This document shows positions 1 to 64,000 of a stretch of DNA of 64,000 nt, one piece after another. Position 1 is the stretch's first letter. Each line of letters begins with the position of its first letter. Source of the DNA: Cyclobacteriaceae bacterium (GTDB lineage: Bacteria > Bacteroidota > Bacteroidia > Cytophagales > Cyclobacteriaceae). The notes under the pieces are model-generated. The model was given only the letters and a program-made list of their open reading frames with translations. It did no database searches and had not been told where the DNA came from. The stretch covers positions 1 to 64,000 of the forward strand of contig JANQKF010000004.1 in NCBI GenBank assembly GCA_028281285.1, in the 5' to 3' direction. The position numbers and the translations under genes are program-made.

Positions 1-886
1 TGTTCACTTCATTAGTAGGATTCTTGAGCTTGCTCAGAAATATTCTCCAATCTTCAATTTGAGGAGCCGTCTTGTTAGACAGTTTCAACTTGGTAAGGAC
101 CCTTTCGTCCAACTTCTCTTTTCTCATCAGCAGAGGCACATCATAAATAGTTTCAGCATCCAGCGCTTCTATTACAGAGTTGAGTTGCACGTTGCAAAAA
201 AGAGCGAGTTTCTTTCTAATATCAGTCGGTAATGGTTTTTCGGATCGACATACCAACACATCTGGTTGAATCCCTGCTTCCAAGAGTTGTTTAACTGAAT
301 GTTGAGTGGGCTTGGTCTTGAGTTCTTTTGCAGCTTTTAAATAGGGGATAAGCGTAAGATGAATCACCATTGCGTTGTTTTCTCCAACATCCCACTTGGC
401 CTGTCGAACGGCTTCAATAAAAGGAAGGGATTCTATATCACCCACACATCCTCCTATTTCTGTAATAATGATATCGTAATCACCGGTTTGTCCAAGTTTA
501 AAAAAGTTATTCTTGATCTCATCGGTGATATGAGGTATAACCTGAACTGTCTTTCCCAGGTAGTCTCCACGCCTTTCCTTGGTGATGACATTGTTGTAAA
601 TTCTTCCTGTTGTGACATTATTGGCTTGAGAGGTGCGAATATTAAGAAAACGCTCATAGTGCCCTAAATCCAAGTCTGTTTCGGCACCGTCATCTGTGAC
701 ATAACATTCTCCATGCTCATAGGGGTTTAATGTACCTGGATCAATGTTAATGTATGGATCAAACTTCTGAATAGTTACCCTAAAACCACGGGCCTGAAGT
801 AGATTTCCAAGTGAGGCGGCAATTATACCTTTGCCTAGGGAAGATGTTACGCCACCGGTAACAAAAATGTATTTAGCAGATGCCAT
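1..886 (-). CDS. pyrG: CTP synthase, N-terminal part (cut by window edge)
   Basis: Makes CTP from UTP, ATP and glutamine in the cytoplasm. About 295 residues are visible, starting at ATG 884-886 with [20 protein letters not shown], the hallmark synthetase-domain start with its P-loop. Further on are [19 protein letters not shown] and the [20 protein letters not shown] stretch that binds substrate and metal. The sequence runs off the left edge still inside the synthetase domain, so the C-terminal glutamine amidotransferase domain is not seen. A TACCTTTG box lies about 35 bases upstream. The gene diverges from cca. Assignment is secure. Confidence 0.97.
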
Positions 887-920
887 AAGTATGTGTAAAC
901 AGAAAAGAACTTATGGGACA

Positions 921-928
921 CAAAGGTA
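921..928 (-). promoter_or_regulatory. Bacteroidota-type -7 box for pyrG
   Basis: Reading the minus strand gives TACCTTTG, an exact match to the TAnnTTTG -7 consensus of the Bacteroidota primary sigma factor. It lies 35 bases before the pyrG start codon. I see no clear TTTG at -33. Confidence 0.55.
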
Positions 929-993
929 GTATTTTTCGATTGAATATTTCGGGAAGGTAGAAATTTGTGTGATGCCCTATTTTTGTACCCATC

Positions 994-1024
994 TTGGCTC
1001 AGTATGATTAAGTACTTAACTTTG
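994..1024 (+). promoter_or_regulatory. Promoter for cca
   Basis: TTG at 994-996, a 20-base spacer, and TAACTTTG at 1017-1024 match the Bacteroidota TTG-N19-21-TAnnTTTG promoter. Transcription would begin near 1030, about 20 bases before the GTG start of cca. Confidence 0.6.
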
Positions 1025-1049
1025 CCCACCTTAAAGGATTTCGGGTATA

Positions 1050-2468
1050 GTGAACCTTAAAAAACACCTTTCTGACCCAATTTTTAAAACTGTCTCTATT
1101 GCCGCAAGTGATATGAATCAGGATGTCTATGCAGTTGGTGGGTTCGTAAGAGATATACTGTTAGGAAAAGATTCCAAAGATCTGGACTTTGTGACGGTGG
1201 GTAGTGGGATAAGTCTTGCGAAATCGGTTGCCAGCAAGTTGGGGCCCAAGACCAAGCTTTCGGTGTTTAAGAATTTCGGCACGGCAATGGTCAAATCCAG
1301 GGATTTGGAGCTGGAGTTTGTGGGCGCACGAAAAGAATCTTATAGAAAAGATTCAAGGAAACCAATTGTAGAGGATGGAACACTTGAAGATGATCAGAAC
1401 AGGAGGGATTTTACCATCAACGCAATGGCGATAAGCCTGAATCCAAACAATTATGGTGAATTGGTAGACCCTTTTGGAGGTATAAAAGACTTGAAGGGAA
1501 AAGTGATTCGGACTCCTCTCGATCCGGAGATTACCTTTTCGGACGATCCTTTGAGAATGATGAGGGCGATTCGTTTTGCTGCACAGCTGAAATTTGATAT
1601 CGAACCTGATACTTTTGAGGGAATCACCAAAATGGTTGATAGAATTGAAATCGTTTCTAAGGAGCGTATCGCAGGAGAGTTGAACAAGATCATTCTTTCA
1701 GACAAGCCATCTTATGGGTTCAAGCTATTGTTTTTCTCTGGACTTCTAAAAAAGATTTTCCCAGAGATGGTCGATCTGCAGGGTGTTCAAACTATTAATG
1801 ATAAATCTCACAAAGACAATTTTTATCATACACTTCAGGTCCTTGATAATATTTCTGAAAACACCGATGATCTTTGGCTGAGATGGGCTGCAATTCTTCA
1901 TGATATTGCCAAGCCGGCAACCAAGAGATTCAACAAGAAAATAGGTTGGACCTTTCATGGACATGAAGATAAAGGAGCACGGATGGTGCCAGGAATTTTC
2001 AGAAGGATGAAGTTGCCTATGAACGAGCATATGCGCTTCGTCCAGAAGTTGGTGAGACTCCATTTGAGGCCAATAGCCTTGGTAAAAGATCATATCACCG
2101 ATTCTGCCATTCGAAGACTATTGTTTGAAGCCGGAGAGGATACCGAGGCGCTTATGACGCTTTGTAGGGCTGATATTACGTCCAAGAATCACAATAAGGT
2201 TCAGCGCTATTTACAGAATTTTGATAAAGTAGAGAGACGAATGGTAGAAGTAGAGGAAAAGGATAAAATTCGTAACTTTCAGCCCGTAATCACCGGAGAA
2301 ATGATCATGGAGACCTTTGACTTGAGTCCAGGTCGCGAAATCGGTGAGATTAAAGAAGCACTAAAAGAAGCGGTACTCGAAGGGAAAATCCGAAATGAGA
2401 TCAGCGAAGCCAGAGACTTCATGTTGAAGTTAGGAAGGGAAAAAGGATTGAAAGTTGTTAAAGAATAG
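1050..2468 (+). CDS. cca: CCA tRNA nucleotidyltransferase with HD domain
   Basis: Adds or repairs the 3' CCA end of tRNAs, needed here because the three tRNA genes in this window do not encode CCA. The N-terminal nucleotidyltransferase head shows GGFVRD (residues 30-35) and the metal-binding DLD (44-46), then RRDFTINA (118-125). The C-terminal half has an HD phosphohydrolase motif, ILHDIAKP, at 282-289. Length 472 is usual for the HD-containing class. The start is GTG at 1050, preceded by AAAGGA at 1033-1038. A TPR gene follows after 15 bases, probably cotranscribed. Poly(A) polymerase is the alternative family reading but is less likely in this phylum. Confidence 0.93.
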   Translation: MNLKKHLSDPIFKTVSIAASDMNQDVYAVGGFVRDILLGKDSKDLDFVTVGSGISLAKSVASKLGPKTKLSVFKNFGTAMVKSRDLELEFVGARKESYRKDSRKPIVEDGTLEDDQNRRDFTINAMAISLNPNNYGELVDPFGGIKDLKGKVIRTPLDPEITFSDDPLRMMRAIRFAAQLKFDIEPDTFEGITKMVDRIEIVSKERIAGELNKIILSDKPSYGFKLLFFSGLLKKIFPEMVDLQGVQTINDKSHKDNFYHTLQVLDNISENTDDLWLRWAAILHDIAKPATKRFNKKIGWTFHGHEDKGARMVPGIFRRMKLPMNEHMRFVQKLVRLHLRPIALVKDHITDSAIRRLLFEAGEDTEALMTLCRADITSKNHNKVQRYLQNFDKVERRMVEVEEKDKIRNFQPVITGEMIMETFDLSPGREIGEIKEALKEAVLEGKIRNEISEARDFMLKLGREKGLKVVKE

Positions 2469-2483
2469 AGTTAATCAAAGACA

Positions 2484-3188
2484 ATGAGAAGAATAACATA
2501 TTTGCTAGCGGTGGTCTTCCTGGTAATGGGCACCAAGGCAAACGGACAAACACAAAAACAGGACAGTGTCTATTTTGCCAGAGAATATCTCCAGGGAATG
2601 GCAATTCTAAACAAAGCTCGGGCCTTCAATGATATTGATATGGAAAAGGAGGCACTGTATAAATTGTTGGTATTGGACGAGAGAGATACCTCTGTTTTAA
2701 TGAGTTTAGCACAACTTTACTTCAATTCTGGCAACTTTACTTCAAGTGTGTTGGTAAGCCTCGACTTTCTCAATAAGCATCCGGGAAACATTACCGCTCT
2801 GGAAATTGCAGCATTAAGCTATGAACAGCTTCGGATTTATGATAAAGCCGTTCAGTTTTATGAAGACTTATACCTGCGTAGACAGAATATCAATGTGCTT
2901 TATCAAATAGCTTATTTGCAGTATGCACTGAAAAGATTTGATGAATCCTCAAATAACCTGAACATTCTGGAATCGAAATCTGAGGGAGCTGCAAACATGC
3001 AGTTTCCGAAAGCAGATGGTGCAGTTCAGGAGGTGCCTGTAATGGCAGCGGTTCTAAATTTGAAGGGGCTTATAGCGAAGGAACAAGGCAATACTGAAGA
3101 AGCAAAACGAATGTTCAATGAAGCTATTAAACTAGCTCCGGACTTTGAAGCACCAAAGATCAGCATTGAAGAGATTAACAAGGGCTAG
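2484..3188 (+). CDS. Exported tetratricopeptide-repeat protein
   Basis: A 234-residue protein with a cleavable signal peptide (residues 1-22, hydrophobic core LLAVVFLVMG) followed by helical TPR-like repeats from about residue 35 to the end, for example LLVLDERDTSVLMSLAQLYF and the final GLIAKEQGNTEEAKRMFNEA. TPR proteins serve as protein-interaction scaffolds; the partner is unknown. The repeats place it in the periplasm or on a membrane surface. It follows cca by 15 bases, and a strong terminator ends the unit at 3210. No enzymatic motif is visible. Confidence 0.8.
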   Translation: MRRITYLLAVVFLVMGTKANGQTQKQDSVYFAREYLQGMAILNKARAFNDIDMEKEALYKLLVLDERDTSVLMSLAQLYFNSGNFTSSVLVSLDFLNKHPGNITALEIAALSYEQLRIYDKAVQFYEDLYLRRQNINVLYQIAYLQYALKRFDESSNNLNILESKSEGAANMQFPKADGAVQEVPVMAAVLNLKGLIAKEQGNTEEAKRMFNEAIKLAPDFEAPKISIEEINKG

Positions 3189-3209
3189 TAGAAACAATAT
3201 TCTCTGACA

Positions 3210-3240
3210 AAGGCGTCCTAATCAAGGATGCCTTTTTTTA
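3210..3240 (+). terminator. Rho-independent terminator after the cca/TPR unit
   Basis: AAGGCGTCC (3210-3218) pairs with GGATGCCTT (3226-3234) with one G-T wobble and a seven-base loop, followed by a T run at 3233-3239. Confidence 0.85.
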
Positions 3241-3281
3241 TTACCTTCATATTGCAACCCTAACCAATTTATCTTGTCTTT

Positions 3282-3860
3282 ATGACGGATTTGGAAAGCA
3301 CGGTACCGAAATATCAGAATCTCCATCAGGATATCATTGATGATTGCTTGGGTGGTAGCCGAAAAGCACAATATGAGCTATATAAGCTCTACTCAAAGGC
3401 GATGTACAATACTGCGTTAAGGATTACTAATGATGAAATGGAGGCCGAAGATGTACTGCAAGAATCCTTTGTTAGTGCTTTCAGAAATCTAGAGTCATAC
3501 AAAGGAACGGCTTCGTTTGGAAGTTGGCTCAAGAGAATTGTGGTGAATAATGCCATAAACCTTGTCAAGAAAAGAAGGATTGACTTTGAATCTGTTGACG
3601 ACTATGGCGAATTCGATGATCGATATGAGATCGATCCGGCACTGGAAAATCAGTATGATGTCACTAAAGTAAAAAGAGGCATTGAGGAACTTCCTGAAGG
3701 ATACAAAGTGGTACTGACTTTGTATTTATTGGAAGGTTATGACCATAAGGAGATTGGAGAGATTCTTGGGATTACAGAGTCCACGTCAAAATCTCAGTTT
3801 AACAGGTCGAAGAAGAAACTAAGAGAGATTTTAAAAGATCATTTGCAGTATGCAGGATAG
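3282..3860 (+). CDS. ECF-type RNA polymerase sigma factor
   Basis: A 192-residue sigma-70 family protein of the extracytoplasmic-function class, which redirects RNA polymerase to stress or envelope genes. Region 2 spans about residues 25-90 (EDVLQESFVSAFRNLESYKG is the typical core) and region 4 about 130-187 (GYDHKEIGEILGITESTSKS helix-turn-helix). There is no long C-terminal domain. The start codon lies very near TATCTTG (about 3270), so the mRNA may be short-leadered. The next gene overlaps its end by 11 bases and encodes a membrane protein, the usual position for an anti-sigma factor. Confidence 0.92.
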   Translation: MTDLESTVPKYQNLHQDIIDDCLGGSRKAQYELYKLYSKAMYNTALRITNDEMEAEDVLQESFVSAFRNLESYKGTASFGSWLKRIVVNNAINLVKKRRIDFESVDDYGEFDDRYEIDPALENQYDVTKVKRGIEELPEGYKVVLTLYLLEGYDHKEIGEILGITESTSKSQFNRSKKKLREILKDHLQYAG

Positions 3861-4389
3861 ATTGGAAGAATTTATAAAAGAAAACAGAGCTCAGTTCGAT
3901 ACGGAAGAGCCACGGCATTCTGTCTGGGAGAAGATCGATGTGGAGCTTAGTGATAAGAAAGTCAAAACGCTTAACTCTGGAATGTGGTTTTGGAAAGCGG
4001 CTGTGGTTATTTTAATTGGCGCAGTTACTTTTTTGATGATTGATCGATACAATGTGGAACCTGCTCTGGCAGATGAAATCACCACATTGGATGAATTCAA
4101 GGATTTGGAGACCTTTTACACTTCGTTAATCACGGAGAAAAAATCGAAGATTGACAGTGAAATTGCTTCAGACGAATTCTTCACATTCCTTGAAACTGAT
4201 ATTCAGGAAATAGATGCGATCTATGCGGAATTGAAAAAGACTTTTGATGAAGATCAGGAAACACCGATTGTTCTAAATGCCCTGGTGCACCTTCTAAGAC
4301 AAAAGTTACATTTGTTGAGCTCTCAGCTTGATGCCATTAATGAAGTAAAGAGTGACGGAGGAACTGTCACAGATGTCAGTTCACTTTAG
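3850..4389 (+). CDS. Membrane protein, probable anti-sigma partner
   Basis: 179 residues with a cytoplasmic N-terminus (1-44), one transmembrane segment at about 46-64 (FWKAAVVILIGAVTFLMI) and an extracytoplasmic helical C-terminus. The ATG lies inside the last codons of the sigma gene (11-base overlap), implying translational coupling. The N-terminal segment LEEFIKENRAQFDTEEP resembles the start of many Bacteroidota proteins encoded next to ECF sigmas, and lacks the HxxxCxxC zinc motif. The anti-sigma role is inferred from position and topology. Its 3' end overlaps the convergent FtsE-like gene by 14 bases. Confidence 0.7.
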   Translation: MQDRLEEFIKENRAQFDTEEPRHSVWEKIDVELSDKKVKTLNSGMWFWKAAVVILIGAVTFLMIDRYNVEPALADEITTLDEFKDLETFYTSLITEKKSKIDSEIASDEFFTFLETDIQEIDAIYAELKKTFDEDQETPIVLNALVHLLRQKLHLLSSQLDAINEVKSDGGTVTDVSSL

Positions 4390-5086
4390 GTGCTATGGAT
4401 TCTGTTGAAGCAGAATCCGTCAACTGACCATTCTCGCATTTCAAGGTTCTTTTAGGGTAGTTATTGATCAGACCATAATCATGAGTGGCCATTAATATGG
4501 CTGTGCCACTCTTGTTGATTTCCATAAAGGTTTTGAAAATGCCATCCGAAACTTCTGGATCCAGATTTCCTGTTGGCTCGTCAGCAATGAGTAGCAAGGG
4601 TTCGTTGATAAGTGCCCTGGCTATGACTACCCGCTGCTGCTCTCCTCCTGATAGCTGGTGAGGCATTTTATTGGAAACGGCACCCAGTCCAACCCGCATT
4701 AATACTTCAGACATCCGTGTTTTCATTTTGGACTTGTCCTTCCAACCTGTGGCCTTCATCACGAAATAGATGTTTTCAGCTACAGTTCGATCTCCGAAAA
4801 GCTCAAAATCCTGGAAGACAATTCCTAGTTTACGTCTTAAAAGAGGGATCTGTTTGGGCTTGATTTTTCCAACATCAAACCCTGCCAATTGAATGTTTCC
4901 CATTCGTAGTGGGAGATCACAATAAAGAGTCTTCAATAAAGAGCTTTTCCCACTTCCGGTTCGTCCTACGATATAGACAAATTCACCCTTGGCAATCTTG
5001 ATGCTGACGTCATTAAGTACCGTTTTTTCATCCTGAAAGATGCAGGCATTTTCAATATGAACTATTGGCTCGGAAGAGAAAGACAT
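4376..5086 (-). CDS. ABC transporter ATPase, FtsE-like
   Basis: A 236-residue ABC ATPase. Visible motifs are Walker [10 protein letters not shown] (41-49), the Q-loop VFQDFELF, signature LSGGEQQRV, Walker [15 protein letters not shown] and the switch histidine in MATHDYG. The overall pattern, including DEPTGNLDP and the short length, fits FtsE, which works with FtsX to couple ATP hydrolysis to septal peptidoglycan hydrolases. No ftsX neighbour is present here, although four FtsX-type permeases lie at the other end of the window. It is the last gene of an operon with fsa and a small conserved protein (3-base gap). Confidence 0.85.
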
Positions 5087-5089
5087 GGA

Positions 5090-5356
5090 TCAGATTTCGA
5101 GTTTCTGTAATTTACCAAAAGGTAAAGCATTAATCACATTTTCTAACGCTTCTTCTTTACCTTCCAGTCCATATTTTTCCAACTTTTTTAGAGGACGGTC
5201 TGCACGGAAATAGGCGATGAGCACAAAATTCTCGTCTCTTAACTGAATGTAGTCAGGAATTTTTGCCTTGCCTTTGACCTTAATGATATACATCGGATCG
5301 AATTGTGAATCTTTGACGGATTCATAACCCGATGTCCGCCCAATTGTTTTATCCAT
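5090..5356 (-). CDS. Small conserved protein between fsa and ftsE-like
   Basis: 88 residues when started at ATG 5354-5356, which overlaps the fsa stop by 8 bases. A longer reading to 5389 would run far into fsa and is less likely. The protein has no signal peptide or membrane segment. Its core, [20 protein letters not shown], followed by [14 protein letters not shown], looks like a compact alpha/beta fold. I do not recognise a named family. Tight coupling on both sides makes it a genuine gene, and it probably has a housekeeping role. Confidence 0.75.
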
Positions 5357-6005
5357 TGGCCTTGGCGTGATCTGCAAGAAACTGGGCAAGTCCCTTATCC
5401 GTTAATGGGTGATTCAAAAGACCGGTAATCACTTTTAGTGGACAAGTCGCTACATCTGCCCCGATTTCAGCACACTGGATGAGGTGCATGGTATGACGAA
5501 TGGATGCAGCTAAGACTTCGGTACCAAACCCATAGTTTTCATAGATAGATACTATCTGATCGATAAGGTCCAGTCCGTCAAATGAAATGTCATCCAATCG
5601 GCCAATAAACGGAGAAACATAAGACGCTCCAGCTTTGGCCGCCAAAATTGCCTGGCCGGCAGAAAATACTAAGGTGCAGTTTGTTCGGATTCCTTCTGAG
5701 GAGAAATGCTTGATCGCTTTGACTCCATCTTTGATCATGGGCACTTTCACTACAATCTTATCATCGATTTTGGCCAGTTCTTTCCCTTCCCGAATGATGC
5801 CATCATAGTCAGTAGCAATTACCTCGGCACTCACATTATTATCGACAATATCACAAATGGCTTTGTAGTGCGCCCTGACATTCTCTTCTCCGGAGATTCC
5901 TTCCTTGGCCATTAAGGATGGATTAGTAGTCACTCCGTCAAGTACGCCTAAGTCGTAAGCTTCCTGGATGTCATTAAGATTTGCGGTGTCGATAAAGAAC
6001 TTCAT
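5349..6005 (-). CDS. fsa: Fructose-6-phosphate aldolase / transaldolase-like protein
   Basis: A 218-residue class I aldolase of the short transaldolase (TalC/FSA) subfamily. It either interconverts fructose 6-phosphate with dihydroxyacetone and glyceraldehyde 3-phosphate or acts as a transaldolase in the pentose phosphate pathway. The start [16 protein letters not shown] and the [13 protein letters not shown] motif (24-36) are diagnostic. The Schiff-base lysine is expected in IVVKVPM (about residue 87). First gene of the fsa / small protein / ABC ATPase operon, with a TAGATTTG promoter box about 30 bases upstream. Sequence alone does not separate aldolase from transaldolase activity. Confidence 0.92.
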
Positions 6006-6036
6006 TCGATTGGTTTTTGGATTGAAAATTTAAGTG

Positions 6037-6044
6037 CAAATCTA
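6037..6044 (-). promoter_or_regulatory. -7 box for the fsa operon
   Basis: TAGATTTG on the minus strand, an exact TAnnTTTG match, 32 bases upstream of the fsa start. Confidence 0.5.
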
Positions 6045-6164
6045 AGGATTAGATTGATACTTTTTGCACGAAATACAGAAGTCGTTTTTTAAAGGATGGA
6101 GCCTGTCATATTTCTCGGTAAACTTCCCACTATGTTCGAAATGACATTTGATCGTATTGAAAAG

Positions 6165-6794
6165 CTATTCCCCGTACTTATCAATCTTTTTGGTAGGGAC
6201 AATAGAGTCTAAAATGGCAATGTAGCCATCCTTCACCAGTGATTTGATGCTCTGAGGAAGCAGAAACTGAATCCCTTCCCCGGGCATTGAAAACCAAGGT
6301 ATTGCTTTACCCTTCAGGACATTGGGGATGTCTTTGGTGACCTCGAATTTGTAATAGGTTCTCGACTTGGAAGACGCAGGAAGTGCCCGTTCTTTGAATG
6401 GTGTTCCGGTAGGAGCTACAAAGGTTCCCCAAAGACTGCCATAACGGTCTATCCTAGTATCATCTTTGAGTACTATGGTATCAACACTGATGAACCCATC
6501 AGCTGGTGGGTATTGTCCATTGAGATCGTTCTTTTCAAAATAGGTTTCCAGCTTATCCCATTTTTCTGTTTTCCATAGCTTCCAGGCTTTTCGCATGGCC
6601 AGGGGCAGGGTATCCAAACTTGAAGTTAACTTTTGAAAGGATTCGAAAGTCACCCCTCGAACGGTATCCGAAAGAGATGATATCCATAATTGTTCTTCAG
6701 GATGAATTGATAAAGAATAATGAGTTTTAAAGCTTGATGCTCCTAGAGTTATGACCAGACTGAGCAACAAGAGCGTTTTGGTAGGAGAGATCAT
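6165..6794 (-). CDS. Exported protein with TNT-like NAD glycohydrolase domain
   Basis: 209 residues with a signal peptide or membrane anchor at 6-22 and a C-terminal domain (about 92-208) that reads like the tuberculosis necrotizing toxin (TNT) family, whose founding member hydrolyses NAD+. Family landmarks in order: YPPADGFI (95-102), IDRYGSLWGTF (115-125, R117), GTPFKERALP (130-139, R136), AIPWFSMPGEGIQF (164-177, Q176) and a closing helix before DGYI. Arg and Gln at matching places are catalytic in characterised TNT. The linker at 40-90 is helical. No small immunity-like gene adjoins it. The domain call is from memory of the family pattern. Confidence 0.78.
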   Translation of the reverse strand: MISPTKTLLLLSLVITLGASSFKTHYSLSIHPEEQLWISSLSDTVRGVTFESFQKLTSSLDTLPLAMRKAWKLWKTEKWDKLETYFEKNDLNGQYPPADGFISVDTIVLKDDTRIDRYGSLWGTFVAPTGTPFKERALPASSKSRTYYKFEVTKDIPNVLKGKAIPWFSMPGEGIQFLLPQSIKSLVKDGYIAILDSIVPTKKIDKYGE

Positions 6795-6879
6795 TTTAGG
6801 CCTTTTAATCTTAAAAAATATTTAAATATCAATATAGTGAAAATCGTATTTTGTACATTGAAATAATCCGATCTATTCT

Positions 6880-7689
6880 ATGTCGACCATTGCCATCAAT
6901 TTGCCCAAACGCCTTAAAGGTTTTTCCGAGGCGGATACCAGATCTGATTCATTGGGATTTGTGCCTCCGGGAGATTATGAGGTACTGGATCTTAAAGAAA
7001 ATCATCCTACTACAGACACTGATTATGCCAAACTGAAAGTTAATAACAAAGGGGAGGTATGGGTATGCACGCGCTGGAAGGATAATCACTACGCTGAATT
7101 TGCTTCGGGACCCACAGAAGGTACATCGACTCCTGATCTAATTGATGTATCGATTCCAAAGATTGAATTTTCAGATGGCGATGCGGTTGATGAAATTATA
7201 CTGGTTGAGGAACTGAAGTCTTACGATGGATTCACTTATGATCTCCATAACCCTACCTATCCTCATGATCTTCCGGGAATCAGCGTGCCAAAAGGTCCTC
7301 CTTATCAGAATAACTGCTGCACTTTCGCAGAAGGCCTGACGGTAAAGGCATTTGCCGATACTCTTCCTGGTTTTGAATGGAACAATCATCGCCACGGGCA
7401 GATGATGATCTTTTCTGATCAGGACTACTTCTCACCGGTAACTGCAGCCGTTGAATCCGGGATGGCTATTGCAAATGATGATGTTGATTCACCACCTCCA
7501 CCATGGACCTTGATTCAGGGTTGGAAAAAGCAATGGTCCGGAGGGCATACTTTTATTTTAGTAGATCATCATCCGGGCACTGATAGAATTCTTACACTGG
7601 AATCAAACAAAGCATATTCCCTCAATGGTGTCGGATTTAGAAAAATCGGTATGGCTTCTGATTTCAACCACAAACCACCTGAGAAGTAG
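6880..7689 (+). CDS. SH3-like plus NlpC/P60-like cysteine hydrolase, apparently truncated by an in-frame TAG
   Basis: 269 residues without a signal peptide. Residues 24-66 resemble a bacterial SH3 domain (GDYEVLDL, then YAKLKVNNKGEVWVCTRW). Residues 140-260 resemble a papain-fold amidase: candidate nucleophile C146 or C147 in YQNNCCTFAEGL and candidate histidine H223 in SGGHTFILVDHH, followed by the TLESNKAYSLNG strand. Such proteins usually cut peptidoglycan or related amides. The frame stays open for 35 more codons after TAG 7687-7689, so the annotated end may be a nonsense mutation. Divergent from the TNT protein. The hydrolase call is inference. Confidence 0.65.
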   Translation: MSTIAINLPKRLKGFSEADTRSDSLGFVPPGDYEVLDLKENHPTTDTDYAKLKVNNKGEVWVCTRWKDNHYAEFASGPTEGTSTPDLIDVSIPKIEFSDGDAVDEIILVEELKSYDGFTYDLHNPTYPHDLPGISVPKGPPYQNNCCTFAEGLTVKAFADTLPGFEWNNHRHGQMMIFSDQDYFSPVTAAVESGMAIANDDVDSPPPPWTLIQGWKKQWSGGHTFILVDHHPGTDRILTLESNKAYSLNGVGFRKIGMASDFNHKPPEK

Positions 7690-7797
7690 TGGGAAAAAGA
7701 AGAAGTCTGGACCTGGGAAAAAATAAAAGAGGTTTACACGTATCGTGCAATGGCCACATTGAAAGTCAAAAACCGAAGTTGGTCAGGCCTTAGTTAA
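7690..7797 (+). other. In-frame continuation of the 6880 gene beyond its TAG codon
   Basis: Directly after the stop, the same frame reads 35 sense codons, beginning WEKEEVWTWEKIKEVYTYRA and ending in NRSWSGLS, before TAA at 7795-7797. The composition (Trp, Lys, Glu) is protein-like, and AMATLKVKNRSW looks like a final beta strand. A TGG to TAG change would explain the interruption. Confidence 0.6.
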
Positions 7798-8084
7798 ACC
7801 ATATTCTTCTTACGAAGACTACTCCAAATACCTGATTTTTTCTCATTGCTTGAAGCGTTGTTGGTTTTAGTACAGTCTTTATGATTGAACGTGATGTTCA
7901 GTTGAGGAGAGACTGTTAGTTCGACCAAAGGAGAGGCTTATCACTGCTATGATTAAGAATTTGATTGATATCTGATTCTTAAGTGTGTATATCAACATTC
8001 CTGCATCAGGGTAGTGATTTGAAAACGGCCAAAGTCGCTTCTTCCGCGCATTGTGTTCGATTTTAACACTTATGCCTCAAACTA
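7798..8084. other. Non-coding gap with an inverted repeat
   Basis: No convincing gene. TTAAGAAT (7953-7960) and ATTCTTAA (7975-7982) form a perfect eight-base inverted repeat around a 14-base loop, which could be a weak stem-loop or a protein site upstream of the DUF4249/TonB pair. No clear TAnnTTTG box was found near 8085. Confidence 0.4.
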
Positions 8085-9119
8085 ATGAATGCTAAAAATT
8101 TCAAAGCTTACATTTTCGTGCTCCTCCTTTTCGGCTGTCAGGAACCCATTGATTTCACTCCCTCTGGAGAGGACCAGGCGATCCTCATTGTTTCAGGAAG
8201 TATATCTGATCAAGAAGGCTTCATACAAACATTACTAACCAAGAATCCGCGGATCAATGAACTCGGCTTGAGCGAGTCCGACCCGGTGCTGGGAGCCTTG
8301 GTCTCCCTCGCTGGCGACAATGGTGAATCATATGAACTGATCGGGAATATATATGGCCAGTATGTATCCAGGGAACAACACATATTGACGAGTGGAGTGA
8401 GTTATAAGCTGGTTATCGAATTGGAAGGGAAACGTTACGAATCAATCCCACAGCGTCTACCAGAAGTCATCGCAGATACAGAGTTGTCATTTGACCCCGA
8501 TGTTCGGCAGCGATTGAACTCCAGAGGGACTGTTTCCCTTGATGTGGAGGGCGTAAAAGTGAGTGCGAATGTCCCTGTTTTGAATCGAAAAGCATATTAC
8601 AAATGGTTCAATTATAACTACTTCATTATTGAAGAGGCGCATTCAGGTGATAGGTGTTTTGTGTCAAACTTTTCTCCCGAAAGGTTCAGTCTGCTGGAAG
8701 TAAATGCTGGTAGCCCCGGAAGGGTAAGTACGGAAATTGCCTTTATTGAAAATGGACTCAAATTAGAGGTCGACTATGCCCTTCAGGCCAACCAACAGGT
8801 CATAAATGAGGAGACTTATGAATACTTCAGAAAGGTCAAAGAGCAGTCTGAACGAACGGGAACCCTTTTTGATCCTGTCCCTCAGCCCATTTTAGGGAAC
8901 ATTTTTAATGTAGAAGATGATTTGGAAGTGGTTTTGGGACACTTCTATTTATACAGGTTCTCTTTTGACAGAATATTCTTTAATCAATCAGAACTCCCTT
9001 TCACACCAACCCGAGAAGGTTGTCCTTACCAGCCTAATGATCATGAATGGTGCGGTGAATGTCGAAATTACAATGGAGGGATTAACGTCAGTCAGACAAG
9101 ACCTGAATGGTGGAGGTGA
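8085..9119 (+). CDS. DUF4249 lipoprotein paired with a TonB receptor
   Basis: 344 residues. The N-terminal signal ends in a lipobox, VLLLFGCQEP, so the mature protein is a lipoprotein starting at Cys 19. The core ILIVSGSISDQEGFIQTLLT and the following beta-rich region match the DUF4249 family, which in Bacteroidota is found next to TonB-dependent receptors and is thought to act in uptake at the outer membrane. The C-terminus is Cys-rich (EGCPYQPNDHEWCGECRNYN), possibly disulphide-bonded. The receptor gene follows, with 14 bases between the stop and the preferred downstream start, so the two are one operon. Confidence 0.85.
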   Translation: MNAKNFKAYIFVLLLFGCQEPIDFTPSGEDQAILIVSGSISDQEGFIQTLLTKNPRINELGLSESDPVLGALVSLAGDNGESYELIGNIYGQYVSREQHILTSGVSYKLVIELEGKRYESIPQRLPEVIADTELSFDPDVRQRLNSRGTVSLDVEGVKVSANVPVLNRKAYYKWFNYNYFIIEEAHSGDRCFVSNFSPERFSLLEVNAGSPGRVSTEIAFIENGLKLEVDYALQANQQVINEETYEYFRKVKEQSERTGTLFDPVPQPILGNIFNVEDDLEVVLGHFYLYRFSFDRIFFNQSELPFTPTREGCPYQPNDHEWCGECRNYNGGINVSQTRPEWWR

Positions 9120-9133
9120 TAAAACTTGCGATT

Positions 9134-11824
9134 ATGAGAATATTAAGAATAAACCTTGCTCTTTTGTTGATGACATGCACTTCTCTTCAGGCTCAAAATG
9201 ACAAGGAAATCACAATTACCGGAGACTATGAAAAACTGATTCCTCTCAAGACTTTCCTGCAGAAGTTATCCAATGAATATGAGCTTACATTTTTCTATCA
9301 GGAAGAATGGATAGAACAAATTGATATGTACGGTACCTATGACGGAGTGCCTTTATCTGAGGTGTTGACTAAGATTCTCTATCCATGGGGGTATAAGGTG
9401 AAAATGGTCGATTTTAAGAATTACGTCATTTTGCCAGAAGATTTTGGAAACGAGTTGGAGGTAACCAATGATACGGACAGTCTTGGAACAGCGAGCCAGG
9501 GAGATGTGACCATTGGCTCTTCAAATAGTCCCAATCCGGGTACACATACACTATCAGGATATATAAAAGATGGAAAGAATGGAGATGAACTTATCGGTGC
9601 TTCTATTTACGTAGCGGGATCAGAACGTGGTACGATTTCCAATGAGCTGGGTTTTTATAAGATCACGCTTCCAACTGGTGCCCACAAATTAAGAGTGAGC
9701 TTGCTCGGATACAGAGAACACGAACTTAGTGTTCAATTGTATGAAAGCGGAGAATACAACATCGAACTTTTTGAGACGATCACCAATTTGGAGAGCGTGA
9801 CTGTAACGGCCAAGGCACCGGACAGCAATGTTCGTGACTTGAAAATTGGTGTACAAAATCTCTCTATCAAAAACCTTAAAAAACAACCTGCACTGATGGG
9901 TGAAGTAGATATTGTGAAGAATGTACTGACTTTGCCGGGTGTTTCTACCGTTGGTGAGGGTGCTGCAGGGTTTAATGTACGGGGAGGTGGAGTTGGCGAG
10001 AATCTTATTCTCCAAGATGGTATGGAAATCTTTTATTCTTCCCATCTCTTTGGTCTTTTTTCAACCTTCAACCCATACGTTGTGCGCGATGTGTCGCTTT
10101 ATAAGGGTGGGAGCGTACCTGCGCAATTCGGAGGGCGTTTGTCTTCAATATTGGATGTGAAACTGAGGAATGGCAACCTTAAGGAGTTCGGTGGAAATGC
10201 GGGACTTGGAATGATCATGAGCCATGTCACACTTGAAGGGCCCGTGGTAAAAGACAAAATCTCTTTTTTGGTGGGTGGAAGGATGTCGTATTCAGACTGG
10301 ATTCTGAAATCATCAAAAAATCTTGATCTGAAGAGTAGTGGCGCGGGGTTTAATGATGCCAATTTCAAGATCATGTATGAGGCCAATTCCAAAAACAGAA
10401 TTTCCATCACGGGCTATCATAGTCAAGACAGGTTCAACTTTTTGAACGATACCACCTATCGCTATGGGTCTCAGGCTTTGGCGCTTAACTGGGACCACTC
10501 CATATCGGACAAAACATACTTTTCCCTGAATGGTGTAATAGGTAAGTACAAGTATACCATTAGGGACATCTCCGGACTTAACCAATTCAAAGTCGAATCC
10601 TCCGTTAGTTATAGGTCAGTAAAGCCACGCTTGGTCTTCGACCTGTCTGATAATCATGAATTGGAAGTGGGCCTACAAGCAAATTTGTACAACATTGGTC
10701 AGGCAGAACTAGCCCCGGCAGAAGATGCAATAAATTTGGAAGCGGTTGACGTTCCGGAACAAATAGCCTTGGAATCTGCGGGGTTTATTTCCGGATCCTG
10801 GCAGATACTAAAGGGTTTCGGAGTCACCTATGGCCTGCGCTATTCTGATTATAGGGCACTTGGTGAGGGCGTATCTTATGTTTTTGATCCCGATCAACCC
10901 AAATCACAAGCTACCATTATAGATACTATCAGGTTTTCAAAGAACGAGGTCATGGCAAATTATGCCGGTCTCGAACCGCGCATCTCGTTCAACCTGGGGC
11001 TGTCAGATAAGAGCTCTATTAAAGGTAGCTATAGCCGAATGAGACAAAATATACACCTTGTTTCCAACACAGCAGCAGCTGCACCGGTAGATGTGTGGCA
11101 GTCGAGCAATCGCCATATAAGACCAGCGATTAGTGATCAATATTCCATTGGATACTTCAGGAACCTAAAGGATAATAGCTATGAACTCTCGCTTCAGGTC
11201 TATTATAAAAAGAGTGAAGACTTATTGGAATTTAAGGATGGAGCCCGGCTTCTACTGAACGAGATAATTGAAACGGACTTGCTGCAAGGTGAGGGTAGGT
11301 CCAGGGGTGTAGAATTTTTATTGAAAAAAACTCAAGGTTTATTGGTCGGCTCATTTAGCTATACCTACTCCAGAACAGAAATGAGGACAGTGGGGTCCTC
11401 GAGGTTTGAGACGATCAATTTCGGAGAATATTACCCGGCCAATTTTGACCGTCCACATGACCTTACCGTTACTACTGAGTATAAACTAGGAAGAAGAGTA
11501 AGCTTTAACGCGAATTTTACGTATAGTTCAGGAAGACCTATCACAGCCCCATCTTTCAACTATACTCAAGGGCTTTCCACAATTGCCCATTTTTCCAGAA
11601 GAAATGCGCATAGGATTCCAGCTTATCACCGTCTGGATTTGGGACTAACGGTTGGTACTGGATTCAAAAATGCCAAAAAGTTCAAAAGCGAATGGGCGTT
11701 TTCTATTTATAATATTTACAGTCGGAAGAATGCCTTTTCGGTCTATTTTGATCAACATGCGAATGCTTACAAATTGGCACTTTTCGGAATATTTCCTTCT
11801 GTTTCATACAACATTGTATTCTAA
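9134..11824 (+). CDS. TonB-dependent outer-membrane receptor with carboxypeptidase-like domain
   Basis: About 896 residues from ATG 9134; an upstream ATG at 9107 would overlap the lipoprotein gene, whereas 9134 places the signal peptide MRILRINLALLLMTCTSLQA at the N-terminus. Domains in order: an STN-like domain (about 25-105), a CarboxypepD_reg-like beta sandwich (LSGYIKDGKNGDELIGASIY, about 135-215), the TonB plug (GVSTVGEGAAGFNVRGGG) and a 22-strand barrel to the C-terminal Phe. It imports an unknown ligand with energy from TonB/ExbBD. The STN domain can signal to anti-sigma factors, but no FecI/FecR pair adjoins. Confidence 0.92.
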   Translation: MRILRINLALLLMTCTSLQAQNDKEITITGDYEKLIPLKTFLQKLSNEYELTFFYQEEWIEQIDMYGTYDGVPLSEVLTKILYPWGYKVKMVDFKNYVILPEDFGNELEVTNDTDSLGTASQGDVTIGSSNSPNPGTHTLSGYIKDGKNGDELIGASIYVAGSERGTISNELGFYKITLPTGAHKLRVSLLGYREHELSVQLYESGEYNIELFETITNLESVTVTAKAPDSNVRDLKIGVQNLSIKNLKKQPALMGEVDIVKNVLTLPGVSTVGEGAAGFNVRGGGVGENLILQDGMEIFYSSHLFGLFSTFNPYVVRDVSLYKGGSVPAQFGGRLSSILDVKLRNGNLKEFGGNAGLGMIMSHVTLEGPVVKDKISFLVGGRMSYSDWILKSSKNLDLKSSGAGFNDANFKIMYEANSKNRISITGYHSQDRFNFLNDTTYRYGSQALALNWDHSISDKTYFSLNGVIGKYKYTIRDISGLNQFKVESSVSYRSVKPRLVFDLSDNHELEVGLQANLYNIGQAELAPAEDAINLEAVDVPEQIALESAGFISGSWQILKGFGVTYGLRYSDYRALGEGVSYVFDPDQPKSQATIIDTIRFSKNEVMANYAGLEPRISFNLGLSDKSSIKGSYSRMRQNIHLVSNTAAAAPVDVWQSSNRHIRPAISDQYSIGYFRNLKDNSYELSLQVYYKKSEDLLEFKDGARLLLNEIIETDLLQGEGRSRGVEFLLKKTQGLLVGSFSYTYSRTEMRTVGSSRFETINFGEYYPANFDRPHDLTVTTEYKLGRRVSFNANFTYSSGRPITAPSFNYTQGLSTIAHFSRRNAHRIPAYHRLDLGLTVGTGFKNAKKFKSEWAFSIYNIYSRKNAFSVYFDQHANAYKLALFGIFPSVSYNIVF

Positions 11825-11846
11825 CTTTAATGCGTAAATAACCTGT

Positions 11847-12605
11847 TTAGCGCTGAAGCCATGCCTTTAACTCTCGGGTTCTCACTCTACTTACCACAAT
11901 TTGCTCTTTAGTAGTAGGCGAGATCTCCACTGAGACCTGCCCTTTGAAATAAGGATTGAGTTTTACGATATGTTGACGTTTTACCAAGTAATTTCTGGCG
12001 ACACGAAAGAAGAGATCAGGATCGACCAGGCCATCAATTTCAGTTAATGAATAGTTGACCAAGTGTTCCTTACCTTGGACAGTAACCAGATAAACCCATT
12101 TGTCTGAGGCAAAAAAATAAGCGATGTCTGAGGTTTCAACCGGAATAAGCCCTGTCCCGGATTTTACCAGGAAGCTTCCTTTGTATTTCCTGCTTTCAGC
12201 TTTCAATTGAAGTTCAGTAATTGACTGTTTTAAAGCCTGATATGAAAAACTGTCCTTCATCTTTTGCAGATTGGCAAGCGCCTTGGAAACACTCTGCCTT
12301 GTTATGGGCTTCAACAAATAGTCTACGCTGTTTACCTCAAATGCCCGGATTGCATATTGGTTGTAGGCTGTGGTGAAAATGATGGGACTTTGAACTTCCA
12401 CTCGGTCAAATATTTCGAAGCTGGATCCATCCGCCAGTTCGATATCCAGGAAGATAAGATCGGGACTTTTTGACTTTAAGAAGGCTATACTTTCATCAAT
12501 AGTATCAATGATTGCCACAACTCTAGCGGAGGGCAAAATATCAATCAAAATGTCTTGAATCTTTTCTGCGGCAATGGCCTCGTCTTCGATGATCAATATA
12601 TTCAT
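11847..12605 (-). CDS. LytTR-family response regulator
   Basis: 252 residues from ATG 12603-12605; the longer reading to 12677 adds residues that belong to the kinase gene region. The receiver domain (1-120) has MNILIIEDEA, phospho-acceptor D54 in LIFLDIELADG, and the conserved Thr and Lys in FTTAYNQYA and YLLKPI. The C-terminal LytTR DNA-binding domain (about 150-250) ends in VRTRELKAWL. It works with the kinase encoded 4 bases upstream. It is convergent with the TonB receptor (22-base gap), which may or may not be its target. Confidence 0.93.
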   Translation of the reverse strand: MNILIIEDEAIAAEKIQDILIDILPSARVVAIIDTIDESIAFLKSKSPDLIFLDIELADGSSFEIFDRVEVQSPIIFTTAYNQYAIRAFEVNSVDYLLKPITRQSVSKALANLQKMKDSFSYQALKQSITELQLKAESRKYKGSFLVKSGTGLIPVETSDIAYFFASDKWVYLVTVQGKEHLVNYSLTEIDGLVDPDLFFRVARNYLVKRQHIVKLNPYFKGQVSVEISPTTKEQIVVSRVRTRELKAWLQR

Positions 12606-12609
12606 AGTC

Positions 12610-13650
12610 TTATGCGTTGTGAATTTGCAAAAGCGGAATCTTGATCTCAAAATGAGTATCACCTGCGTTAACCACAACTTTGTTGTCCGTTAGATAATGG
12701 TAGCGTTCCCGGATATTTTTAAGCCCTGTTCCAGTTCCTGTTGTATTGCTCTTCCTCGGTTTCACATTGTTCCTAATGGTCAAATAGTGATTTGTCTCGT
12801 CATCAATCTCTATTAAAAGGGGGTTTCTAATGGATATTTCGTTGTGTTTTACGGCATTTTCGACCAATAATTGAAGACTCACAGGAGGTACCATCATGCG
12901 TTTACTTTTTTCACTCAAACTGACTGAAAGTGCGATGTTCTTATCAAATCTCGTTTCCATCAAAAACATAAATTCCTCAATAAAACTTAGCTCTTCCTCC
13001 AGGGAGATCAATTCCCGATTCTTGTTGTCAAGGATATAACGGAATACTTTCGAAAGTCCCTGGACATATCTCTGAGCCAGCTGGCTGTCCTTTTCTACAA
13101 GTGCATCAATTATATTGAGATTGTTAAAAAGAAAGTGAGGACTGAGTTGTGTCTGGAGTGCTTCTAGTTTTGCTTTGACATTTTCTTTTTCGAGTGCCTC
13201 TCCTTTAATGATCGATTTTCTCCAGTCTTCAATAATGTAATTGGCATTTACGAAGATCATAAAGATCAAGGAGAATAGAGTCACGTAAGCACAGTACATG
13301 ACGATAGACGGACTATAAAGCCCCATATCCCAAAGTACCAGATACAAGAAAGAATAGAATATTAAGACGATCGGAATGGGAAGCAAAACAGAAATAAGGA
13401 TTTCTACCAAGAGTCTCCTTTTAAAATTCTGCTTCCATGCTCTTTTTTTCTCCAGCCATTTGCTTTTCCAATTGTGAATTTCAAAAAGGCTAAGGAAGGC
13501 AAGAAACACTAAGCTTGAATACTCAATGTAGGCATAAGTGGTAACCTGATCGAACGGGAAATTTCGAATGATAATGAAAAACAAGTATGAGGGAGCTCCT
13601 AAAACAAAGGCGATCAATAGTCTAACCCAAAAGGTGTTTTTAATCCTCAT
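12610..13650 (-). CDS. LytS/YehU-type sensor histidine kinase
   Basis: 346 residues with four predicted membrane segments (about 8-30, 42-58, 80-105, 115-137), then the His_kinase family domain: QLSPHFLFNNLN with phospho-acceptor H172, followed by a compact ATPase domain with VENAVKHNEI (N box) and GTGTGLKNIRERY (G box). This is the usual partner of LytTR regulators, and the regulator gene starts 4 bases after its stop. The membrane part has no recognised ligand domain, so the signal is unknown. Confidence 0.93.
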   Translation of the reverse strand: MRIKNTFWVRLLIAFVLGAPSYLFFIIIRNFPFDQVTTYAYIEYSSLVFLAFLSLFEIHNWKSKWLEKKRAWKQNFKRRLLVEILISVLLPIPIVLIFYSFLYLVLWDMGLYSPSIVMYCAYVTLFSLIFMIFVNANYIIEDWRKSIIKGEALEKENVKAKLEALQTQLSPHFLFNNLNIIDALVEKDSQLAQRYVQGLSKVFRYILDNKNRELISLEEELSFIEEFMFLMETRFDKNIALSVSLSEKSKRMMVPPVSLQLLVENAVKHNEISIRNPLLIEIDDETNHYLTIRNNVKPRKSNTTGTGTGLKNIRERYHYLTDNKVVVNAGDTHFEIKIPLLQIHNA

Positions 13651-13750
13651 TTTAATGTTCTCCGGACTGAAAGATAGGCGATTAACTACCTATGAACAAA
13701 AGTGGATTTTCACTCACCCAAGGTGTCGATTCAACCGATAAAAGTGTAGG

Positions 13751-14113
13751 CTAGTCTACATATTCCTGTTTCTTGACCAAGGCAAAATAATCTCCTTCTA
13801 AAGGGAGATAACCATACTCGTAACAAAAGAAGTACGTAGCACCGGCTTTAGTTGTATAAGTGCTCGTGTGATAGTTGAAATCGAACCCCTTTTCATTGAG
13901 CCTCGTTCTGGTGGTCTTGGACTTTCCTTTGGGGTTCAGTTCCTCCAGTATCCTCCTGTTCTTTCTAAGAATGTTGTGGACATTTCGAACATAGTTATTG
14001 GCATCGGAATTCTGCCGGTTATTATAAGAGTTCCTGCATTGATCATCACAGAACTTCTTATCTCTACGTCCATGAATCTCTTTTCCACATTCCAAACATT
14101 GTTTTTCTGCCAT
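13751..14113 (-). CDS. Zinc-ribbon protein, Bacteroidota hypothetical
   Basis: About 120 residues; two adjacent ATGs (14114-14116 and 14111-14113) make the exact start ambiguous. The N-terminus holds four cysteines as CxxC (CLECGKEI) and CxxxC (FCDDQCRNSYNNR), a zinc-ribbon pattern typical of DUF2116-like proteins. The middle is basic and helical (RKNRRILEELNPKGKSKTTR), the end aromatic (TYFFCYEYGYLPLEGDYFAL). The basic character suggests nucleic-acid binding. Divergent from ssb across 190 bases. The specific function is unknown. Confidence 0.75.
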   Translation of the reverse strand: MAEKQCLECGKEIHGRRDKKFCDDQCRNSYNNRQNSDANNYVRNVHNILRKNRRILEELNPKGKSKTTRTRLNEKGFDFNYHTSTYTTKAGATYFFCYEYGYLPLEGDYFALVKKQEYVD

Positions 14114-14302
14114 CATGTAATCTATTGAAAAACAGTTATATATCCAATTGTAAACGCTTACAAATGGATGTTAAGCGAATACAAGCACTTAATACCCGAC
14201 TTCGCTATCTGACCTGCCGTTACTTTGCCAATGTCATCTCGATTAACGAATTGAAAACGAGTTGAACAGAAATTGAAACTTTAAACATTTAAATTTTATA
14301 TC

Positions 14303-14644
14303 ATGAAAAATCTAAGAAACAGCGTGCAATTAATTGGAAGACTAGGTCAAGATCCAGAGGTTAGAGAACTGACAAGTGGTAAAAAACTAACCACCTTTTC
14401 AGTTGCCACTTCAGACTCTTATCGAAACTCAAACGGAGACAAAGTAGAAGAAACCCAATGGCACAATATTGTTGCTTGGGGGAAGGTAGGCGAGATCGCT
14501 GCTGAGTACCTTAACAAAGGTTCTGAAGTCTGTCTTGAAGGCAAGCTTACGCATCGATCTTATGAGAATGGTAAGGGTGAGAAACGATACATCACGGAAA
14601 TCAACCTGAATGAAATGGTGATGCTGGGAGGTAAAAAGAATTAA
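14303..14644 (+). CDS. ssb: Single-stranded DNA-binding protein, short form
   Basis: 113-residue OB-fold SSB: NSVQLIGRLGQDPEVREL at the N-terminus, TFSVATSD and WHNIVAWGKVGEIAAEYLNKG in the core. It coats single-stranded DNA in replication and repair. It ends right after the OB fold (MVMLGGKKN) and lacks the Gly/Pro-rich linker and acidic DDIPF-like tip that recruits partner proteins, so it is probably a secondary paralogue. The upstream TTACTTTG near 14220 only approximates a -7 box. A terminator follows at once. Confidence 0.93.
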   Translation: MKNLRNSVQLIGRLGQDPEVRELTSGKKLTTFSVATSDSYRNSNGDKVEETQWHNIVAWGKVGEIAAEYLNKGSEVCLEGKLTHRSYENGKGEKRYITEINLNEMVMLGGKKN

Positions 14645-14667
14645 ACCCAGCAAACAACTACTATTTA

Positions 14668-14692
14668 GACCTCGCCTTGGCGGGGTCTTTTA
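14668..14692 (+). terminator. Terminator of ssb
   Basis: GACCTCGC and GCGGGGTC pair around CTTG (one G-T wobble), followed by five Ts. The T run overlaps the stop codon of the small minus-strand ORF at 14690. Confidence 0.85.
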
Positions 14693-14860
14693 GTTTGCAT
14701 ACACTTCAATAATCAGACATACTGCATGGAATATCAGGAAGCCGACCAACACAATAAACCCAGCTACGATATACCAATTGTTCTTGTCAAACTTAAGAAG
14801 TTGGGAGGGCTTTTTCTTATACCTGATTCTTTGTCTTGTTTTCTTGCGCTTTTCAGTCAT
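14690..14860 (-). CDS. Small basic membrane protein
   Basis: 56 residues from ATG 14858-14860 (a longer reading starts at 14899). A very basic N-terminus (MTEKRKKTRQRIRYKKKP) is followed by a single membrane helix, YIVAGFIVLVGFLIFHAVCL. Positive-inside topology is clear. The product resembles small Bacteroidota membrane proteins with no assigned role. Support is only moderate because of its length and its overlap with the ssb terminator. Confidence 0.5.
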   Translation of the reverse strand: MTEKRKKTRQRIRYKKKPSQLLKFDKNNWYIVAGFIVLVGFLIFHAVCLIIEVYAN

Positions 14861-14975
14861 CAATGATGTCTTAAGATCAATATGCTGAACGCAAGGCAAG
14901 TGCCAAGTCTATTTGCAGACAGTTAGAACAGAATTGACTTCTTCACAAATCCCAATTTGGGAATTCGATATCAGA

Positions 14976-16382
14976 TTACCTCCACTTGTTCATCACCGTA
15001 ACCCATACATCACCTCCGTGAGTGACGCTTTGTAATCTCAACCCTTCGTTGTCGTTTTTGATGAGTTTGTCCATAGGGAAGTTGGCAGTCTTATTCCAAC
15101 GCTGCATATAATTACTTGAAGTTCGGTCAGAATATTCTGACATGACCAGGAACCATTGGCCGTTCAAGAATTTAAGTGTAGTAATGAACCAGTTCTTATC
15201 CCAATACTCCTTGATCTTGTCCTTTGGGAAATCGTTGTACCGCCCCCACATCTGATCTGTGAAAGGTTCGTAATTATTGGTTTTGTTAAATATCATGGCC
15301 CACTTTCCATCGCCATAAGCTGCTTCGGTGATGTAATACCCTTCATCCCAGGCTTTCTTAATTTGTTCCTTAGGGAATTCTGAATTAGTTGACCATCGTT
15401 GTTTGATGAATTTATCGTTAAAAGAGGTCATCATTAGGTTCCATTCACCGTCATAATAATCCAAACTGGTAATCACCGAATTGTTTTTATCCCAGAGCTC
15501 TTTGATCTCATCCTTCGGAAAATTCTCACGCCTTCTATAAGCCTGCCAGCCTCCAAAATCTTCTTGCATAAAGACATACCAATGACTGTGATCGTAAACT
15601 GCCGCTTTGTAATTATACCCGGCATTCCACGAATCCTTAAGCATTGGAAACGAAGCTGACTGAATGATGTCATGGTGTTCAAGGGTCGTTGCGCCAGACC
15701 GCTCAACATCAAGATCGGCTACATCAATTTTGGTTGTTGGAGCCGAAGGTTCTGAGGGAGTAGATGGGGCAGAAATTCCAGCTGCATCGTTCCATCCGTC
15801 CTGAATAGCTTTTAATCGCTTGTATTTGGCTGGGTGAGTCGAGTTTGAATCGTCAATAGGGCTGTTCAAAACACTCATTGCTGCTTGCGCATCTTTGAGT
15901 GAGGCGCCTAATTTTTGCATTACGAATCCGGAAAATCGATCTGCTTCCAATTCCATCCTCCTAGATTCCGCCTTATCTGTTGCTCTCAGCGTATGTCCCT
16001 GAAGATGATGACCAATTTCATGTGCGAGTATACTAGCAGAGGCCCAATCGTTACTAGCCGAATTCTCGATTGCCTGCATAAAGGCTTTGTCGTATACAAT
16101 GTATCTGAATCCGTCATTTAAGGTCACCGCAGCAGCATTGTCGATGTTAGGGCATGGAACCATCACGAAATTCGGAGCTAATCCGATAGTGCCCATAATC
16201 TTTTTTACGGCTTTGTCTGCTGTTCCTAGGTTGGTAAAAGATCGCTGCTGAATTTGCATGCAAAGAAGATTCGGGTCAGCACCTTCACCATAGGTGCATA
16301 CAAATTTGGTTTCCAGATTAAGTTGAGAAAAGAGTGGATTGCTCAATGCGAGCACCAAAAGAAAGAGGACGGTGCGTTTCAT
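14976..16382 (-). CDS. Exported M48-like metalloprotease with W-rich C-terminal repeats
   Basis: 468 residues from ATG 16380-16382, giving the signal peptide MKRTVLFLLVLALSNPLFSQ. The protease domain has HEIGHHLQGH (about residues 121-130) and the third-ligand region MELEADRFSGF about 20 residues later, the zinc site of M48-type peptidases. After a Pro/Ser/Thr linker near 215, residues 240-468 hold about five repeats of roughly 45 residues, each with FPKD-x-IK-x-x-WD and an aromatic (W/Y)-rich strand segment such as NGQWFLVMS. The repeats resemble DUF7477-type beta units and may bind a substrate. The protease probably acts in the periplasm or outside the cell. Confidence 0.85.
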   Translation of the reverse strand: MKRTVLFLLVLALSNPLFSQLNLETKFVCTYGEGADPNLLCMQIQQRSFTNLGTADKAVKKIMGTIGLAPNFVMVPCPNIDNAAAVTLNDGFRYIVYDKAFMQAIENSASNDWASASILAHEIGHHLQGHTLRATDKAESRRMELEADRFSGFVMQKLGASLKDAQAAMSVLNSPIDDSNSTHPAKYKRLKAIQDGWNDAAGISAPSTPSEPSAPTTKIDVADLDVERSGATTLEHHDIIQSASFPMLKDSWNAGYNYKAAVYDHSHWYVFMQEDFGGWQAYRRRENFPKDEIKELWDKNNSVITSLDYYDGEWNLMMTSFNDKFIKQRWSTNSEFPKEQIKKAWDEGYYITEAAYGDGKWAMIFNKTNNYEPFTDQMWGRYNDFPKDKIKEYWDKNWFITTLKFLNGQWFLVMSEYSDRTSSNYMQRWNKTANFPMDKLIKNDNEGLRLQSVTHGGDVWVTVMNKWR

Positions 16383-16458
16383 AGTTCGGTCTAAGTTGGT
16401 CATTCAGAAATGAATGGTGCATCCATTCATTTCGAAGAACATAATTTAGGAAATAACG

Positions 16459-17565
16459 CTATTTTATAAAAATGCTTTTGGACTTCTCGAGAAATGTCGG
16501 ATCGACATCAACTCCTAAGCCCGGGGAGTCTGGCAGTGTAATTTCCCAATCTTGTTGATATTCCATTCCCCCCATAATTGGGTCTTCCTGCATGAATAAA
16601 GGACTATCAAAATCGTAATATTTGACCATGTCTGATGTATGTGCCAAATGGCAATTGGCGGTAAATAGCAATCTGGATTCCAGAAAGCCACCTATTTGCA
16701 TATGAACCGCAGCTTCTTCCGCCTCCTTAATTATTTTTTGTGCTTTGACCAGACCTGAAGATTTTCCCAACTTGATGTTGAAATGATCGCAGAGTTGCCA
16801 TTTGATCAACTTACTTGCATCGTAATGATCTGACAAGCATTCATCCGCCATGATTTTGATAGGACTATTATTTTTAACCTTCTTAAGCCGGAAGTAGTTT
16901 CTTTTATTGATTGGCTCCTCGCAATATTGGATGTTGTAAGGAGACATCTCTTCTAAAGCTGTGATGGCTTCTTTGATCTTCCATCCTTGATTGGCATCGA
17001 TTCTTATTTTGATGTTATATCCGACCGCATCTCTTATTGCCTTGATTCGCTCAACATCCAGTGGGCCACCATTGCCCAATTTTACTTTCATTACGGGAAA
17101 ACCAGCTTCTTGGACCTTGATGGCATTTGCGACCATCTCCTTAACTGGAGCTATACTTACGGTATAATCAGTATGGATGGTTTTGGTGATTTCCCCGCCC
17201 AGGTATTTGTAAAGTGGTAATCCATCAGCCTTTGCAGCCAGATCATGCATGGCGATATCCAGCGCACTTTTGATGCTCGTATTCCCAAAAATCACACTGT
17301 CCATCAAGTCTGAATTCTCCTCATGAAGGGAAGGATTTCGTCCAATGAGTTGGTGGCCCAGAAGTTCTCCGATAACAAAACAGGTTTTTACGGTCTCACC
17401 GTTGATTGGGGGATAGGGAGAACATTCTCCCCAACCATCGATACCCTGATCGGTTCTGACTCTTACAAAAACATTATCGGCTTGATCTCGATACCCTAGA
17501 GAGGTTATAAACGGCTGCTTCAGTTTAAGCACCGCATGATAGATTTCAATCTGGTCAATTTTCAC
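16459..17565 (-). CDS. Enolase-superfamily enzyme, dipeptide epimerase-like
   Basis: 368 residues of the mandelate racemase/muconate lactonizing fold. Catalytic K160-x-K162 in VMKVKLG, metal ligands D190 in RIDANQGW, E216 or E217 in YCEEPIN and D241 in MADEC, and a second lysine site in NIKLGKSSG (265-268). The last motif is characteristic of L-Ala-D/L-Glu type dipeptide epimerases, which help recycle murein peptides, though o-succinylbenzoate synthase-like enzymes share much of it. The start is GTG 17563-17565. The gene is monocistronic, with the SRP RNA gene just upstream. Confidence 0.85.
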   Translation of the reverse strand: MKIDQIEIYHAVLKLKQPFITSLGYRDQADNVFVRVRTDQGIDGWGECSPYPPINGETVKTCFVIGELLGHQLIGRNPSLHEENSDLMDSVIFGNTSIKSALDIAMHDLAAKADGLPLYKYLGGEITKTIHTDYTVSIAPVKEMVANAIKVQEAGFPVMKVKLGNGGPLDVERIKAIRDAVGYNIKIRIDANQGWKIKEAITALEEMSPYNIQYCEEPINKRNYFRLKKVKNNSPIKIMADECLSDHYDASKLIKWQLCDHFNIKLGKSSGLVKAQKIIKEAEEAAVHMQIGGFLESRLLFTANCHLAHTSDMVKYYDFDSPLFMQEDPIMGGMEYQQDWEITLPDSPGLGVDVDPTFLEKSKSIFIK

Positions 17566-17640
17566 CCAGGAAAAATAGGCAAAAAATTTAGTGGAGTCTT
17601 TTCAATTCACGTTAAGAATCGAAGAATTTTTGAGGGGATA

Positions 17641-17738
17641 AAAAAAGGCATCAGGATGTCGCACCGCTACAACCGCCTACCCTTGCTCTGTTCCCAGCCT
17701 GGGGGAGTTCAGCAGGAGCTGGTCGCATCCCTCTGCCG
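17641..17738 (-). ncRNA. ffs: Signal recognition particle RNA (small bacterial type)
   Basis: About 98 bases on the minus strand. The core shows CAGG, then a CTG-GGAA-CAG hairpin (GGAA tetraloop) and AGCAAGGGTA, the domain IV structure that binds Ffh. The flanks GGTTGTAGCGGTGCGAC and GGATGCGACCAGCTCC pair to give the long stem. The outermost helix GGCAgAGGGATG / CATCCTgaTGCC runs into a T run at 17641-17646, so it doubles as terminator. A TACCTTTG -7 box precedes it. The exact ends are estimated. Confidence 0.88.
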
Positions 17739-17742
17739 AGTG

Positions 17743-17750
17743 CAAAGGTA
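17743..17750 (-). promoter_or_regulatory. -7 box for the SRP RNA gene
   Basis: TACCTTTG on the minus strand (TAnnTTTG), with TCTG 18 bases upstream as a weak -33 element. Transcription would start about 17737, at the base of the RNA's outer stem. Confidence 0.6.
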
Positions 17751-17802
17751 AGGAAGAAAATCTTTATTCAGAGTGTCTGAATCTAATTTTATCAAGTAAA
17801 AC

Positions 17803-18045
17803 TTACGAATTCGTCAAGCCTTTAATATGAAGTTGAAACTCCAAAGGGCTGCTTTCTTTAAATTCATCAACATCCAGATCATCATAGATTTCCTCATCAT
17901 ATTGCATATCGGTCTTCTCTACCTTGCCATCCGGATGTATGATTAGTTCTGTTCCGGAAAAGTCGATGGGATTTACCATAACGAGCACTTGATAGTCGTC
18001 AAATACTCGTTTGAAATATTTGAATACAACTGCGTCCTTTTTCAT
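17803..18045 (-). CDS. Small acidic conserved protein
   Basis: 80 residues, no signal or membrane segment, acidic in the C-terminal half (EEIYDDLDVDEFKESSP). Its ATG overlaps the stop of the preceding gene (4-base overlap), so it belongs to the hemF operon and is likely translated. The phrase VNPIDFSGTELIIHPDGKVE suggests a small beta-rich fold. I do not recognise the family. It is the last gene of the operon. Confidence 0.7.
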   Translation of the reverse strand: MKKDAVVFKYFKRVFDDYQVLVMVNPIDFSGTELIIHPDGKVEKTDMQYDEEIYDDLDVDEFKESSPLEFQLHIKGLTNS

Positions 18046-18551
18046 TTCTTGTTAAGGATTGCGATTTGAGCACTTGTAACCTTTCTCGTTAATACTTCAG
18101 GAATCTGCGGACTCGTACCTCCTGATTTGAGTGGTTCTTGGTTAGGGGAGGAGAGTGTCTTAAAAATAATTTGATCAGCCTTTAACTCGTATGATATGAT
18201 CAACCTTGTATTGTTCAATTCAAACATACTGTAAAATGTATTGTCAACAAGGCTGAGATACAAGAGAATGGAGTTTTTTTCATCGATGATATATTGGCCC
18301 GGATCATCCGCTTTTTGAAGTTCATAATCCCTAAAATCCTGTTTTTCTCCCTCACCGTAGATCAACTGCCAGGTCCAGGTAGAGTCTGTTTTTTGATTAA
18401 TGTTCAGTCCCATTTTGACCTTTTGCTGAAAGCCCTGAACATTATATATCTCCAGTTCACCTCTCCATTCACCGTACCAATCCGATGTAATATTCTGAGC
18501 CGAACAAAATACTGATGCCAGAAGAAATGCCAGCGTACTAAGTAGTTTCAC
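18042..18551 (-). CDS. Exported protein of unknown function
   Basis: About 169 residues from GTG 18549-18551, which places a clean signal peptide (VKLLSTLAFLLASVFCSAQ) at the N-terminus. An ATG reading to 18593 adds residues that overlap the phosphatase gene and weaken the signal. The mature part begins NITSDWYGEWRGELEIYN and is a beta-rich, lipocalin-like sequence with alternating hydrophobics up to about residue 135. The start overlaps the PAP2 stop by 14 bases, and a small gene overlaps its end. Periplasmic or secreted; the function is unknown. Confidence 0.7.
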   Translation of the reverse strand: MKLLSTLAFLLASVFCSAQNITSDWYGEWRGELEIYNVQGFQQKVKMGLNINQKTDSTWTWQLIYGEGEKQDFRDYELQKADDPGQYIIDEKNSILLYLSLVDNTFYSMFELNNTRLIISYELKADQIIFKTLSSPNQEPLKSGGTSPQIPEVLTRKVTSAQIAILNKK

Positions 18552-19113
18552 CTTTAACTGTTTTAAGAGTAATGGATTTAAAAAGTCGGGCAATTAAAAC
18601 TGCCGCCACATAGCCAATAATTCCTCCCACAATAACATCACCCGGAAAATGAACTCCCAGATAGATACGGCTATAGGCAATTATTACTGCCCATGGGATT
18701 AATAACCAGGCGTACTTGAGATGATCCCTGAGCAATATGAAGCAGAAGAATGCTATAGCAAAGGAGTTGGATGCATGGCTTGATGCAAAACCAAATTGGC
18801 CACCACAACCTTTCAATAAATGAACCTGATCCTTAATTGCAGGGTCATAACAAGGTCTGAGTCTTTCTACGGTTGGTTTTAAAAATCCCGATGCGGTTTG
18901 ATCGCTAATGAATATCAAAAGACCGATAGCAAGCAATACATAAATTTCTTTGTTTCGATAGTTTTTAATCAAATAATAGAGCAACAAAGCATAGATTGGG
19001 ATCCAAATGTATTTATTGCTGATCCACGGCATTAGAAAGTCGAAAAGCCCGTTGTGCTCACCATTGATGGCAAGAAAAAGCTGTTTGTCCCATTCTTCTA
19101 ATGTCTTAAGCAT
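18538..19113 (-). CDS. PAP2-family membrane phosphatase
   Basis: 191 residues from ATG 19111-19113, sharing TGATG with the hemF stop (translational coupling). The three signature motifs of lipid or undecaprenyl pyrophosphate phosphatases are present: KPTVERLRPC, FASSHASNS and SRIYLGVHFPGD, set among about five or six membrane helices. Likely role: dephosphorylation of undecaprenyl pyrophosphate or phosphatidyl glycerophosphate on the periplasmic side. Operon order is hemF, this gene, an exported protein and a small acidic protein. Confidence 0.9.
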   Translation of the reverse strand: MLKTLEEWDKQLFLAINGEHNGLFDFLMPWISNKYIWIPIYALLLYYLIKNYRNKEIYVLLAIGLLIFISDQTASGFLKPTVERLRPCYDPAIKDQVHLLKGCGGQFGFASSHASNSFAIAFFCFILLRDHLKYAWLLIPWAVIIAYSRIYLGVHFPGDVIVGGIIGYVAAVLIARLFKSITLKTVKGETT

Positions 19114-20003
19114 CAAACCCAATTAATACCTTTTTTCAACATTGCCAATGTTTGGGCTTCCTTGGATCCTTTTGGAGGATGGTAATCGTATTCCCAACCA
19201 GCTTCGGCCGGCAAACTCATGAGAATGGATTCTACACGGCCATTAGTTTCCAGGCCAAATTTTGTACCACGGTCGTAAACGAGATTGAACTCCACGTATC
19301 TCCCGCGTCTCAACATTTGCCATTCCTTTTGCCGTTGACCGTATGGCAATCGGGCATTCTTATTCATATAATAACAGTAGATGGGAGCAAATGAAAGCCC
19401 AACATCCTTTACAAATTCTAAGATATTCTCCTTCGATCGATCTTCGTTTTCACTGAGATGATCAAAGAAGATGCCACCGATCCCCCTGGTTTCCTGCCTG
19501 TGCCTGATAAAGAAATAGTCATCGGCCCAGTGTTTGAACTCAGGATAATAAGAGGAATCATGTTTGTCACAAATAGCTTTCAGCTTAGCATGAAAGTACC
19601 TTGAATCATCAGTATCAATATAGTGGGGTGTGAGATCGATACCTCCACCAAACCAATAGGTTCCGTTTGACATTTCGAAGTACCTAATATTCATATGAAT
19701 GATTGGCACCATGGGATTCTCAGGATGCAGCACGATTGACACCCCAGTGGCAAAAAAGTTCTCACCATCCATCCCAAAGTTTTTCAAAAGCTTTTCGGGA
19801 GTTCGCCCATGTACGGCAGAAAAATTAACACCACCCTTTTCGATCACCTGGCCATGTCGCATTACCCGACTTCGGCCACCCCCTCCACCAGGTCGTTCCC
19901 AACGGTCTTCGATGAATTCACCAAGGCCATCTGCTTTAGTCAATTCATTGCAGATATGGTCTTGTATATTTCTAAAAATTTGAGCTATTGCTTCTTTATC
20001 CAT
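19113..20003 (-). CDS. hemF: Oxygen-dependent coproporphyrinogen III oxidase
   Basis: 296 residues; decarboxylates coproporphyrinogen III to protoporphyrinogen IX with O2 in haem synthesis. Diagnostic stretches are WERPGGGGGRSRVMRHG, EKGGVNFSAVHG, HMNIRYFEM with WFGGGIDLTPHYI, and near the end RRGRYVEFNLVYDRGTKFGL. Full length. ATG 20001-20003, divergent from the E1 gene across 136 bases that hold an operator-like palindrome. First gene of a four-gene operon. The oxygen-dependent enzyme implies an aerobic lifestyle. Confidence 0.97.
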   Translation of the reverse strand: MDKEAIAQIFRNIQDHICNELTKADGLGEFIEDRWERPGGGGGRSRVMRHGQVIEKGGVNFSAVHGRTPEKLLKNFGMDGENFFATGVSIVLHPENPMVPIIHMNIRYFEMSNGTYWFGGGIDLTPHYIDTDDSRYFHAKLKAICDKHDSSYYPEFKHWADDYFFIRHRQETRGIGGIFFDHLSENEDRSKENILEFVKDVGLSFAPIYCYYMNKNARLPYGQRQKEWQMLRRGRYVEFNLVYDRGTKFGLETNGRVESILMSLPAEAGWEYDYHPPKGSKEAQTLAMLKKGINWV

Positions 20004-20067
20004 CGTTCAGATTTGTGCAAAAATACCATAAACAGTTAAATAGTTTTTTTGTTATACAAATAGATTT

Positions 20068-20083
20068 CCTACCGATCGTTAGG
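20068..20083. promoter_or_regulatory. Palindromic operator upstream of the fused E1 gene
   Basis: CCTACCGATCGTTAGG is a 16-base palindrome with one mismatched pair. It lies in the promoter spacer, 5 bases before the TAACTTTG -7 box at 20089-20096. The core is the same as the perfect palindrome at the thiolase promoter (31108-31121). TetR-type repressors commonly use sites of this form. Confidence 0.6.
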
Positions 20084-20088
20084 TTTTT

Positions 20089-20096
20089 TAACTTTG
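20089..20096 (+). promoter_or_regulatory. -7 box for the fused E1 gene
   Basis: TAACTTTG matches TAnnTTTG, 43 bases before the ATG. Confidence 0.6.
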
Positions 20097-20139
20097 TTCT
20101 CACTTATTCGGTATATTCAGAAAGCATCAAATTCATTTA

Positions 20140-22245
20140 ATGGCTACTGCGACCCTCAAAAGCTCTAAAATCACGAAAAACGGTACTAAATCCATATCAA
20201 TTCAGACCTTAAAAAAAGCTTATAAGCTCATGCATACGGCCATGAATATGGCCATTACTTATGATGAGAATCGAGCGATATGCAGCAAGTACGTACACAG
20301 TACTTCACGTGGTCATGAGGCAATTCAATTGGCCGCAGGTTTGCTGTTAGAATCCCATGATTACGCGGCACCCTACTATCGTGACGAATCCATATTGCTG
20401 GGCATCGGAATGGAACCACACGAACTGATGATGCAGTTGATGGGAAAGAAGAATGATCCTTTTTCCGGAGGCAGAACCTATTATGGTCACCCCTCTTTGA
20501 AAAGAGATGGTTTTCCAACGATTCCACACCAAAGTTCAGCTACGGGAATGCAGGCGATACCGGCTACGGGAATGGCGCATGCTATTCACTATTTGGAGAA
20601 TCAAGAACTTTTGAAGGGTGATGAAGATCCATTGGTACTATGCTCGTTAGGAGATGGTTCTGTTACCGAAGGAGAGGTTTCAGAGGCATTCCAAATGGCT
20701 GTCCTTCATAAATTACCAATAATATACCTTATTCAGGACAATGATTGGGGGATCAGCGCAACTGGTAAGGAAATGAGGGCCATGGATGCTTACGAATTTG
20801 CTGCCGGGTTCAAAGGGCTTGAACGGATGAGAGTAGATGGTAGCGATTTCGTGTCGAGTTTCGAGGGTTTGGAAAAAGCTTTCGATTATGTGAGAAAGGA
20901 ACGAGCTCCAATTTTGGTACATGCCAGCTGTCCGTTGCTGGGCCATCATACTTCAGGGGTAAGGAAAGAGTGGTATCGCAGTGATTTTGACTTGGATGAA
21001 CATCAAAAGTCTGATCCAATTCCAAAACTCCGCAAGGAATTGAAACGAAGAGGTCAGAAAGAGGCACAACTGGTCGCTATTGAAGATGAAGCCAGGGCCT
21101 ATGTTCAGGCAGAATACGAGAGAGCCTTAAATTCCGAAGATCCCGATCCATCTACGGTAATGGATCACGAATTCGCACCAACACCAATTACCGAAGAAAA
21201 AGGTATTAGGAAACCAAGGGGTGCTGAAAAGGTGGTGATGGTAGATGCAGCACTTCATGCAGTCGATGACATTCTTAGAAAGAATCCTGAAGCACTTTTC
21301 TATGGTCAGGATGTGGGTGGAACGCTAGGTGGGGTTTTCAGAGAAGCCGCCACATTGGCTCAAAAATATGGGGATGAGAGAATCTTCAATACTCCCATTC
21401 AAGAGGCATATATAGTAGGGTCTACAGCCGGGATGTCTGCGGTAGGGGGTAAAGCCATTGTCGAAATTCAATTTGCGGATTATATCTGGCCTGGGATGAA
21501 CCAATTGGTGGAAGAACTTTCTAAAAGCTGCTATCTGTCGATGGGAAAATTCCCTGTTCAGTCCTTGATCCGGGTTCCGATAGGGGCATATGGAGGAGGC
21601 GGTCCTTATCATTCTGGCAGTGTGGAATCTACCTTATTGACGATTCGAGGGATCAAAGTCGTCTATCCATCCAATGCAGCCGACATGAAAGGGCTGATGA
21701 AAGCGGCATTTTATGATCCGAATCCGGTGGTGATGTTGGAACACAAGGGATTGTATTGGTCGAAAGTTCCTGGTACAGATGATGCCAAAACATTTGAGCC
21801 TGATAGCGAATATATAATTCCTCTAGGGAAGGCGAATGTTGTACAGTACGCCTCTGAAGAATCCATTGAAAATGGTGAGTCATGTGTAGTTATTACCTAC
21901 GGAATGGGTGTGTATTGGGCTAAGGGGGCTAGCAAGAAATTCAACGGACAAGTTGAAATTTTAGACCTAAGGACATTAAATCCATTGGATTGGGATACGG
22001 TGGTTGAATGCGTGAAAAGACACAACAAGGCCCTTGTGTTAACCGAAGAACCATTGATGAATTCGTTTGCTGAATCACTTGCCGGTAGAATTTCAAAAGA
22101 GTGCTTCGAGGTGTTGGATGCCCCGGTAGAAACTCTGGGGGCCGCTAACCTTCCTGCGATCGCATTGAATGTGGATTTGGAAAAAGAAATGTTGCCGAAT
22201 GCGGAAAAGGTGGCTGAGGTCCTGACCAACCTGTTGGATTACTAG
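20140..22245 (+). CDS. 2-oxoacid dehydrogenase E1, fused alpha and beta subunits
   Basis: 701 residues joining both E1 subunits, which are usually two genes. The alpha half (about 1-345) has the thiamine-diphosphate motif GDGSVTEGEVSEAFQMA and NDWGIS. The beta half (about 365-701) starts VVMVDAALHAVDDILRKN and contains FNTPIQEAYIVGSTAGMS and GAYGGGGPYHSGSVE. E1 decarboxylates the 2-oxoacid and passes the acyl group to E2 lipoate. The substrate is probably branched-chain 2-oxoacids, though pyruvate cannot be excluded; no E2 or E3 is nearby. The shared palindrome with the thiolase supports a catabolic role. Convergent with tamL, overlapping by 4 bases. Confidence 0.9.
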   Translation: MATATLKSSKITKNGTKSISIQTLKKAYKLMHTAMNMAITYDENRAICSKYVHSTSRGHEAIQLAAGLLLESHDYAAPYYRDESILLGIGMEPHELMMQLMGKKNDPFSGGRTYYGHPSLKRDGFPTIPHQSSATGMQAIPATGMAHAIHYLENQELLKGDEDPLVLCSLGDGSVTEGEVSEAFQMAVLHKLPIIYLIQDNDWGISATGKEMRAMDAYEFAAGFKGLERMRVDGSDFVSSFEGLEKAFDYVRKERAPILVHASCPLLGHHTSGVRKEWYRSDFDLDEHQKSDPIPKLRKELKRRGQKEAQLVAIEDEARAYVQAEYERALNSEDPDPSTVMDHEFAPTPITEEKGIRKPRGAEKVVMVDAALHAVDDILRKNPEALFYGQDVGGTLGGVFREAATLAQKYGDERIFNTPIQEAYIVGSTAGMSAVGGKAIVEIQFADYIWPGMNQLVEELSKSCYLSMGKFPVQSLIRVPIGAYGGGGPYHSGSVESTLLTIRGIKVVYPSNAADMKGLMKAAFYDPNPVVMLEHKGLYWSKVPGTDDAKTFEPDSEYIIPLGKANVVQYASEESIENGESCVVITYGMGVYWAKGASKKFNGQVEILDLRTLNPLDWDTVVECVKRHNKALVLTEEPLMNSFAESLAGRISKECFEVLDAPVETLGAANLPAIALNVDLEKEMLPNAEKVAEVLTNLLDY

Positions 22246-24686
22246 AAGGGGTAGCCAACAGCGATATTCCAAACCGTTTGACCAGCTCTTTTAAAAGGCC
22301 GTTGCCAGCGTGAACCAATGTCAAATCTTGGGTCTCTTATTTTATGTCCAAGGTCGAGTCGGAACACAAGAAATGAGAAATCCAATCTCATGCCCATCCC
22401 GGCACCCACTGCGATCTCTTTGTGGAACCTATTGACCTTAAAATCGCCTCCTTCTGAAATTCGAACCGTACCTCCAGTGTTTGAGGTGGTAGTTTCATCA
22501 ATCCTCCAAATATTCCCGGCATCAACAAAGAATGCCCAATCAAGAAATCCACCAATTTTAGTTCGATATTCAAGACTTGTCTCCAGTAGAATCTCTCCTG
22601 GTTGTTCAAATTGGTAATTATTACGATCGGGAATAGGGTTGCCATTGCCATCAAGTACGTTGTCTCCATTTTCATCGAGCAGGAAGGGAGTCGATGACCC
22701 CGGTCCGAGTCGCCTGGGGTTCCATGCCCGGTTGCTACTACTACCCCCTGAGAAAAAGAATTTCTCATAAGGCAATGCATTATTGTCACCATAAGGATTG
22801 GCAACACCAGCATTGACTCGGAATACAAGAGAATTGTTTCCCTTTAACGGCCAGTAGCGTCTGTAATCCACTTGAAATTTTACAAACTGGTAGAATTCCA
22901 AATCAGTGTTGTCTGTATCCTCCGTGTTTCTCCAGAGGTCATTGGTCGTTCCTCCCGCTTCTGCAAACCAACGCAGAAATGAAGAAGGTGAATTAGGATT
23001 GGAATAGTTCTCATTATAAACTGCATTAATTGAACTACTACTCACGAATGATCGATTGAAGGCAAGTTTTAAAGTATTGCCTTGAGCAGCCAATTCATCT
23101 AGCTGATCCTCAAACGCCTGATCAGTGATGTTGGAATCAATCAGGTTCGCATCCAAGACATTCAGTGTATAATTCTTTGTGCCTGTCAGATTTTGCCAAA
23201 GGTAGCCAAAGGTAGTATTGAGGGTTCCTCGCCTATATTCGGGTCGATCCGTCAGTGCAAATCCGACTGAAAGGACGGTCCTTGGGTTAAATGTCTTAAG
23301 GTTAAGATTCCTTGAATTGAAAGGGGTAAGGAATCTGGGGAAAGTCAGAGAACTGTTGATACCATATTGAAAGCTACGATAAGGATCCTCGTCATCTGCC
23401 GCTGCGGAAATACCTTCAATCCCGGCAAAACCGTTCAATTGAAAAATTTCCAATCCATTGAAGGTGTTTCTGTTACGAAGAGCGATATTATAGAATGGTC
23501 CGGGAAATCCATCGGTAACATTCACTCCTAATTCCTGAGTCAGCTGGAATTTCTGTAAAGGACTTGTATAGACATTTGCAATGAACTTTCCAGCCATCAT
23601 GGTAGTATCGAAATTGATATTGACGAATTTGAATACGTCCATGCTGAGTAATTGCCTTTGTGTATCCACTATACGTTGGTAACTGTAGGTTTCAAGAGGT
23701 CGTGCAATTAGCCGGGTATCCAATACCCTTTCAGAGTATCTGGTGTTTCCGAACATATAGTGAATACCCTGGAGATCAACCTCTCGCATTACCGCATCAG
23801 GTCCGGTGGTGTTGAAAATCAGAGAATCAAGAGTGTACTTCGTGTGGAAGGGTTTATCTGCGGGCTTATTAATGATAACAGTAATTATCAAATCAGAGTT
23901 GCCAGGTGCAAAATTCACCTCGAACTCAACAAAGCCCTCATTAAATGCAAAGTAGCCAGAATTCTTTAGCAAAAGGGTGAGCCTGTCACGTTCTGCTGTG
24001 AGATTATCACGGTCATAATAATCGCCTTCTTTGAGAAATGATTGCGCTTCATTTTCAACCAGAAGATGAGTTATAAGCGAATCACCAGTTCGATATGATA
24101 AACTATCAATAAACCTTCGCTCCCCTTCATGAACAATGAAGTCTTGATAGACCTTTTTCCTTCTTTCTCTTACATTGATGGTCACCTCGGCATCAAAGAA
24201 TCCTTTTCTATTCAAGTAGGATTTTATATTAAGCCTTGATTCTTCAATCTTCACCGAATCGTAAATTGCGAGTGGGGTTCCGGTACGCATGAAGAAGTTT
24301 CCTTCGGTCAACTGCCGATCGAGCCGTGCGAGCTTTCTTATTTTTCGATTTCCAAGGTTGGTGGTGTCCTTACCTGCAGTTAATTTCTTTTGAATTTTTT
24401 TATCGAGTCGTTGGGCAATGTTCTGCTTTCTTTGATCAATTATATCAGGATCAATGTCCTCCTTGCCTTCCTGGTAAATATATGCACCCAATGGGCCGAG
24501 CACGGGAGTCCGATTGTTTGGGGCCAAAGTAATAAGTTCATACATATCGGATTTATTGGATTCTTCCGTGCCTTTGATGTGTTGTTTGTAAAGTAGTTTT
24601 TCACCATCTTCCAAACTGCGGGTAGTAATGCACCCACTGGTTGCCAGCAATAAAATGAGGAGTAAAAAACCGACCTTCACGTTCAC
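22242..24686 (-). CDS. tamL: TamL-type BamA-family outer-membrane lipoprotein
   Basis: 814 residues. The start (GTG 24684-24686) gives a signal ending in the lipobox LLATSGCITTRSL, so unlike BamA it is lipidated, as in the Bacteroidota TamL proteins. POTRA-like repeats occupy about 90-370 (for example IKSYLNRKGFFDAEVTINV) and a 16-strand BamA-like barrel about 390-814, with FFFSGGSSSNRAW resembling the conserved lid-lock loop and a final strand IAVGYPF. It likely helps insert outer-membrane proteins together with a TamB located elsewhere. Divergent from the methyltransferase across 14 bases. Confidence 0.87.
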   Translation of the reverse strand: MNVKVGFLLLILLLATSGCITTRSLEDGEKLLYKQHIKGTEESNKSDMYELITLAPNNRTPVLGPLGAYIYQEGKEDIDPDIIDQRKQNIAQRLDKKIQKKLTAGKDTTNLGNRKIRKLARLDRQLTEGNFFMRTGTPLAIYDSVKIEESRLNIKSYLNRKGFFDAEVTINVRERRKKVYQDFIVHEGERRFIDSLSYRTGDSLITHLLVENEAQSFLKEGDYYDRDNLTAERDRLTLLLKNSGYFAFNEGFVEFEVNFAPGNSDLIITVIINKPADKPFHTKYTLDSLIFNTTGPDAVMREVDLQGIHYMFGNTRYSERVLDTRLIARPLETYSYQRIVDTQRQLLSMDVFKFVNINFDTTMMAGKFIANVYTSPLQKFQLTQELGVNVTDGFPGPFYNIALRNRNTFNGLEIFQLNGFAGIEGISAAADDEDPYRSFQYGINSSLTFPRFLTPFNSRNLNLKTFNPRTVLSVGFALTDRPEYRRGTLNTTFGYLWQNLTGTKNYTLNVLDANLIDSNITDQAFEDQLDELAAQGNTLKLAFNRSFVSSSSINAVYNENYSNPNSPSSFLRWFAEAGGTTNDLWRNTEDTDNTDLEFYQFVKFQVDYRRYWPLKGNNSLVFRVNAGVANPYGDNNALPYEKFFFSGGSSSNRAWNPRRLGPGSSTPFLLDENGDNVLDGNGNPIPDRNNYQFEQPGEILLETSLEYRTKIGGFLDWAFFVDAGNIWRIDETTTSNTGGTVRISEGGDFKVNRFHKEIAVGAGMGMRLDFSFLVFRLDLGHKIRDPRFDIGSRWQRPFKRAGQTVWNIAVGYPF

Positions 24687-24700
24687 AAATCCTATCTGAT

Positions 24701-25423
24701 ATGCTTTCTAAACGAATTTCAAGGTACATCAAATCTCTTCAATTAAAAAAATATCGCAAACAGGAGGGATCTTTTATTGTGGAAGGGGTGAAAGGGGTTA
24801 CCGAATTGATGAACTCCGACTATGAAATTGAACTTTTGCTATATACTCCGGAATATCAAAACGAATTTAATTCTGGTATTGCTGAGGCTATTGAGGTTAC
24901 CAGTAAAGAGCTTGAACAAGTCGGAACTTTCAAATCCAATGCTTCTGTTTTGGCGGTAGCCAAATGTCGTCAAAACCTTCCTTTTGATCTTAATCAAGGA
25001 ATAAATTTGGTTTTGGAGGATGTAAGGGATCCTGGTAATCTGGGCACTATTATCAGGGTGGCAGATTGGTATGGAATTTCGAATATTCTATGTTCGCTTG
25101 AATGTGCTGATTTATACAACCCCAAGGTGATTAATTCAACCATGGGTTCGTTTACACGTGTTAACGTTTGGTATCACGAATTGCAAGAGCTTTTAAAATT
25201 GGCCAAAGTTCCGGTAGTTGGGACTACTTTGCATGGAACCAATATTTACAACGTTGATCTGCCACAAGATGCGTTGATTGTGATGGGTAATGAGTCGCAT
25301 GGTGTGAGCAAAGAGATAGAGGAATTATTTACTCACAATGTCCTGATTCCAGGTAGAGGAGGAGCCGAATCACTCAATGTGGCGATTGCGACTGCTATTG
25401 TTTTGGATAATTTTTTCCGCTAA
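24701..25423 (+). CDS. TrmH/SpoU-family RNA 2'-O-methyltransferase
   Basis: 240 residues. An N-terminal L30e-like substrate-binding domain (1-90, GSFIVEGVKGVTELM) is followed by the SPOUT methyltransferase domain with its three motifs: EDVRDPGNLGTIIRVADW (motif 1), VMGNESHGVS (motif 2) and IPGRGGAESLNVAIATAIVL (motif 3, the trefoil knot). It methylates a ribose in rRNA or tRNA; the exact site cannot be told. Its gene lies next to tamL, an arrangement I recall as common in the phylum. Convergent with the transporter gene, overlapping by 4 bases. Confidence 0.92.
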   Translation: MLSKRISRYIKSLQLKKYRKQEGSFIVEGVKGVTELMNSDYEIELLLYTPEYQNEFNSGIAEAIEVTSKELEQVGTFKSNASVLAVAKCRQNLPFDLNQGINLVLEDVRDPGNLGTIIRVADWYGISNILCSLECADLYNPKVINSTMGSFTRVNVWYHELQELLKLAKVPVVGTTLHGTNIYNVDLPQDALIVMGNESHGVSKEIEELFTHNVLIPGRGGAESLNVAIATAIVLDNFFR

Positions 25424-26220
25424 AAAAGACTGGTGCCACTTTCTTCACTGGCCTGATCTGCTAGTTTGTCTGCTTCTTCTTTCCCCAGATAATTGTCAAT
25501 GATATTGTGCGCTATATAGAGTAGGGGGGTCAAAACAACGGCAATTATGAATTTGTATATATAGTTGGTGATTCCAACTGCTACGACTTGCTTAAGTGTC
25601 CATGGCCCGAGAATATAGAAGGCTACGATTAACACCACGAAGCTGTCGATCAATTGGGAAACTAAGGTGGAGCCTGTTGCTCTCAGCCAGATTTTGCCCT
25701 TACCGGTGATTCTTCTAAGCCGATGAAATACAAAAACATCTACCAACTGACCTATAAGGAATGCCACAAGAGAAGCGAATATGATGTTTAGGCCTTGCCC
25801 TAGCACCTTTTGGAAAGCTTCATTCACATTGAATGGGTTTCCCGCTGAATCCGTAGCATAAAGGTTTACCCAGAAATCTGCTGGGGATAATTGCATTACC
25901 AAATAAATGATGAGAAAGGCATAGGCGATTAAACCGACTGTGATATAAGTAATTCGTTTAACCCCTTTTTTACCAAAATATTCGTTGATAATATCTGTGG
26001 TAATAAACACAACAGGCCATAGTAATACCCCCGCAGTCAGGTTAAATTGTAAAGTGAAATCTCCAAGCAGAGAGATTTGTAATGGTTCAAATCCCATCGT
26101 TCGTTCCAGGGAAAAAATCTTGCCACCGACCAACTCCGCAATGAGGGCATTAGTGATAAAAATACCACTCAAGATAATGAAGAGGCTGGTTTTTTTGTTT
26201 TTGAGGACGGATTCAGACAT
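25420..26220 (-). CDS. Queuosine precursor transporter, YhhQ family
   Basis: 266-residue membrane protein with about six hydrophobic segments. VGGKIFSLE near the N-terminus, WPVVFITTDIINEYFGKKGV with acidic D/E residues inside a helix, and the later ATGSTLVSQLIDSFVVLIVAF are hallmarks of the VUT/YhhQ family, which imports queuosine precursors such as preQ0/preQ1. The C-terminus is hydrophilic (KLADQASEESGTSLF). Last gene of the purC, STAS, rnz, transporter operon, 4 bases after rnz. Confidence 0.9.
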   Translation of the reverse strand: MSESVLKNKKTSLFIILSGIFITNALIAELVGGKIFSLERTMGFEPLQISLLGDFTLQFNLTAGVLLWPVVFITTDIINEYFGKKGVKRITYITVGLIAYAFLIIYLVMQLSPADFWVNLYATDSAGNPFNVNEAFQKVLGQGLNIIFASLVAFLIGQLVDVFVFHRLRRITGKGKIWLRATGSTLVSQLIDSFVVLIVAFYILGPWTLKQVVAVGITNYIYKFIIAVVLTPLLYIAHNIIDNYLGKEEADKLADQASEESGTSLF

Positions 26221-26224
26221 GACG

Positions 26225-27145
26225 CTAATGATCTACTAAGACAAACTCTTCTCCTTCAATGGCAAGCTGACTGTTTTCAAACACCTCCCTGGCTTCCTCC
26301 AAAATTGGATCGAGATCTTTGTATCGGATTGAAAAGTGACCGAGGAGCAACTGATTAACCTTCGCTTTTTTGGCAATAGTCGCAGCCTCCCTCGCTGTAG
26401 AATGATAGGTGTTGGATGCTCTGTCCATATGTTCTTCGGTGAATGTAGCTTCGTGATAGAGCATGTCGACATCTTTAATTATGGGTATTATGGATTCATC
26501 ATATTTGGTATCTGAACAGAAGGCGTATTTGAAGGACTTTTTCGGAGGGAAAGTATAGTCTTTGTTTTTGTAGAGAAGATTTCCGTCTATGTCGAAAATA
26601 TCTTCTCCATGTTTGAGACGGACAATGTTTCTGGTCGTAAATCCTTCAGGAAGTTTATCTTTATCAATCCGTCTTTTTTTCGGCTTTTCCTCAAAAAGAA
26701 AACCACTGCAAGGAATCCGATGATTCAAGGGAATTGTCGATACTTTGATAAAATCATCTTCATGGATCACCTTGTTTGTTTCAGTATCAATCTTGATGAA
26801 ATTAATGTCATAATTGAAAACGGTATCAGAGTATTTCAGTTGAAGGGTGATAATTTCAGACAACCCTTTCGGGGCGTATAGGTTCAATGACTTTTTGCGG
26901 CCTTGCAAATGCATGGTTGACAGCAAACCCATTAGGCCTAAATAGTGATCGCCATGCAAGTGGCTGATAAAAATGTTATTGATACGTTGCGGTCGAATCC
27001 GAAATCGGGCCATTTGAAGCTGGGTGCCTTCTCCGCAATCTACCAGATATAGCCTTCCCTCGACATTGATCAACTGTGAAGTGTGATTTCTTCGATGTGC
27101 AGGTGCAGCCGAATTGGAGCCCAATATTTTGACTCGAATGCTCAA
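26225..27145 (-). CDS. rnz: Ribonuclease Z
   Basis: 306-residue zinc-dependent metallo-beta-lactamase fold endonuclease that trims tRNA 3' ends. The metal motif HLHGDH is at 62-67, followed by YLGLMGLLSTM. Further ligands lie in FCSDTKYDE and LLLGHFSIRY, and YHSTAREAATIA is family-typical. It matches the need for 3' processing of tRNAs without encoded CCA, and cca is in the same window. The start appears to be TTG (27143-27145), 8 bases after the STAS stop; no in-frame ATG fits the N-terminus. Confidence 0.93.
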   Translation of the reverse strand: MSIRVKILGSNSAAPAHRRNHTSQLINVEGRLYLVDCGEGTQLQMARFRIRPQRINNIFISHLHGDHYLGLMGLLSTMHLQGRKKSLNLYAPKGLSEIITLQLKYSDTVFNYDINFIKIDTETNKVIHEDDFIKVSTIPLNHRIPCSGFLFEEKPKKRRIDKDKLPEGFTTRNIVRLKHGEDIFDIDGNLLYKNKDYTFPPKKSFKYAFCSDTKYDESIIPIIKDVDMLYHEATFTEEHMDRASNTYHSTAREAATIAKKAKVNQLLLGHFSIRYKDLDPILEEAREVFENSQLAIEGEEFVLVDH

Positions 27146-27153
27146 AGCAGCAA

Positions 27154-27537
27154 TTAATCTTCAGAGCCCTCTTCGCCCATCTGCTGCTCTAATTCGCTTG
27201 TTACTATACTGTTGACAGCTTCCTCGTCAGTTGAAAGAATGTTAAGTACTTTGTCCAGTTGCGAAATGGCGATCAACTTTTCTACCATTGGTTGAAGAGC
27301 TGTTAATACGAACTGGCCACCACCTTCGGTAAATGTGCGATTCCCGGTAAGTAGGGCACTTAATCCGGATGAGTCAGAGTATTTGGTAGCTGATAAATTG
27401 ACAATCAGGTTTGTGGTGCCTTGTGTACTGAGATTGACGAATTCAGACTTCAGATCGGGTGAAATCGTGGAGTCGAGCTTGTCCTCTTCAAGTTTTAGGA
27501 TGGTGTATTGTTCTTGTTTATCTACTGAGAATTTCAT
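27154..27537 (-). CDS. STAS-domain protein, anti-sigma antagonist-like
   Basis: 127 residues of STAS fold. The phosphorylation motif is YSDSSGLSALL, with S56 after D55 the likely phosphoserine as in SpoIIAA-type antagonists. An acidic tail (EQQMGEEGSED) follows the domain. In partner-switching systems such proteins bind a serine kinase/anti-sigma; no RsbW-like kinase gene is nearby. Located between purC (5-base gap) and rnz (8-base gap) in one operon, so it may simply be expressed constitutively with housekeeping genes. Confidence 0.88.
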   Translation of the reverse strand: MKFSVDKQEQYTILKLEEDKLDSTISPDLKSEFVNLSTQGTTNLIVNLSATKYSDSSGLSALLTGNRTFTEGGGQFVLTALQPMVEKLIAISQLDKVLNILSTDEEAVNSIVTSELEQQMGEEGSED

Positions 27538-27542
27538 GTCTT

Positions 27543-28487
27543 TTAGTTTATACCTAAGTGATTCTTGATATTATTTTCTATTCTACTGGCAATGTCTCCG
27601 CTGGTATCCTTTACAAATTCTTCGCCAGTTACACGCTCGAAAAGTTCAATATACCGGTCGGAGATTGATTTTACAACCTCATCAGTCATTTCCGGAACCT
27701 GTTGATTTTCCTTTCCCTGAAACCCATTCTCGATTAGCCACTCCCTGACAAATTCCTTAGATAGTTGTTTTTGACGCTCTCCTCGAGACTGCCTGTCTTC
27801 ATAACCCTCGGCATAAAAGTAACGAGACGAATCAGGTGTGTGTGCTTCATCGATCAAGTAGATTTGGTCGTTCTTTTTGCCAAACTCGTACTTGGTGTCC
27901 ACCAGGATCAGACCTCTTTTTGCGGCTATTTCAGTGCCCCTTTGAAAAAGTTCTCTAGTGAATTTTTCAAGCTCGATGTAGTCCGATTCACTGACGATCC
28001 CTTGGGATATAATTTCTTCGCGAGATATGTCCTCATCATGTCCTTCTTCGGCCTTAGTTGCCGGGGTTATGATTGGCTCGGGAAGCCTGTCACTCTCTTT
28101 TAGTCCTTCGGGTAGGGGAACTCCACAGAGTTGACGTTTCCCATCTCGATATTCTCGCCATGCGTGTCCGGCCAGGTATCCTCTGATTACCATTTCTACT
28201 TTGAAAGGTTCACAATTGAAACCTATGCTCACATTTGGATCCGGGGATGCCTGAATCCAATTCGGGACAATATCCTGCGTGGCTTTCAATGCTTTAGAAG
28301 CAATCTGGTTGAGCACCTGTCCTTTGCATGGTATTGCCCTGGGGAGGATAACATCAAATGCAGAAATGCGGTCTGAAGCAACCATAACCAACAGGTCATC
28401 GAAATAATAAATATCCCTTACCTTACCCCGGTAAAAGTTGGTTTGTCCAGAAAAATCAAAATGGGTTTCTTTAACGGCTTGAGGCAT
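27543..28487 (-). CDS. purC: SAICAR synthetase
   Basis: 314 residues; ligates aspartate to CAIR in purine biosynthesis. Recognised by [39 protein letters not shown] and [17 protein letters not shown], and by [10 protein letters not shown] with [13 protein letters not shown] later. The length is that of the long (about 300-residue) form found in Bacteroidota and yeast rather than the short E. coli form. First gene of a four-gene operon with STAS, rnz and the queuosine precursor transporter. Confidence 0.96.
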
Positions 28488-28531
28488 TCCGCAAAAATAG
28501 TTAAATAAGTGTTTTTGAGATCAGGAAAATT

Positions 28532-29848
28532 CTAATTATCACTACTACTCATCAATCGCCCTCGACTGAAGGTTTCGGATTTGATTTCCTTCCCTTGTTC
28601 GTCATAGTATAACCACTTTCCATCTTTGGCATCATTACGATAACTGCCTTGTTCCCTCATTTTCTTGTTTTCATAATAGGCAAAATGAGTGCCATTCTTC
28701 TTGTCGTACTTGTAGGCGGTTTCGGTGGCAACACGCCCATTGGGATAGAATGTTTTTTCCCGGCCTGACTTAGTGCCATTCACAAACGGTTCAGTTTTAG
28801 AGAGTTTACCGTTGCTGGTATAACTTCTTACTGTCCCATGCCTTCGGCTATTTTCATACGGGGTTTCCTTCTTCTTTTTCCCGTTCTCAAAATAGGTGGT
28901 CCAGGTGCCTGTTGGACGGCCGTTTTCGTAGGCTTTTTTGGCACTCGTAGTTCCATCTTCATAGAACTCTTCAATGGTAACATCTTTCGTAAGCTTGGTG
29001 TAATTCTCAATCTTCTGCGGGTTGCCATTGGGGTAGTAGTTTATGTTTTTTCCAAACTTGGCTCCGGATTTAAAATTGAATTCTTCTTTTTTCAGGCCAT
29101 TGGAGAAGTAGGAGATATTGAGTCCGTCCATCTTACCATTCTTGTAAGCTCCTTCGGATATTAATTCTCCGAACTCATCGTAGTTCTTAAAAGGTCCATT
29201 TTTATACCCTCCTTTATAAACATAATTTGCCTTTTCTTTTCCATTGGGATGGTAGATGATATAAGCACCATTGATAATACCATCCTTGAAGCTGTACTTA
29301 GACTCGATACCTCCTTCTTCAAAATAGGTGACAGCCGGTCCTTGTTGTCTCCCTTTTGTATAGGAGAACTCTTGTTTTAAGTTGCCATTGGTATAGAACT
29401 CTTTCACCGGACCGTCCGGAATATCCTCCACAAAAGTAGTTTTGGTACGTACCTGACCAGATGAATAATAAGCTTCAATTTGGCCTTCCAACTTCCCTAG
29501 TTTATAGGTGCCCTTTTGAATAGTTTTGCCATCCTTCGACCAAATTTCAAAAGGTCCTGCCTTGAGACCGTTTTCGTACGTGGTTCTGCTCAATAGCTCT
29601 CCACTATCATAGTATTCTTCGAACGCACCTACAGGTTTGCCTTGTTTGAATTCACCAATGATGGCTTTGACACCATTCTCATGAAATTTCTGATAACTTC
29701 CGTCAATTTGGGTGCTGTCATTGTTCAGGATATAATAGATTTCCTTTTTGACAAATCCCAAGGTGTCGTAGTAGGTCTGGATTTTTTGCTGGGCCAGCAA
29801 ACCTCCGGAGCTTAACAGGGTTAGAGCAATGATTAGAATCCGCTTCAT
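28532..29848 (-). CDS. Exported MORN-like repeat protein (YwqK antitoxin-like repeats)
   Basis: 438 residues with a signal peptide (1-19, ending LLAQQ), then about sixteen repeats of 22-24 residues filling the rest. The repeat unit is roughly YYxNGxLKxExxYxNGKxxGxxxxYY, seen in phrases such as FYTNGNLKQEFSYTKGRQQG. These repeats belong to the MORN/toxin-antitoxin YwqK superfamily and make an elongated beta sheet. The toxin-antitoxin label of that family rarely reflects function; a surface or periplasmic scaffold is more likely. Monocistronic. Confidence 0.85.
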   Translation of the reverse strand: MKRILIIALTLLSSGGLLAQQKIQTYYDTLGFVKKEIYYILNNDSTQIDGSYQKFHENGVKAIIGEFKQGKPVGAFEEYYDSGELLSRTTYENGLKAGPFEIWSKDGKTIQKGTYKLGKLEGQIEAYYSSGQVRTKTTFVEDIPDGPVKEFYTNGNLKQEFSYTKGRQQGPAVTYFEEGGIESKYSFKDGIINGAYIIYHPNGKEKANYVYKGGYKNGPFKNYDEFGELISEGAYKNGKMDGLNISYFSNGLKKEEFNFKSGAKFGKNINYYPNGNPQKIENYTKLTKDVTIEEFYEDGTTSAKKAYENGRPTGTWTTYFENGKKKKETPYENSRRHGTVRSYTSNGKLSKTEPFVNGTKSGREKTFYPNGRVATETAYKYDKKNGTHFAYYENKKMREQGSYRNDAKDGKWLYYDEQGKEIKSETFSRGRLMSSSDN

Positions 29849-29852
29849 AATT

Positions 29853-29884
29853 GAAAAAGCCTTCCGTAAAAATACGCAAGGCTT
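29853..29884 (-). terminator. Terminator of the thiolase gene
   Basis: On the minus strand AAGCCTTgCGTA and TACGgAAGGCTT pair around TTTT (one G-G mismatch), followed by Ts. It sits between the thiolase stop and the start of the MORN-like gene. Confidence 0.7.
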
Positions 29885-29911
29885 AGGAATATATTATTAA
29901 TAACTAAGTAT

Positions 29912-31090
29912 TTACAGCTTTTCAAGTACCATGGCAGAGGCACCACCGCCACCATTGCAAATTCCGGCAACTCCAATATTTCCTTCTTTTTGATCGAGAA
30001 CTGAAGTAAGAGTGGTCATAATTCGACAACCTGAAGCACCAAGAGGGTGTCCTAAAGCAACCGCACCGCCAAATACATTAACGGTCTCAGGATCTAAGCC
30101 AAGCTCAATATTATTGGCAAGTGCCACCGCAGAGAATGCTTCGTTGATTTCGTAGTAGTCAACATCGGATTTGTCAACTCCGGCCATTGCCATTGCCTTT
30201 GGAATGGCCTTGGAAGGAGCGGTGGTAAACCACAATGGATCGTGAGCGGCATCGGCAAAACCTTTGATTTTCGCAATTGGTGAAACACCAAGTTCTTCAG
30301 CTTTTTCCTTACTCATCAACACCATAGCTGCAGCACCATCATTGATAGTGGATGCATTGGCTGCGGTTACCGTTCCATCTTTGTTGAATACCGGGCGAAG
30401 GTTAGGGATCTTTTCGAAGAAAACATTTCTGAATTCTTCGTCTTCAGTCATCAAAACCGGATCACCTTTGCGCTGAGGAATTTCTACTGCAATAATTTCA
30501 CTATTGAAGTTTCCAGCCTCCGTTGATGCTGCTGCCCTCTTATATGAGTTGATGGCATATTCATCTTGTTGCTCTCGGGTGATACCCATTTCCTTTGCGG
30601 TGTTATCAGCGCAATTGCCCATCGGGAATTCATTGTAAACTTCCCAAAGCCCGTCTTTTACAAGGCCGTCTAGCAGTTCGCCATGTCCGTATTTATGTCC
30701 ATACCTCCCTTTAGGAATATAGTAGGGGATATTAGTCATACTCTCCATTCCGCCTGCAACCACAACCTCATTGATACCGAGCATAATCGATTGTGCGCCA
30801 AACATCACCGATTTCATTCCCGATGCACAAACTTTGTTGATGGTTGTGCAAGGCACTTCATTGCTAATTCCTGCTCCCAGGGCAGCCTGACGGGTCGGTG
30901 CCTGACCGAGTCCGGCTGAGACAACATTACCCATAAGTACTTCCTGTACCAAACCGGCTTCTATACCGGCTTTTTCGAGCGCTCCTTTTATAGCAATTGA
31001 ACCTAGTTGAGTGGCCGAGAATCCAGCCAGTTTTCCTCCAAAACTGCCGATAGGGGTACGTCCGGCAGAAACGATATATACTTCTTTCAT
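29912..31090 (-). CDS. Thiolase (acetyl-CoA C-acyltransferase)
   Basis: 392-residue full-length thiolase. Acyl-accepting C88 in NKVCASGMKS, histidine in ALGHPLGASG (about 350), second cysteine in GICNGGGGASA (about 380) and NEAFSAVALA are all present. It either cleaves 3-ketoacyl-CoA in fatty or branched-chain acid breakdown or condenses acetyl-CoA; sequence alone does not decide. The promoter carries a palindromic operator that recurs at the fused E1 gene, which favours a degradation regulon. Bat genes lie upstream in the same direction but 107 bases away. Confidence 0.93.
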   Translation of the reverse strand: MKEVYIVSAGRTPIGSFGGKLAGFSATQLGSIAIKGALEKAGIEAGLVQEVLMGNVVSAGLGQAPTRQAALGAGISNEVPCTTINKVCASGMKSVMFGAQSIMLGINEVVVAGGMESMTNIPYYIPKGRYGHKYGHGELLDGLVKDGLWEVYNEFPMGNCADNTAKEMGITREQQDEYAINSYKRAAASTEAGNFNSEIIAVEIPQRKGDPVLMTEDEEFRNVFFEKIPNLRPVFNKDGTVTAANASTINDGAAAMVLMSKEKAEELGVSPIAKIKGFADAAHDPLWFTTAPSKAIPKAMAMAGVDKSDVDYYEINEAFSAVALANNIELGLDPETVNVFGGAVALGHPLGASGCRIMTTLTSVLDQKEGNIGVAGICNGGGGASAMVLEKL

Positions 31091-31107
31091 TACAATGAAT
31101 TTGTTAC

Positions 31108-31121
31108 CTAACGATCGTTAG
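31108..31121. promoter_or_regulatory. Perfect palindromic operator at the thiolase promoter
   Basis: CTAACGATCGTTAG is a perfect 14-base palindrome lying directly downstream of the -7 box TACATTTG (31122-31129, minus strand), so a bound repressor would cover the transcription start. A near copy lies at 20068-20083. Confidence 0.65.
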
Positions 31122-31129
31122 CAAATGTA
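31122..31129 (-). promoter_or_regulatory. -7 box for the thiolase gene
   Basis: TACATTTG on the minus strand matches TAnnTTTG, 32 bases before the ATG, abutting the palindrome. Confidence 0.6.
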
Positions 31130-31196
31130 GTGAATAATAAGAAAGCTAACTATCCTTTAACCAAGGAAGTAGACAAGAAATTCCATTGAGTGAGAT

Positions 31197-32120
31197 CTAC
31201 CAATCCGGCTTATCGGATCTTTTTCGTTTTGAGGCTTTACGCTTGTTCTGCTGAACGTACTGGATTTCGTTGTTCTTCATTGCCTCAAGTATCATTTGAG
31301 CCTTCTCAGGGCTGATGTTCATCTCCTTCAACTTTTCCTTCACTTTCTCCATAGGATCTTGTTCCTGAGGCTGTTCCTGCTGTTGTTGATCTTGCTTTTG
31401 CTCTTGTTGCTGTTGCTGTTCCTGCTTTTGATCCTTCTGGTCCTTTTGATCTTTCTGATCCTTATTTTTTTCGTCTTTGTTCTTTTGATCCTGATCTTTT
31501 TGATCTTCGTTTTTTTGATCCTGCTTCTGATCTTGTTTTTGCTCCTGTTCCTGTTGTTCTTGTTGCCTTTTTAGTTTTTTGAGCAATTCGTAGTTGTATC
31601 GGGCCAATTCATTCTGTGGGTTTTTCTTCAATGCGCCCTTAAAATTTGCCAGCGAAGACTGAATGAATGATTCCCGTTCATCAGGAGATTGTTCGCTCAT
31701 TTTGTAAGAAATAATCCCCATTTGGTTAAGTGCAGAGGAGGCGATTGTAGGATCAACGGCATCTTTCAAAGCTTTATAGTTGGATTCAGCGATATCAAAG
31801 TACCTGAGTTTATCGCTCATGGCGCTCAGAGTAGCAGAGTCTCTAACCTGAGTCTTGCCAGAACTGATATCACTCATCAAACCTAAATTATCTCCTCCAT
31901 AGGAAATAAGGTAGGCAGCATTCGCCAGATTTAATCGAGCATCTTCATCGTTCACATCTAATGAATCTAAGAGCTGTCCATAACTTTGAATAGCCATTTC
32001 GTATTCGCCATTGTCAAAGGCTTCTCTGGCATCTTTCTTCAGTCGATTGGACTTGGCAATCTTTGTCACCGGGTCGGTGACACTCGTAAAGAGTAAAAAT
32101 AGGGTTAGAATATACTTCAT
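31197..32120 (-). CDS. BatC-like TPR protein with Q/K/D/E-rich tract
   Basis: 307 residues: signal peptide (1-16), TPR-like helices (about 25-190; AREAFDNGEYEMAIQSYGQL and FKGALKKNPQNELARYNYEL), then a low-complexity tract (about 195-255) made of repeated QKDQK and EQQQQ units, and a conserved end, MNISPEKAQMILEAMKNNE. The layout is that of BatC/BatE proteins of the Bacteroides aerotolerance locus. Its ATG overlaps the stop of the VWA gene (ATGA). Probably periplasmic, held near the VWA membrane partner. The role in stress tolerance is from family knowledge. Confidence 0.85.
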   Translation of the reverse strand: MKYILTLFLLFTSVTDPVTKIAKSNRLKKDAREAFDNGEYEMAIQSYGQLLDSLDVNDEDARLNLANAAYLISYGGDNLGLMSDISSGKTQVRDSATLSAMSDKLRYFDIAESNYKALKDAVDPTIASSALNQMGIISYKMSEQSPDERESFIQSSLANFKGALKKNPQNELARYNYELLKKLKRQQEQQEQEQKQDQKQDQKNEDQKDQDQKNKDEKNKDQKDQKDQKDQKQEQQQQQEQKQDQQQQEQPQEQDPMEKVKEKLKEMNISPEKAQMILEAMKNNEIQYVQQNKRKASKRKRSDKPDW

Positions 32121-33088
32121 ACTCTTAATGTCTTTCTTCTAATGAATGAATCCAGTACCAGCAACACTATTGCAGCTGCCAGAAAGTAATAATATTTGTT
32201 CGCTGAGGCATCTACTTGCCTGGAATCCCGCAGTTCCCCTTCAACGTCATTTATGGCTCTGATCAATCGATTGACATCATTTTGATTATCGTTGATTTCG
32301 AAATAACTGCCACCGGTATCAGCCGCCAGTTTTCTTAACGACTTAGAGTTGAGCTTTGTTACTACTTCGTTGCCATTGCGATCTTTCTTGAAACCCGAAC
32401 GCTGTCTGATCTTACTTCCGTTCTCGGTCCCTACACCAAGAGTGAACAATTTGATTCCGCTCTTAACTACTTTGCTAGCAGCTTCATCGGTTTCATCTCC
32501 AAAATCCTCACCATCACTAATCAATATCATCACTTTGGATTTTTGCTGAGTGATAGGGCCTCCATCCGCAGCATCCAGCTTTTCCAGGGCGATATTCAGG
32601 GCTGAGCCAAAGTCAGTTCCGGCATTAGGAACGAGTCCGGTATTGAGGGTATTCACAAAGAGATTCAGTGCACTCTGATCATATGTCAATGGACATTGGA
32701 CGAATGCTTCGGACGAGAATATGATCAAACCTATGCGATCTGAGCTAAATGCCTGAATAATATTCTTGAGTTCAAATTTGACCTTTTCGAGCCGAGTAGG
32801 CGGCACATCAAAGGCATTCATCGACTGGGAAAGGTCCACTGCAATGTAAATGTCTTTGCCTTCTGATTTCACTTCTTTAGTGGTTTCTCCAAACGATGGG
32901 CCAAGGAGGGTGGCAATGAGCAAAGTAAAGGCCAATCCTCTTAACAAAATCTTGAAAAATAAGGGACGATAGGAGGTATCCATACGCCTGGCAATCCGAG
33001 TAAGACGCCAGATGTACAACAAATAGGCAGCGATAAATATTCCTATGAAAATTCCTTCTCCCGTACCGAGTGTTTTAAACCAGGTCAT
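32117..33088 (-). CDS. BatB-like VWA-domain membrane protein
   Basis: 323 residues: two N-terminal membrane segments (about 12-28, 48-66), a von Willebrand factor A domain (about 80-290) with the MIDAS motif DLSQS, the TDFGS threonine region and the ISDGEDFGD aspartate, and a C-terminal membrane helix (about 302-317). This is the Bat/aerotolerance type. In Bacteroidota such genes usually sit in a moxR-DUF58-batA-batB-batC-batD-batE cluster; only batB and batC are here, with 432 bases of non-coding DNA upstream. TATCTTTG at 33110-33117 (minus) is a likely -7 box. Confidence 0.87.
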   Translation of the reverse strand: MTWFKTLGTGEGIFIGIFIAAYLLYIWRLTRIARRMDTSYRPLFFKILLRGLAFTLLIATLLGPSFGETTKEVKSEGKDIYIAVDLSQSMNAFDVPPTRLEKVKFELKNIIQAFSSDRIGLIIFSSEAFVQCPLTYDQSALNLFVNTLNTGLVPNAGTDFGSALNIALEKLDAADGGPITQQKSKVMILISDGEDFGDETDEAASKVVKSGIKLFTLGVGTENGSKIRQRSGFKKDRNGNEVVTKLNSKSLRKLAADTGGSYFEINDNQNDVNRLIRAINDVEGELRDSRQVDASANKYYYFLAAAIVLLVLDSFIRRKTLRV

Positions 33089-33426
33089 TCCCTCTGTTCC
33101 TTAAGCAGCCAAAGATAAAAAACGAAAGGTATAGTTGCCTACCGTTTATCAGTTGTTTGGAATTTAGCATTGTTAAAGATTGTTAAAAGCCAACACTCGA
33201 ACTATTGTTTGTTTTTGAGAGGTTTTTGAGTCGCAGGGTCTTAAACTTTCCCTGAAACTTAAGGCAAATCGACCATCAAATAACTTCATTAATTGATACA
33301 AACACCTTAAGCTGATTAGAGTTAATATGATAAAATTACAAGGTTTTAAAAAGTCTGCTGCTCTAAATGCAAAAACTCTAATATCAAATGCAAAATAGTG
33401 TATTTAAATGGAATAAAGTGGGATTA

Positions 33427-33441
33427 TAGGTAATTTACCTA
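33427..33441. promoter_or_regulatory. 15-base palindrome TAGGTAA-T-TTACCTA
   Basis: A perfect inverted repeat 24 bases before the kinase -7 box. Its right half TTACCTA recurs upstream of the genes at 36757 (36639-36645) and 38004 (37911-37917). A candidate binding site for the NarL-type regulator encoded at 35900. Confidence 0.5.
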
Positions 33442-33464
33442 GTTTCTTTAGCCTAAAAGAAACC

Positions 33465-33472
33465 TATATTTG
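33465..33472 (+). promoter_or_regulatory. -7 box for the kinase gene
   Basis: TATATTTG is an exact TAnnTTTG match, 48 bases upstream of the ATG. The gene also has AAGGA at 33514-33518 as a ribosome-binding site. Confidence 0.6.
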
Positions 33473-33520
33473 AATAATTTATTCACCTCAACGGATTTAT
33501 CCTTCTGACTTGCAAGGACA

Positions 33521-35899
33521 ATGGGTTATTATGATAATGAAGATTGCAATCAACTGATAACTGGTATTGCGTCTTCAATCAACGGTTTGATCCTTAACAA
33601 AGATTTAGGAGTTGCATTTTACAATGCACTACGAAATATTGGAGAGAGTTTATCAGCTGGTTCCTGTCATATTTTCTGCAACAACGACAAATTCAAATGT
33701 CCAACCACAATGGCGCAATACAATTGGTACGCCATAGATGTTCCATATAGCAAGGATTTCAGTGCTCAAATAGGCCATGATAGGAATCGAGAAAAGATCA
33801 ATACTCTGAAGGCAAGCAGAATTTTCGAAGTGAAATACTCCGGTAGCACTCGCAAAATAAAAAAGGCCATTGGAAAGTATGGGATTAAATCCCTAATCGC
33901 CTTTCCAATCTTTGTTTATGAAGATTTCTGGGGATTTTTAGAAGTAAATGATTACCACAATGAACGAGATTGGAGTCATACAGAAAAGAACATCCTACAG
34001 ACAACAACAACATCCATTGGGGGAGCTCTCGAAAGACGGATGCTAGAGGAAAACCTTGAGCAGCAAGTCCAGGAAAGAGCGCAGGAACTCCTGAAGAATG
34101 AGACATATTTGAATCTGGCAATCGAGTCATTTGATCTTGGAATGTGGATTTATGATGTAGAAGCCAAGACAGTCAAATTCAATATTAGGCAGGCTGAGAT
34201 ATATGAATTAGATGATTTGGGAGAACCAGATGATAATGGGTTCTATCAAGTTGATGATACGAACATGTTCTTTGAAAAATGGCACCCTGATCATGAAAAA
34301 ATGACTGATGAGGAATTTGAAGACATAGCTAATCAAAACCTGCCATATGATACAGAGAGGAGATTGATTACAGGTAATGGAGGGATAAAGTACATTATGA
34401 GTAAAGGTTGTGGATTTCTGGATGAGGAAGTTCCAAAGATCATAGGCTTAACTTTTGATATCTCGAAACAGAAGAATATTGAATGGGCACTTAAAGAAAG
34501 TGAGGAAAAATTCAAGGGTCTTTATAACCGGACTCCTGCGATGCTTCATTCGATTGACGGACAAGGTTATTTAGTTTCAGTGAGTGACTATTGGCTTGAA
34601 ACGATGGGGTACACAAGAGAAGAGGTGATTGGAACCAAATCAATTGATTACATGTCCAGAGAGTCCAGAGATTTTGCATTGACTGAAGCACTTCCGGAAT
34701 TCTTCAAAAAAGGATATGCATACAATATTCCTTATCAACTAGTGAAGTCCAACGGGCAGAAGATCAATGTCTTGTTGTCGGCAATTTCGCAATCCGATGC
34801 CGAGGGCAACTTCGTCAATTCCTTCGCTGTAGTCACCGACATTACAGAGAGGGTCAGAACTGAAAAAGAACTAAAGAGCAGCCATGCCAAGTTTGAGAAT
34901 TTGATCAAAAATGTTCCGGGGATGGTGTATACTGCTCACTACCCGTCCTTGAAAATGAAGTTTGTAAGTGATTATTGCAAAGAGATTACGGGTTACTCTA
35001 AGAATCAATTGTGTGATGGAAGAAGACGCTTGTACTCCTCGTTAATTCACAAAGATGATATTGAGGGTCGCAACCAAGTAATTCAGGAATGCCTTGATCT
35101 GCGAAAACCTTTCAGGGTCCAGTATCGGCTTACAATCAAGAAAAAGAAAGTCAAATGGGTTTCAGAATTTGGAAGTGGGATATACGACAGAAATAATGAA
35201 TTGACCGAAGTAGTTGGATCTATATTCGACATAACAGATAGGGTGAAGACCGAGGAGAGAATTCTTTCTGCAGTAATGCAAGCATCCGATCGGGAAAGAA
35301 GTAGAATATCAACGGAAATCCATAGTAGTCTTCAACAAACCTTGACCGTAGCAGCTTTGAACTTTGAATACGTGTCAAAGAACCAAAACTCTCTGAGTAA
35401 AAAATCCAGGGAAAAGCATTCAACGGGGTTGACTTATTTAAAAAGGGCATTGGAGCAAACAAGAAGCATAGCACATCGACTGATGCCGAAGAACATCGAG
35501 GATTTTGGATTTATCGAAGTGGTTCACGATTTGGTGTTAGAGTTGAATCAAACCACTAACATTAAATTCACCTTTTTGACGAACGTTAGTGGCTTCTGTC
35601 TGACTGTAATGACAGAAGCCACTCTTTATAAAATTGTCCAGGAGGCTGTGAATAATGCAATTAAGCATTCCAACGCTGGTCATGTGACCATACAATTTAT
35701 TCTACATACCGAGTATGCGCATTTGAGTATAGAAGACGATGGTGATGGCTTTGACCTGACAGACACGGATAAGCACATTTCCAGTTTTGGCATAGCAAGC
35801 ATGAAAAATAGAGTTACTGCACTTCATGGATCGTTCCAAATCGATTCACACCCCGGGAATGGCACCAGTATTATAATCGAAATTCCAATTGAAAACTGA
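33521..35899 (+). CDS. GAF/PAS sensor histidine kinase (HisKA_3 type)
   Basis: 792 residues with no membrane segment, so a cytoplasmic sensor. A GAF domain (about 10-175; AFPIFVYEDFWGFLEVND is typical) is followed by a short coiled coil, three PAS/PAC domains (about 190-325, 330-450, 455-580; repeated VTDITER/IFDITDR endings), then the dimerisation domain DRERSRISTEIHSSLQQT with phospho-acceptor H601, and a HATPase_c domain (VQEAVNNAIKHSNAGHV; DDGDGFDL). It lacks the usual N-terminal receiver. The LuxR-type response regulator starts at the base after its stop, so they are a two-component pair. Confidence 0.93.
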   Translation: MGYYDNEDCNQLITGIASSINGLILNKDLGVAFYNALRNIGESLSAGSCHIFCNNDKFKCPTTMAQYNWYAIDVPYSKDFSAQIGHDRNREKINTLKASRIFEVKYSGSTRKIKKAIGKYGIKSLIAFPIFVYEDFWGFLEVNDYHNERDWSHTEKNILQTTTTSIGGALERRMLEENLEQQVQERAQELLKNETYLNLAIESFDLGMWIYDVEAKTVKFNIRQAEIYELDDLGEPDDNGFYQVDDTNMFFEKWHPDHEKMTDEEFEDIANQNLPYDTERRLITGNGGIKYIMSKGCGFLDEEVPKIIGLTFDISKQKNIEWALKESEEKFKGLYNRTPAMLHSIDGQGYLVSVSDYWLETMGYTREEVIGTKSIDYMSRESRDFALTEALPEFFKKGYAYNIPYQLVKSNGQKINVLLSAISQSDAEGNFVNSFAVVTDITERVRTEKELKSSHAKFENLIKNVPGMVYTAHYPSLKMKFVSDYCKEITGYSKNQLCDGRRRLYSSLIHKDDIEGRNQVIQECLDLRKPFRVQYRLTIKKKKVKWVSEFGSGIYDRNNELTEVVGSIFDITDRVKTEERILSAVMQASDRERSRISTEIHSSLQQTLTVAALNFEYVSKNQNSLSKKSREKHSTGLTYLKRALEQTRSIAHRLMPKNIEDFGFIEVVHDLVLELNQTTNIKFTFLTNVSGFCLTVMTEATLYKIVQEAVNNAIKHSNAGHVTIQFILHTEYAHLSIEDDGDGFDLTDTDKHISSFGIASMKNRVTALHGSFQIDSHPGNGTSIIIEIPIEN

Positions 35900-36565
35900 A
35901 TGAAAATGAGCGTAGTGAGATTGTTTTTGGTAGACGATCACAAAATGATCAGAGATGGACTCAAGTCATATTTTGATGATGACGAAGAATTGATGGTAGT
36001 GGGGGAGGCAGTAAATGGACAGCAGGCACTGGGAAAACTCGAGGAAATGGAAATTGATGTTTTGCTTACTGACCTGATAATGCCCGGAATGGACGGGATG
36101 GAGTTAATCAAGATACTCAAGGAAAGAAACCATCCGTGCAAGATCATCGCATTGACGATGCAAAGTGAACCCAGGCACATAAAAAGAGTCCTGAGTTGTG
36201 GTGTGGATGGATATTTATTGAAAACTTCAGGGGAACGTGAAGTGAGAAAGGCCATTAGGGAGGTGAGCAATGGAAGCCACTATTATAGTCCGGAAGTGAC
36301 AGGAATAATCATGGATGCACTTTCAAGTACTACCAAAAAATGGGACAGGGTTACCCATGAAGTGCCATTGACCAGTCGCGAAAAGGAAGTATTGAATTTA
36401 ATTGTGAAGGAATTCACCAATGGTGAAATAGCAGAGGAACTCTTCATAAGTGTGCGCACCGTTGACGCTCATAAAAGAAATCTAATGGAGAAAACCGGTT
36501 CCAAAAACGTAGCCGGCCTGGTATTATATGCAATTGAAAAAGAGCTATTCGATGATATCCGATAA
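35900..36565 (+). CDS. NarL/LuxR-family response regulator
   Basis: 221 residues. Receiver domain (1-125): VDDHKMIRDGL, phospho-acceptor D58 in LLTDLIMPGMDG, KTSGEREV near the end. LuxR-type helix-turn-helix (about 155-215): LTSREKEVLNLIVKEFTNGE and ISVRTVDAHKRNLMEKTGS. It immediately follows and is cotranscribed with the GAF/PAS kinase. A second ATG two codons in is possible. Candidate targets are its own operon and the small exported proteins downstream, based on a shared TTACCTA motif. Confidence 0.95.
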   Translation: MKMSVVRLFLVDDHKMIRDGLKSYFDDDEELMVVGEAVNGQQALGKLEEMEIDVLLTDLIMPGMDGMELIKILKERNHPCKIIALTMQSEPRHIKRVLSCGVDGYLLKTSGEREVRKAIREVSNGSHYYSPEVTGIIMDALSSTTKKWDRVTHEVPLTSREKEVLNLIVKEFTNGEIAEELFISVRTVDAHKRNLMEKTGSKNVAGLVLYAIEKELFDDIR

Positions 36566-36756
36566 GGCTATGAGCTTTTCATTGAACATCTTATTCTTTT
36601 CCTTTCTTACACCTACATTTATTAGACGATTAATAGAATTACCTAGTTAAAAACCCTATTGAACTGCGCAAAATAACCAGAAAGGTAAATAAGCAATGTG
36701 CGGATAAAGTGGCAGTGGTATGGGTCTAAATTGAGTGAGATCATTAATTATTCAAG

Positions 36757-37203
36757 ATGAGATCACTGTTAGTTGCTTGTTTACTTAGCTTATTAAGTTT
36801 TGATGCCCTATCGCAAAGGCTGGAGTATTATAAGCCTGTCACGGTTCAGGTTTCTCCCACCATCATTGACTATGATGGATTGAAATATGGGGTGGCACTT
36901 GGGGCCAATATCGAAGAAATTGTTTCAATCGGCTATTTTCATTTGAGAGATTATGAATACGGTGATAATTACTTCGATAATAGGTATGCCGGCCTTTATT
37001 TTAACTTGGCGATACCCGTCTCTAAGAATCTGGAGATAGGTCCTACTACAAGATTTGCTACAATTAATGCGGAATGGCAAAACCTTGCCTTCGCTGGGGA
37101 ACTGAAGTACAAATTCTCCAGGAGTGTGAGAATGAGTATTGAAAAGAGTATTCAAAGTGATCAGGACTTCTGGAGTGCCAAGCTCATTTTCAATCTCTAC
37201 TGA
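36757..37203 (+). CDS. Small outer-membrane-like exported protein
   Basis: 148 residues with a signal peptide (1-19, ending DALSQ) and a mature part of alternating hydrophobic residues, for example YGVALGANIEEIVSIGYFHL and AGLYFNLAIPVSKNLEIGP, ending in the aromatic strand KLIFNLY. This looks like an eight-strand beta barrel. The 38004 product has the same length and layout, and I take the two to be distant paralogues. A TTACCTAGTT motif lies at 36639. No named family is recognised. Confidence 0.7.
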   Translation: MRSLLVACLLSLLSFDALSQRLEYYKPVTVQVSPTIIDYDGLKYGVALGANIEEIVSIGYFHLRDYEYGDNYFDNRYAGLYFNLAIPVSKNLEIGPTTRFATINAEWQNLAFAGELKYKFSRSVRMSIEKSIQSDQDFWSAKLIFNLY

Positions 37204-37224
37204 TCTTCAGGTAATAGTCAAGAC

Positions 37225-37833
37225 ATGGTGCGATTTCTGAACTCCCTTTTTAAAAGTAGATATCTGTTGATATTGTCTTTTTGTGCATTAAGCTGTGATG
37301 ACTTTTATGAGACACCAGAGGTCACTTATGTCATCAACAAAGGAGATCACAGAAGTCGGGTTTATGGTTCCCTCCCTGGCAGCCGACTTAGATCGTTGAA
37401 GTCAGACGGGTTGAAATTAAGTGTGCGTTTTGATTCCAGTGCTATATATAACTTGGGAGATGCTGATCAGGCTGATGTCAACAAGCTTTTCGGGTTCTCA
37501 GACTGCAACAGTTCGCATCAGGACAATAGCGCAAGATTCGGTTGGGCATGGAACATCGTAGAAAACAAAATTGACATTTATGCATATGTATATAAGGATT
37601 CTCAAAGAATCATTAAGGAGATTCAAGCCATTGACATTGGTAAGAATTATATTCTAGAGCTTCGTTTGGTCCAGGACAATTATGAATTCATAATCAATGG
37701 GGAGTCAATAACAAGAGTACAACGAGGGAACACTTGTGAAAGGGGACTCTATTATCTTTTGTACCCCTACTTTGGCGGCAACCGTACAGCACCACATGAC
37801 ATCCGAATTCACATTGAGGAGTTGTTTGAATAA
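37225..37833 (+). CDS. Lipoprotein of unknown function
   Basis: 202 residues. The signal ends in a lipobox (LSFCALSCDDFYE), so the mature protein begins at a lipidated Cys near 26. The conserved-looking core comprises VNKLFGFSDCNSSHQDNSAR, the strand DIYAYVYKDSQRIIKEI and the end YYLLYPYFGGNRTAPHDIRI; I recall this ending from other Bacteroidota hypothetical proteins but no domain name. Two cysteines beyond the lipobox could pair. It lies 21 bases after the 36757 gene, likely in one transcript. Confidence 0.7.
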   Translation: MVRFLNSLFKSRYLLILSFCALSCDDFYETPEVTYVINKGDHRSRVYGSLPGSRLRSLKSDGLKLSVRFDSSAIYNLGDADQADVNKLFGFSDCNSSHQDNSARFGWAWNIVENKIDIYAYVYKDSQRIIKEIQAIDIGKNYILELRLVQDNYEFIINGESITRVQRGNTCERGLYYLLYPYFGGNRTAPHDIRIHIEELFE

Positions 37834-38003
37834 GGTTATCTCATTTTGATTCTATTTCAACTGACATTGATCCGCTTAGAATAGGCAAAACGCCAGTCGG
37901 CTTAAGAGATTTACCTAATTCATCCATTACGAGATTTAACTAGAAATTCCGCAGGACATTTGACCATCTTGGAACATGCCTGATAGCAGTTAGGCGTTAA
38001 GTT

Positions 38004-38459
38004 ATGTTGAAATATAATTTGATTGTCGCTTTACTGGCTGTACCAATTTATGCCTTTGGACAGCCTTTGCGACAATTTAATCAACACCGGACAGAAGGCC
38101 CGGTATTGGAAGTAAATCCATCAACTACTCGATCAATCCGAGGATGGAAAGTTGGAGGGCAGTTGGGCATGAAGTTCAGAAACAAGTATGCGATTGGTGT
38201 TTTTGGATATTCCGAATTGTCTGACGAAAGTAAAAAAGATTCATTCTGGGGTATTTACGGCCTTTGGCTCTTGAATAGATACTCAAGAATACAAGCCGGC
38301 CCTTCACTGAGAGCTGGATTTTTCAGAGGACGGTTTTTGGCAGTAATTCCGACTATGGAGGTGGTTGCTCATATCACAAGGAGTATCGGTATTGCCGGTG
38401 CCATGGGCTACTCAGACAGGTTTCCATATTTCGATCTAAAGATGGCTATCGGGTTGTGA
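38004..38459 (+). CDS. Small outer-membrane-like exported protein, second copy type
   Basis: 151 residues: signal peptide (1-19, ending AFGQ), then beta-strand pattern such as GWKVGGQLGMKFRNKYAIGV, WGIYGLWLLNRYSRIQAGPS and a final FDLKMAIGL. Size and strand layout match the 36757 product. Upstream at 37903-37917 is TAAGAGATTTACCTA, matching the 33427 palindrome at 12 of 15 positions. A strong terminator lies about 110 bases downstream. Function unknown. Confidence 0.68.
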   Translation: MLKYNLIVALLAVPIYAFGQPLRQFNQHRTEGPVLEVNPSTTRSIRGWKVGGQLGMKFRNKYAIGVFGYSELSDESKKDSFWGIYGLWLLNRYSRIQAGPSLRAGFFRGRFLAVIPTMEVVAHITRSIGIAGAMGYSDRFPYFDLKMAIGL

Positions 38460-38567
38460 TTAAGATTTTGACAAGTAAAAAGAGGTGAGACTGATTTAAC
38501 AGAGAAGATAACTAAGAAAGATTCATCGTGGAATAGGTGTTTAGGTAAAGTAGTCATATTCCATAGT

Positions 38568-38596
38568 AAGGCCATCGGAAGGATGGCCTTTTTTTG
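38568..38596 (+). terminator. Terminator after the small exported protein genes
   Basis: AAGGCCATC (38568-38576) and GATGGCCTT (38582-38590) form a perfect nine-base stem with loop GGAAG and a T run to 38595. Confidence 0.88.
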
Positions 38597-38664
38597 GCCA
38601 ATAAATGGCAATGGACAGTGATTATGTTCTCAGAGTTCTGAAATGAGCAGTTCCGAAGAATTGA

Positions 38665-40197
38665 CTAAAAAGGTTTTAGGTCAACCTTGAATTCAAATTG
38701 ACCTTCTTCAGCATTTTCCCAAAAGGCCAGGGTTACCCGAAAAGATTCAAGAAAGGCAAATCCGATCTCATTATCCTTTTTGATCTCGATTATAAACGTG
38801 GTGGGTTTATAATCCCTCTCTTGTCCGGCAACAGTAACGAACGGATAGTCTTCTAGATACTCGACAAAGCCATCAGGCATAAGGGCGTTCCCATGATCAT
38901 CAGTTTGTGCTTCGAAGAAATACTCATCTGAAAAGATATTCAAATAATAACCCTGTTCTGAATGATCATAATAGACCTTGACTTGTGCATTTGAGATTGG
39001 TATTCCATTACTATCGGTGAATGAGAAGGTGTTTTTGGCCGGAGCAACCGCAAAGGCAAGTCCTTCAGCATCCGCGGTATGGAAGTTATTGGTGATTGCC
39101 CTTTCTCCCGCTCTTCTATTTAGTGCAATAGCGCTAAACCTATCCAGAAAGCTGTGATTGCCATTCATTAGCCCTTTTTCTGGTGTTTGGAATGCCTTGC
39201 TTGGATATGGAGGAAAGTACTCAGTTTCATTCAATCGTATTCCATTTACATGTATATCGATGAGATCTCCAAAATTAGGCTGTATGTCAAAGGCATAAAC
39301 ATCAATTAAATATCTTCCATGACCAACTTCATGAAATAAGACGCCATCATAAATATTAGGTTCTCCAAGTGCATAACTGCGTTGCTTGTCCTGGTATACT
39401 TCCAGACTGGTATAAGGACCTGCTTCTATGAAAAAATAGGTGAGATCAACAGTCTGGTCATATCGCATTGGGTCTATCTGAAATTTCTGTCCTCCAATTC
39501 CTTCATCAAGCCAGATCGTATCGAGCCTGACTCGATCAATAACACCATTAGGAGTCTCCGGATAGATGGCATTTTCAAATATCTCGTTCCACTTTTTCAC
39601 CTGGATTTGTGCCCAATCTTCAAATGAGTTAGAAGCGCGCTGATATTCTTGCTGTGTTTCTTTGAAATAGTCGTAGACCACTGGGGTGACACCAAACCCA
39701 ACCGATAGGGCATCGGTGTAAGTTGCTAGTTCATTGTTCAATGAGGTGACTTCCTGAACATCTCCACCATATTCAATGACAAATCGGAGCTCTTTTCTTT
39801 GAAATTGCCAAGACCAGGGAAGTTTGAAATAAGTAGTACTCTCAGGGCCAAGATCCGCGATTCCGGCCTTTACCTTAACTCCATCAAGAAACCATGAATA
39901 GTGTACCTCTTTGAAGGTATAACCTCCATAAACCTTTACTCGAGCATTCCAGAATACTTCCTGACCCTCTTGAGGCCAACCGTCTCTCGTAGGGTTAGTG
40001 CTCCCTTTTACAAAGTTCAGTCGTGGGGTTCGGCTGATCCGCTGAACGTCAATATCCGGCTCGAAGTCAGAGGCAATTGGTCCGGGATCAACGGGGTTTG
40101 GATTAGTGACTGGAGTGTCCGAGTCATCTGAACCCTTTTGACATGCAGCAAGCGAAAGGATTGTCAGCAGACCTATAAGAAATTTCCAGTTGTTCAC
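38665..40197 (-). CDS. Lipoprotein with HEVGH metallopeptidase-like motif
   Basis: About 510 residues starting at GTG 40195-40197; a TTG at 40206 is the alternative. The lipobox LLTILSLAACQKG gives a lipidated Cys near residue 19, followed by an Asp/Pro/Thr linker. The protein is long, mostly beta, and unrecognised. Near residue 290 lies FHEVGHGRYLID, an HExxH zinc-binding motif in a context (YDGVLFHEVGH) like metzincin or M-type peptidases. The third ligand is not evident, although conserved-looking His and Asp residues occur in DLIDIHVNG. A C-terminal domain begins about 390 (DSNGIPISNAQVKVYYD), resembling a carboxypeptidase-regulatory fold. Confidence 0.65.
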   Translation of the reverse strand: MNNWKFLIGLLTILSLAACQKGSDDSDTPVTNPNPVDPGPIASDFEPDIDVQRISRTPRLNFVKGSTNPTRDGWPQEGQEVFWNARVKVYGGYTFKEVHYSWFLDGVKVKAGIADLGPESTTYFKLPWSWQFQRKELRFVIEYGGDVQEVTSLNNELATYTDALSVGFGVTPVVYDYFKETQQEYQRASNSFEDWAQIQVKKWNEIFENAIYPETPNGVIDRVRLDTIWLDEGIGGQKFQIDPMRYDQTVDLTYFFIEAGPYTSLEVYQDKQRSYALGEPNIYDGVLFHEVGHGRYLIDVYAFDIQPNFGDLIDIHVNGIRLNETEYFPPYPSKAFQTPEKGLMNGNHSFLDRFSAIALNRRAGERAITNNFHTADAEGLAFAVAPAKNTFSFTDSNGIPISNAQVKVYYDHSEQGYYLNIFSDEYFFEAQTDDHGNALMPDGFVEYLEDYPFVTVAGQERDYKPTTFIIEIKKDNEIGFAFLESFRVTLAFWENAEEGQFEFKVDLKPF

Positions 40198-40276
40198 AAC
40201 AGACAATTTAGTCTATCTATGTTAATCGATGAAAACCAATGGGTGTTGCGTTTATTTGAAGATTGGAAATACAAAA

Positions 40277-40302
40277 AGGCCACTTCATTTTTGAAGTGGC
40301 CT
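40277..40302 (-). terminator. Terminator of tRNA-Arg
   Basis: AGGCCACTTCA and TGAAGTGGCCT form a perfect 11-base stem with a four-base loop. On the minus strand it is followed by a T run (TTTTTG), just after the tRNA 3' end. Confidence 0.85.
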
Positions 40303-40308
40303 CTAAAG

Positions 40309-40382
40309 TGATTCCGGAAGGACTCGAACCTTCAACCTACTGCTTAGAAGGCAGTTGCTCTATCCAGTTGAGCTACGGAACC
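40309..40382 (-). tRNA. tRNA-Arg (anticodon TCT)
   Basis: Complete cloverleaf on the minus strand: acceptor GGTTCCG / CGGAATC, D arm GCTC..GAGC, anticodon arm ACTGC-CTTCTAA-GCAGT with TCT at 40346-40348, T arm GAAGG-TTCGAGT-CCTTC. The CCA end is not encoded. Confidence 0.97.
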
Positions 40383-40482
40383 AACGGCTTCTGGAAAAGC
40401 GAGTGCAAATATAGTGAAATGGTATTTCTTTAAACAACCAGAATGTTGAAATTTATTTAAGACAAACCCTGTTATCCAATTC

Positions 40483-41382
40483 ATGAATTACCGAAATATT
40501 CCCAGAGCTACTTCCTTGAAAATCTCTGAAATTTCCTTTGGATGTATGTCGCTGGAACCGGACCAAAAACTGGCCGATCGATTGCTTCAAAAGGCAGTAG
40601 ATTTTGGGGTCAATTATTTCGATACGGCAGACCTCTATCAGGCTGGTAAAAATGAGGAAATGGTCGGGCAAGCACTGAAGGAAAGGAGAGGAGAAATCAT
40701 ACTTGCCACCAAGGTAGGAAACCAACTCAATCCGGACGGAAAAACATGGCGATGGAATCCATCAAAACCCTATATCCTGAATGCAGTCGAAGAGAGCCTG
40801 AAAAGACTGCAAACGGACCATATAGATCTGTATCAATTGCATGGAGGAACTATCGATGATCCAATCGATGAGGTAGTTGAAGCTTTCGAAATTTTGAAGG
40901 ACCAGGGGAAGATACGTGCTTATGGAATTTCTTCGATCAGACCGAACGTGATTCGTGAGTTTATTCAAAGGTCTGACATCATGTCAGTCATGCTTCAATA
41001 TAGTCTTCTGGACAGACGTCCCGAGGAAAAACTGCTTTCTCAGTTGAATGGAGAGGGTATTGGGGTAATGGTCAGAGGAGTACTTTCAAAAGGGTTATGG
41101 TCAAAAAATATATTAACTAATTATTTAAATTATAGTAGAGAAAACATTGATTTACTGAAAGATAAATTAAATATTTCCTCAACTGAGGAAAGGTCGATAA
41201 TTCAGACGGTTTTAAAGTGGGTTTTGAAGAATAAATCGGTGACTACAGCCGTGGTCGGAGCTCGAAATGAGGCACAACTTGATGAGATTTTACGAACTGC
41301 TGAGGTACCTGACCTTTCCGATGAAGAGTACCAGAACTTGTCAAATGCACTTAGTCCGAACCGTTACGAAAGCCACCGATGA
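40483..41382 (+). CDS. Aldo/keto reductase
   Basis: 299 residues, NADPH-dependent (beta/alpha)8 oxidoreductase. The catalytic tetrad is visible: D47 in FDTADLYQAG, Y52, K77 in ATKVGN and H120 in DLYQLHGG. The cofactor-binding end GARNEAQLDE and QYSLLDRRPEEKLL are also typical. The substrate cannot be inferred. First of three plus-strand genes with DUF547 (stop/start overlap ATGA) and DUF2461. Confidence 0.92.
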   Translation: MNYRNIPRATSLKISEISFGCMSLEPDQKLADRLLQKAVDFGVNYFDTADLYQAGKNEEMVGQALKERRGEIILATKVGNQLNPDGKTWRWNPSKPYILNAVEESLKRLQTDHIDLYQLHGGTIDDPIDEVVEAFEILKDQGKIRAYGISSIRPNVIREFIQRSDIMSVMLQYSLLDRRPEEKLLSQLNGEGIGVMVRGVLSKGLWSKNILTNYLNYSRENIDLLKDKLNISSTEERSIIQTVLKWVLKNKSVTTAVVGARNEAQLDEILRTAEVPDLSDEEYQNLSNALSPNRYESHR

Positions 41383-42047
41383 AGTTTGATCACCAACAAT
41401 TTTCTAAGGACATGAAACTTGCTCTTTTCAATTATTTGGAAGGTGAGAAAGTTGATCAAAATAAGACGGATTGGTATCTCATAAATCTGGAAAATTTTAA
41501 TCTGAGAGTGCTCAATAATGACGTCCAAAAAGTAGCTTTTTGGACCAACGTTTACAATGCGTTTACTAACGTTCAAATTGTAAAAAATAACCTTCAAAAA
41601 TCGGTATGGGAGAAGTCGGATTTTTTTACAGACCGAGCACTGAAAATAGGATCGGTTTTCTTCTCTCTGGATGATATGGAACATGGCATTTTGAGAAGGA
41701 ATGGCAAGCGGAGAAACGGGAAGCCTGATCAGTTCGATTCATCAGATTCAAGACGAAAACTGATGGTTGAAAATTTTGATTCAAGAATTCACTTTGCACT
41801 TAATTGTGGAAGTATCTCTTGCCCGCCTTTGGCATTCTATTCTGAGGATAATCTGGAAGCCGAACTATCTGTTGCAGAATCAAGTTTTACTGAACAGGAG
41901 TTTTTGGTTGATCATGAATTTAAGGAAATCACTTGCTCCCAAATTTTTGTATGGTATAAGCATGATTTTGGTAACCAATTTTTAAATGATCCGAAATTGT
42001 CCCATTATCGTGTGATCGAACGTCCGTATGAATGGAAGATCCAATAA
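41379..42047 (+). CDS. DUF547-domain protein
   Basis: 222 residues. Family phrases are AFWTNVYNAFTNVQIV, LDDMEHGILRR and RIHFALNCGSISCPPL, with the Cys pair at the last motif. DUF547 proteins have no firmly established activity; the invariant Cys and His suggest a papain-like or related hydrolase fold. No signal peptide is seen here, so this copy is cytoplasmic. Its ATG overlaps the TGA of the aldo/keto reductase. A DUF2461 gene follows after 18 bases. Confidence 0.85.
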   Translation: MKFDHQQFSKDMKLALFNYLEGEKVDQNKTDWYLINLENFNLRVLNNDVQKVAFWTNVYNAFTNVQIVKNNLQKSVWEKSDFFTDRALKIGSVFFSLDDMEHGILRRNGKRRNGKPDQFDSSDSRRKLMVENFDSRIHFALNCGSISCPPLAFYSEDNLEAELSVAESSFTEQEFLVDHEFKEITCSQIFVWYKHDFGNQFLNDPKLSHYRVIERPYEWKIQ

Positions 42048-42065
42048 CCTTAATCTGATATAAAC

Positions 42066-42752
42066 ATGGCAATCCCTAAATCGAATTTCGAATTCCTTAG
42101 TAACCTCATTGAGAATAACAATCGTGACTGGTTCAATGAGAATAAAAAATGGTATCAGGAAGAACATCAGAACATCATCGAGTTTGCTGATGAACTGTTG
42201 ACCAAACTTTCACAACATGATCAAATCACTACTCCTTCAGGAAAAAAGAGTTTGATGCGCATTTATAGGGATGTACGGTTTTCAAAGGATAAATCCCCAT
42301 ATAGCCCCAGATGGGCAGGAGGTTTTGGTAGAGTAAAGCCTCAATTGAGAGGTGGTTATTATTTTCATCTCAAGCCAGGGCATACCGTCATCGGAGGTGG
42401 GTTTTACAATCCTAGCCCGGATGATATCAAATTGATTAGAGAACACATCGCACAGGACGATCAACCGTTAAGAAAAGTCTTAAATGATCCTGGTTTCAAA
42501 AAGGTGTTCGGAGAACTTCAGGGCGAACAGGTGAAAACCGCCCCTAAAGGCTTTGACAAGGAACATCCGGCCATTGACCTTCTTCGCTTTAAGTCAATGT
42601 ATGTCTTCCACGAATTTAAGGATTCTGAGGTCACTAAGGCTGATTTTGCAGATAAGGCAATTGAGGTATGGTTGGCTATAAGGCCTTTCTTTGATGTAAT
42701 GACTGAGATTCTCACCACTGATTTAAATGGTATTTCGTTGATCTCTGACTAA
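42066..42752 (+). CDS. DUF2461-family protein, copy 1
   Basis: 228 residues. DUF2461 landmarks are FLSNLIENNNRDWFNENKKW at the N-terminus, YRDVRFSKDKSPYSPRWAGG, YYFHLKPGHTVIGGGFYNPS and TAPKGFDKEHPAIDLLRFKS. The biochemical function of the family is not known. It shares the operon with an aldo/keto reductase and DUF547. A second DUF2461 gene is at 45758. Confidence 0.88.
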   Translation: MAIPKSNFEFLSNLIENNNRDWFNENKKWYQEEHQNIIEFADELLTKLSQHDQITTPSGKKSLMRIYRDVRFSKDKSPYSPRWAGGFGRVKPQLRGGYYFHLKPGHTVIGGGFYNPSPDDIKLIREHIAQDDQPLRKVLNDPGFKKVFGELQGEQVKTAPKGFDKEHPAIDLLRFKSMYVFHEFKDSEVTKADFADKAIEVWLAIRPFFDVMTEILTTDLNGISLISD

Positions 42753-42753
42753 G

Positions 42754-43503
42754 TCAGTTTTCAATAAGTTCTTTTAGTCGGTGCTTGTAAGTATTTCCAC
42801 TCCTGAATTCTTTCCCATTAGGGAGTTGAAAAGAATAAATACCCCTTTGCAATTTGTTGATCTCTTGAATGTATTTTCTATTTAAGATTGTTCCTCTCTG
42901 GATTTGAATAAAATATTCAGGTAGTTCTTTGATCAGTCCGGAGATAGTTTGAGACGAAATAAACTCCTGATTGTTGGCTTGAATACTCACGTATTTGTCC
43001 TTTGCAACCAGGTATTGAATTTCTTCGAAATTTATCAGCTTTATCGTGTTTCTTAAACGGACCGATATGAAATCCCTGGACCTCTTGGGTTGAGAGAGGT
43101 TCGAATGAACGCTATTAAACTTCAGAACTCTGCTGAAACCGCCAACCAATAAACTCATACCTACTGCTATCAGCAGATGATTTGGACGCAACTGAAACGT
43201 CATTGTTGAGATAATCATTGCCAAAAGTTTTGCGACCAAGGAATAGGTCATAATTCCGGCAACAACATAAATGGCATATAGGTACAAGATGATCCCCGGA
43301 GGTTTCGAGAACATGGAGTTGATGGTGCAATTAACACCAATAATTGCCAGACCAATGGCCAGAGAATAAGCCGGAGCTACCATCGAAGCTTTAAGGGAAT
43401 TACCAATGATCAGAGAATTGACAAGTGCAACGCATACACCAAGAAATGTGGCGAAAAGAATGACATAAACTGTTGTATTGTTAACCGAGTGGGAAGATTT
43501 CAT
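42754..43503 (-). CDS. Membrane-anchored LytTR DNA-binding regulator
   Basis: 249 residues from ATG 43501-43503 (a TTG at 43509 is the other choice). The N-terminal half has about four membrane helices (10-33, 40-60, 68-95, 105-125). The C-terminal half (about 145-249) is a LytTR DNA-binding domain: VRLRNTIKLINFEEIQYLVA, FIQIQRGTILNRKYI, ending HRLKELIEN. It has no receiver, so it probably senses through its membrane domain and binds DNA as a one-component system. Convergent with the DUF2461 gene with almost no gap. Confidence 0.88.
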   Translation of the reverse strand: MKSSHSVNNTTVYVILFATFLGVCVALVNSLIIGNSLKASMVAPAYSLAIGLAIIGVNCTINSMFSKPPGIILYLYAIYVVAGIMTYSLVAKLLAMIISTMTFQLRPNHLLIAVGMSLLVGGFSRVLKFNSVHSNLSQPKRSRDFISVRLRNTIKLINFEEIQYLVAKDKYVSIQANNQEFISSQTISGLIKELPEYFIQIQRGTILNRKYIQEINKLQRGIYSFQLPNGKEFRSGNTYKHRLKELIEN

Positions 43504-43648
43504 AGGCAACTAGAATTTTGATCAGAAGAATTGCAAGGTTGGTCTTCTTCCTATACCATTTCATCAGAAAAATGCTCTGATATCGCTTGAATTCAGGTTT
43601 TCTGGATAAACTAATCTAATAAATAGTGATCCAAAATGATAAAAAACC

Positions 43649-44962
43649 ATGCGATTTCTATCCTTAATTTTAGCTCTGAAGCTGTCGCTTCTTCATCTGA
43701 CCTTTAGCCAAAACAGACATAACGACTACGGAGTTTTTGATATACCTGTAGACAACCGGGTTTGGCCGGCATTAGACGAACTTGGTGTAGGATGGATCAG
43801 AGAACAATTCAGGGTGGGAGAGGCCGATCTTGACAGAGCCATGGTTCTTTATGACCGAATCTTTGAAGAAGGCTATGGTTTAGTGCTAACTGTTCACCAT
43901 AGGGATGGCAGTAATATTGCCAACCAGCAGAGTTATTTGTCCAGCACGAGAGGTAGCTATCCTCCACAAAACCCTGACAAATACAAGGCGAACATCCGTT
44001 TTGTGGTTCAACGTCTGACAGACGCACTTATTTCTCATGGTCGGAACCCGGCAGAGAGTCTGATGATTCAGTTCTCCAATGAAGTCTTACCCATTGATTT
44101 GGTGCCTGACACCCCCACTCGATACTGGCATGGCACTTCTGATGAGTACATCGAAACGCTCCGTTTGACCTTTGACGCGGTAAAAGAGATAGGGCAGATC
44201 CCGGTTATCAATGCAGGAATTGCGTCTCTAATGCTTGATGGTGTTGTAGCAATAGATCGGGGGCTTTTGAGCGATCCGGACTTTGAAGCGCTTTACGCTT
44301 TTAATGAACGCATATTAAGAGAGGGACAGTTTGATTGGGTGGATGTACATTTACGTCATGCCATTGAAGATGTTCAGAGTAAGATTGACTGGGTAAAGGA
44401 GCGTTGGTCAGGGAAGTTAATTGCAACGGAATTCGCTGGACCTGACGTACGAACTTCCGCTACCTTTACCGAGGCTCTTCAGGCACAGGAGCTTGTTCAA
44501 CGAATGGAAATTGCTTCCAGCGGAGGTGTCGACCGAATCCTCTGGTCGCATCTCATGGAAAATCCGGCTGTTGAAGATATTTACTTTCAGGAGGGCTTGA
44601 TTGAATATCAGACCTGGCGCAAGAAACCTGCTTTCTTTGCCTATAAGGAATACCTGCAAGGTGTTGTGACCTCACTCGACCAGGAGTTGGAGGATATAGG
44701 TATTCAATTTCAAAATTATCCTAATCCGTTTTCGAATAAAACTTTGATTCGTTTGGAGCCTGAGAAATTACGGTCGGGCCCATGGAGAATAGAGGTCAGA
44801 GATTTGACCGGGCACCTTATCGCTCACTGGAATGTGCCCGAAGTCTTCAAGTCATCCTACCAATTTCAACTGGATGGGAGAGGTCTGCCGGATGGAGTAT
44901 ACCTATGCCGATTAATCACCCCTGAGCAGTCATTTGTTAAAAGAATGATATTAAGTCGCTGA
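43649..44962 (+). CDS. Secreted clan GH-A-like glycosidase with T9SS sorting domain
   Basis: 437 residues: signal peptide (1-20), a TIM-barrel glycoside hydrolase-like domain (about 25-335), then a type IX secretion type A sorting domain (about 350-437: NYPNPFSNKTLIRL, GLPDGVYLCRLIT, VKRMIL). Candidate acid/base is E145 in QFSNEVLPI and nucleophile E261 in LIATEFAGPD, the NE-then-E arrangement of retaining GH-A enzymes. The specific family and sugar are not determinable by eye. It would be secreted and attached to, or released from, the cell surface. Confidence 0.8.
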   Translation: MRFLSLILALKLSLLHLTFSQNRHNDYGVFDIPVDNRVWPALDELGVGWIREQFRVGEADLDRAMVLYDRIFEEGYGLVLTVHHRDGSNIANQQSYLSSTRGSYPPQNPDKYKANIRFVVQRLTDALISHGRNPAESLMIQFSNEVLPIDLVPDTPTRYWHGTSDEYIETLRLTFDAVKEIGQIPVINAGIASLMLDGVVAIDRGLLSDPDFEALYAFNERILREGQFDWVDVHLRHAIEDVQSKIDWVKERWSGKLIATEFAGPDVRTSATFTEALQAQELVQRMEIASSGGVDRILWSHLMENPAVEDIYFQEGLIEYQTWRKKPAFFAYKEYLQGVVTSLDQELEDIGIQFQNYPNPFSNKTLIRLEPEKLRSGPWRIEVRDLTGHLIAHWNVPEVFKSSYQFQLDGRGLPDGVYLCRLITPEQSFVKRMILSR

Positions 44963-45032
44963 CTCTGTTTTGGTTTATGATGATCAAGAGAACAGTTGTT
45001 TCATTAGGAATCTCTCTAATCGATTGAAGCAG

Positions 45033-45638
45033 TTATTGAGCTAAATCAAAGGTGCCAGGTCCTAATTTAGTCTGGGTAATATCTATTGCTCTGCGCTCGA
45101 TTCGGAAGAGGTCACTTTCATATTCATACTTTAAATAGTGAGCACGAGTCAAGTTGTAGAACTCATTGAGAAAGGACGCATTGTAATTTTTGAAATGCTC
45201 AGGGTTGACTTGTAGAAAATCACTAACCCAGTAAGTATGTTTTACACCATTGATGATTTTAACCACTTTCTGGCATTCATGGCCCAACACTTCTTCTGTT
45301 TCGTTTGAAATGTAAAGTGTGTCCAGGGTCCGTGTTTCCTGATTTATATTTCTTGATGACGTACTATCTGAGAATAAGGTAAATACCTCATCTCCACCAA
45401 TGTAGAATGTGCCTCTGTTTCCTGTACCGTCATTCATTTCTTTGAATTGACCCTTTTTGTAATACCATGAGAAGCGATTCCCGAAGACCCGGTTATAAGC
45501 TACCTCGTTAATCGCTGGGTTCTTGCTTATGAGTTGTTGATGGTAGTCGATCCTGCCTTCGAATTCCTCTTCTCGTACATCGCAGGAGTAAAGAAGGCCT
45601 ATGAATAAAAAAATAAAGACAGGTAGCCTCAGATCCAT
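45033..45638 (-). CDS. GLPGLI-like lipoprotein
   Basis: 201 residues. The signal ends in a lipobox, FIGLLYSCDVREEEF. The mature part has the mixed beta pattern of the GLPGLI/DUF4412 kind, for example FEGRIDYHQQL at the start, GHECQKVVKIINGVKHTYWV in the middle (the tag GxxCxKA/VxxxxxGxxxxxWY is typical) and an acidic C-terminus. Members are exported proteins of unknown role in Bacteroidota. Monocistronic, divergent from the second DUF2461 gene. Confidence 0.65.
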   Translation of the reverse strand: MDLRLPVFIFLFIGLLYSCDVREEEFEGRIDYHQQLISKNPAINEVAYNRVFGNRFSWYYKKGQFKEMNDGTGNRGTFYIGGDEVFTLFSDSTSSRNINQETRTLDTLYISNETEEVLGHECQKVVKIINGVKHTYWVSDFLQVNPEHFKNYNASFLNEFYNLTRAHYLKYEYESDLFRIERRAIDITQTKLGPGTFDLAQ

Positions 45639-45757
45639 ATTCTGTGTTTTGAAGTTAACAATTCAGAAGATCTATTCCATTAGGAGAACTTGTGGAAAGT
45701 TTACGGAAATCAGCTGAGAATAGGCTGATTGATAAGAGAAAATTATATTAGCCGTTG

Positions 45758-46411
45758 ATGGTAAGAAAAACGATTTACGATTTCCTTGAGGCCTTGATGG
45801 CGAACAACTCAAAGGAGTGGATGGATGCAAATCGCAGTTGGTACAATGAGTCTAAAGAGGCGATTATTGAGTTTTTTGACCCGATTCTGACGGAATTGAA
45901 AGACTTTGATCCGAGGATCGTCCAACCAAATGCCAGGAAGTCGTTGAATCGGATCAATAACAATTTGATGTTCCATCCGGAGCGTCCGACCTATAAAGAT
46001 CACTTCAGTGTGGTATTCGGCTATGGAAAGGGCTATGCCGATTTCTATGTGGGCTTGGGCGCTTATGAGAATGATATTGCCGGGGGGCTTTGGCATCCTC
46101 CAAGTGAGAAAATCAAGAAGATCAGAACCGAAATAGACTATGAAGGTGACCGTTTGAGGGAGATTGTCGAAGCTCCCGAATTCAAAAAACATTTTGTGTT
46201 TTATCGTGAGGATGCCCTAAAAACTACTCCAAAAGGATATGACAAAGATCATGAGCATATCGACCTACTTAGGCTAAAGACAGTAGCCGCCTTTCGTCAA
46301 GTGAGTAGAGAGGAAGTATTCTCAGATGAATTTGCCGTAATGGTGGTGGATGGATACAAGACCTTGGTGCCGATGTTAGACTTTATCAATGTGGCCATCC
46401 AGGAAGAGTAA
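45758..46411 (+). CDS. DUF2461-family protein, copy 2
   Basis: 217 residues from ATG 45758 (a TTG sits one codon upstream). It shares the family pattern with the 42066 product: FLEALMANNSKEWMDANRSW, NARKSLNRINNNLMFHPERP, LKTTPKGYDKDHEHIDLLRL. The two are clearly paralogues about 3 kb apart but diverged, and the middle of this copy lacks the FHLKPGHTVIGGG stretch in recognisable form. Function unknown. Confidence 0.87.
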   Translation: MVRKTIYDFLEALMANNSKEWMDANRSWYNESKEAIIEFFDPILTELKDFDPRIVQPNARKSLNRINNNLMFHPERPTYKDHFSVVFGYGKGYADFYVGLGAYENDIAGGLWHPPSEKIKKIRTEIDYEGDRLREIVEAPEFKKHFVFYREDALKTTPKGYDKDHEHIDLLRLKTVAAFRQVSREEVFSDEFAVMVVDGYKTLVPMLDFINVAIQEE

Positions 46412-46459
46412 TTTACAAAATGGCATCCAAAGAATTATCTTAGAACAAAGTTGAATACC

Positions 46460-46870
46460 ATGAAGAAGTTAATTGCCGTATTTGCTGTTCTGTTGATAGG
46501 TCATATTGCCTTTGGTCAGGAAGAAACGCTTACTACCGGACCAAATATTAAGTTTACTGAGAAAGTTCATCAGTTTGGGGTGATCACGCAGGGTGATACG
46601 GTCGAACATACCTTTATCTTTGAGAATATCGGAACAGAACCTCTGAAGATTCTTGGTGCAAGAGGTTCCTGTGGTTGTACAGTACCTAAGTATTCAAGAG
46701 AGCCGATTGCACCAGGCGCGAAAGGAGAGGTGTTTGTTCGCTTCCGAAGTGCAGGAAAACGTGGCAAACAAAACAAGACCGTAACACTTACCACAAATGC
46801 ATTGAATGCCAAACAAGTAGTATTAAGCATAAGGGGTACGGTGGAATTGCCGAAGAGTAACGGTCAATGA
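46460..46870 (+). CDS. Exported DUF1573 protein
   Basis: 136 residues from ATG 46460: signal peptide MKKLIAVFAVLLIGHIAFGQ and one DUF1573 domain (HQFGVITQGDTVEHTFIFEN, GARGSCGCTVPKYSREPIAP, a CGC cysteine pair). This is an immunoglobulin-like beta sandwich common in Bacteroidota exported proteins; the role is not established. It lies 48 bases after the DUF2461 gene and ends at a strong terminator. Confidence 0.9.
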   Translation: MKKLIAVFAVLLIGHIAFGQEETLTTGPNIKFTEKVHQFGVITQGDTVEHTFIFENIGTEPLKILGARGSCGCTVPKYSREPIAPGAKGEVFVRFRSAGKRGKQNKTVTLTTNALNAKQVVLSIRGTVELPKSNGQ

Positions 46871-46893
46871 AAAGAACCCAATGAGAATAGAAG

Positions 46894-46920
46894 AGCCCAT
46901 CAAAACGGATGGGCTTTTTT
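46894..46920 (+). terminator. Terminator after the DUF1573 gene
   Basis: AGCCCATC (46894-46901) and GATGGGCT (46908-46915) form a perfect stem followed by six Ts. Confidence 0.88.
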
Positions 46921-46941
46921 GTTAGAAGGTAGACTTCTCGA

Positions 46942-47991
46942 TTACATAAATAACTTAGCAATGTCATAGACTTCCTGTACGCCAAAATCGGCCTCTGTAT
47001 TGCTACAGATGGCTACCACAACCTGTTCTGCAGGCAAAACCAATAGGAATGCCCTTGCTCCGGCAGACCTTCCTCCGTGGTGAACAACCATTTGCCCTGA
47101 TGAAGTTTGTGAGATCCTGAACCCCATTCCATAATTCGTCTTCTCTCCATCTTTAAGGTTTTGAGGCGTTATCAATTCGTAAAGCGTGCCGATGGCAATT
47201 ATTTTGGAACCGCCATGGATCATTTTGACGATATCCGTTGGTGTAGACAAAAAGCCTCCCCCTGCCCACCTGGAACTTTGGTTCACTTCCATTGCAGGTC
47301 GTTTACCTCCTTTACTGTAAAGTGTTGCACTGTTGGATTCATCTCTTCCAGCGTCTTCCGGTATGGTGTTTTTCATACCTAGTGGTTGGAACACTGCTTG
47401 CTCCATAAATGCTAAATAGTCCTGGTTTGTTACTTTTTCTACAACTCTTCCCAGTGCTACATAACCATAGGTACTATAACTATACTGAGTGCCTGGTTCA
47501 AACAACAGCTTGTCACCTTCGAATACGGTCATACTTTCCGCGATGGAATTGAACTGTCTTTTTGAGATAAATTCCATTCCCTTATAATGTCTGATTCCGC
47601 CCTGATGGCCAGCGACCTGCCTTATCGTGGGTTGATATTTTTTGTCCTTGAATTGCGGAAGGTATTGACTCAAAGAGTCAGCCCAGTCAATTCTTTCGGT
47701 ATCAAAGAGAGTACCCAGTCCAATGGCTGTCATTGTTTTGGATATACTTCCGATACGGAATTTTGTATCGACCTCAACCGGCCTTTGGTCTTTAACATTC
47801 GCAAATCCTATTCCTTCTTGCCAAACCAATTGGCCGCCAACTCCTACCGCTACTGATAACCCTGGTATGTTTTGGTTTTCCTTCAACTTAACAAGCTTTG
47901 CTTTCGCCTGTTCTATCTTTTCTTCAATGGTCTGAGTATGCACCTGTGAGCATATAACCAGCCCTACAAGTATCAATGATTTTTTGAGCAT
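46942..47991 (-). CDS. Exported serine beta-lactamase-like hydrolase
   Basis: 349 residues: signal peptide (1-20), then a class C-like/PBP4-type serine hydrolase domain. The nucleophile is S82 with K85 in GSISKTMTA; the tyrosine motif is YSYSTYGY, and a His-Gly triad motif appears as VVHHGGRSAG. This family includes D-aminopeptidases, esterases and DD-peptidase-like enzymes, so lactamase activity should not be assumed. Monocistronic, convergent with DUF1573 across the terminator. Confidence 0.9.
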   Translation of the reverse strand: MLKKSLILVGLVICSQVHTQTIEEKIEQAKAKLVKLKENQNIPGLSVAVGVGGQLVWQEGIGFANVKDQRPVEVDTKFRIGSISKTMTAIGLGTLFDTERIDWADSLSQYLPQFKDKKYQPTIRQVAGHQGGIRHYKGMEFISKRQFNSIAESMTVFEGDKLLFEPGTQYSYSTYGYVALGRVVEKVTNQDYLAFMEQAVFQPLGMKNTIPEDAGRDESNSATLYSKGGKRPAMEVNQSSRWAGGGFLSTPTDIVKMIHGGSKIIAIGTLYELITPQNLKDGEKTNYGMGFRISQTSSGQMVVHHGGRSAGARAFLLVLPAEQVVVAICSNTEADFGVQEVYDIAKLFM

Positions 47992-48076
47992 GACTTTTTT
48001 ATTGGGAAGAACGTGTCATGCTCAGTGAATAGCTAGGGATTAGAACGAGATTAAGTGTCATTGCAGGTAATGGCAC

Positions 48077-49132
48077 TTATTGCCTGATTGACTCCACGTA
48101 TTCCGAGGGGCGCATTCCTGTCATTTCCTTGAAAACTCGCTGGAAAGTCGTTTTAGAGTTAAAGCCGCATTCGAGGGCCAGTCCAGCCAGTGTCAACTGA
48201 GGTGTGTGGACCACCTTTTCCTTGAATTCCTGAACTCTGTATTCATTGACGAATGAATAGAAGTTTTTCCCCAACTCCTGGTTCAAAGCTTCCGAAATTT
48301 GCTTTGCGGTGATGTTGAGTCTGTCTTCCAGAAACCGAACGTTAAGATCGGGGAGGAGGTAGAGTTTGTCCTTTTCCATACACTGTAAAAGGCCCTCCAA
48401 ATGTTTTTGTGCGATCGTGTTGGAGGTTGGAATAGTAGTGGAGGCAGTTCCCTTACTAATAATTTCCGGTTGACGTAAACCACCAATACCTAACCAGAAG
48501 ATGATTGTGGTGAATATAAATTGACCAATAACCCGGTCATTAAAATCGAGGCCAATGGTGAGTAATAACAGCCAAAGAATGAGCGAAATGGGCAGGAGAA
48601 GCAAAAACAAAAACGAGAGTTGATTTAGCCAATTCAAGGTCTGACGCTCCACATTGGAAAGTTTTGATTTCAGCTCTTTCTGATATGCTAAAATTTCCTT
48701 TCTGGACTTCCATAGATAAAAGGCAATTACAAAAAGGGAAGCGAATCCGATTTTGTCTAATAGTTCATGAATAGGTGGTTCGTAATCGGACCGACCGAAA
48801 ATCCAGTGATAAATGCTGTGGAGATAATCTCCTATAAACCACCACAAATGTTTTAGATTGACTGGTTGGTCTTTTGTCAGTGATTTTACATACAGATAAA
48901 GAGTAGGCCCCAAACCAAAACCTATTCCAAAAGGGAGAATATGAAGGACTGGGTACTGATTAAAGTATCCGTTGACAAGGATCCAGGACAGTACTAGGTT
49001 AAGCCCAATGGAAAAGGTCAGCAGTGCCAGAAAACGATTCGCCTTTCTGTTGACTCTTGAGAAGAACAGTGTACCTGTGAAAATCAGTGCCGCAAGGCCG
49101 CCTGCAAAAGTCAAATAAGGATTCCAGTCCAT
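48077..49132 (-). CDS. Membrane-anchored AraC-type regulator
   Basis: 351 residues. The N-terminal two thirds have about seven membrane helices (first MDWNPYLTFAGGLAALIFTG; last near 205-220). The C-terminal part (about 250-348) is an AraC helix-turn-helix domain: LNITAKQISEALNQELGKNF, then TLAGLALECGFNSKTTFQRV and FKEMTGMRPSEYV. Such 7TM-AraC proteins are common one-component sensors in Bacteroidota. It lies beside the serine hydrolase (85-base gap, same strand), which may be a target. The signal is unknown. Confidence 0.9.
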   Translation of the reverse strand: MDWNPYLTFAGGLAALIFTGTLFFSRVNRKANRFLALLTFSIGLNLVLSWILVNGYFNQYPVLHILPFGIGFGLGPTLYLYVKSLTKDQPVNLKHLWWFIGDYLHSIYHWIFGRSDYEPPIHELLDKIGFASLFVIAFYLWKSRKEILAYQKELKSKLSNVERQTLNWLNQLSFLFLLLLPISLILWLLLLTIGLDFNDRVIGQFIFTTIIFWLGIGGLRQPEIISKGTASTTIPTSNTIAQKHLEGLLQCMEKDKLYLLPDLNVRFLEDRLNITAKQISEALNQELGKNFYSFVNEYRVQEFKEKVVHTPQLTLAGLALECGFNSKTTFQRVFKEMTGMRPSEYVESIRQ

Positions 49133-49240
49133 CAGCTCCTAGTCCACTTCATGATTGATAAAAGTATAAAGATAAATAATGATCTGTGCTGTTGTCAGAG
49201 GTGCCATTGCCTGCGATGGGACTTTCTAAGAGTGCAAAAG

Positions 49241-49270
49241 AATAAAGCCAACCTAATGGCTGGCTTTATT
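49241..49270 (-). terminator. Terminator of tRNA-Pro
   Basis: AATAAAGCCA and TGGCTTTATT are perfect inverted repeats with a ten-base loop. On the minus strand they are followed by CTTTT just after the tRNA 3' end. Confidence 0.7.
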
Positions 49271-49277
49271 AATTCTG

Positions 49278-49352
49278 TCGGGGTGGCAGGATTCGAACCT
49301 GCGACCTCCTCGTCCCAAACGAGGCGCGATAACCGGGCTACGCTACACCCCG
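49278..49352 (-). tRNA. tRNA-Pro (anticodon TGG)
   Basis: Cloverleaf on the minus strand: acceptor CGGGGTG / CACCCCG, anticodon arm CCTCG-TTTGGGA-CGAGG with TGG at 49315-49317, T arm GCAGG-TTCGAAT-CCTGC. No encoded CCA. Confidence 0.97.
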
Positions 49353-49461
49353 ATCCGTAATCGGAGTGCAAATATAGAGGGAAATTTTTATTGGCAATAG
49401 AAGAGCGTAAAGAAAATTCTCAGAACTCAAGATTTTTCGATTTTCTTCATTGTAGTCAATG

Positions 49462-50535
49462 TCAAATACTCTCAATCAAGGCAATTAGTAAGTCACTTGC
49501 ATGAGTATGAACCGCCTTTTCACTGATTTTGTAGGCATGGGCCTTGATCGCCTCCCAAAGTGTAGGTTTTGATTCCTTGAGTTCGGAAAGATCCTTTCGG
49601 AGTTGGTCTTCGCCATTGGTTTCTAGCTCATTGTCCAGAAAGGTAAAGAGCGGCTGCATGTCTTTATTCTCGAGGGCTTTGCTGGCCAGCTTGATAATCT
49701 CACTGGTATGTTCACGGCCAGCAATAAGCTGCTTGCTCAACTCACTTTGGAAATATTCTATTGTTGAAGCTTGTGAGGCAATAATCTGGTCCTTAGTGGT
49801 CAGGAGTTTGTTGGTGAATTCTAATTCTGTGGAAATATTCTGCAGCCTGAATTCCAATTGCATGATATCTAATGGATCTTCCAGGTATTCATTTACTGGT
49901 TTCTTACCAGTTACCACTAGTCCATAATCCTCCAGGGCTTTCTCGAACTTTTGTGTTTCACCATCTGGGGTTTCAATCTCCATGGTAACGGTATTTCCCT
50001 TTTGTCCAATTCGGACTGTGACATTATCATCCGGGTACTTTTGATTTAATGTTTCCTGGAAATAGGAGAGAATCTGAAGACCGGCCTGTTTATGCTCAGG
50101 AGAAAACTCGATTTCTCTTTTCAAGTCTATCCCCAAAGATCTGTACATAGTAATTTGAATCATTCTCCTATAACATTCAGCAAATAACTCCTTGTATCCT
50201 GGATAAGCTCCTGATGATTCTATAAACGTTTTGGGTTTTTCCTGGAACAGATAGAATGCTTTATTACCGGATTTATGGATGTCAACGATTAATTCATATT
50301 GTTTTTCGAAATCTGGGTAAGTATTCTCAACAATTAATTTGTTCTCCTTATAATTAGATTTTCCAGAGGTAATCATAATTAAACAACTGGCTGCTTCAGC
50401 GGGAATTCTGTCAGCTTCAGGGAGAATAAAATTGAGATCAATATGTGCTTCCCTTGCTAACTCATCAAGAGTCTCCTTTCTTTCATCTCCTAATAAATCG
50501 ATACAGTTTGCAATATATCTGGTATAGATTGCCAT
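49462..50535 (-). CDS. Unrecognised cytoplasmic protein with coiled coil
   Basis: 357 residues, no signal or membrane segment. Three parts are visible: an N-terminal alpha/beta region (1-145, TRYIANCIDLLGDERKETLD; IHKSGNKAFYLFQEKPKT); a small beta-rich module (about 150-205, YFQETLNQKYPDDNVTVRIG, METPDGETQKFEKALEDYGL); and a long helical coiled coil (about 215-285) ending in an acidic helical tail. The modular layout and a central small domain before a coiled coil recall sensor or adaptor proteins of bacterial conflict systems, but I do not recognise a family. First gene of the accessory stretch after tRNA-Pro. Confidence 0.75.
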   Translation of the reverse strand: MAIYTRYIANCIDLLGDERKETLDELAREAHIDLNFILPEADRIPAEAASCLIMITSGKSNYKENKLIVENTYPDFEKQYELIVDIHKSGNKAFYLFQEKPKTFIESSGAYPGYKELFAECYRRMIQITMYRSLGIDLKREIEFSPEHKQAGLQILSYFQETLNQKYPDDNVTVRIGQKGNTVTMEIETPDGETQKFEKALEDYGLVVTGKKPVNEYLEDPLDIMQLEFRLQNISTELEFTNKLLTTKDQIIASQASTIEYFQSELSKQLIAGREHTSEIIKLASKALENKDMQPLFTFLDNELETNGEDQLRKDLSELKESKPTLWEAIKAHAYKISEKAVHTHASDLLIALIESI

Positions 50536-50571
50536 GTAGAATTTAATTATTTAGCATTATTGATTACCTCA

Positions 50572-50583
50572 CATCCCCTCCCA
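50572..50583 (+). repeat. 12-base inverted repeat, left copy
   Basis: CATCCCCTCCCA; its exact reverse complement is at 52391-52402. The two face each other around a 1.8 kb segment with three plus-strand genes of unknown function. Confidence 0.45.
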
Positions 50584-50725
50584 ATAGTGTACAATTAGAC
50601 TAAAATGTAACGATTCATGGTGGCTTTTGAAAATCTTACTCAATCACTCTAAATAATCAACAGTTCAATATGGCTTGAGGAAAGTGGCATTGAAGATTGA
50701 AATTATCCTATTAACTTGATTAATA

Positions 50726-51289
50726 ATGGACACCGAAATCATTGTTGCACTGATCACCTCCGGAGTAGCTCTTATTGCCAGTGGGATTAGTATTTATATA
50801 TCCAAGACTTCCGAAAAGGCCAGAAGGGAAACCGAGATCGAGTTGGAGAAGGTGAGATCGAATCTTGAATTGGAAAGGTTAGACGCATTAGAAAAAAGGA
50901 AAATTAACCGTGAGCTCAGAGAAAAATTTGAAGGCCTTGTAACCGATTTGCGGGAAAAAGCTAAGAGTTCCCTGTTGCTTGTGACTGATTCAAAAACTCG
51001 GTTTAAATCTGAGAAACCGGTTGAGTGTATGGAAAAATTACAAAGGTCAGTGGACTCGTTTACTGAAATTCAGGACTTGATTATTAATGCCAATAGGTTT
51101 ATTTCGAATTCATTATTTGATCAATTAAGGAAATCCACATCTCCAATATTGGATTTGTATAGATTAATGAAATCTCGAGAGAACATTACAGAGGAAAACC
51201 TTGATTCCTTGAGGGCTGAATATCTTGAGTTAACCGTTTTCCTTGCGACAGTGCAGTTTGACCAGGACAGCACCATTTTCTCAGAATAA
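50726..51289 (+). CDS. Membrane-anchored coiled-coil protein
   Basis: 187 residues. One N-terminal membrane helix (about 5-26, IVALITSGVALIASGISIYI) is followed by a charged coiled coil (SEKARRETEIELEKVRSNLE, to about 75) and a helical C-terminal domain with YLELTVFLATVQFD near the end. Topology suggests that the bulk is cytoplasmic. No family is recognised. It lies inside the accessory stretch, between inverted repeats, and no catalytic motif is seen. Confidence 0.7.
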   Translation: MDTEIIVALITSGVALIASGISIYISKTSEKARRETEIELEKVRSNLELERLDALEKRKINRELREKFEGLVTDLREKAKSSLLLVTDSKTRFKSEKPVECMEKLQRSVDSFTEIQDLIINANRFISNSLFDQLRKSTSPILDLYRLMKSRENITEENLDSLRAEYLELTVFLATVQFDQDSTIFSE

Positions 51290-51316
51290 GCTCAACTTCA
51301 ATTCACAAAACTTCCG

Positions 51317-51494
51317 TATATTTGATATGTCGTACCAGACATTTATTAAACTTAATTAGACGAGTATGTCATTCATTTTGAGGGTAAAAAAAGAAATGGG
51401 GTAGTTGCGTCCTACGCAATGGCTTGTCTATTGAATAGGTGTCTTGGTACGACAGCGCAGGCTACCCCTATTTTGTAATTAAAACTGTCGTACC
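51317..51494 (+). promoter_or_regulatory. Structured leader with three copies of TGTCGTACCA
   Basis: TATATTTG at 51317-51324 is a -7 box, so the transcript should begin near 51330. Copies of the 10-mer lie at 51328-51337 (+), 51445-51454 (inverted) and 51486-51495 (+, overlapping the ATG at 51495). The middle copy can pair with the first (14 pairs, one bulge, using 51328-51341 and 51440-51454) or with the last (11 pairs, hiding the start codon). Between them are GGGGTAG/CTACCCC (51398-51404, 51462-51468) and the hairpin TTGCGT-CCT-ACGCAA (51405-51419). A candidate attenuator or translational switch. Confidence 0.6.
51366..51404 (+). CDS. Possible 12-residue leader peptide
   Basis: ATG TCA ... 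GGG TAG encodes MSFILRVKKEMG inside the leader. Its stop codon lies within the GGGGTAG strand of a stem, the arrangement seen in leader-peptide attenuators. It may equally be a chance ORF. Confidence 0.25.
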   Translation: MSFILRVKKEMG

Positions 51495-51749
51495 ATGACT
51501 AATTTCAAAAAGCTGCCCAAGGCAAAACTGATCAAATGCCTTGAGCTTCACACACAGCTTGATCAAAAGAATCAAGTAATCATTTCCAGTGTTCAGGAGT
51601 TGGATCGGTTAAAGAGCCCGGCACTTCGAGACTTACAACAACGGATCCTGGAGGATGCCGGCTTATCCTTTTCACGAGTAGCTGATTTTGTCTCATATCT
51701 TTACTTGGGATCCGGAAGCCATGGCCAGGTCCCTCGAGTTTTTGATTGA
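51495..51749 (+). CDS. Unrecognised small protein, probably interrupted by a frameshift
   Basis: 84 residues, helical and charged (LIKCLELHTQLDQKNQVIIS; LRDLQQRILEDAGLSFSRVA). After VSYLY the sequence turns into a low-quality tail (LGSGSHGQVPRVFD), while the +1 frame from TGG 51706 reads WDPEAMARSLEFLIDALFFS and continues for 45 sense codons to TAG at 51841-51843. Joining the frames gives about 115 residues of continuous amphipathic helix. No DNA-binding or catalytic motif is recognised. The start codon overlaps the third 10-mer of the leader. Confidence 0.6.
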   Translation: MTNFKKLPKAKLIKCLELHTQLDQKNQVIISSVQELDRLKSPALRDLQQRILEDAGLSFSRVADFVSYLYLGSGSHGQVPRVFD

Positions 51750-51843
51750 TGCGCTATTCTTCAGCGATATCCCCATTGATCAGGAAGAGAAGGAGCTGAT
51801 CATTCCCATTCTTGAGTTGAAACGTGATTTGAGAATTAGCTAG
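51721..51843 (+). CDS. Second-frame continuation of the 51495 gene, or a 40-residue overlapping ORF
   Basis: From ATG 51721 the frame reads MARSLEFLIDALFFSDIPID and ends ELKRDLRIS at TAG 51841-51843. It is acidic and helical, like the first part. It could be the C-terminus of the 51495 protein reached by a +1 frameshift, a frameshift mutation at the TT of 51705-51706, or an independent start. Confidence 0.45.
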   Translation: MARSLEFLIDALFFSDIPIDQEEKELIIPILELKRDLRIS

Positions 51844-51865
51844 GTCTAGCGAGTACTTCAAAAAA

Positions 51866-51909
51866 GAAAGCGCCCCAAGTGTATGGCATTACATCTTACA
51901 GGCGCTTTC
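51866..51909 (-). terminator. Long hairpin with T run on the minus strand
   Basis: GAAAGCGCC (51866-51874) and GGCGCTTTC (51901-51909) pair perfectly, with weaker inner pairing between AAGTGTA and TACATCTT. On the minus strand it is followed by TTTTTT; on the plus strand only by TTTCATATC. It probably ends the 51495 transcript or guards against antisense transcription. Confidence 0.5.
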
Positions 51910-51964
51910 ATATCTATACTAATGTATAGGCCAACAAATTATTGAAATCCTGCTATATTCCCAA

Positions 51965-52369
51965 ATGGAAATTTGGAGCCGGCAAAAAATCCGCACATTC
52001 GCCTTAAAACGTGACCTCAACCACCATATACTGCATCTGGTGACCAGGGCCAATGGAACCGTTGGTGTGCACAAGGATAATTTGAAACGATTGCTTAGTG
52101 ATGAACTTGACTATAAACCTCAAAAGCCAACTCTAATCACCCTGACTCGAATATTCAAACAATGGGAAATTCACGAAAGGATACTGGCCGGTGAGAGTAT
52201 TCCCGAAGATCCTGATTTCAATTGGGGACTTAGTAAGGTGCGAAATGTGCTTAATAGGGAATTACCACTTGATCCACTAAGGCCTGAGGTTGAAAGGTTA
52301 GTTCATGAGCTTGACAGATTGCGTGCCCTAATGACAAATGAAAAACCTCAGGTTAATGCGGAAAAATAA
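51965..52369 (+). CDS. Unrecognised helical protein
   Basis: 134 residues, basic N-terminus (MEIWSRQKIRTFALKRDLNH), helical throughout, no signal or membrane segment. VHKDNLKRLLSDELDYKPQK and LITLTRIFKQWEIHERILAG could form small helical bundles; the end LVHELDRLRALMTNE may be a short coiled coil. No catalytic motif is seen. It lies just inside the right-hand 12-base repeat and is convergent with the membrane operon at 52421. Function unknown. Confidence 0.6.
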   Translation: MEIWSRQKIRTFALKRDLNHHILHLVTRANGTVGVHKDNLKRLLSDELDYKPQKPTLITLTRIFKQWEIHERILAGESIPEDPDFNWGLSKVRNVLNRELPLDPLRPEVERLVHELDRLRALMTNEKPQVNAEK

Positions 52370-52390
52370 CTGAATAACTATTCGAATTGG

Positions 52391-52402
52391 TGGGAGGGGA
52401 TG
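52391..52402 (-). repeat. 12-base inverted repeat, right copy
   Basis: TGGGAGGGGATG, the reverse complement of 50572-50583. Confidence 0.45.
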
Positions 52403-52420
52403 AAATTGATTAAATAGGAC

Positions 52421-52810
52421 TCAAGCCTGCTTTCGGGTCAGTGCTTTATGGATGTCTGGTTCTAATTTGTCCAGTGCTTTTTGAACCACTGACCTGTTTG
52501 GTCTATCCGTATCTTTCCTCATCGCTCGTCTGAGGGTTTCAATTGGAAAATCCAGTTCAAGCTCCTGGTCCTTTTTTAATGCTGCCCAAATGCCATGCTC
52601 CCCCTGATACCTTTCTTCCAGTACCACCCACAGTCTGTCGCATGCTGCGTTATAACCAATCTCCTGTCGAACTATACTTACTTTCTTCTTATAAAAGTAG
52701 AGTAGGGCAGCGAACAGGAAGATCACAACGATCAGAATTGCAGCGGCTGTAAAAAATATCCAGCCGTTTATTTCTGGTGTGACATTGAAATTGTAGATGG
52801 GACCTTCCAT
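52421..52810 (-). CDS. Single-pass membrane protein with cytoplasmic helical domain
   Basis: 129 residues: a short N-terminus, one membrane helix at about 17-40 (WIFFTAAAILIVVIFLFAAL), then a charged helical domain (YNAACDRLWVVLEERYQGEH; IETLRRAMRKDTDRPNRSVV). Its start lies 43 bases inside the 3' end of the 7TM gene, so they are translationally coupled. No family is recognised. Last gene of a three-gene operon with the 7TM protein and the Cys-containing soluble protein. Confidence 0.65.
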   Translation of the reverse strand: MEGPIYNFNVTPEINGWIFFTAAAILIVVIFLFAALLYFYKKKVSIVRQEIGYNAACDRLWVVLEERYQGEHGIWAALKKDQELELDFPIETLRRAMRKDTDRPNRSVVQKALDKLEPDIHKALTRKQA

Positions 52811-53451
52811 AAGGCAATTGTAAGACTAATGAGATAAAGCCAGCCAATAATGTTGAATACTCCCCAATTGTTAAAGAATTGGGTGATATCCACCCTTATA
52901 AGAGTATTGGCAAGGCTGTTGTTCAGGATAGGGCCAACGTAAAACATGGCGATTCCAACTGACGCCCACAAGGCGGAACTATTGAAGATATTCACATAAC
53001 TCTGCCCCCTGGTCATTGTCAGATCAGCCGAGTGGCGTTTTATATGGATCATGGATCTGATTCCAAGAAATCCAAGAGTCAACCCGAGATAAACATTGGT
53101 CAACCCATTGTACTCTTCCAAGGACCGCAAAACGAATGCTTCGAGCGCCTGGACTATTGCAAATCCTACTAGCAGGATTGAAATAGGTTTTTGCCAATGG
53201 GGGAGTAATCGCATAAAAAAAATAAATGCCGGAACTGCAAAAAGTGCTGTGCCTACTGGAAGAAAAAACCAGTTAGGCCCAAAAAAATAGGCGGTGAGAA
53301 ACATGCCCCATTCCGCAATGAGCATGCAAAGTGTCAGATAGAATATCGCCTTGGTTACAGGGTTTAAGTTCTTCCACTTGATTAGTCCTACCATCACCGG
53401 CATGGGTGATAGTAGGACTTTCGAATAAACAAGAATTGCAATCCAGCTCAT
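52768..53451 (-). CDS. Seven-helix membrane protein of unknown function
   Basis: 227 residues from ATG 53449-53451, two bases after the previous stop; an upstream start to 53484 would overlap that gene. About seven membrane helices are evident, among them WIAILVYSKVLLSPMPVMVG, AIFYLTLCMLIAEWGMFLTA, FLPVGTALFAVPAFIFF and NIIGWLYLISLTIALW. The size and layout resemble sensor-type 7TM domains found in Bacteroidota, but here no kinase or HTH is attached. The partner could be the single-pass protein encoded downstream. Confidence 0.7.
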   Translation of the reverse strand: MSWIAILVYSKVLLSPMPVMVGLIKWKNLNPVTKAIFYLTLCMLIAEWGMFLTAYFFGPNWFFLPVGTALFAVPAFIFFMRLLPHWQKPISILLVGFAIVQALEAFVLRSLEEYNGLTNVYLGLTLGFLGIRSMIHIKRHSADLTMTRGQSYVNIFNSSALWASVGIAMFYVGPILNNSLANTLIRVDITQFFNNWGVFNIIGWLYLISLTIALWKVPSTISMSHQK

Positions 53452-53453
53452 AA

Positions 53454-53972
53454 TTAATCGTCTCCTGGACAAGTGAGAGGGCATAGGGTGCCACCATTTG
53501 GTGTTCCTTCTTCATCAGCATCTTTACCTCCGGAATAATCTGAAGGACCGAGAATTGTATTTCTGCCCTGGTCGTCAATTGCATTGGAGAATACCACATC
53601 TTCATCCTGTGCACTGATCCAGGGTAGCGCATAGTCTACACCCCAAAACACGCCTGCAGTTACCCCGGGATTCTTTTCTTTAAAACTGTTGAAATCTTTG
53701 ACCGTTTGTTCATCCTTGTCAACCCACGTTCCTTCCTCGGTGACAAATCCTACTCCAATGTATTCATTATCGCCATTCAGACAATTTAAGAGTCCAATGG
53801 CTGACGCACCATTGCCCATAGCTCTCTTAATTCCGTTTACAAGATTATCTCTATTCAAACTGAACTTGTCTGCCCTGTCAGGGTATTTGTTACAGTACTT
53901 TTGACATTCACCCTGAGCTTTCGTGTTAGAAATGTTGTGTCCTGCATCTGCAGGAAATTTTGATTCTGCCAT
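53454..53972 (-). CDS. Soluble Cys-containing protein, unrecognised
   Basis: 172 residues, no signal peptide, acidic, rich in Gly, Asp and Asn. Cysteines occur as CQKYC (23-27), one near 63 (LLNCLNG) and CPLTCPGDD at the very end. The middle reads NEYIGVGFVTEEGTWVDKDE and GVTAGVFWGVDYALPWIS. No domain is recognised. It begins a three-gene unit with two membrane proteins (two-base gap to the next gene), which suggests that it acts with them, perhaps as the soluble part of a sensory or transport complex. The assignment stays open. Confidence 0.6.
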   Translation of the reverse strand: MAESKFPADAGHNISNTKAQGECQKYCNKYPDRADKFSLNRDNLVNGIKRAMGNGASAIGLLNCLNGDNEYIGVGFVTEEGTWVDKDEQTVKDFNSFKEKNPGVTAGVFWGVDYALPWISAQDEDVVFSNAIDDQGRNTILGPSDYSGGKDADEEGTPNGGTLCPLTCPGDD

Positions 53973-54098
53973 ACTTTTTATAGTTACTAGTTACACATAT
54001 ACATGATAAGATAGTAATCATAAGGGAAACATGGGTAGCAACATCCATTATTCATGAAGGAATCCTATGGTTTTTGGAAAAACACAATTTTTTTATCG

Positions 54099-54117
54099 CG
54101 GGACGAGGGTGGGACAA
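54099..54117 (+). repeat. G-rich direct repeat, copy A
   Basis: CGGGACGAGGGTGGGACAA; copy B at 54139-54157 differs at two positions. The spacing is exactly 40 bases. Confidence 0.6.
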
Positions 54118-54138
54118 GCTATTTTTTACAAAAAAACC

Positions 54139-54157
54139 CGGGACGGGGGCGGGACAA
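54139..54157 (+). repeat. G-rich direct repeat, copy B
   Basis: CGGGACGGGGGCGGGACAA, 17 of 19 identical to copy A. Confidence 0.6.
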
Positions 54158-54394
54158 ATTGGTACCAGATCGGTACGAAAAATTATCAAAAACAGTGTTT
54201 GGAGGTAATGGGGGCTGTTTTTTTTAGATTGTTTCGAATTCCGTTCCAGGGATTTTTACCTCTCTCGAGGTAACCACGAACAATAAGGTCGTTTGTCATG
54301 GATCTCAATTTTGTCAGATCGTTATTCCTGGTTCGGTTACTAACACCTTTCTGCTTTTAGCCTTTGTTGGTGTTGTCACCGACAAGACCATGTT

Positions 54395-54417
54395 GGGATT
54401 GCTTACGCGATCCCTGA
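54395..54417. repeat. Hairpin repeat element, copy 1
   Basis: GGGATTGCTTRCGCGATCCC (R = A here) followed by TGA. The sequence folds on itself: GGGATTGC pairs with GCGATCCC (one G-T). 22 of 23 bases match copy 2. Confidence 0.6.
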
Positions 54418-54576
54418 TGGAGCCCTGCAAAAGCCCCCTCCTCATTTGATTCGGAAACCTTTTTTGATTCTGGTGATTTAGGATAAACCCTAATCCCCTG
54501 AGCTAATTTCCTTTCGTCATTTCGAACGGATGTGAGAAATCTCCTTATTAGGTTCACTAAATTTAGTTCAAGGACG

Positions 54577-54599
54577 GGGATTGCTTGCGCGATCCCTGA
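54577..54599. repeat. Hairpin repeat element, copy 2
   Basis: Same element with R = G, in the same orientation 182 bases from copy 1. REP-like extragenic element. Confidence 0.6.
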
Positions 54600-54690
54600 G
54601 TGGGTACCCAGCAACAAAGCCCTGAGGAGCTGTGCTCCAGAGTTCTTTTTTTATCCAGTCTTATTCAAGCAAGCTTGAGTCGACCGCATA

Positions 54691-54716
54691 AAAAAAGTCC
54701 TGCATTGCAGGACTTT
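54691..54716 (-). terminator. Terminator of tRNA-Ser
   Basis: AAAGTCCTG and CAGGACTTT pair around CATTG. On the minus strand a T run follows, 4 bases after the tRNA end. Confidence 0.85.
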
Positions 54717-54719
54717 GTT

Positions 54720-54807
<88 letters not shown>

Positions 54808-54963
54808 AAGGGTATTTGCTTAATCTTCCTTTGTGCAAAAGGAGTGCAAATATAAAATAAAGCCTATTACTTCACCAAAGCGCAGAACAAAAACTTATAC
54901 AGCTTTCAGCTGATTTATTTTTTGATCCTTAAATCACTGAAACCGCTATAAATGAGCACTTGA

Positions 54964-57375
54964 TTATTCGTATCGTAGCGTTTTTGCTGGATTTAGTTTA
55001 GATACGCGATTGATATGAAAACTCACTGTAACAAATGCGATGATTAGCGTGATCAACATGACCCAAATCACTCGGAAAGCATCAATCTCCGTGCGGTAGG
55101 AAAAATTATTAAGCCAATTCTCCATCAGGTACCAACCCACCGGGATTGCAATAACCAAGGCTAACAAGACAGGAATTAAATAGCTCTTGATCAGGAGTTT
55201 AAAAATGCCTGTATTCGAAGAGCCCATAACTTTTCTTATGGTCACCTCTCTGATCCTGTTTTTCGCAGCGTAAGACACCAATCCCAGGAGTCCCAGGCAA
55301 GCGATAATGGTAATCAACACACAAAAGTAAAGAAGCAATTGTTGGAGGTTGGCTTCCGTTTGATGTAAGTTCTTAAAACCATCATCAAGAAAAGTGTATT
55401 CCAGTGGGAAGAACGAGTTCAGATTCCCCCATTCTCTTTCAATGAAATCTATTCCGGCCTGAAGCTGATCACCCTGGAGTTTGACGAGCAGCTTCTTTGG
55501 AGTTTCGGAAATCACCAATATAATGGGTTGAATGAGGGAGTGCATCGACAGGGTGTGGAAGTCCTTAACCACACCGATGACCTCAAGATCGATCAGGTTA
55601 CCCTCTTCATCGGTGCTCATGGCCAGCTTACGACCTATGGCTTGTTCATTACCTCCGAAGAATTTTGCAGCCGTTTCATTAACCATGACTTTGGTCTCAG
55701 CATCATTACCGAACTGTTCATCAAAGAACCGTCCAGTCACTAACTGTACTCCGAGAGTCTGAAGGAAGTGATAATCCACCGACATGTATTCGGCTCCTGT
55801 GGAATTGTAAGTGCCATCAAGTTCTTTAATGTCCGTTAGCACTTGGACAAAAGGTTCTCCGGGTACTTCTTCAGAGTTAGCTATGGCCTTTATGGCCGGG
55901 TTCTTGAGCCATTCTGATTTGATGGCTTCGACTCTTTTTTGAACTGACGTATCACGAATCGAAATGACCATCGTACTTTCCTTGTCAAATCCCAGGTCTC
56001 TATTGGCAATAAAATTCGACTGCTTTAGTACAATAGAGGTAGAGAATAAAAGGCCTGCAGCAATAACGAATTGCAGAGTTACAAAAACCTTTCTTATCAC
56101 CGACCTCTTGGATGATCCAGAAGAGCGGTTGTTCAATACTTCGGTAGGTCTTAAAGCCAATGCTGAAAGAGCAGGGTAAATGGCTGCAATCAAACTTATG
56201 AATAAGAAAAGTCCTACAAAGAACAGTATGTTGGATAGCTCCAGGATACTGATTAGGTCAATCTGGATTCCACTCATTTGATTGAATAGGGGCAATAAGA
56301 GATAGATTGAGCCAGCACTGAAGAGTGCCGATACAAAGGCCACTAACAGCGAATTGACTACCGTATGTAGAATTGTAGACTGTCGATCAGAGCCAAGTAC
56401 CTTCCGAATACCGACTTCACGGATGCGCTGAATGGCCTTGGCCGTTGCCAGGTTAGCATAGTTGATACTCACTAAAAGAATGATCAGTATGCCGACTGTT
56501 GAAAATATGTAGACGTTGGTGATACTACCGTTGGGATAAGCTTCCCACTGCAGATTTGAGGTCAAATGAATATCGGTAACCGGTTGAAGAAATATCTTAG
56601 CACTACCTCCATACTGTTCAAAACTGGCTTTCATGTATTTGTCATAAAAGCCTGGTAGTTTTCCTTCGAACTCCTCTATGTTCGTATCACTTCCGAGCTT
56701 GATATAGGTATAGGTATGCCAACCCAGCCATCTACTCATTTCACCAGGACGTGCTTCGTTATGCCAGGATACCAGTGCCTCTATTGGAAGGTGAGTCATT
56801 TCCTGGGTAGATTTGATCACACCAGTCACGCGCAGGTCGACCTGATCATCTAATCGAATGATTTGTCCGAGGGCCGAGGTTTCATTAAACAGTGTTTTTG
56901 CCAAATCACTGGAGATGACTATTGAATTAGGTTGAGTTAAAGCATTATCAGGTGAGCCTTCGAGAAACTGCTGACTAAACACCTGGAAGTAAGTAGAGTC
57001 GGCATAGAAGATTTGATCATTCTTCAAAAGTTTGTCACCAACTTCTAATAGACCGGAATGGGCGAAAAGCCCATTTACGCCTGCCAATCTGGTATTTGCT
57101 TTCACCTCCGGAAATTCATCTTGAAGTGTCTTTCCGACAGGACGAGCAATATTGGCGAAGAGGTCGACCTTGTCATCAAATGTATATTCAACGCCCACTC
57201 GATAAAGGTCTTGTGCTTGTGCAAAATGCTTGTCATAAGAAGTTTCTGATCTGACGAAAATGAAAATCAGAAAGACCGCGGTAATCCCGAGTGTCAGGCC
57301 CAGAATGTTGGTTAAAGAATGGAGCAGATTCTTTTTTAGAGCGATAAGCTCTGCTTTGAGGATGTGTTTAAGCAT
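54964..57375 (-). CDS. MacB/FtsX-type ABC transporter permease 1
   Basis: 803 residues with the duplicated layout TM1, MacB periplasmic domain, three TMs, then a second TM, periplasmic domain and three TMs. Landmarks are the N-terminus NILGLTLGITAVFLIFIFVR, NYANLATAKAIQRIREVGIR with KVLGSDR (cytoplasmic FtsX motif), the second copy AAKNRIREVTIRKVMGSS, and the terminal VSKLNPAKTLRYE. Such permeases work with an ABC ATPase to move peptides, lipids or antibiotics; no ATPase is encoded nearby. Less similar to permeases 2 and 3 than these are to each other. Confidence 0.9.
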   Translation of the reverse strand: MLKHILKAELIALKKNLLHSLTNILGLTLGITAVFLIFIFVRSETSYDKHFAQAQDLYRVGVEYTFDDKVDLFANIARPVGKTLQDEFPEVKANTRLAGVNGLFAHSGLLEVGDKLLKNDQIFYADSTYFQVFSQQFLEGSPDNALTQPNSIVISSDLAKTLFNETSALGQIIRLDDQVDLRVTGVIKSTQEMTHLPIEALVSWHNEARPGEMSRWLGWHTYTYIKLGSDTNIEEFEGKLPGFYDKYMKASFEQYGGSAKIFLQPVTDIHLTSNLQWEAYPNGSITNVYIFSTVGILIILLVSINYANLATAKAIQRIREVGIRKVLGSDRQSTILHTVVNSLLVAFVSALFSAGSIYLLLPLFNQMSGIQIDLISILELSNILFFVGLFLFISLIAAIYPALSALALRPTEVLNNRSSGSSKRSVIRKVFVTLQFVIAAGLLFSTSIVLKQSNFIANRDLGFDKESTMVISIRDTSVQKRVEAIKSEWLKNPAIKAIANSEEVPGEPFVQVLTDIKELDGTYNSTGAEYMSVDYHFLQTLGVQLVTGRFFDEQFGNDAETKVMVNETAAKFFGGNEQAIGRKLAMSTDEEGNLIDLEVIGVVKDFHTLSMHSLIQPIILVISETPKKLLVKLQGDQLQAGIDFIEREWGNLNSFFPLEYTFLDDGFKNLHQTEANLQQLLLYFCVLITIIACLGLLGLVSYAAKNRIREVTIRKVMGSSNTGIFKLLIKSYLIPVLLALVIAIPVGWYLMENWLNNFSYRTEIDAFRVIWVMLITLIIAFVTVSFHINRVSKLNPAKTLRYE

Positions 57376-57499
57376 GTCTGTTTCGGTTGATGGAAAAAAT
57401 GTTTTACTAGTTTTTATCCAAACACATATTGCTTAGTCACACTTATTTACAACACCCTGAAGAGCATAATGACCTTACTATGAAGACTTAAGAACAAAA

Positions 57500-57522
57500 A
57501 AAGACCTTGTTTGAAGGTCTTT
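57500..57522 (-). terminator. Terminator of permease 2
   Basis: AAAGACCTT and AAGGTCTTT are perfect repeats with loop GTTTG. On the minus strand a T run follows. Confidence 0.85.
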
Positions 57523-57550
57523 TCAGTTTGAGGTATAGTTAGTAATTATG

Positions 57551-60013
57551 TCATTCGTAGCGTAATGCCTTCACAGGATTCTGTCTGGCTGCTTTGAGGG
57601 AGTGGAAACTTACCGTCAGGAAGGCCACCAAAAGCGACAACAAGCCTGCAATCCCAGCTGCCATGATGATCAAGGTCTGCAATGGCATCTGATACGCGAA
57701 CACGGTTAACCAATCTTCAATGATCAAATAGGCCACAGGAGTGGCAACAACAAATCCTACAAATACAAGGATCATGATGTCTTTAAAAATTAGCATCACC
57801 AGCTGATAAGTCGTTGCACCTAGTACTTTTCTTACCCCGATTTCTTTGATCCTTGTTGAGGTGGAGAACGAAGAAAGACCCAACAGCCCCAGGCAGGAAA
57901 TCAGAATACAGATATAGGAAAGGATCCCAGTCAATCGGCTCTGCTTGCGGTCTCCTCGATAAAGCCCTTCCGCCTGTTGATCCAGAAAGGTGTACTCAAA
58001 AGGATGACTAGGATCAAGCTGCGCAAATCTACCCTCCAAGAAGTTCATGGTTTGATTTAAGGTGCCGTCTTTGATATGGACCACGAAGGCAGGCAAAGCA
58101 AAAACCGGAGCGCCCTGCAACTGATACCTGAAGATTACAGTGGGTTCCACTTTGACATGCAATGAAAAAGCATTGAAGTCTTTGACCACGCCAATCACTC
58201 GAGTAGGATTAGGATTTCCAATTCCTGAAACCACTTTTCCAATGGGGTCGGTCCATCCCATTTTCTTGACTACTGTTTCGTTTACGATGGCGCCTTGAGT
58301 GATGTCAGTAGGCATGTTCTCATTAAAATCACGCCCTTCAACGATCTCCATTTGCATGGTTTCGATGAAGTTTTTACCCACATTCATCACATTGTACGTG
58401 TCCTGAGTATAGGCCGAATCACCTTCCAGTTCAATATTAAGTAAGTTACGGCTAGCCCCCAGCAAGCTGTTACCAACATTACCCTGATTATTAATTCCAA
58501 ATGCATCGGTTATACCAAGAATGTTGGGGTTCTGCTTAAGCTCGGATTTGATAAACTCAATTCGACTTCTTACCAATGTGTCCTGCACCGGAATTACCAC
58601 CATATTGTCTTTGTTAAAACCAAGGTCTTTGTCTCGCATAAAGCTGATCTGATCACCCATTAACAAGGTAGAGATCACCACACCAATTGAAATGAAGAAC
58701 TGAAAGGCCACGAGAACTCTTCTCATTAACAAGCTTCTGGGTCCCGACTTGACACTGCCTTTCATGGCCACTAAAACAGAGATGGCTGAAAGATAAAAGG
58801 CTGGGTAGATCCCTGACAAGATTCCGATTAATAGAGCCATGCCTATTGAGCCAAAAAGTAAAACCTGATTGGAGGCAAAGTCCAGGGTCAGTTCCCGGTC
58901 CATCAAACCCGAAAAGTCGGTGCCATGAATGAGGATGTTTACGATAAGTACTGCGAGTAGGAGAGAGAAGAAGGTAATTACCACTGATTCACTCATGAAT
59001 TGACTAATCAATCTCCCCTTGCTGGATCCTAACACTTTTCGAACCCCTACTTCCTTTGAGCGGCTTGTCGCTCTGGCGGTTGCCAGGTTCATATAGTTGA
59101 TACTGGCCAGAATCAAGATGAAAATTCCAATGGCCGTAAAGGATTGCGTATAGGCCTTATTTCCTGTGGGAAGGTCATATTGTACCTTCGAATTGAAGTG
59201 AATATCAGCTAATGGGACCAATCTTGGGGCGAAGTTTGCCTCACCCAGCTGTGCCTGGCGGGCGATGGGCTCCATGTGTTTTTCGAAGAATTCAGGAAAA
59301 CGATCGTAAATATTAGTCACGTCATACCCATTTGGTAGCGTGATATAAGAATACAAAGCGATGTTCCACAGTTGACCTGCTCTCTGCTGAGCGCTTAAAG
59401 GAGGCTGACCTGAAGTGATGGTGGTCAGCGAGATAAGTCCATCGTATGTCAAATGAACATTATCCGGTAAATCTTTGATCAAGCCGGTGACCTTGTAGTT
59501 ATTGATGTCAGTACTGAGGATCTTGTCCATCGGGTCGGTGTCACCAAAGAACTTTTTGGCCATGGATTCGGTCAGGACGATGCTCCTGGGTTCATCCAAG
59601 GCTGTTTCAGGGTCACCTGCAATAAATTCATGGGTGAATACATTGAAAATTGAAGAGTCGGCAAAGAAGATGTTGTTCTGGAAAAACTGCTTGTCGTTGA
59701 TCCGGAAGAGTTGCCTGCCCGCATTCTGGAATCGTACATAGGATTGGATTTCCGGAAATTCTTCCTTCATCATTTCGGCTAGCACAAAGGAGGTCAGGGC
59801 AAACTCATCGTCCTTAGGTCCAATCTTGAATTTGGACTCAATTCGATATATCTGTTCATGATTTATGTGGTGCTTGTCGTATGACAAATCGCTCTGGACA
59901 TAGAGCAGAATGATAATGGCCACAGCAAGACCAATAGCTAATCCGAAGATATTGAGAAAGGAATAGAATTTATTCCTTAGCAATACCCTGATTGCATAAG
60001 AGATACTCTTCAT
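57551..60013 (-). CDS. MacB/FtsX-type ABC transporter permease 2
   Basis: 820 residues, same architecture as its neighbours: NIFGLAIGLAVAIIILLYVQ at the N-terminus, INYMNLATARATSRSKEVGV and RKVLGSSKG, then FSTSTRIKEIGVRKVLGATT and the end SLKAARQNPVKALRYE. Close paralogue of permease 3 (shared phrases SYDKHH/SYDKMH, VGVRKVLGSS/VGVRKALGST), so the pair arose by tandem duplication. It has its own terminator and an upstream 12-base palindrome at 60019-60030. No ATPase neighbour. Confidence 0.92.
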   Translation of the reverse strand: MKSISYAIRVLLRNKFYSFLNIFGLAIGLAVAIIILLYVQSDLSYDKHHINHEQIYRIESKFKIGPKDDEFALTSFVLAEMMKEEFPEIQSYVRFQNAGRQLFRINDKQFFQNNIFFADSSIFNVFTHEFIAGDPETALDEPRSIVLTESMAKKFFGDTDPMDKILSTDINNYKVTGLIKDLPDNVHLTYDGLISLTTITSGQPPLSAQQRAGQLWNIALYSYITLPNGYDVTNIYDRFPEFFEKHMEPIARQAQLGEANFAPRLVPLADIHFNSKVQYDLPTGNKAYTQSFTAIGIFILILASINYMNLATARATSRSKEVGVRKVLGSSKGRLISQFMSESVVITFFSLLLAVLIVNILIHGTDFSGLMDRELTLDFASNQVLLFGSIGMALLIGILSGIYPAFYLSAISVLVAMKGSVKSGPRSLLMRRVLVAFQFFISIGVVISTLLMGDQISFMRDKDLGFNKDNMVVIPVQDTLVRSRIEFIKSELKQNPNILGITDAFGINNQGNVGNSLLGASRNLLNIELEGDSAYTQDTYNVMNVGKNFIETMQMEIVEGRDFNENMPTDITQGAIVNETVVKKMGWTDPIGKVVSGIGNPNPTRVIGVVKDFNAFSLHVKVEPTVIFRYQLQGAPVFALPAFVVHIKDGTLNQTMNFLEGRFAQLDPSHPFEYTFLDQQAEGLYRGDRKQSRLTGILSYICILISCLGLLGLSSFSTSTRIKEIGVRKVLGATTYQLVMLIFKDIMILVFVGFVVATPVAYLIIEDWLTVFAYQMPLQTLIIMAAGIAGLLSLLVAFLTVSFHSLKAARQNPVKALRYE

Positions 60014-60190
60014 TTTATAAACACGTGTTTTCTATCCGGTCAAAACAGACCATAGAATGTGCCAATTGCGTCTTTTTGTTGTAATCATCTGAAATTCAAA
60101 AACTTGTAAATGGAGAGGCTTTTTTCATTTTCGGTAATTGTGCGTAATCGCACTCAATTATGAACGAATCTGGACAGGCTCTTAACTAAA

Positions 60191-60212
60191 AAAGGGAGCC
60201 GAAGCTCCCTTT
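60191..60212 (-). terminator. Terminator of permease 3
   Basis: AAAGGGAGC and GCTCCCTTT form a perfect stem with loop CGAA. A T run follows on the minus strand. Confidence 0.88.
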
Positions 60213-60237
60213 CATCCAAATCATGACCGACAATTGA

Positions 60238-62709
60238 TTATTCGTAACGTAAGGCTTTAACCGGGTTCTGATTGGCCGCACGTAAGGAGTGATAACTCAC
60301 CGTCAGAAAGGCGATAATAACCGCCAATACGCCAGACAATACGGCAGCCAATGCCAAGGTTTGTACCAATGGCATTTGATAGGCAAACTCCTGAAGCCAC
60401 TGATTGATGATGTAATAAGTTACCGGTAGTGAGAGTACAAACCCAATGATGATCAGCAACAACACATCTTTGAAAATCATATAGACCAGTTGTGGTACTG
60501 AAGCTCCCAGTACTTTTCTTACTCCAATCTCCTTGATTCTGCGAGACGTGCTAAAACTTGCAAGTCCCAACAGTCCGAGGCAGCTAATGAATATGCAGAT
60601 GAAGGAGAGGAATCCGGTAAGTTGGCTTTGCCTTTCATCGGCTCGATACAGTTCTTCTGCTCGAACATCCAGGAATCGATATTCAAAGGGGTGTCCGGGA
60701 TCCAAATCAACAAACGTCTGCTCTATGAAGTCCATGGTGCCACGAAGACCATTGCCACTCACATTGATGTGGAATGATGGCAGCCCTCCACCTGATTGAA
60801 GAACGAAGGGATGAAACTTCCAGTGAAACATCACCATGGGCTCAATAGCGGTATGCAATGAGAAGGCATTGAAATCTTTTACTACCCCGATGACTTTAGG
60901 ATTTGGTAATCCTGGAATTGGGAGTCCAACATCGCGACCTAATGGTTCTGCCCATCCCATCTGTTTGACCATGGCTTCATTCACCAAAACTCCACTGGAT
61001 GGATCCGAGGGCTGGTTTTTGTCGAAGTCACGTCCTTTTGCAATTTCCAACTTCATGGTCTTCACATAGTCGTCCCCAATGAACATGACCGGGTAGGTTT
61101 GATTGGCCGCAACAGAATCCGCTGTTTCAGCTATGATCATTGATTTGCTCGCTCCGAGAAGGTTGTTGCCCAATGTAGCATCACCACCAACTACTATAGC
61201 ATCAGTTACTCCTAGTACTCCTGGGTTCTTCATCAATTCTGCCTTAATAAAATCAGCACGATTAAGTACTGCAGTGTCCTGCATATTGACGATTACCACA
61301 TTGTCCTTATTGAAGCCAAGATCCTGATCGCTCAAAAACTCAATTTGGTTTTTCATCATCAGGGTTGAGATGATGACGGCAATTGATACGAAGAACTGGA
61401 ACGCTACTAAAATCCTGCGCATATTCATGCTGCCCCTTCCACTTTTTGCAGTGCCCTTCAATGCTCCAACTGTGGAAATAGATGACAAGAAAAATGCGGG
61501 ATACAGTCCTGAGATAATCCCGATGACCAGTGTGATTCCTATAAAAGTCAGACTAAAATCAAGGTTTTGGATTGGGTCGAATATCAGTGTTTTGTCCAGC
61601 ATATTGGTGAGCCCAACACCATTGACGAGTAGCGTAACAAAGCCTACTCCCAAGAGGAGTGAGATCAATGCAATAATTACTGACTCGCTCAAGAACTGCG
61701 TTACGAGCGCTCTCTTGGTTGAGCCTAGTGCTTTTCGTACACCCACTTCCTTGGATCTGTTGACAGAACGAGCCGAAGCCAGATTCATGTAATTGATCGA
61801 AGCGAGTAATAGAATAAATATTCCGATTGCAGTGAATATGTAAGTATAATTCTGGTTACCTGTGGGCAAGTCAAACTGTGGTGGATTCTTGGTGAAGTGC
61901 ATTTCTGCGATTGGCATAAATGCAGGTTCAAACCCAATATCCAGATTTGCGGCTTGCACAAACGGAAGCATGTACTTATCATAAAAGCGATCGAACTGAT
62001 CTAGTACCTGCCGGGCACCATTCGGTTGCCTGAAGAGTATGAATACAAAGTCAGTTGGTTGCCATAGTCCGCCTTGTTGTTTTTGGAGTTCCAGAGCCTG
62101 CTTGTCCGTTTCAAGAGTGACGTAAGACATCAACCCATCAATTGGGATATGCACATTTTCCGGAACGTCCTTCATGATGCCGTTGACCTGAAATCGTCCG
62201 GTAGGTGTTTCCAGGATTTCACCAATGGGGTCCTCGTCACCAAAATGTTTTTTGGCCAGACTTTCGGTAAGAATTATTGTGTTTGGATTGTCCAAAACAG
62301 TAGCCGGATCACCGACCAATAATTCATAGTCAAAAACCGAGAACATTGAGGTATCGGCATAGAATATACCGTTCTCAAAGAAGTTCTTGTCCCCGTATTT
62401 GAAAAGAACCCTGCCGGCAGGGCGCATTCGTACGTAATTCTCAATTTCTGTGTATTCGGTCATCAACGCCTGTGGCAGGAATTGAGAGGAAACAGAGAAA
62501 TTGTCTGCTTTGCCACCTATAATATAGGTGGAGGTGACCCTGTAAATGCGCTCGTGCTCACTGTGCATTTTATCGTAACTCAGATCGCTTTGAACGTAGA
62601 GGAAAATAATCATTGATACACCAAGACCTACTGCAAGGCCAAGGATATTAAGTAGTGAGTAAAACTTGTTTTTAAGTAGTACCCGAATTGCGAAGGTGAT
62701 ATTCTTCAT
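60238..62709 (-). CDS. MacB/FtsX-type ABC transporter permease 3
   Basis: 823 residues with two MacB periplasmic domains and eight membrane helices. N-terminus NILGLAVGLGVSMIIFLYVQ; middle NYMNLASARSVNRSKEVGVR; second half FSTSRRIKEIGVRKVLGASV; end SLRAANQNPVKALRYE. Tandem paralogue of permease 2. Upstream (62710-63008) it diverges from the PadR gene. The three permeases point the same way but are each separated by a terminator, so they are independent transcripts. Confidence 0.92.
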   Translation of the reverse strand: MKNITFAIRVLLKNKFYSLLNILGLAVGLGVSMIIFLYVQSDLSYDKMHSEHERIYRVTSTYIIGGKADNFSVSSQFLPQALMTEYTEIENYVRMRPAGRVLFKYGDKNFFENGIFYADTSMFSVFDYELLVGDPATVLDNPNTIILTESLAKKHFGDEDPIGEILETPTGRFQVNGIMKDVPENVHIPIDGLMSYVTLETDKQALELQKQQGGLWQPTDFVFILFRQPNGARQVLDQFDRFYDKYMLPFVQAANLDIGFEPAFMPIAEMHFTKNPPQFDLPTGNQNYTYIFTAIGIFILLLASINYMNLASARSVNRSKEVGVRKALGSTKRALVTQFLSESVIIALISLLLGVGFVTLLVNGVGLTNMLDKTLIFDPIQNLDFSLTFIGITLVIGIISGLYPAFFLSSISTVGALKGTAKSGRGSMNMRRILVAFQFFVSIAVIISTLMMKNQIEFLSDQDLGFNKDNVVIVNMQDTAVLNRADFIKAELMKNPGVLGVTDAIVVGGDATLGNNLLGASKSMIIAETADSVAANQTYPVMFIGDDYVKTMKLEIAKGRDFDKNQPSDPSSGVLVNEAMVKQMGWAEPLGRDVGLPIPGLPNPKVIGVVKDFNAFSLHTAIEPMVMFHWKFHPFVLQSGGGLPSFHINVSGNGLRGTMDFIEQTFVDLDPGHPFEYRFLDVRAEELYRADERQSQLTGFLSFICIFISCLGLLGLASFSTSRRIKEIGVRKVLGASVPQLVYMIFKDVLLLIIIGFVLSLPVTYYIINQWLQEFAYQMPLVQTLALAAVLSGVLAVIIAFLTVSYHSLRAANQNPVKALRYE

Positions 62710-63008
62710 GACCGATGTTTTGAGTTATTCCAATGTAAAAGTGCGTTTAAATGCGGTTCCTTGAACCTTCAAATTGTTAAGCGATTCATTTTTACGGATG
62801 TGTGGAACGCGATACCGCTGAACGGAAGAGGGAATTTTGCTTTTTTCCATGGCGATGTAACCTATTGCCGACTAATGAGTCTTTTGATAGTAGTCGGCTC
62901 TACCCGCTAAAGGTTCATTGCGTTTAGAAATTTTAGCGAAAGATTGATTGATGAATAATAATTTCGCTAGTTTGTCATTATATTATTTACATAATAGTAA
63001 AATATAAA
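62710..63008. other. 299-base divergent regulatory gap
   Basis: AT-rich toward the PadR gene, no gene visible. It contains the perfect inverted repeat TATTAT-TTAC-ATAATA at 62981-62996. TTTGTCATTATATTATTTAC upstream may hold promoter elements, but no exact TAnnTTTG was found. Confidence 0.5.
62981..62996. promoter_or_regulatory. Inverted repeat at the PadR promoter
   Basis: TATTAT-TTAC-ATAATA, six-base arms and a four-base centre, 13 bases upstream of the PadR ATG. It suits autoregulation by a PadR dimer. Confidence 0.45.
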
Positions 63009-63338
63009 ATGAAAGGCACCTACCTGGGAGAGTTCGAAGAAGTAGTCTTATTGACGGTGGCCATGCTGGATGACTCCGGTTATGGGATATCTGTCAAGCG
63101 AGAAGTGGAGAAACGCACGGAGCGCACTATCAACCTTAGTGCGATCCATTCCACCTTGTATCGCTTGGAGAAGAAAGGTTTTCTTAATTCAAGATTAGGA
63201 GAATCCACCAATGTAAGAGGAGGGAAGAGAAAACGGATTTTTTATATCACTCCATTTGGCGTGAAAAGCTTGAAAGAGACAAAATCCTTAAGAGAAGATA
63301 TCTGGAACTCAATACCAACTTATGTCTTACAACAGTGA
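63009..63338 (+). CDS. PadR-family transcriptional regulator
   Basis: 109 residues: a winged helix-turn-helix of the PadR type with LGEFEEVVLLTVAMLDDSGY at the N-terminus, GYGISVKREVEKRTERTINL, LSAIHSTLYRLEKKGFLNSR as recognition helix, and GGKRKRIFYITPFGVKSLKE wing. The C-terminal dimerisation helix is short (subfamily 2 size). It overlaps the following permease gene by 17 bases, so it probably controls that permease. This arrangement is common in Bacteroidota and acidobacterial genomes. Confidence 0.93.
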   Translation: MKGTYLGEFEEVVLLTVAMLDDSGYGISVKREVEKRTERTINLSAIHSTLYRLEKKGFLNSRLGESTNVRGGKRKRIFYITPFGVKSLKETKSLREDIWNSIPTYVLQQ

Positions 63339-64000
63339 CATACCTTCTCCTCCAAAATTAGCGCTGAGGTTTTTGCGCTGGTTCTGCACTGCTCAATGGA
63401 TTGAGGAGATCGAAGGAGATCTGGAGGAGGAGTACTTTTTTAATGTTGAACAAAAAGGGTTGAAGAAAGCCCGTAGAATTTACTCCTGGACAGTTTTAAG
63501 GTCATTCAGGTTTTATCTGATAGCAGACAAACTCAAATCATATAACAGTTATAAACAAAGCGTCATGTTCTCAAACTATCTCAAAATCACGTTGAGAGCC
63601 CTTATGAAGAATAAGGTGTACTCATTCATCAATATTTCAGGTTTGGCCATAGGTATCGCAGGAGCAATGTTGATCCTTCATTATGTTTCCTTTGAATCCA
63701 GCTACGATAAATTTCAGGAGGATTACGAGGATATTTACCGGGTTAGCCTTGACCTATTCCAAAATGGAGAATTCGTATATCACAGTGCTGAAAACTATCC
63801 TCCACTCGGTTCAAGTCTGGTAAACGATTTTCCGGAAGTCATCGAATGGGCCCATCTGTACAATATGGGTTCCAAGAACAATGTGGTGATCACTTATGAA
63901 GAATCACCCGGTGAGCCCGTCAAGCTAAAACACCGCAAGTTTCTTTACGCCAGTGAAGGTTTCCTCTCTATGTTCTCAGCTAAAATGATTGCGGGGGATG
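63322..64000 (+). CDS. ABC permease with N-terminal prefix domain (cut by window edge)
   Basis: About 226 residues visible from ATG 63322, inside the last codons of the PadR gene. Residues 1-85 form the permease prefix domain found fused to FtsX-type permeases beside PadR regulators (LALRFLRWFCTAQWIEEIEG, DLEEEYFFNVEQKGLKKARR, one helix). From residue 90 the MacB/FtsX permease starts: YLKITLRALMKNKVYSFINI and SGLAIGIAGAMLILHYVSFE, then the periplasmic domain with SYDKFQEDYEDIYRVSLD. The right edge truncates it. The substrate is unknown. Confidence 0.9.
   Translation, partial: MSYNSDIPSPPKLALRFLRWFCTAQWIEEIEGDLEEEYFFNVEQKGLKKARRIYSWTVLRSFRFYLIADKLKSYNSYKQSVMFSNYLKITLRALMKNKVYSFINISGLAIGIAGAMLILHYVSFESSYDKFQEDYEDIYRVSLDLFQNGEFVYHSAENYPPLGSSLVNDFPEVIEWAHLYNMGSKNNVVITYEESPGEPVKLKHRKFLYASEGFLSMFSAKMIAGD

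Follow-up and report, generated by a model that had tools for sequence, protein, structure and literature searches.

Genomic setting of the leader

The window, meaning the whole stretch of 64,000 nucleotides that was analysed, carries on its + strand an orphan open reading frame (ORF) of 84 codons (51495-51749, from the ORF list) that lies behind a leader containing the same ten-base word, TGTCGTACCA, in three copies. The locus is placed between a tRNA-Pro gene (49277-49352) and a tRNA-Ser gene (54720-54807), and the interval from 49277 to 54807 is filled with ORFs without a family match. Among these, the 134-aa ORF at 51965 had no match in Pfam, NCBIfam, PHROG or PADLOC and none in plasmids, GTDB contigs or IMG/VR; in 241 genomes of the order it was found in two, its own and one in which the matching stretch contains stops (E 0.003). 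In the one sister species that was compared (G276, L035:15531-18427), the same two tRNA genes enclose an AbiH gene (Pfam E 4.5e-34). Conserved genes lie beyond both tRNA genes in that species, and an FRG-domain protein (1.3e-20) is encoded just outside the interval, adjoining the tRNA-Pro gene. Judged from this single comparison, the interval between the tRNA-Pro and tRNA-Ser genes is likely to be a variable accessory or defence hotspot.

Other features of the interval deserve to be recorded. At 51860-51909, a 9-bp stem with a 26-base loop is followed by six T on the − strand; it resembles a terminator for − strand transcripts coming from the right, though the ORF at 51965-52369 is on the + strand, and it is missing from our terminator scan, which took short loops only. 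The start of a − strand ORF (52768-53484) contains an inverted repeat (53384-53419; 15 bp, 93%, loop of 6 bases), which suggests either a later start for that ORF or a regulatory hairpin there. A 19-nt G-rich repeat occurs twice at 54099-54157, before the tRNA-Ser gene; its copies are 89% alike and 40 apart.

A promoter-like element, TATATTTG, is located on the + strand at 51317-51324, directly before the first copy of the word. It fits TAnnTTTG, which is quoted as the −7 element for Bacteroidetes in PMC7366714. In the 300 bp upstream of the 49 ORFs of the window this motif has 15 matches, distributed so that 13 of the 49 have at least one, and the resulting density is 0.31 per ORF against 0.11 from the overall density. 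The longer word TTCCGTATATTTG (51312-51324) occurs four times in the genome and not once in the reversed control; as to its three remaining sites, an ATG follows closely on at least one, a possible start follows another, and at the third no gene start is evident. Scanning the region for promoters of the sigma-70 type gave nothing above expectation (7 found, 5.3 expected). From the sequence, we infer that transcription starts at or just before copy 1. The predicted leader counted from copy 1 would then measure ~165 nt, which is long compared with a median 5′ UTR of 32 nt in B. thetaiotaomicron (PMC7366714). A possible leader ORF of 10 codons (MSYQTFIKLN; 51327-51359, +) has its ATG overlapping copy 1; its codon score of −0.004 per codon is uninformative, and the ORF may be a chance occurrence.

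Three copies of a ten-base word

Copy 1 of TGTCGTACCA is found at 51328-51337 on the + strand, at the inferred transcript start, copy 2 at 51445-51454 in inverted orientation, that is, on the − strand, and copy 3 at 51486-51495 on the + strand, where its final A is the A of the ATG at 51495. All three are exact matches, and the coordinates and orientations given for them in an earlier, sequence-only reading were correct. In the whole genome (5,162,273 bases in 40 contigs) the word has seven exact copies, the three of the leader and four scattered singles. No second copy was present in the loci of ~3 kb around each of these four, and their near flanks (60-70 bases) showed no resemblance to the leader. 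None of 60 dinucleotide shuffles of the window contained a non-overlapping 10-mer triple within 200 bp, and the real window contains two, that of the leader and a same-orientation triple near 31430 which sits in a low-complexity ORF rich in Q, K and D. The arrangement of a word, its inverted form and the word again over a start codon was also scanned for, using 9-mers, a span of up to 300 and ORFs of at least 60 codons. In 464,000 bases, the window taken together with 20 samples of 20 kb drawn from five further contigs (~9% of the genome), it occurred once, at the leader. With one mismatch allowed, the window holds four matches to TGTCGTACCA against 1.76 expected, which indicates that what is unusual is the clustering of exact copies and not their count. 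The repeats are real and non-random.

The main rival to an RNA leader is a triple DNA operator, in which one repressor would occupy three sites, one at the transcript start, a second within the leader and a third over the start codon, perhaps with DNA looping, and the complementarity in the RNA would be a by-product. Every copy indeed lies within a near-dyad, TGTC-N6/7-GAC(A), with GACA in copies 1 and 2 and GACT in copy 3, although the dyad spacing is unequal, being 6 in copy 1 and 7 in copies 2 and 3. The start-to-start distances of 117, 41 and 158 bp correspond, for a helix of 10.5 bp per turn, to 11.1, 3.9 and 15.0 turns and would place the copies roughly on one face, and copy 1 follows directly after the promoter-like element. 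In contrast, no DNA-binding domain was recognised by Pfam in the ORFs at 50726, 51495, 51682 and 51965, and no second site of similar arrangement was found in the 464 kb sampled. An AraC-type gene is located nearby (48077-49132), but it is conserved in the sister species, where the DNA search with leader and gene gave no match. We consider the operator unlikely on balance, though by no means far-fetched.

Copies 1 and 3 repeat the word exactly and in the same direction but differ in their flanks. They might have arisen as a target duplication of 10 bp when an insert of 148 bp came to lie between the promoter and the start codon, copy 2 being incidental or part of the site choice. If the 148 bp are taken out, the promoter-like element stands ~20 bases before the ATG, in keeping with the Bacteroides median 5′ UTR of 32 nt quoted in PMC7366714. 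However, an inverted copy of its own target inside the insert would be unexpected, no terminal inverted repeats were seen by eye, and a second leader copy was found neither in the genome by DNA search nor in 176 genomes of the family by fold model. This origin of the repeats is, in our judgement, improbable.

Other explanations of the repeats were rejected. A dispersed repeat or mobile hairpin does not agree with the leader's sole strong match in the genome being itself and the other copies of the word being isolated singles. As for an invertible promoter segment, the promoter-like element is outside the inverted copies 1 and 2, and an inversion would not turn it. The ends of the hairpin, inspected by eye, are without the attC core, which speaks against an integron attC-like hairpin.

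A predicted long hairpin

Copies 1 and 2 are predicted to be joined in a long RNA hairpin (51328-51454, +). Its stem consists of 10 pairs, a 1-nt bulge and 9 pairs, two of which are U-G wobbles, and another stem lies beyond these; the sequence-only reading had noticed this pairing and had counted 14 pairs with one bulge, which underestimates a stem of 10 + 9 pairs. The region 51317-51510 folds with −53.1 kcal/mol (z −3.8), a stability that none of 200 shuffles reached, and the hairpin alone (51327-51455, +) with −46.4 kcal/mol (z −6.8, 0 of 300 shuffles as stable). The reverse complement of the hairpin, with −30.1 kcal/mol (z −4.7, 0 of 300 shuffles as stable), is unusually stable too, as any inverted DNA repeat would be. 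When the leader is extended to 51497, the z score is −3.7 on the + strand (1 of 300) and −1.5 on the − strand (18 of 300). In a rough ranking by z, with 40 shuffles each, of 370 segments of 130 nt from both strands between 46 and 58 kb, the segment at 51330 (+) came third. The higher ranks were taken by 54645 (−), which is the tRNA-Ser region, and by 53345 (+), which gave z −3.6 when it was re-scored with 200 shuffles.

Because an inverted repeat is complementary on both strands, the 10-mer by itself cannot separate the RNA from the DNA reading. The hairpin was therefore analysed with parts of it held constant. When copies 1 and 2 were fixed and the interior was shuffled, a fold as stable as the real one arose in 2 of 1000 cases for the + strand, against 61 for the − strand; these numbers rose to 7 and 189 of 1000 when 5 more bases were fixed on each side, and to 33 and 248 of 1000 with 21-base arms fixed. 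The arms beyond the 10-mer, whose limits were picked after the fold had been seen, gave −20.5 kcal/mol on the + strand (4 of 2000 shuffles) and −7.4 on the − strand (361 of 2000). The strand difference in interior pairing is due to U-G pairs, such as those of 51342-51343 with 51438-51439. The interior shuffles thus favour, with moderate strength, an RNA hairpin of the + strand between copies 1 and 2, and the strand-specific interior pairing backs the RNA reading independently of the word. An extra pairing of this kind between copies 1 and 2 is not needed by DNA sites, which argues against the triple operator.

The same stability, far above that of shuffles for the hairpin alone, would also suit an independent small RNA (51327-51455), for example an accessory-island or defence RNA, for which the overlap with the start codon would be secondary. 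Some defence systems carry RNAs, and the corresponding interval of the sister species holds the AbiH gene. Such a small RNA would nevertheless leave the position of copy 3 on the ATG unexplained; moreover, no Rfam match was obtained and no + strand terminator-like site was found behind the hairpin. We give this possibility little weight.

Alternative folds and access to the start codon

Returning to the RNA leader, copy 2 can also pair with copy 3, by 11 contiguous pairs and, beyond one U-U mismatch, 3 more; the sequence-only reading had reported the 11. The two predicted pairings are mutually exclusive and the second would cover the start codon, so that the earlier proposal of exclusive pairings, one of them hiding the start, agrees with what is present in the sequence. 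For 51326-51530, the energy was −57.1 kcal/mol for the free fold, −57.0 with copy 1:copy 2 forced, −54.0 with copy 2:copy 3 forced and −51.0 with the 51398/51462 stem forced. The equilibrium probabilities of the central pair were 0.9987, 0.0012 and 4.5e-6 for these three pairings, respectively, and in ensemble energy the copy 2:copy 3 state lies 4.4 kcal/mol above the copy 1:copy 2 state. Folding thus bore out the existence of alternative folds, but the best of them is copy 1:copy 2 and not the one that blocks the start. The two further stems described earlier differ in standing. The small hairpin at 51405-51419 (+) lies inside the long hairpin and is part of the predicted default fold, whereas the 7-pair stem (51398-51404/51462-51468, +), though real, is not; it belongs to a third, competing and much less favoured fold because it crosses both other pairings, barring a pseudoknot.

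In the copy 1:copy 2 state, the start codon is itself partly paired in a small local hairpin, with unpaired probabilities of 0.22, 0.10 and 0.01 for its bases. The stretch between copies 2 and 3 showed no pairing in addition to that of the word itself (977 of 1000 shuffles on the + strand and 757 of 1000 on the − strand were at least as stable). Opening the 25 bases around the start was calculated to cost 6.2 kcal/mol in the full leader, 9.5 kcal/mol if the RNA begins at 51338 and 8.2 if it begins at 51360; keeping 51327-51345 unpaired gave 8.9 kcal/mol, and keeping 51343-51372 unpaired gave 7.0. Without copy 1, the leader is predicted to move towards OFF by a modest 2 to 3 kcal/mol, and the start-blocking fold would presumably need copy 1 to be removed or occupied.

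The orphan gene and the search for relatives

Pfam, PHROG and PADLOC gave no match for the 84-codon ORF, and in NCBIfam nothing came near the cut-off. The codon usage of this ORF scores −0.024 bits per codon, which falls between the training genes, at 0.100 (sd 0.059, with −0.026 as the lowest), and the wrong frames, at −0.188 (sd 0.083); its tail (15 codons) scores −0.329. An overlapping open frame on the + strand (51682-51843), without a Pfam match, looks by codon score like the displaced second half of the gene, reaching 0.139 bits per codon from 51697 (48 codons). Codon usage therefore moves between frames, and a frame change near 51.70 kb (51690-51843) is likely, whether by an indel, an assembly error, decay or a programmed shift. 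The read-through product of 115 aa is predicted, with low confidence (mean pLDDT 60.6), to be all-helical. Pfam and PADLOC held nothing similar to it, and its two NCBIfam matches scored far under the cut-off. Comparison by sequence with solved structures yielded one weak match to a designed helix bundle (E 0.17) and four weak matches at E 0.22-0.99. Foldseek returned 138 matches at E <= 10, the best at 1.2, and matches as poor as these are expected of a model with that mean pLDDT.

No credible relative of the leader or of the gene was found in any collection searched, and the gene searches took in 18 other genomes of the genus. The 84-aa ORF was present only in its own genome among 295 genomes of the family and was absent from plasmids, GTDB contigs and IMG/VR. 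Searched as DNA, leader and gene matched two of the 295 family genomes, their own and one with a 27-base match inside the gene part, and nothing in phages or plasmids. The 115-aa read-through gave matches at E <= 0.01 in six of 390 family genomes, its own included. The other five are not counted as relatives: four are weak local matches (E 0.001-0.004) in open frames of 597-1462 aa and one (E 0.006) contains stops. Among 395 genomes of the phylum, the read-through was found in its own genome only. In IMG/VR, neither the 53-aa frame nor the paired-word pattern had a match. The leader fold model, for which the one leader sequence served twice as input and which was run with stricter filters, found only the own genome among 176 family genomes, with 4 of the 18 other members of the genus among the genomes listed.

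Comparison with known RNA classes and regulatory systems

An Rfam scan of 50500-52500 down to E 5 produced two weak matches, both far below the gathering scores. A known RNA family or riboswitch class was rejected on this ground, and the sequence-only reading had likewise recognised no known class. In the same region the terminator scan, which allowed short loops only, found no terminator-like site on the + strand and one on the − strand, inside the gene and outside the leader; transcription attenuation was rejected for want of a + strand site. Of the attenuator or riboswitch logic once suggested for the leader, the two-state anatomy is thus retained, whereas a transcription attenuator is not supported and a riboswitch has no Rfam match behind it.

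In translational attenuators of the erm type, a 5′ segment can free or trap a middle one that, left to itself, masks the beginning of the main gene. The leader is similar in that a 5′ segment would govern a start-covering middle segment, and in its possible short ORF at the 5′ end. It differs in using one word for all three segments, in a default predicted to be ON where that of erm is OFF, in a 10-codon leader ORF that is only putative and in having no resistance gene. The lac O1-O2-O3 sites are a multi-site operator with looping, and here too three near-identical near-dyad sites surround one promoter and start; in contrast to lac, copies 1 and 2 of the leader show additional pairing that depends on the strand, and no repressor was identified. 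With leaders of the mgtCBR type (PMC3641672), the leader shares its length, a short ORF and alternative stem-loops, but mgtCBR ends in transcription control and here there is no + strand terminator-like site. A thin search of the literature, by titles and the beginnings of abstracts, brought up no description of a three-copy leader arrangement, and absence from print is not claimed.

A candidate translational switch

The reading that we prefer, and to which we would give slightly less than an even chance, is that a cis-acting RNA leader controls translation of the orphan gene at 51495. Copy 2, once transcribed, would immediately pair with copy 1 and form the long hairpin, a step backed by the fold statistics. 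Copy 3 and the start codon would then emerge outside the hairpin, so that the predicted default is ON or partly ON. Were copy 1 unavailable, copy 2 would pair with copy 3 and cover the start codon, turning the gene OFF. Copy 1 might be lost through a bound protein or RNA, a ribosome on the 10-codon ORF, cleavage or a later transcription start, and a guess at its occupant would be the gene's own product, acting in feedback.

The RNA leader is favoured by the three exact copies, which go beyond chance, by the promoter-like element, by the z score of the hairpin, by the interior shuffles and by the cost of opening the start. It is weakened by the rarity of the OFF fold, by the start being partly paired in the ON state, by the seemingly broken or shifted frame, by the lack of a homologue in the searches and by a − strand hairpin that is itself unusually stable. 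For the RNA hairpin of copies 1 and 2 the support is moderately good, a switch to copy 2:copy 3 appears feasible and would fit the anatomy, and control of translation by the leader is possible. An RNA switch and a triple operator could also be true at once. A more specific version, which we regard as speculative and unlikely, is that the inverted copy in the middle changes partners between the transcript's 5′ end and the start codon; capture or trimming of the 5′ end would then shut off a gene of the accessory interval, which might serve in defence by sensing an attack on its own mRNA.

At present the leader is a well-defined candidate and not an established switch. If it worked as proposed, it would be a very economical RNA switch, in which one word is used three times and the 5′ end of the transcript serves as the sensor. 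If true, it would also mean that an orphan gene of an accessory interval carries a regulatory RNA that is invisible to homology-based searches.
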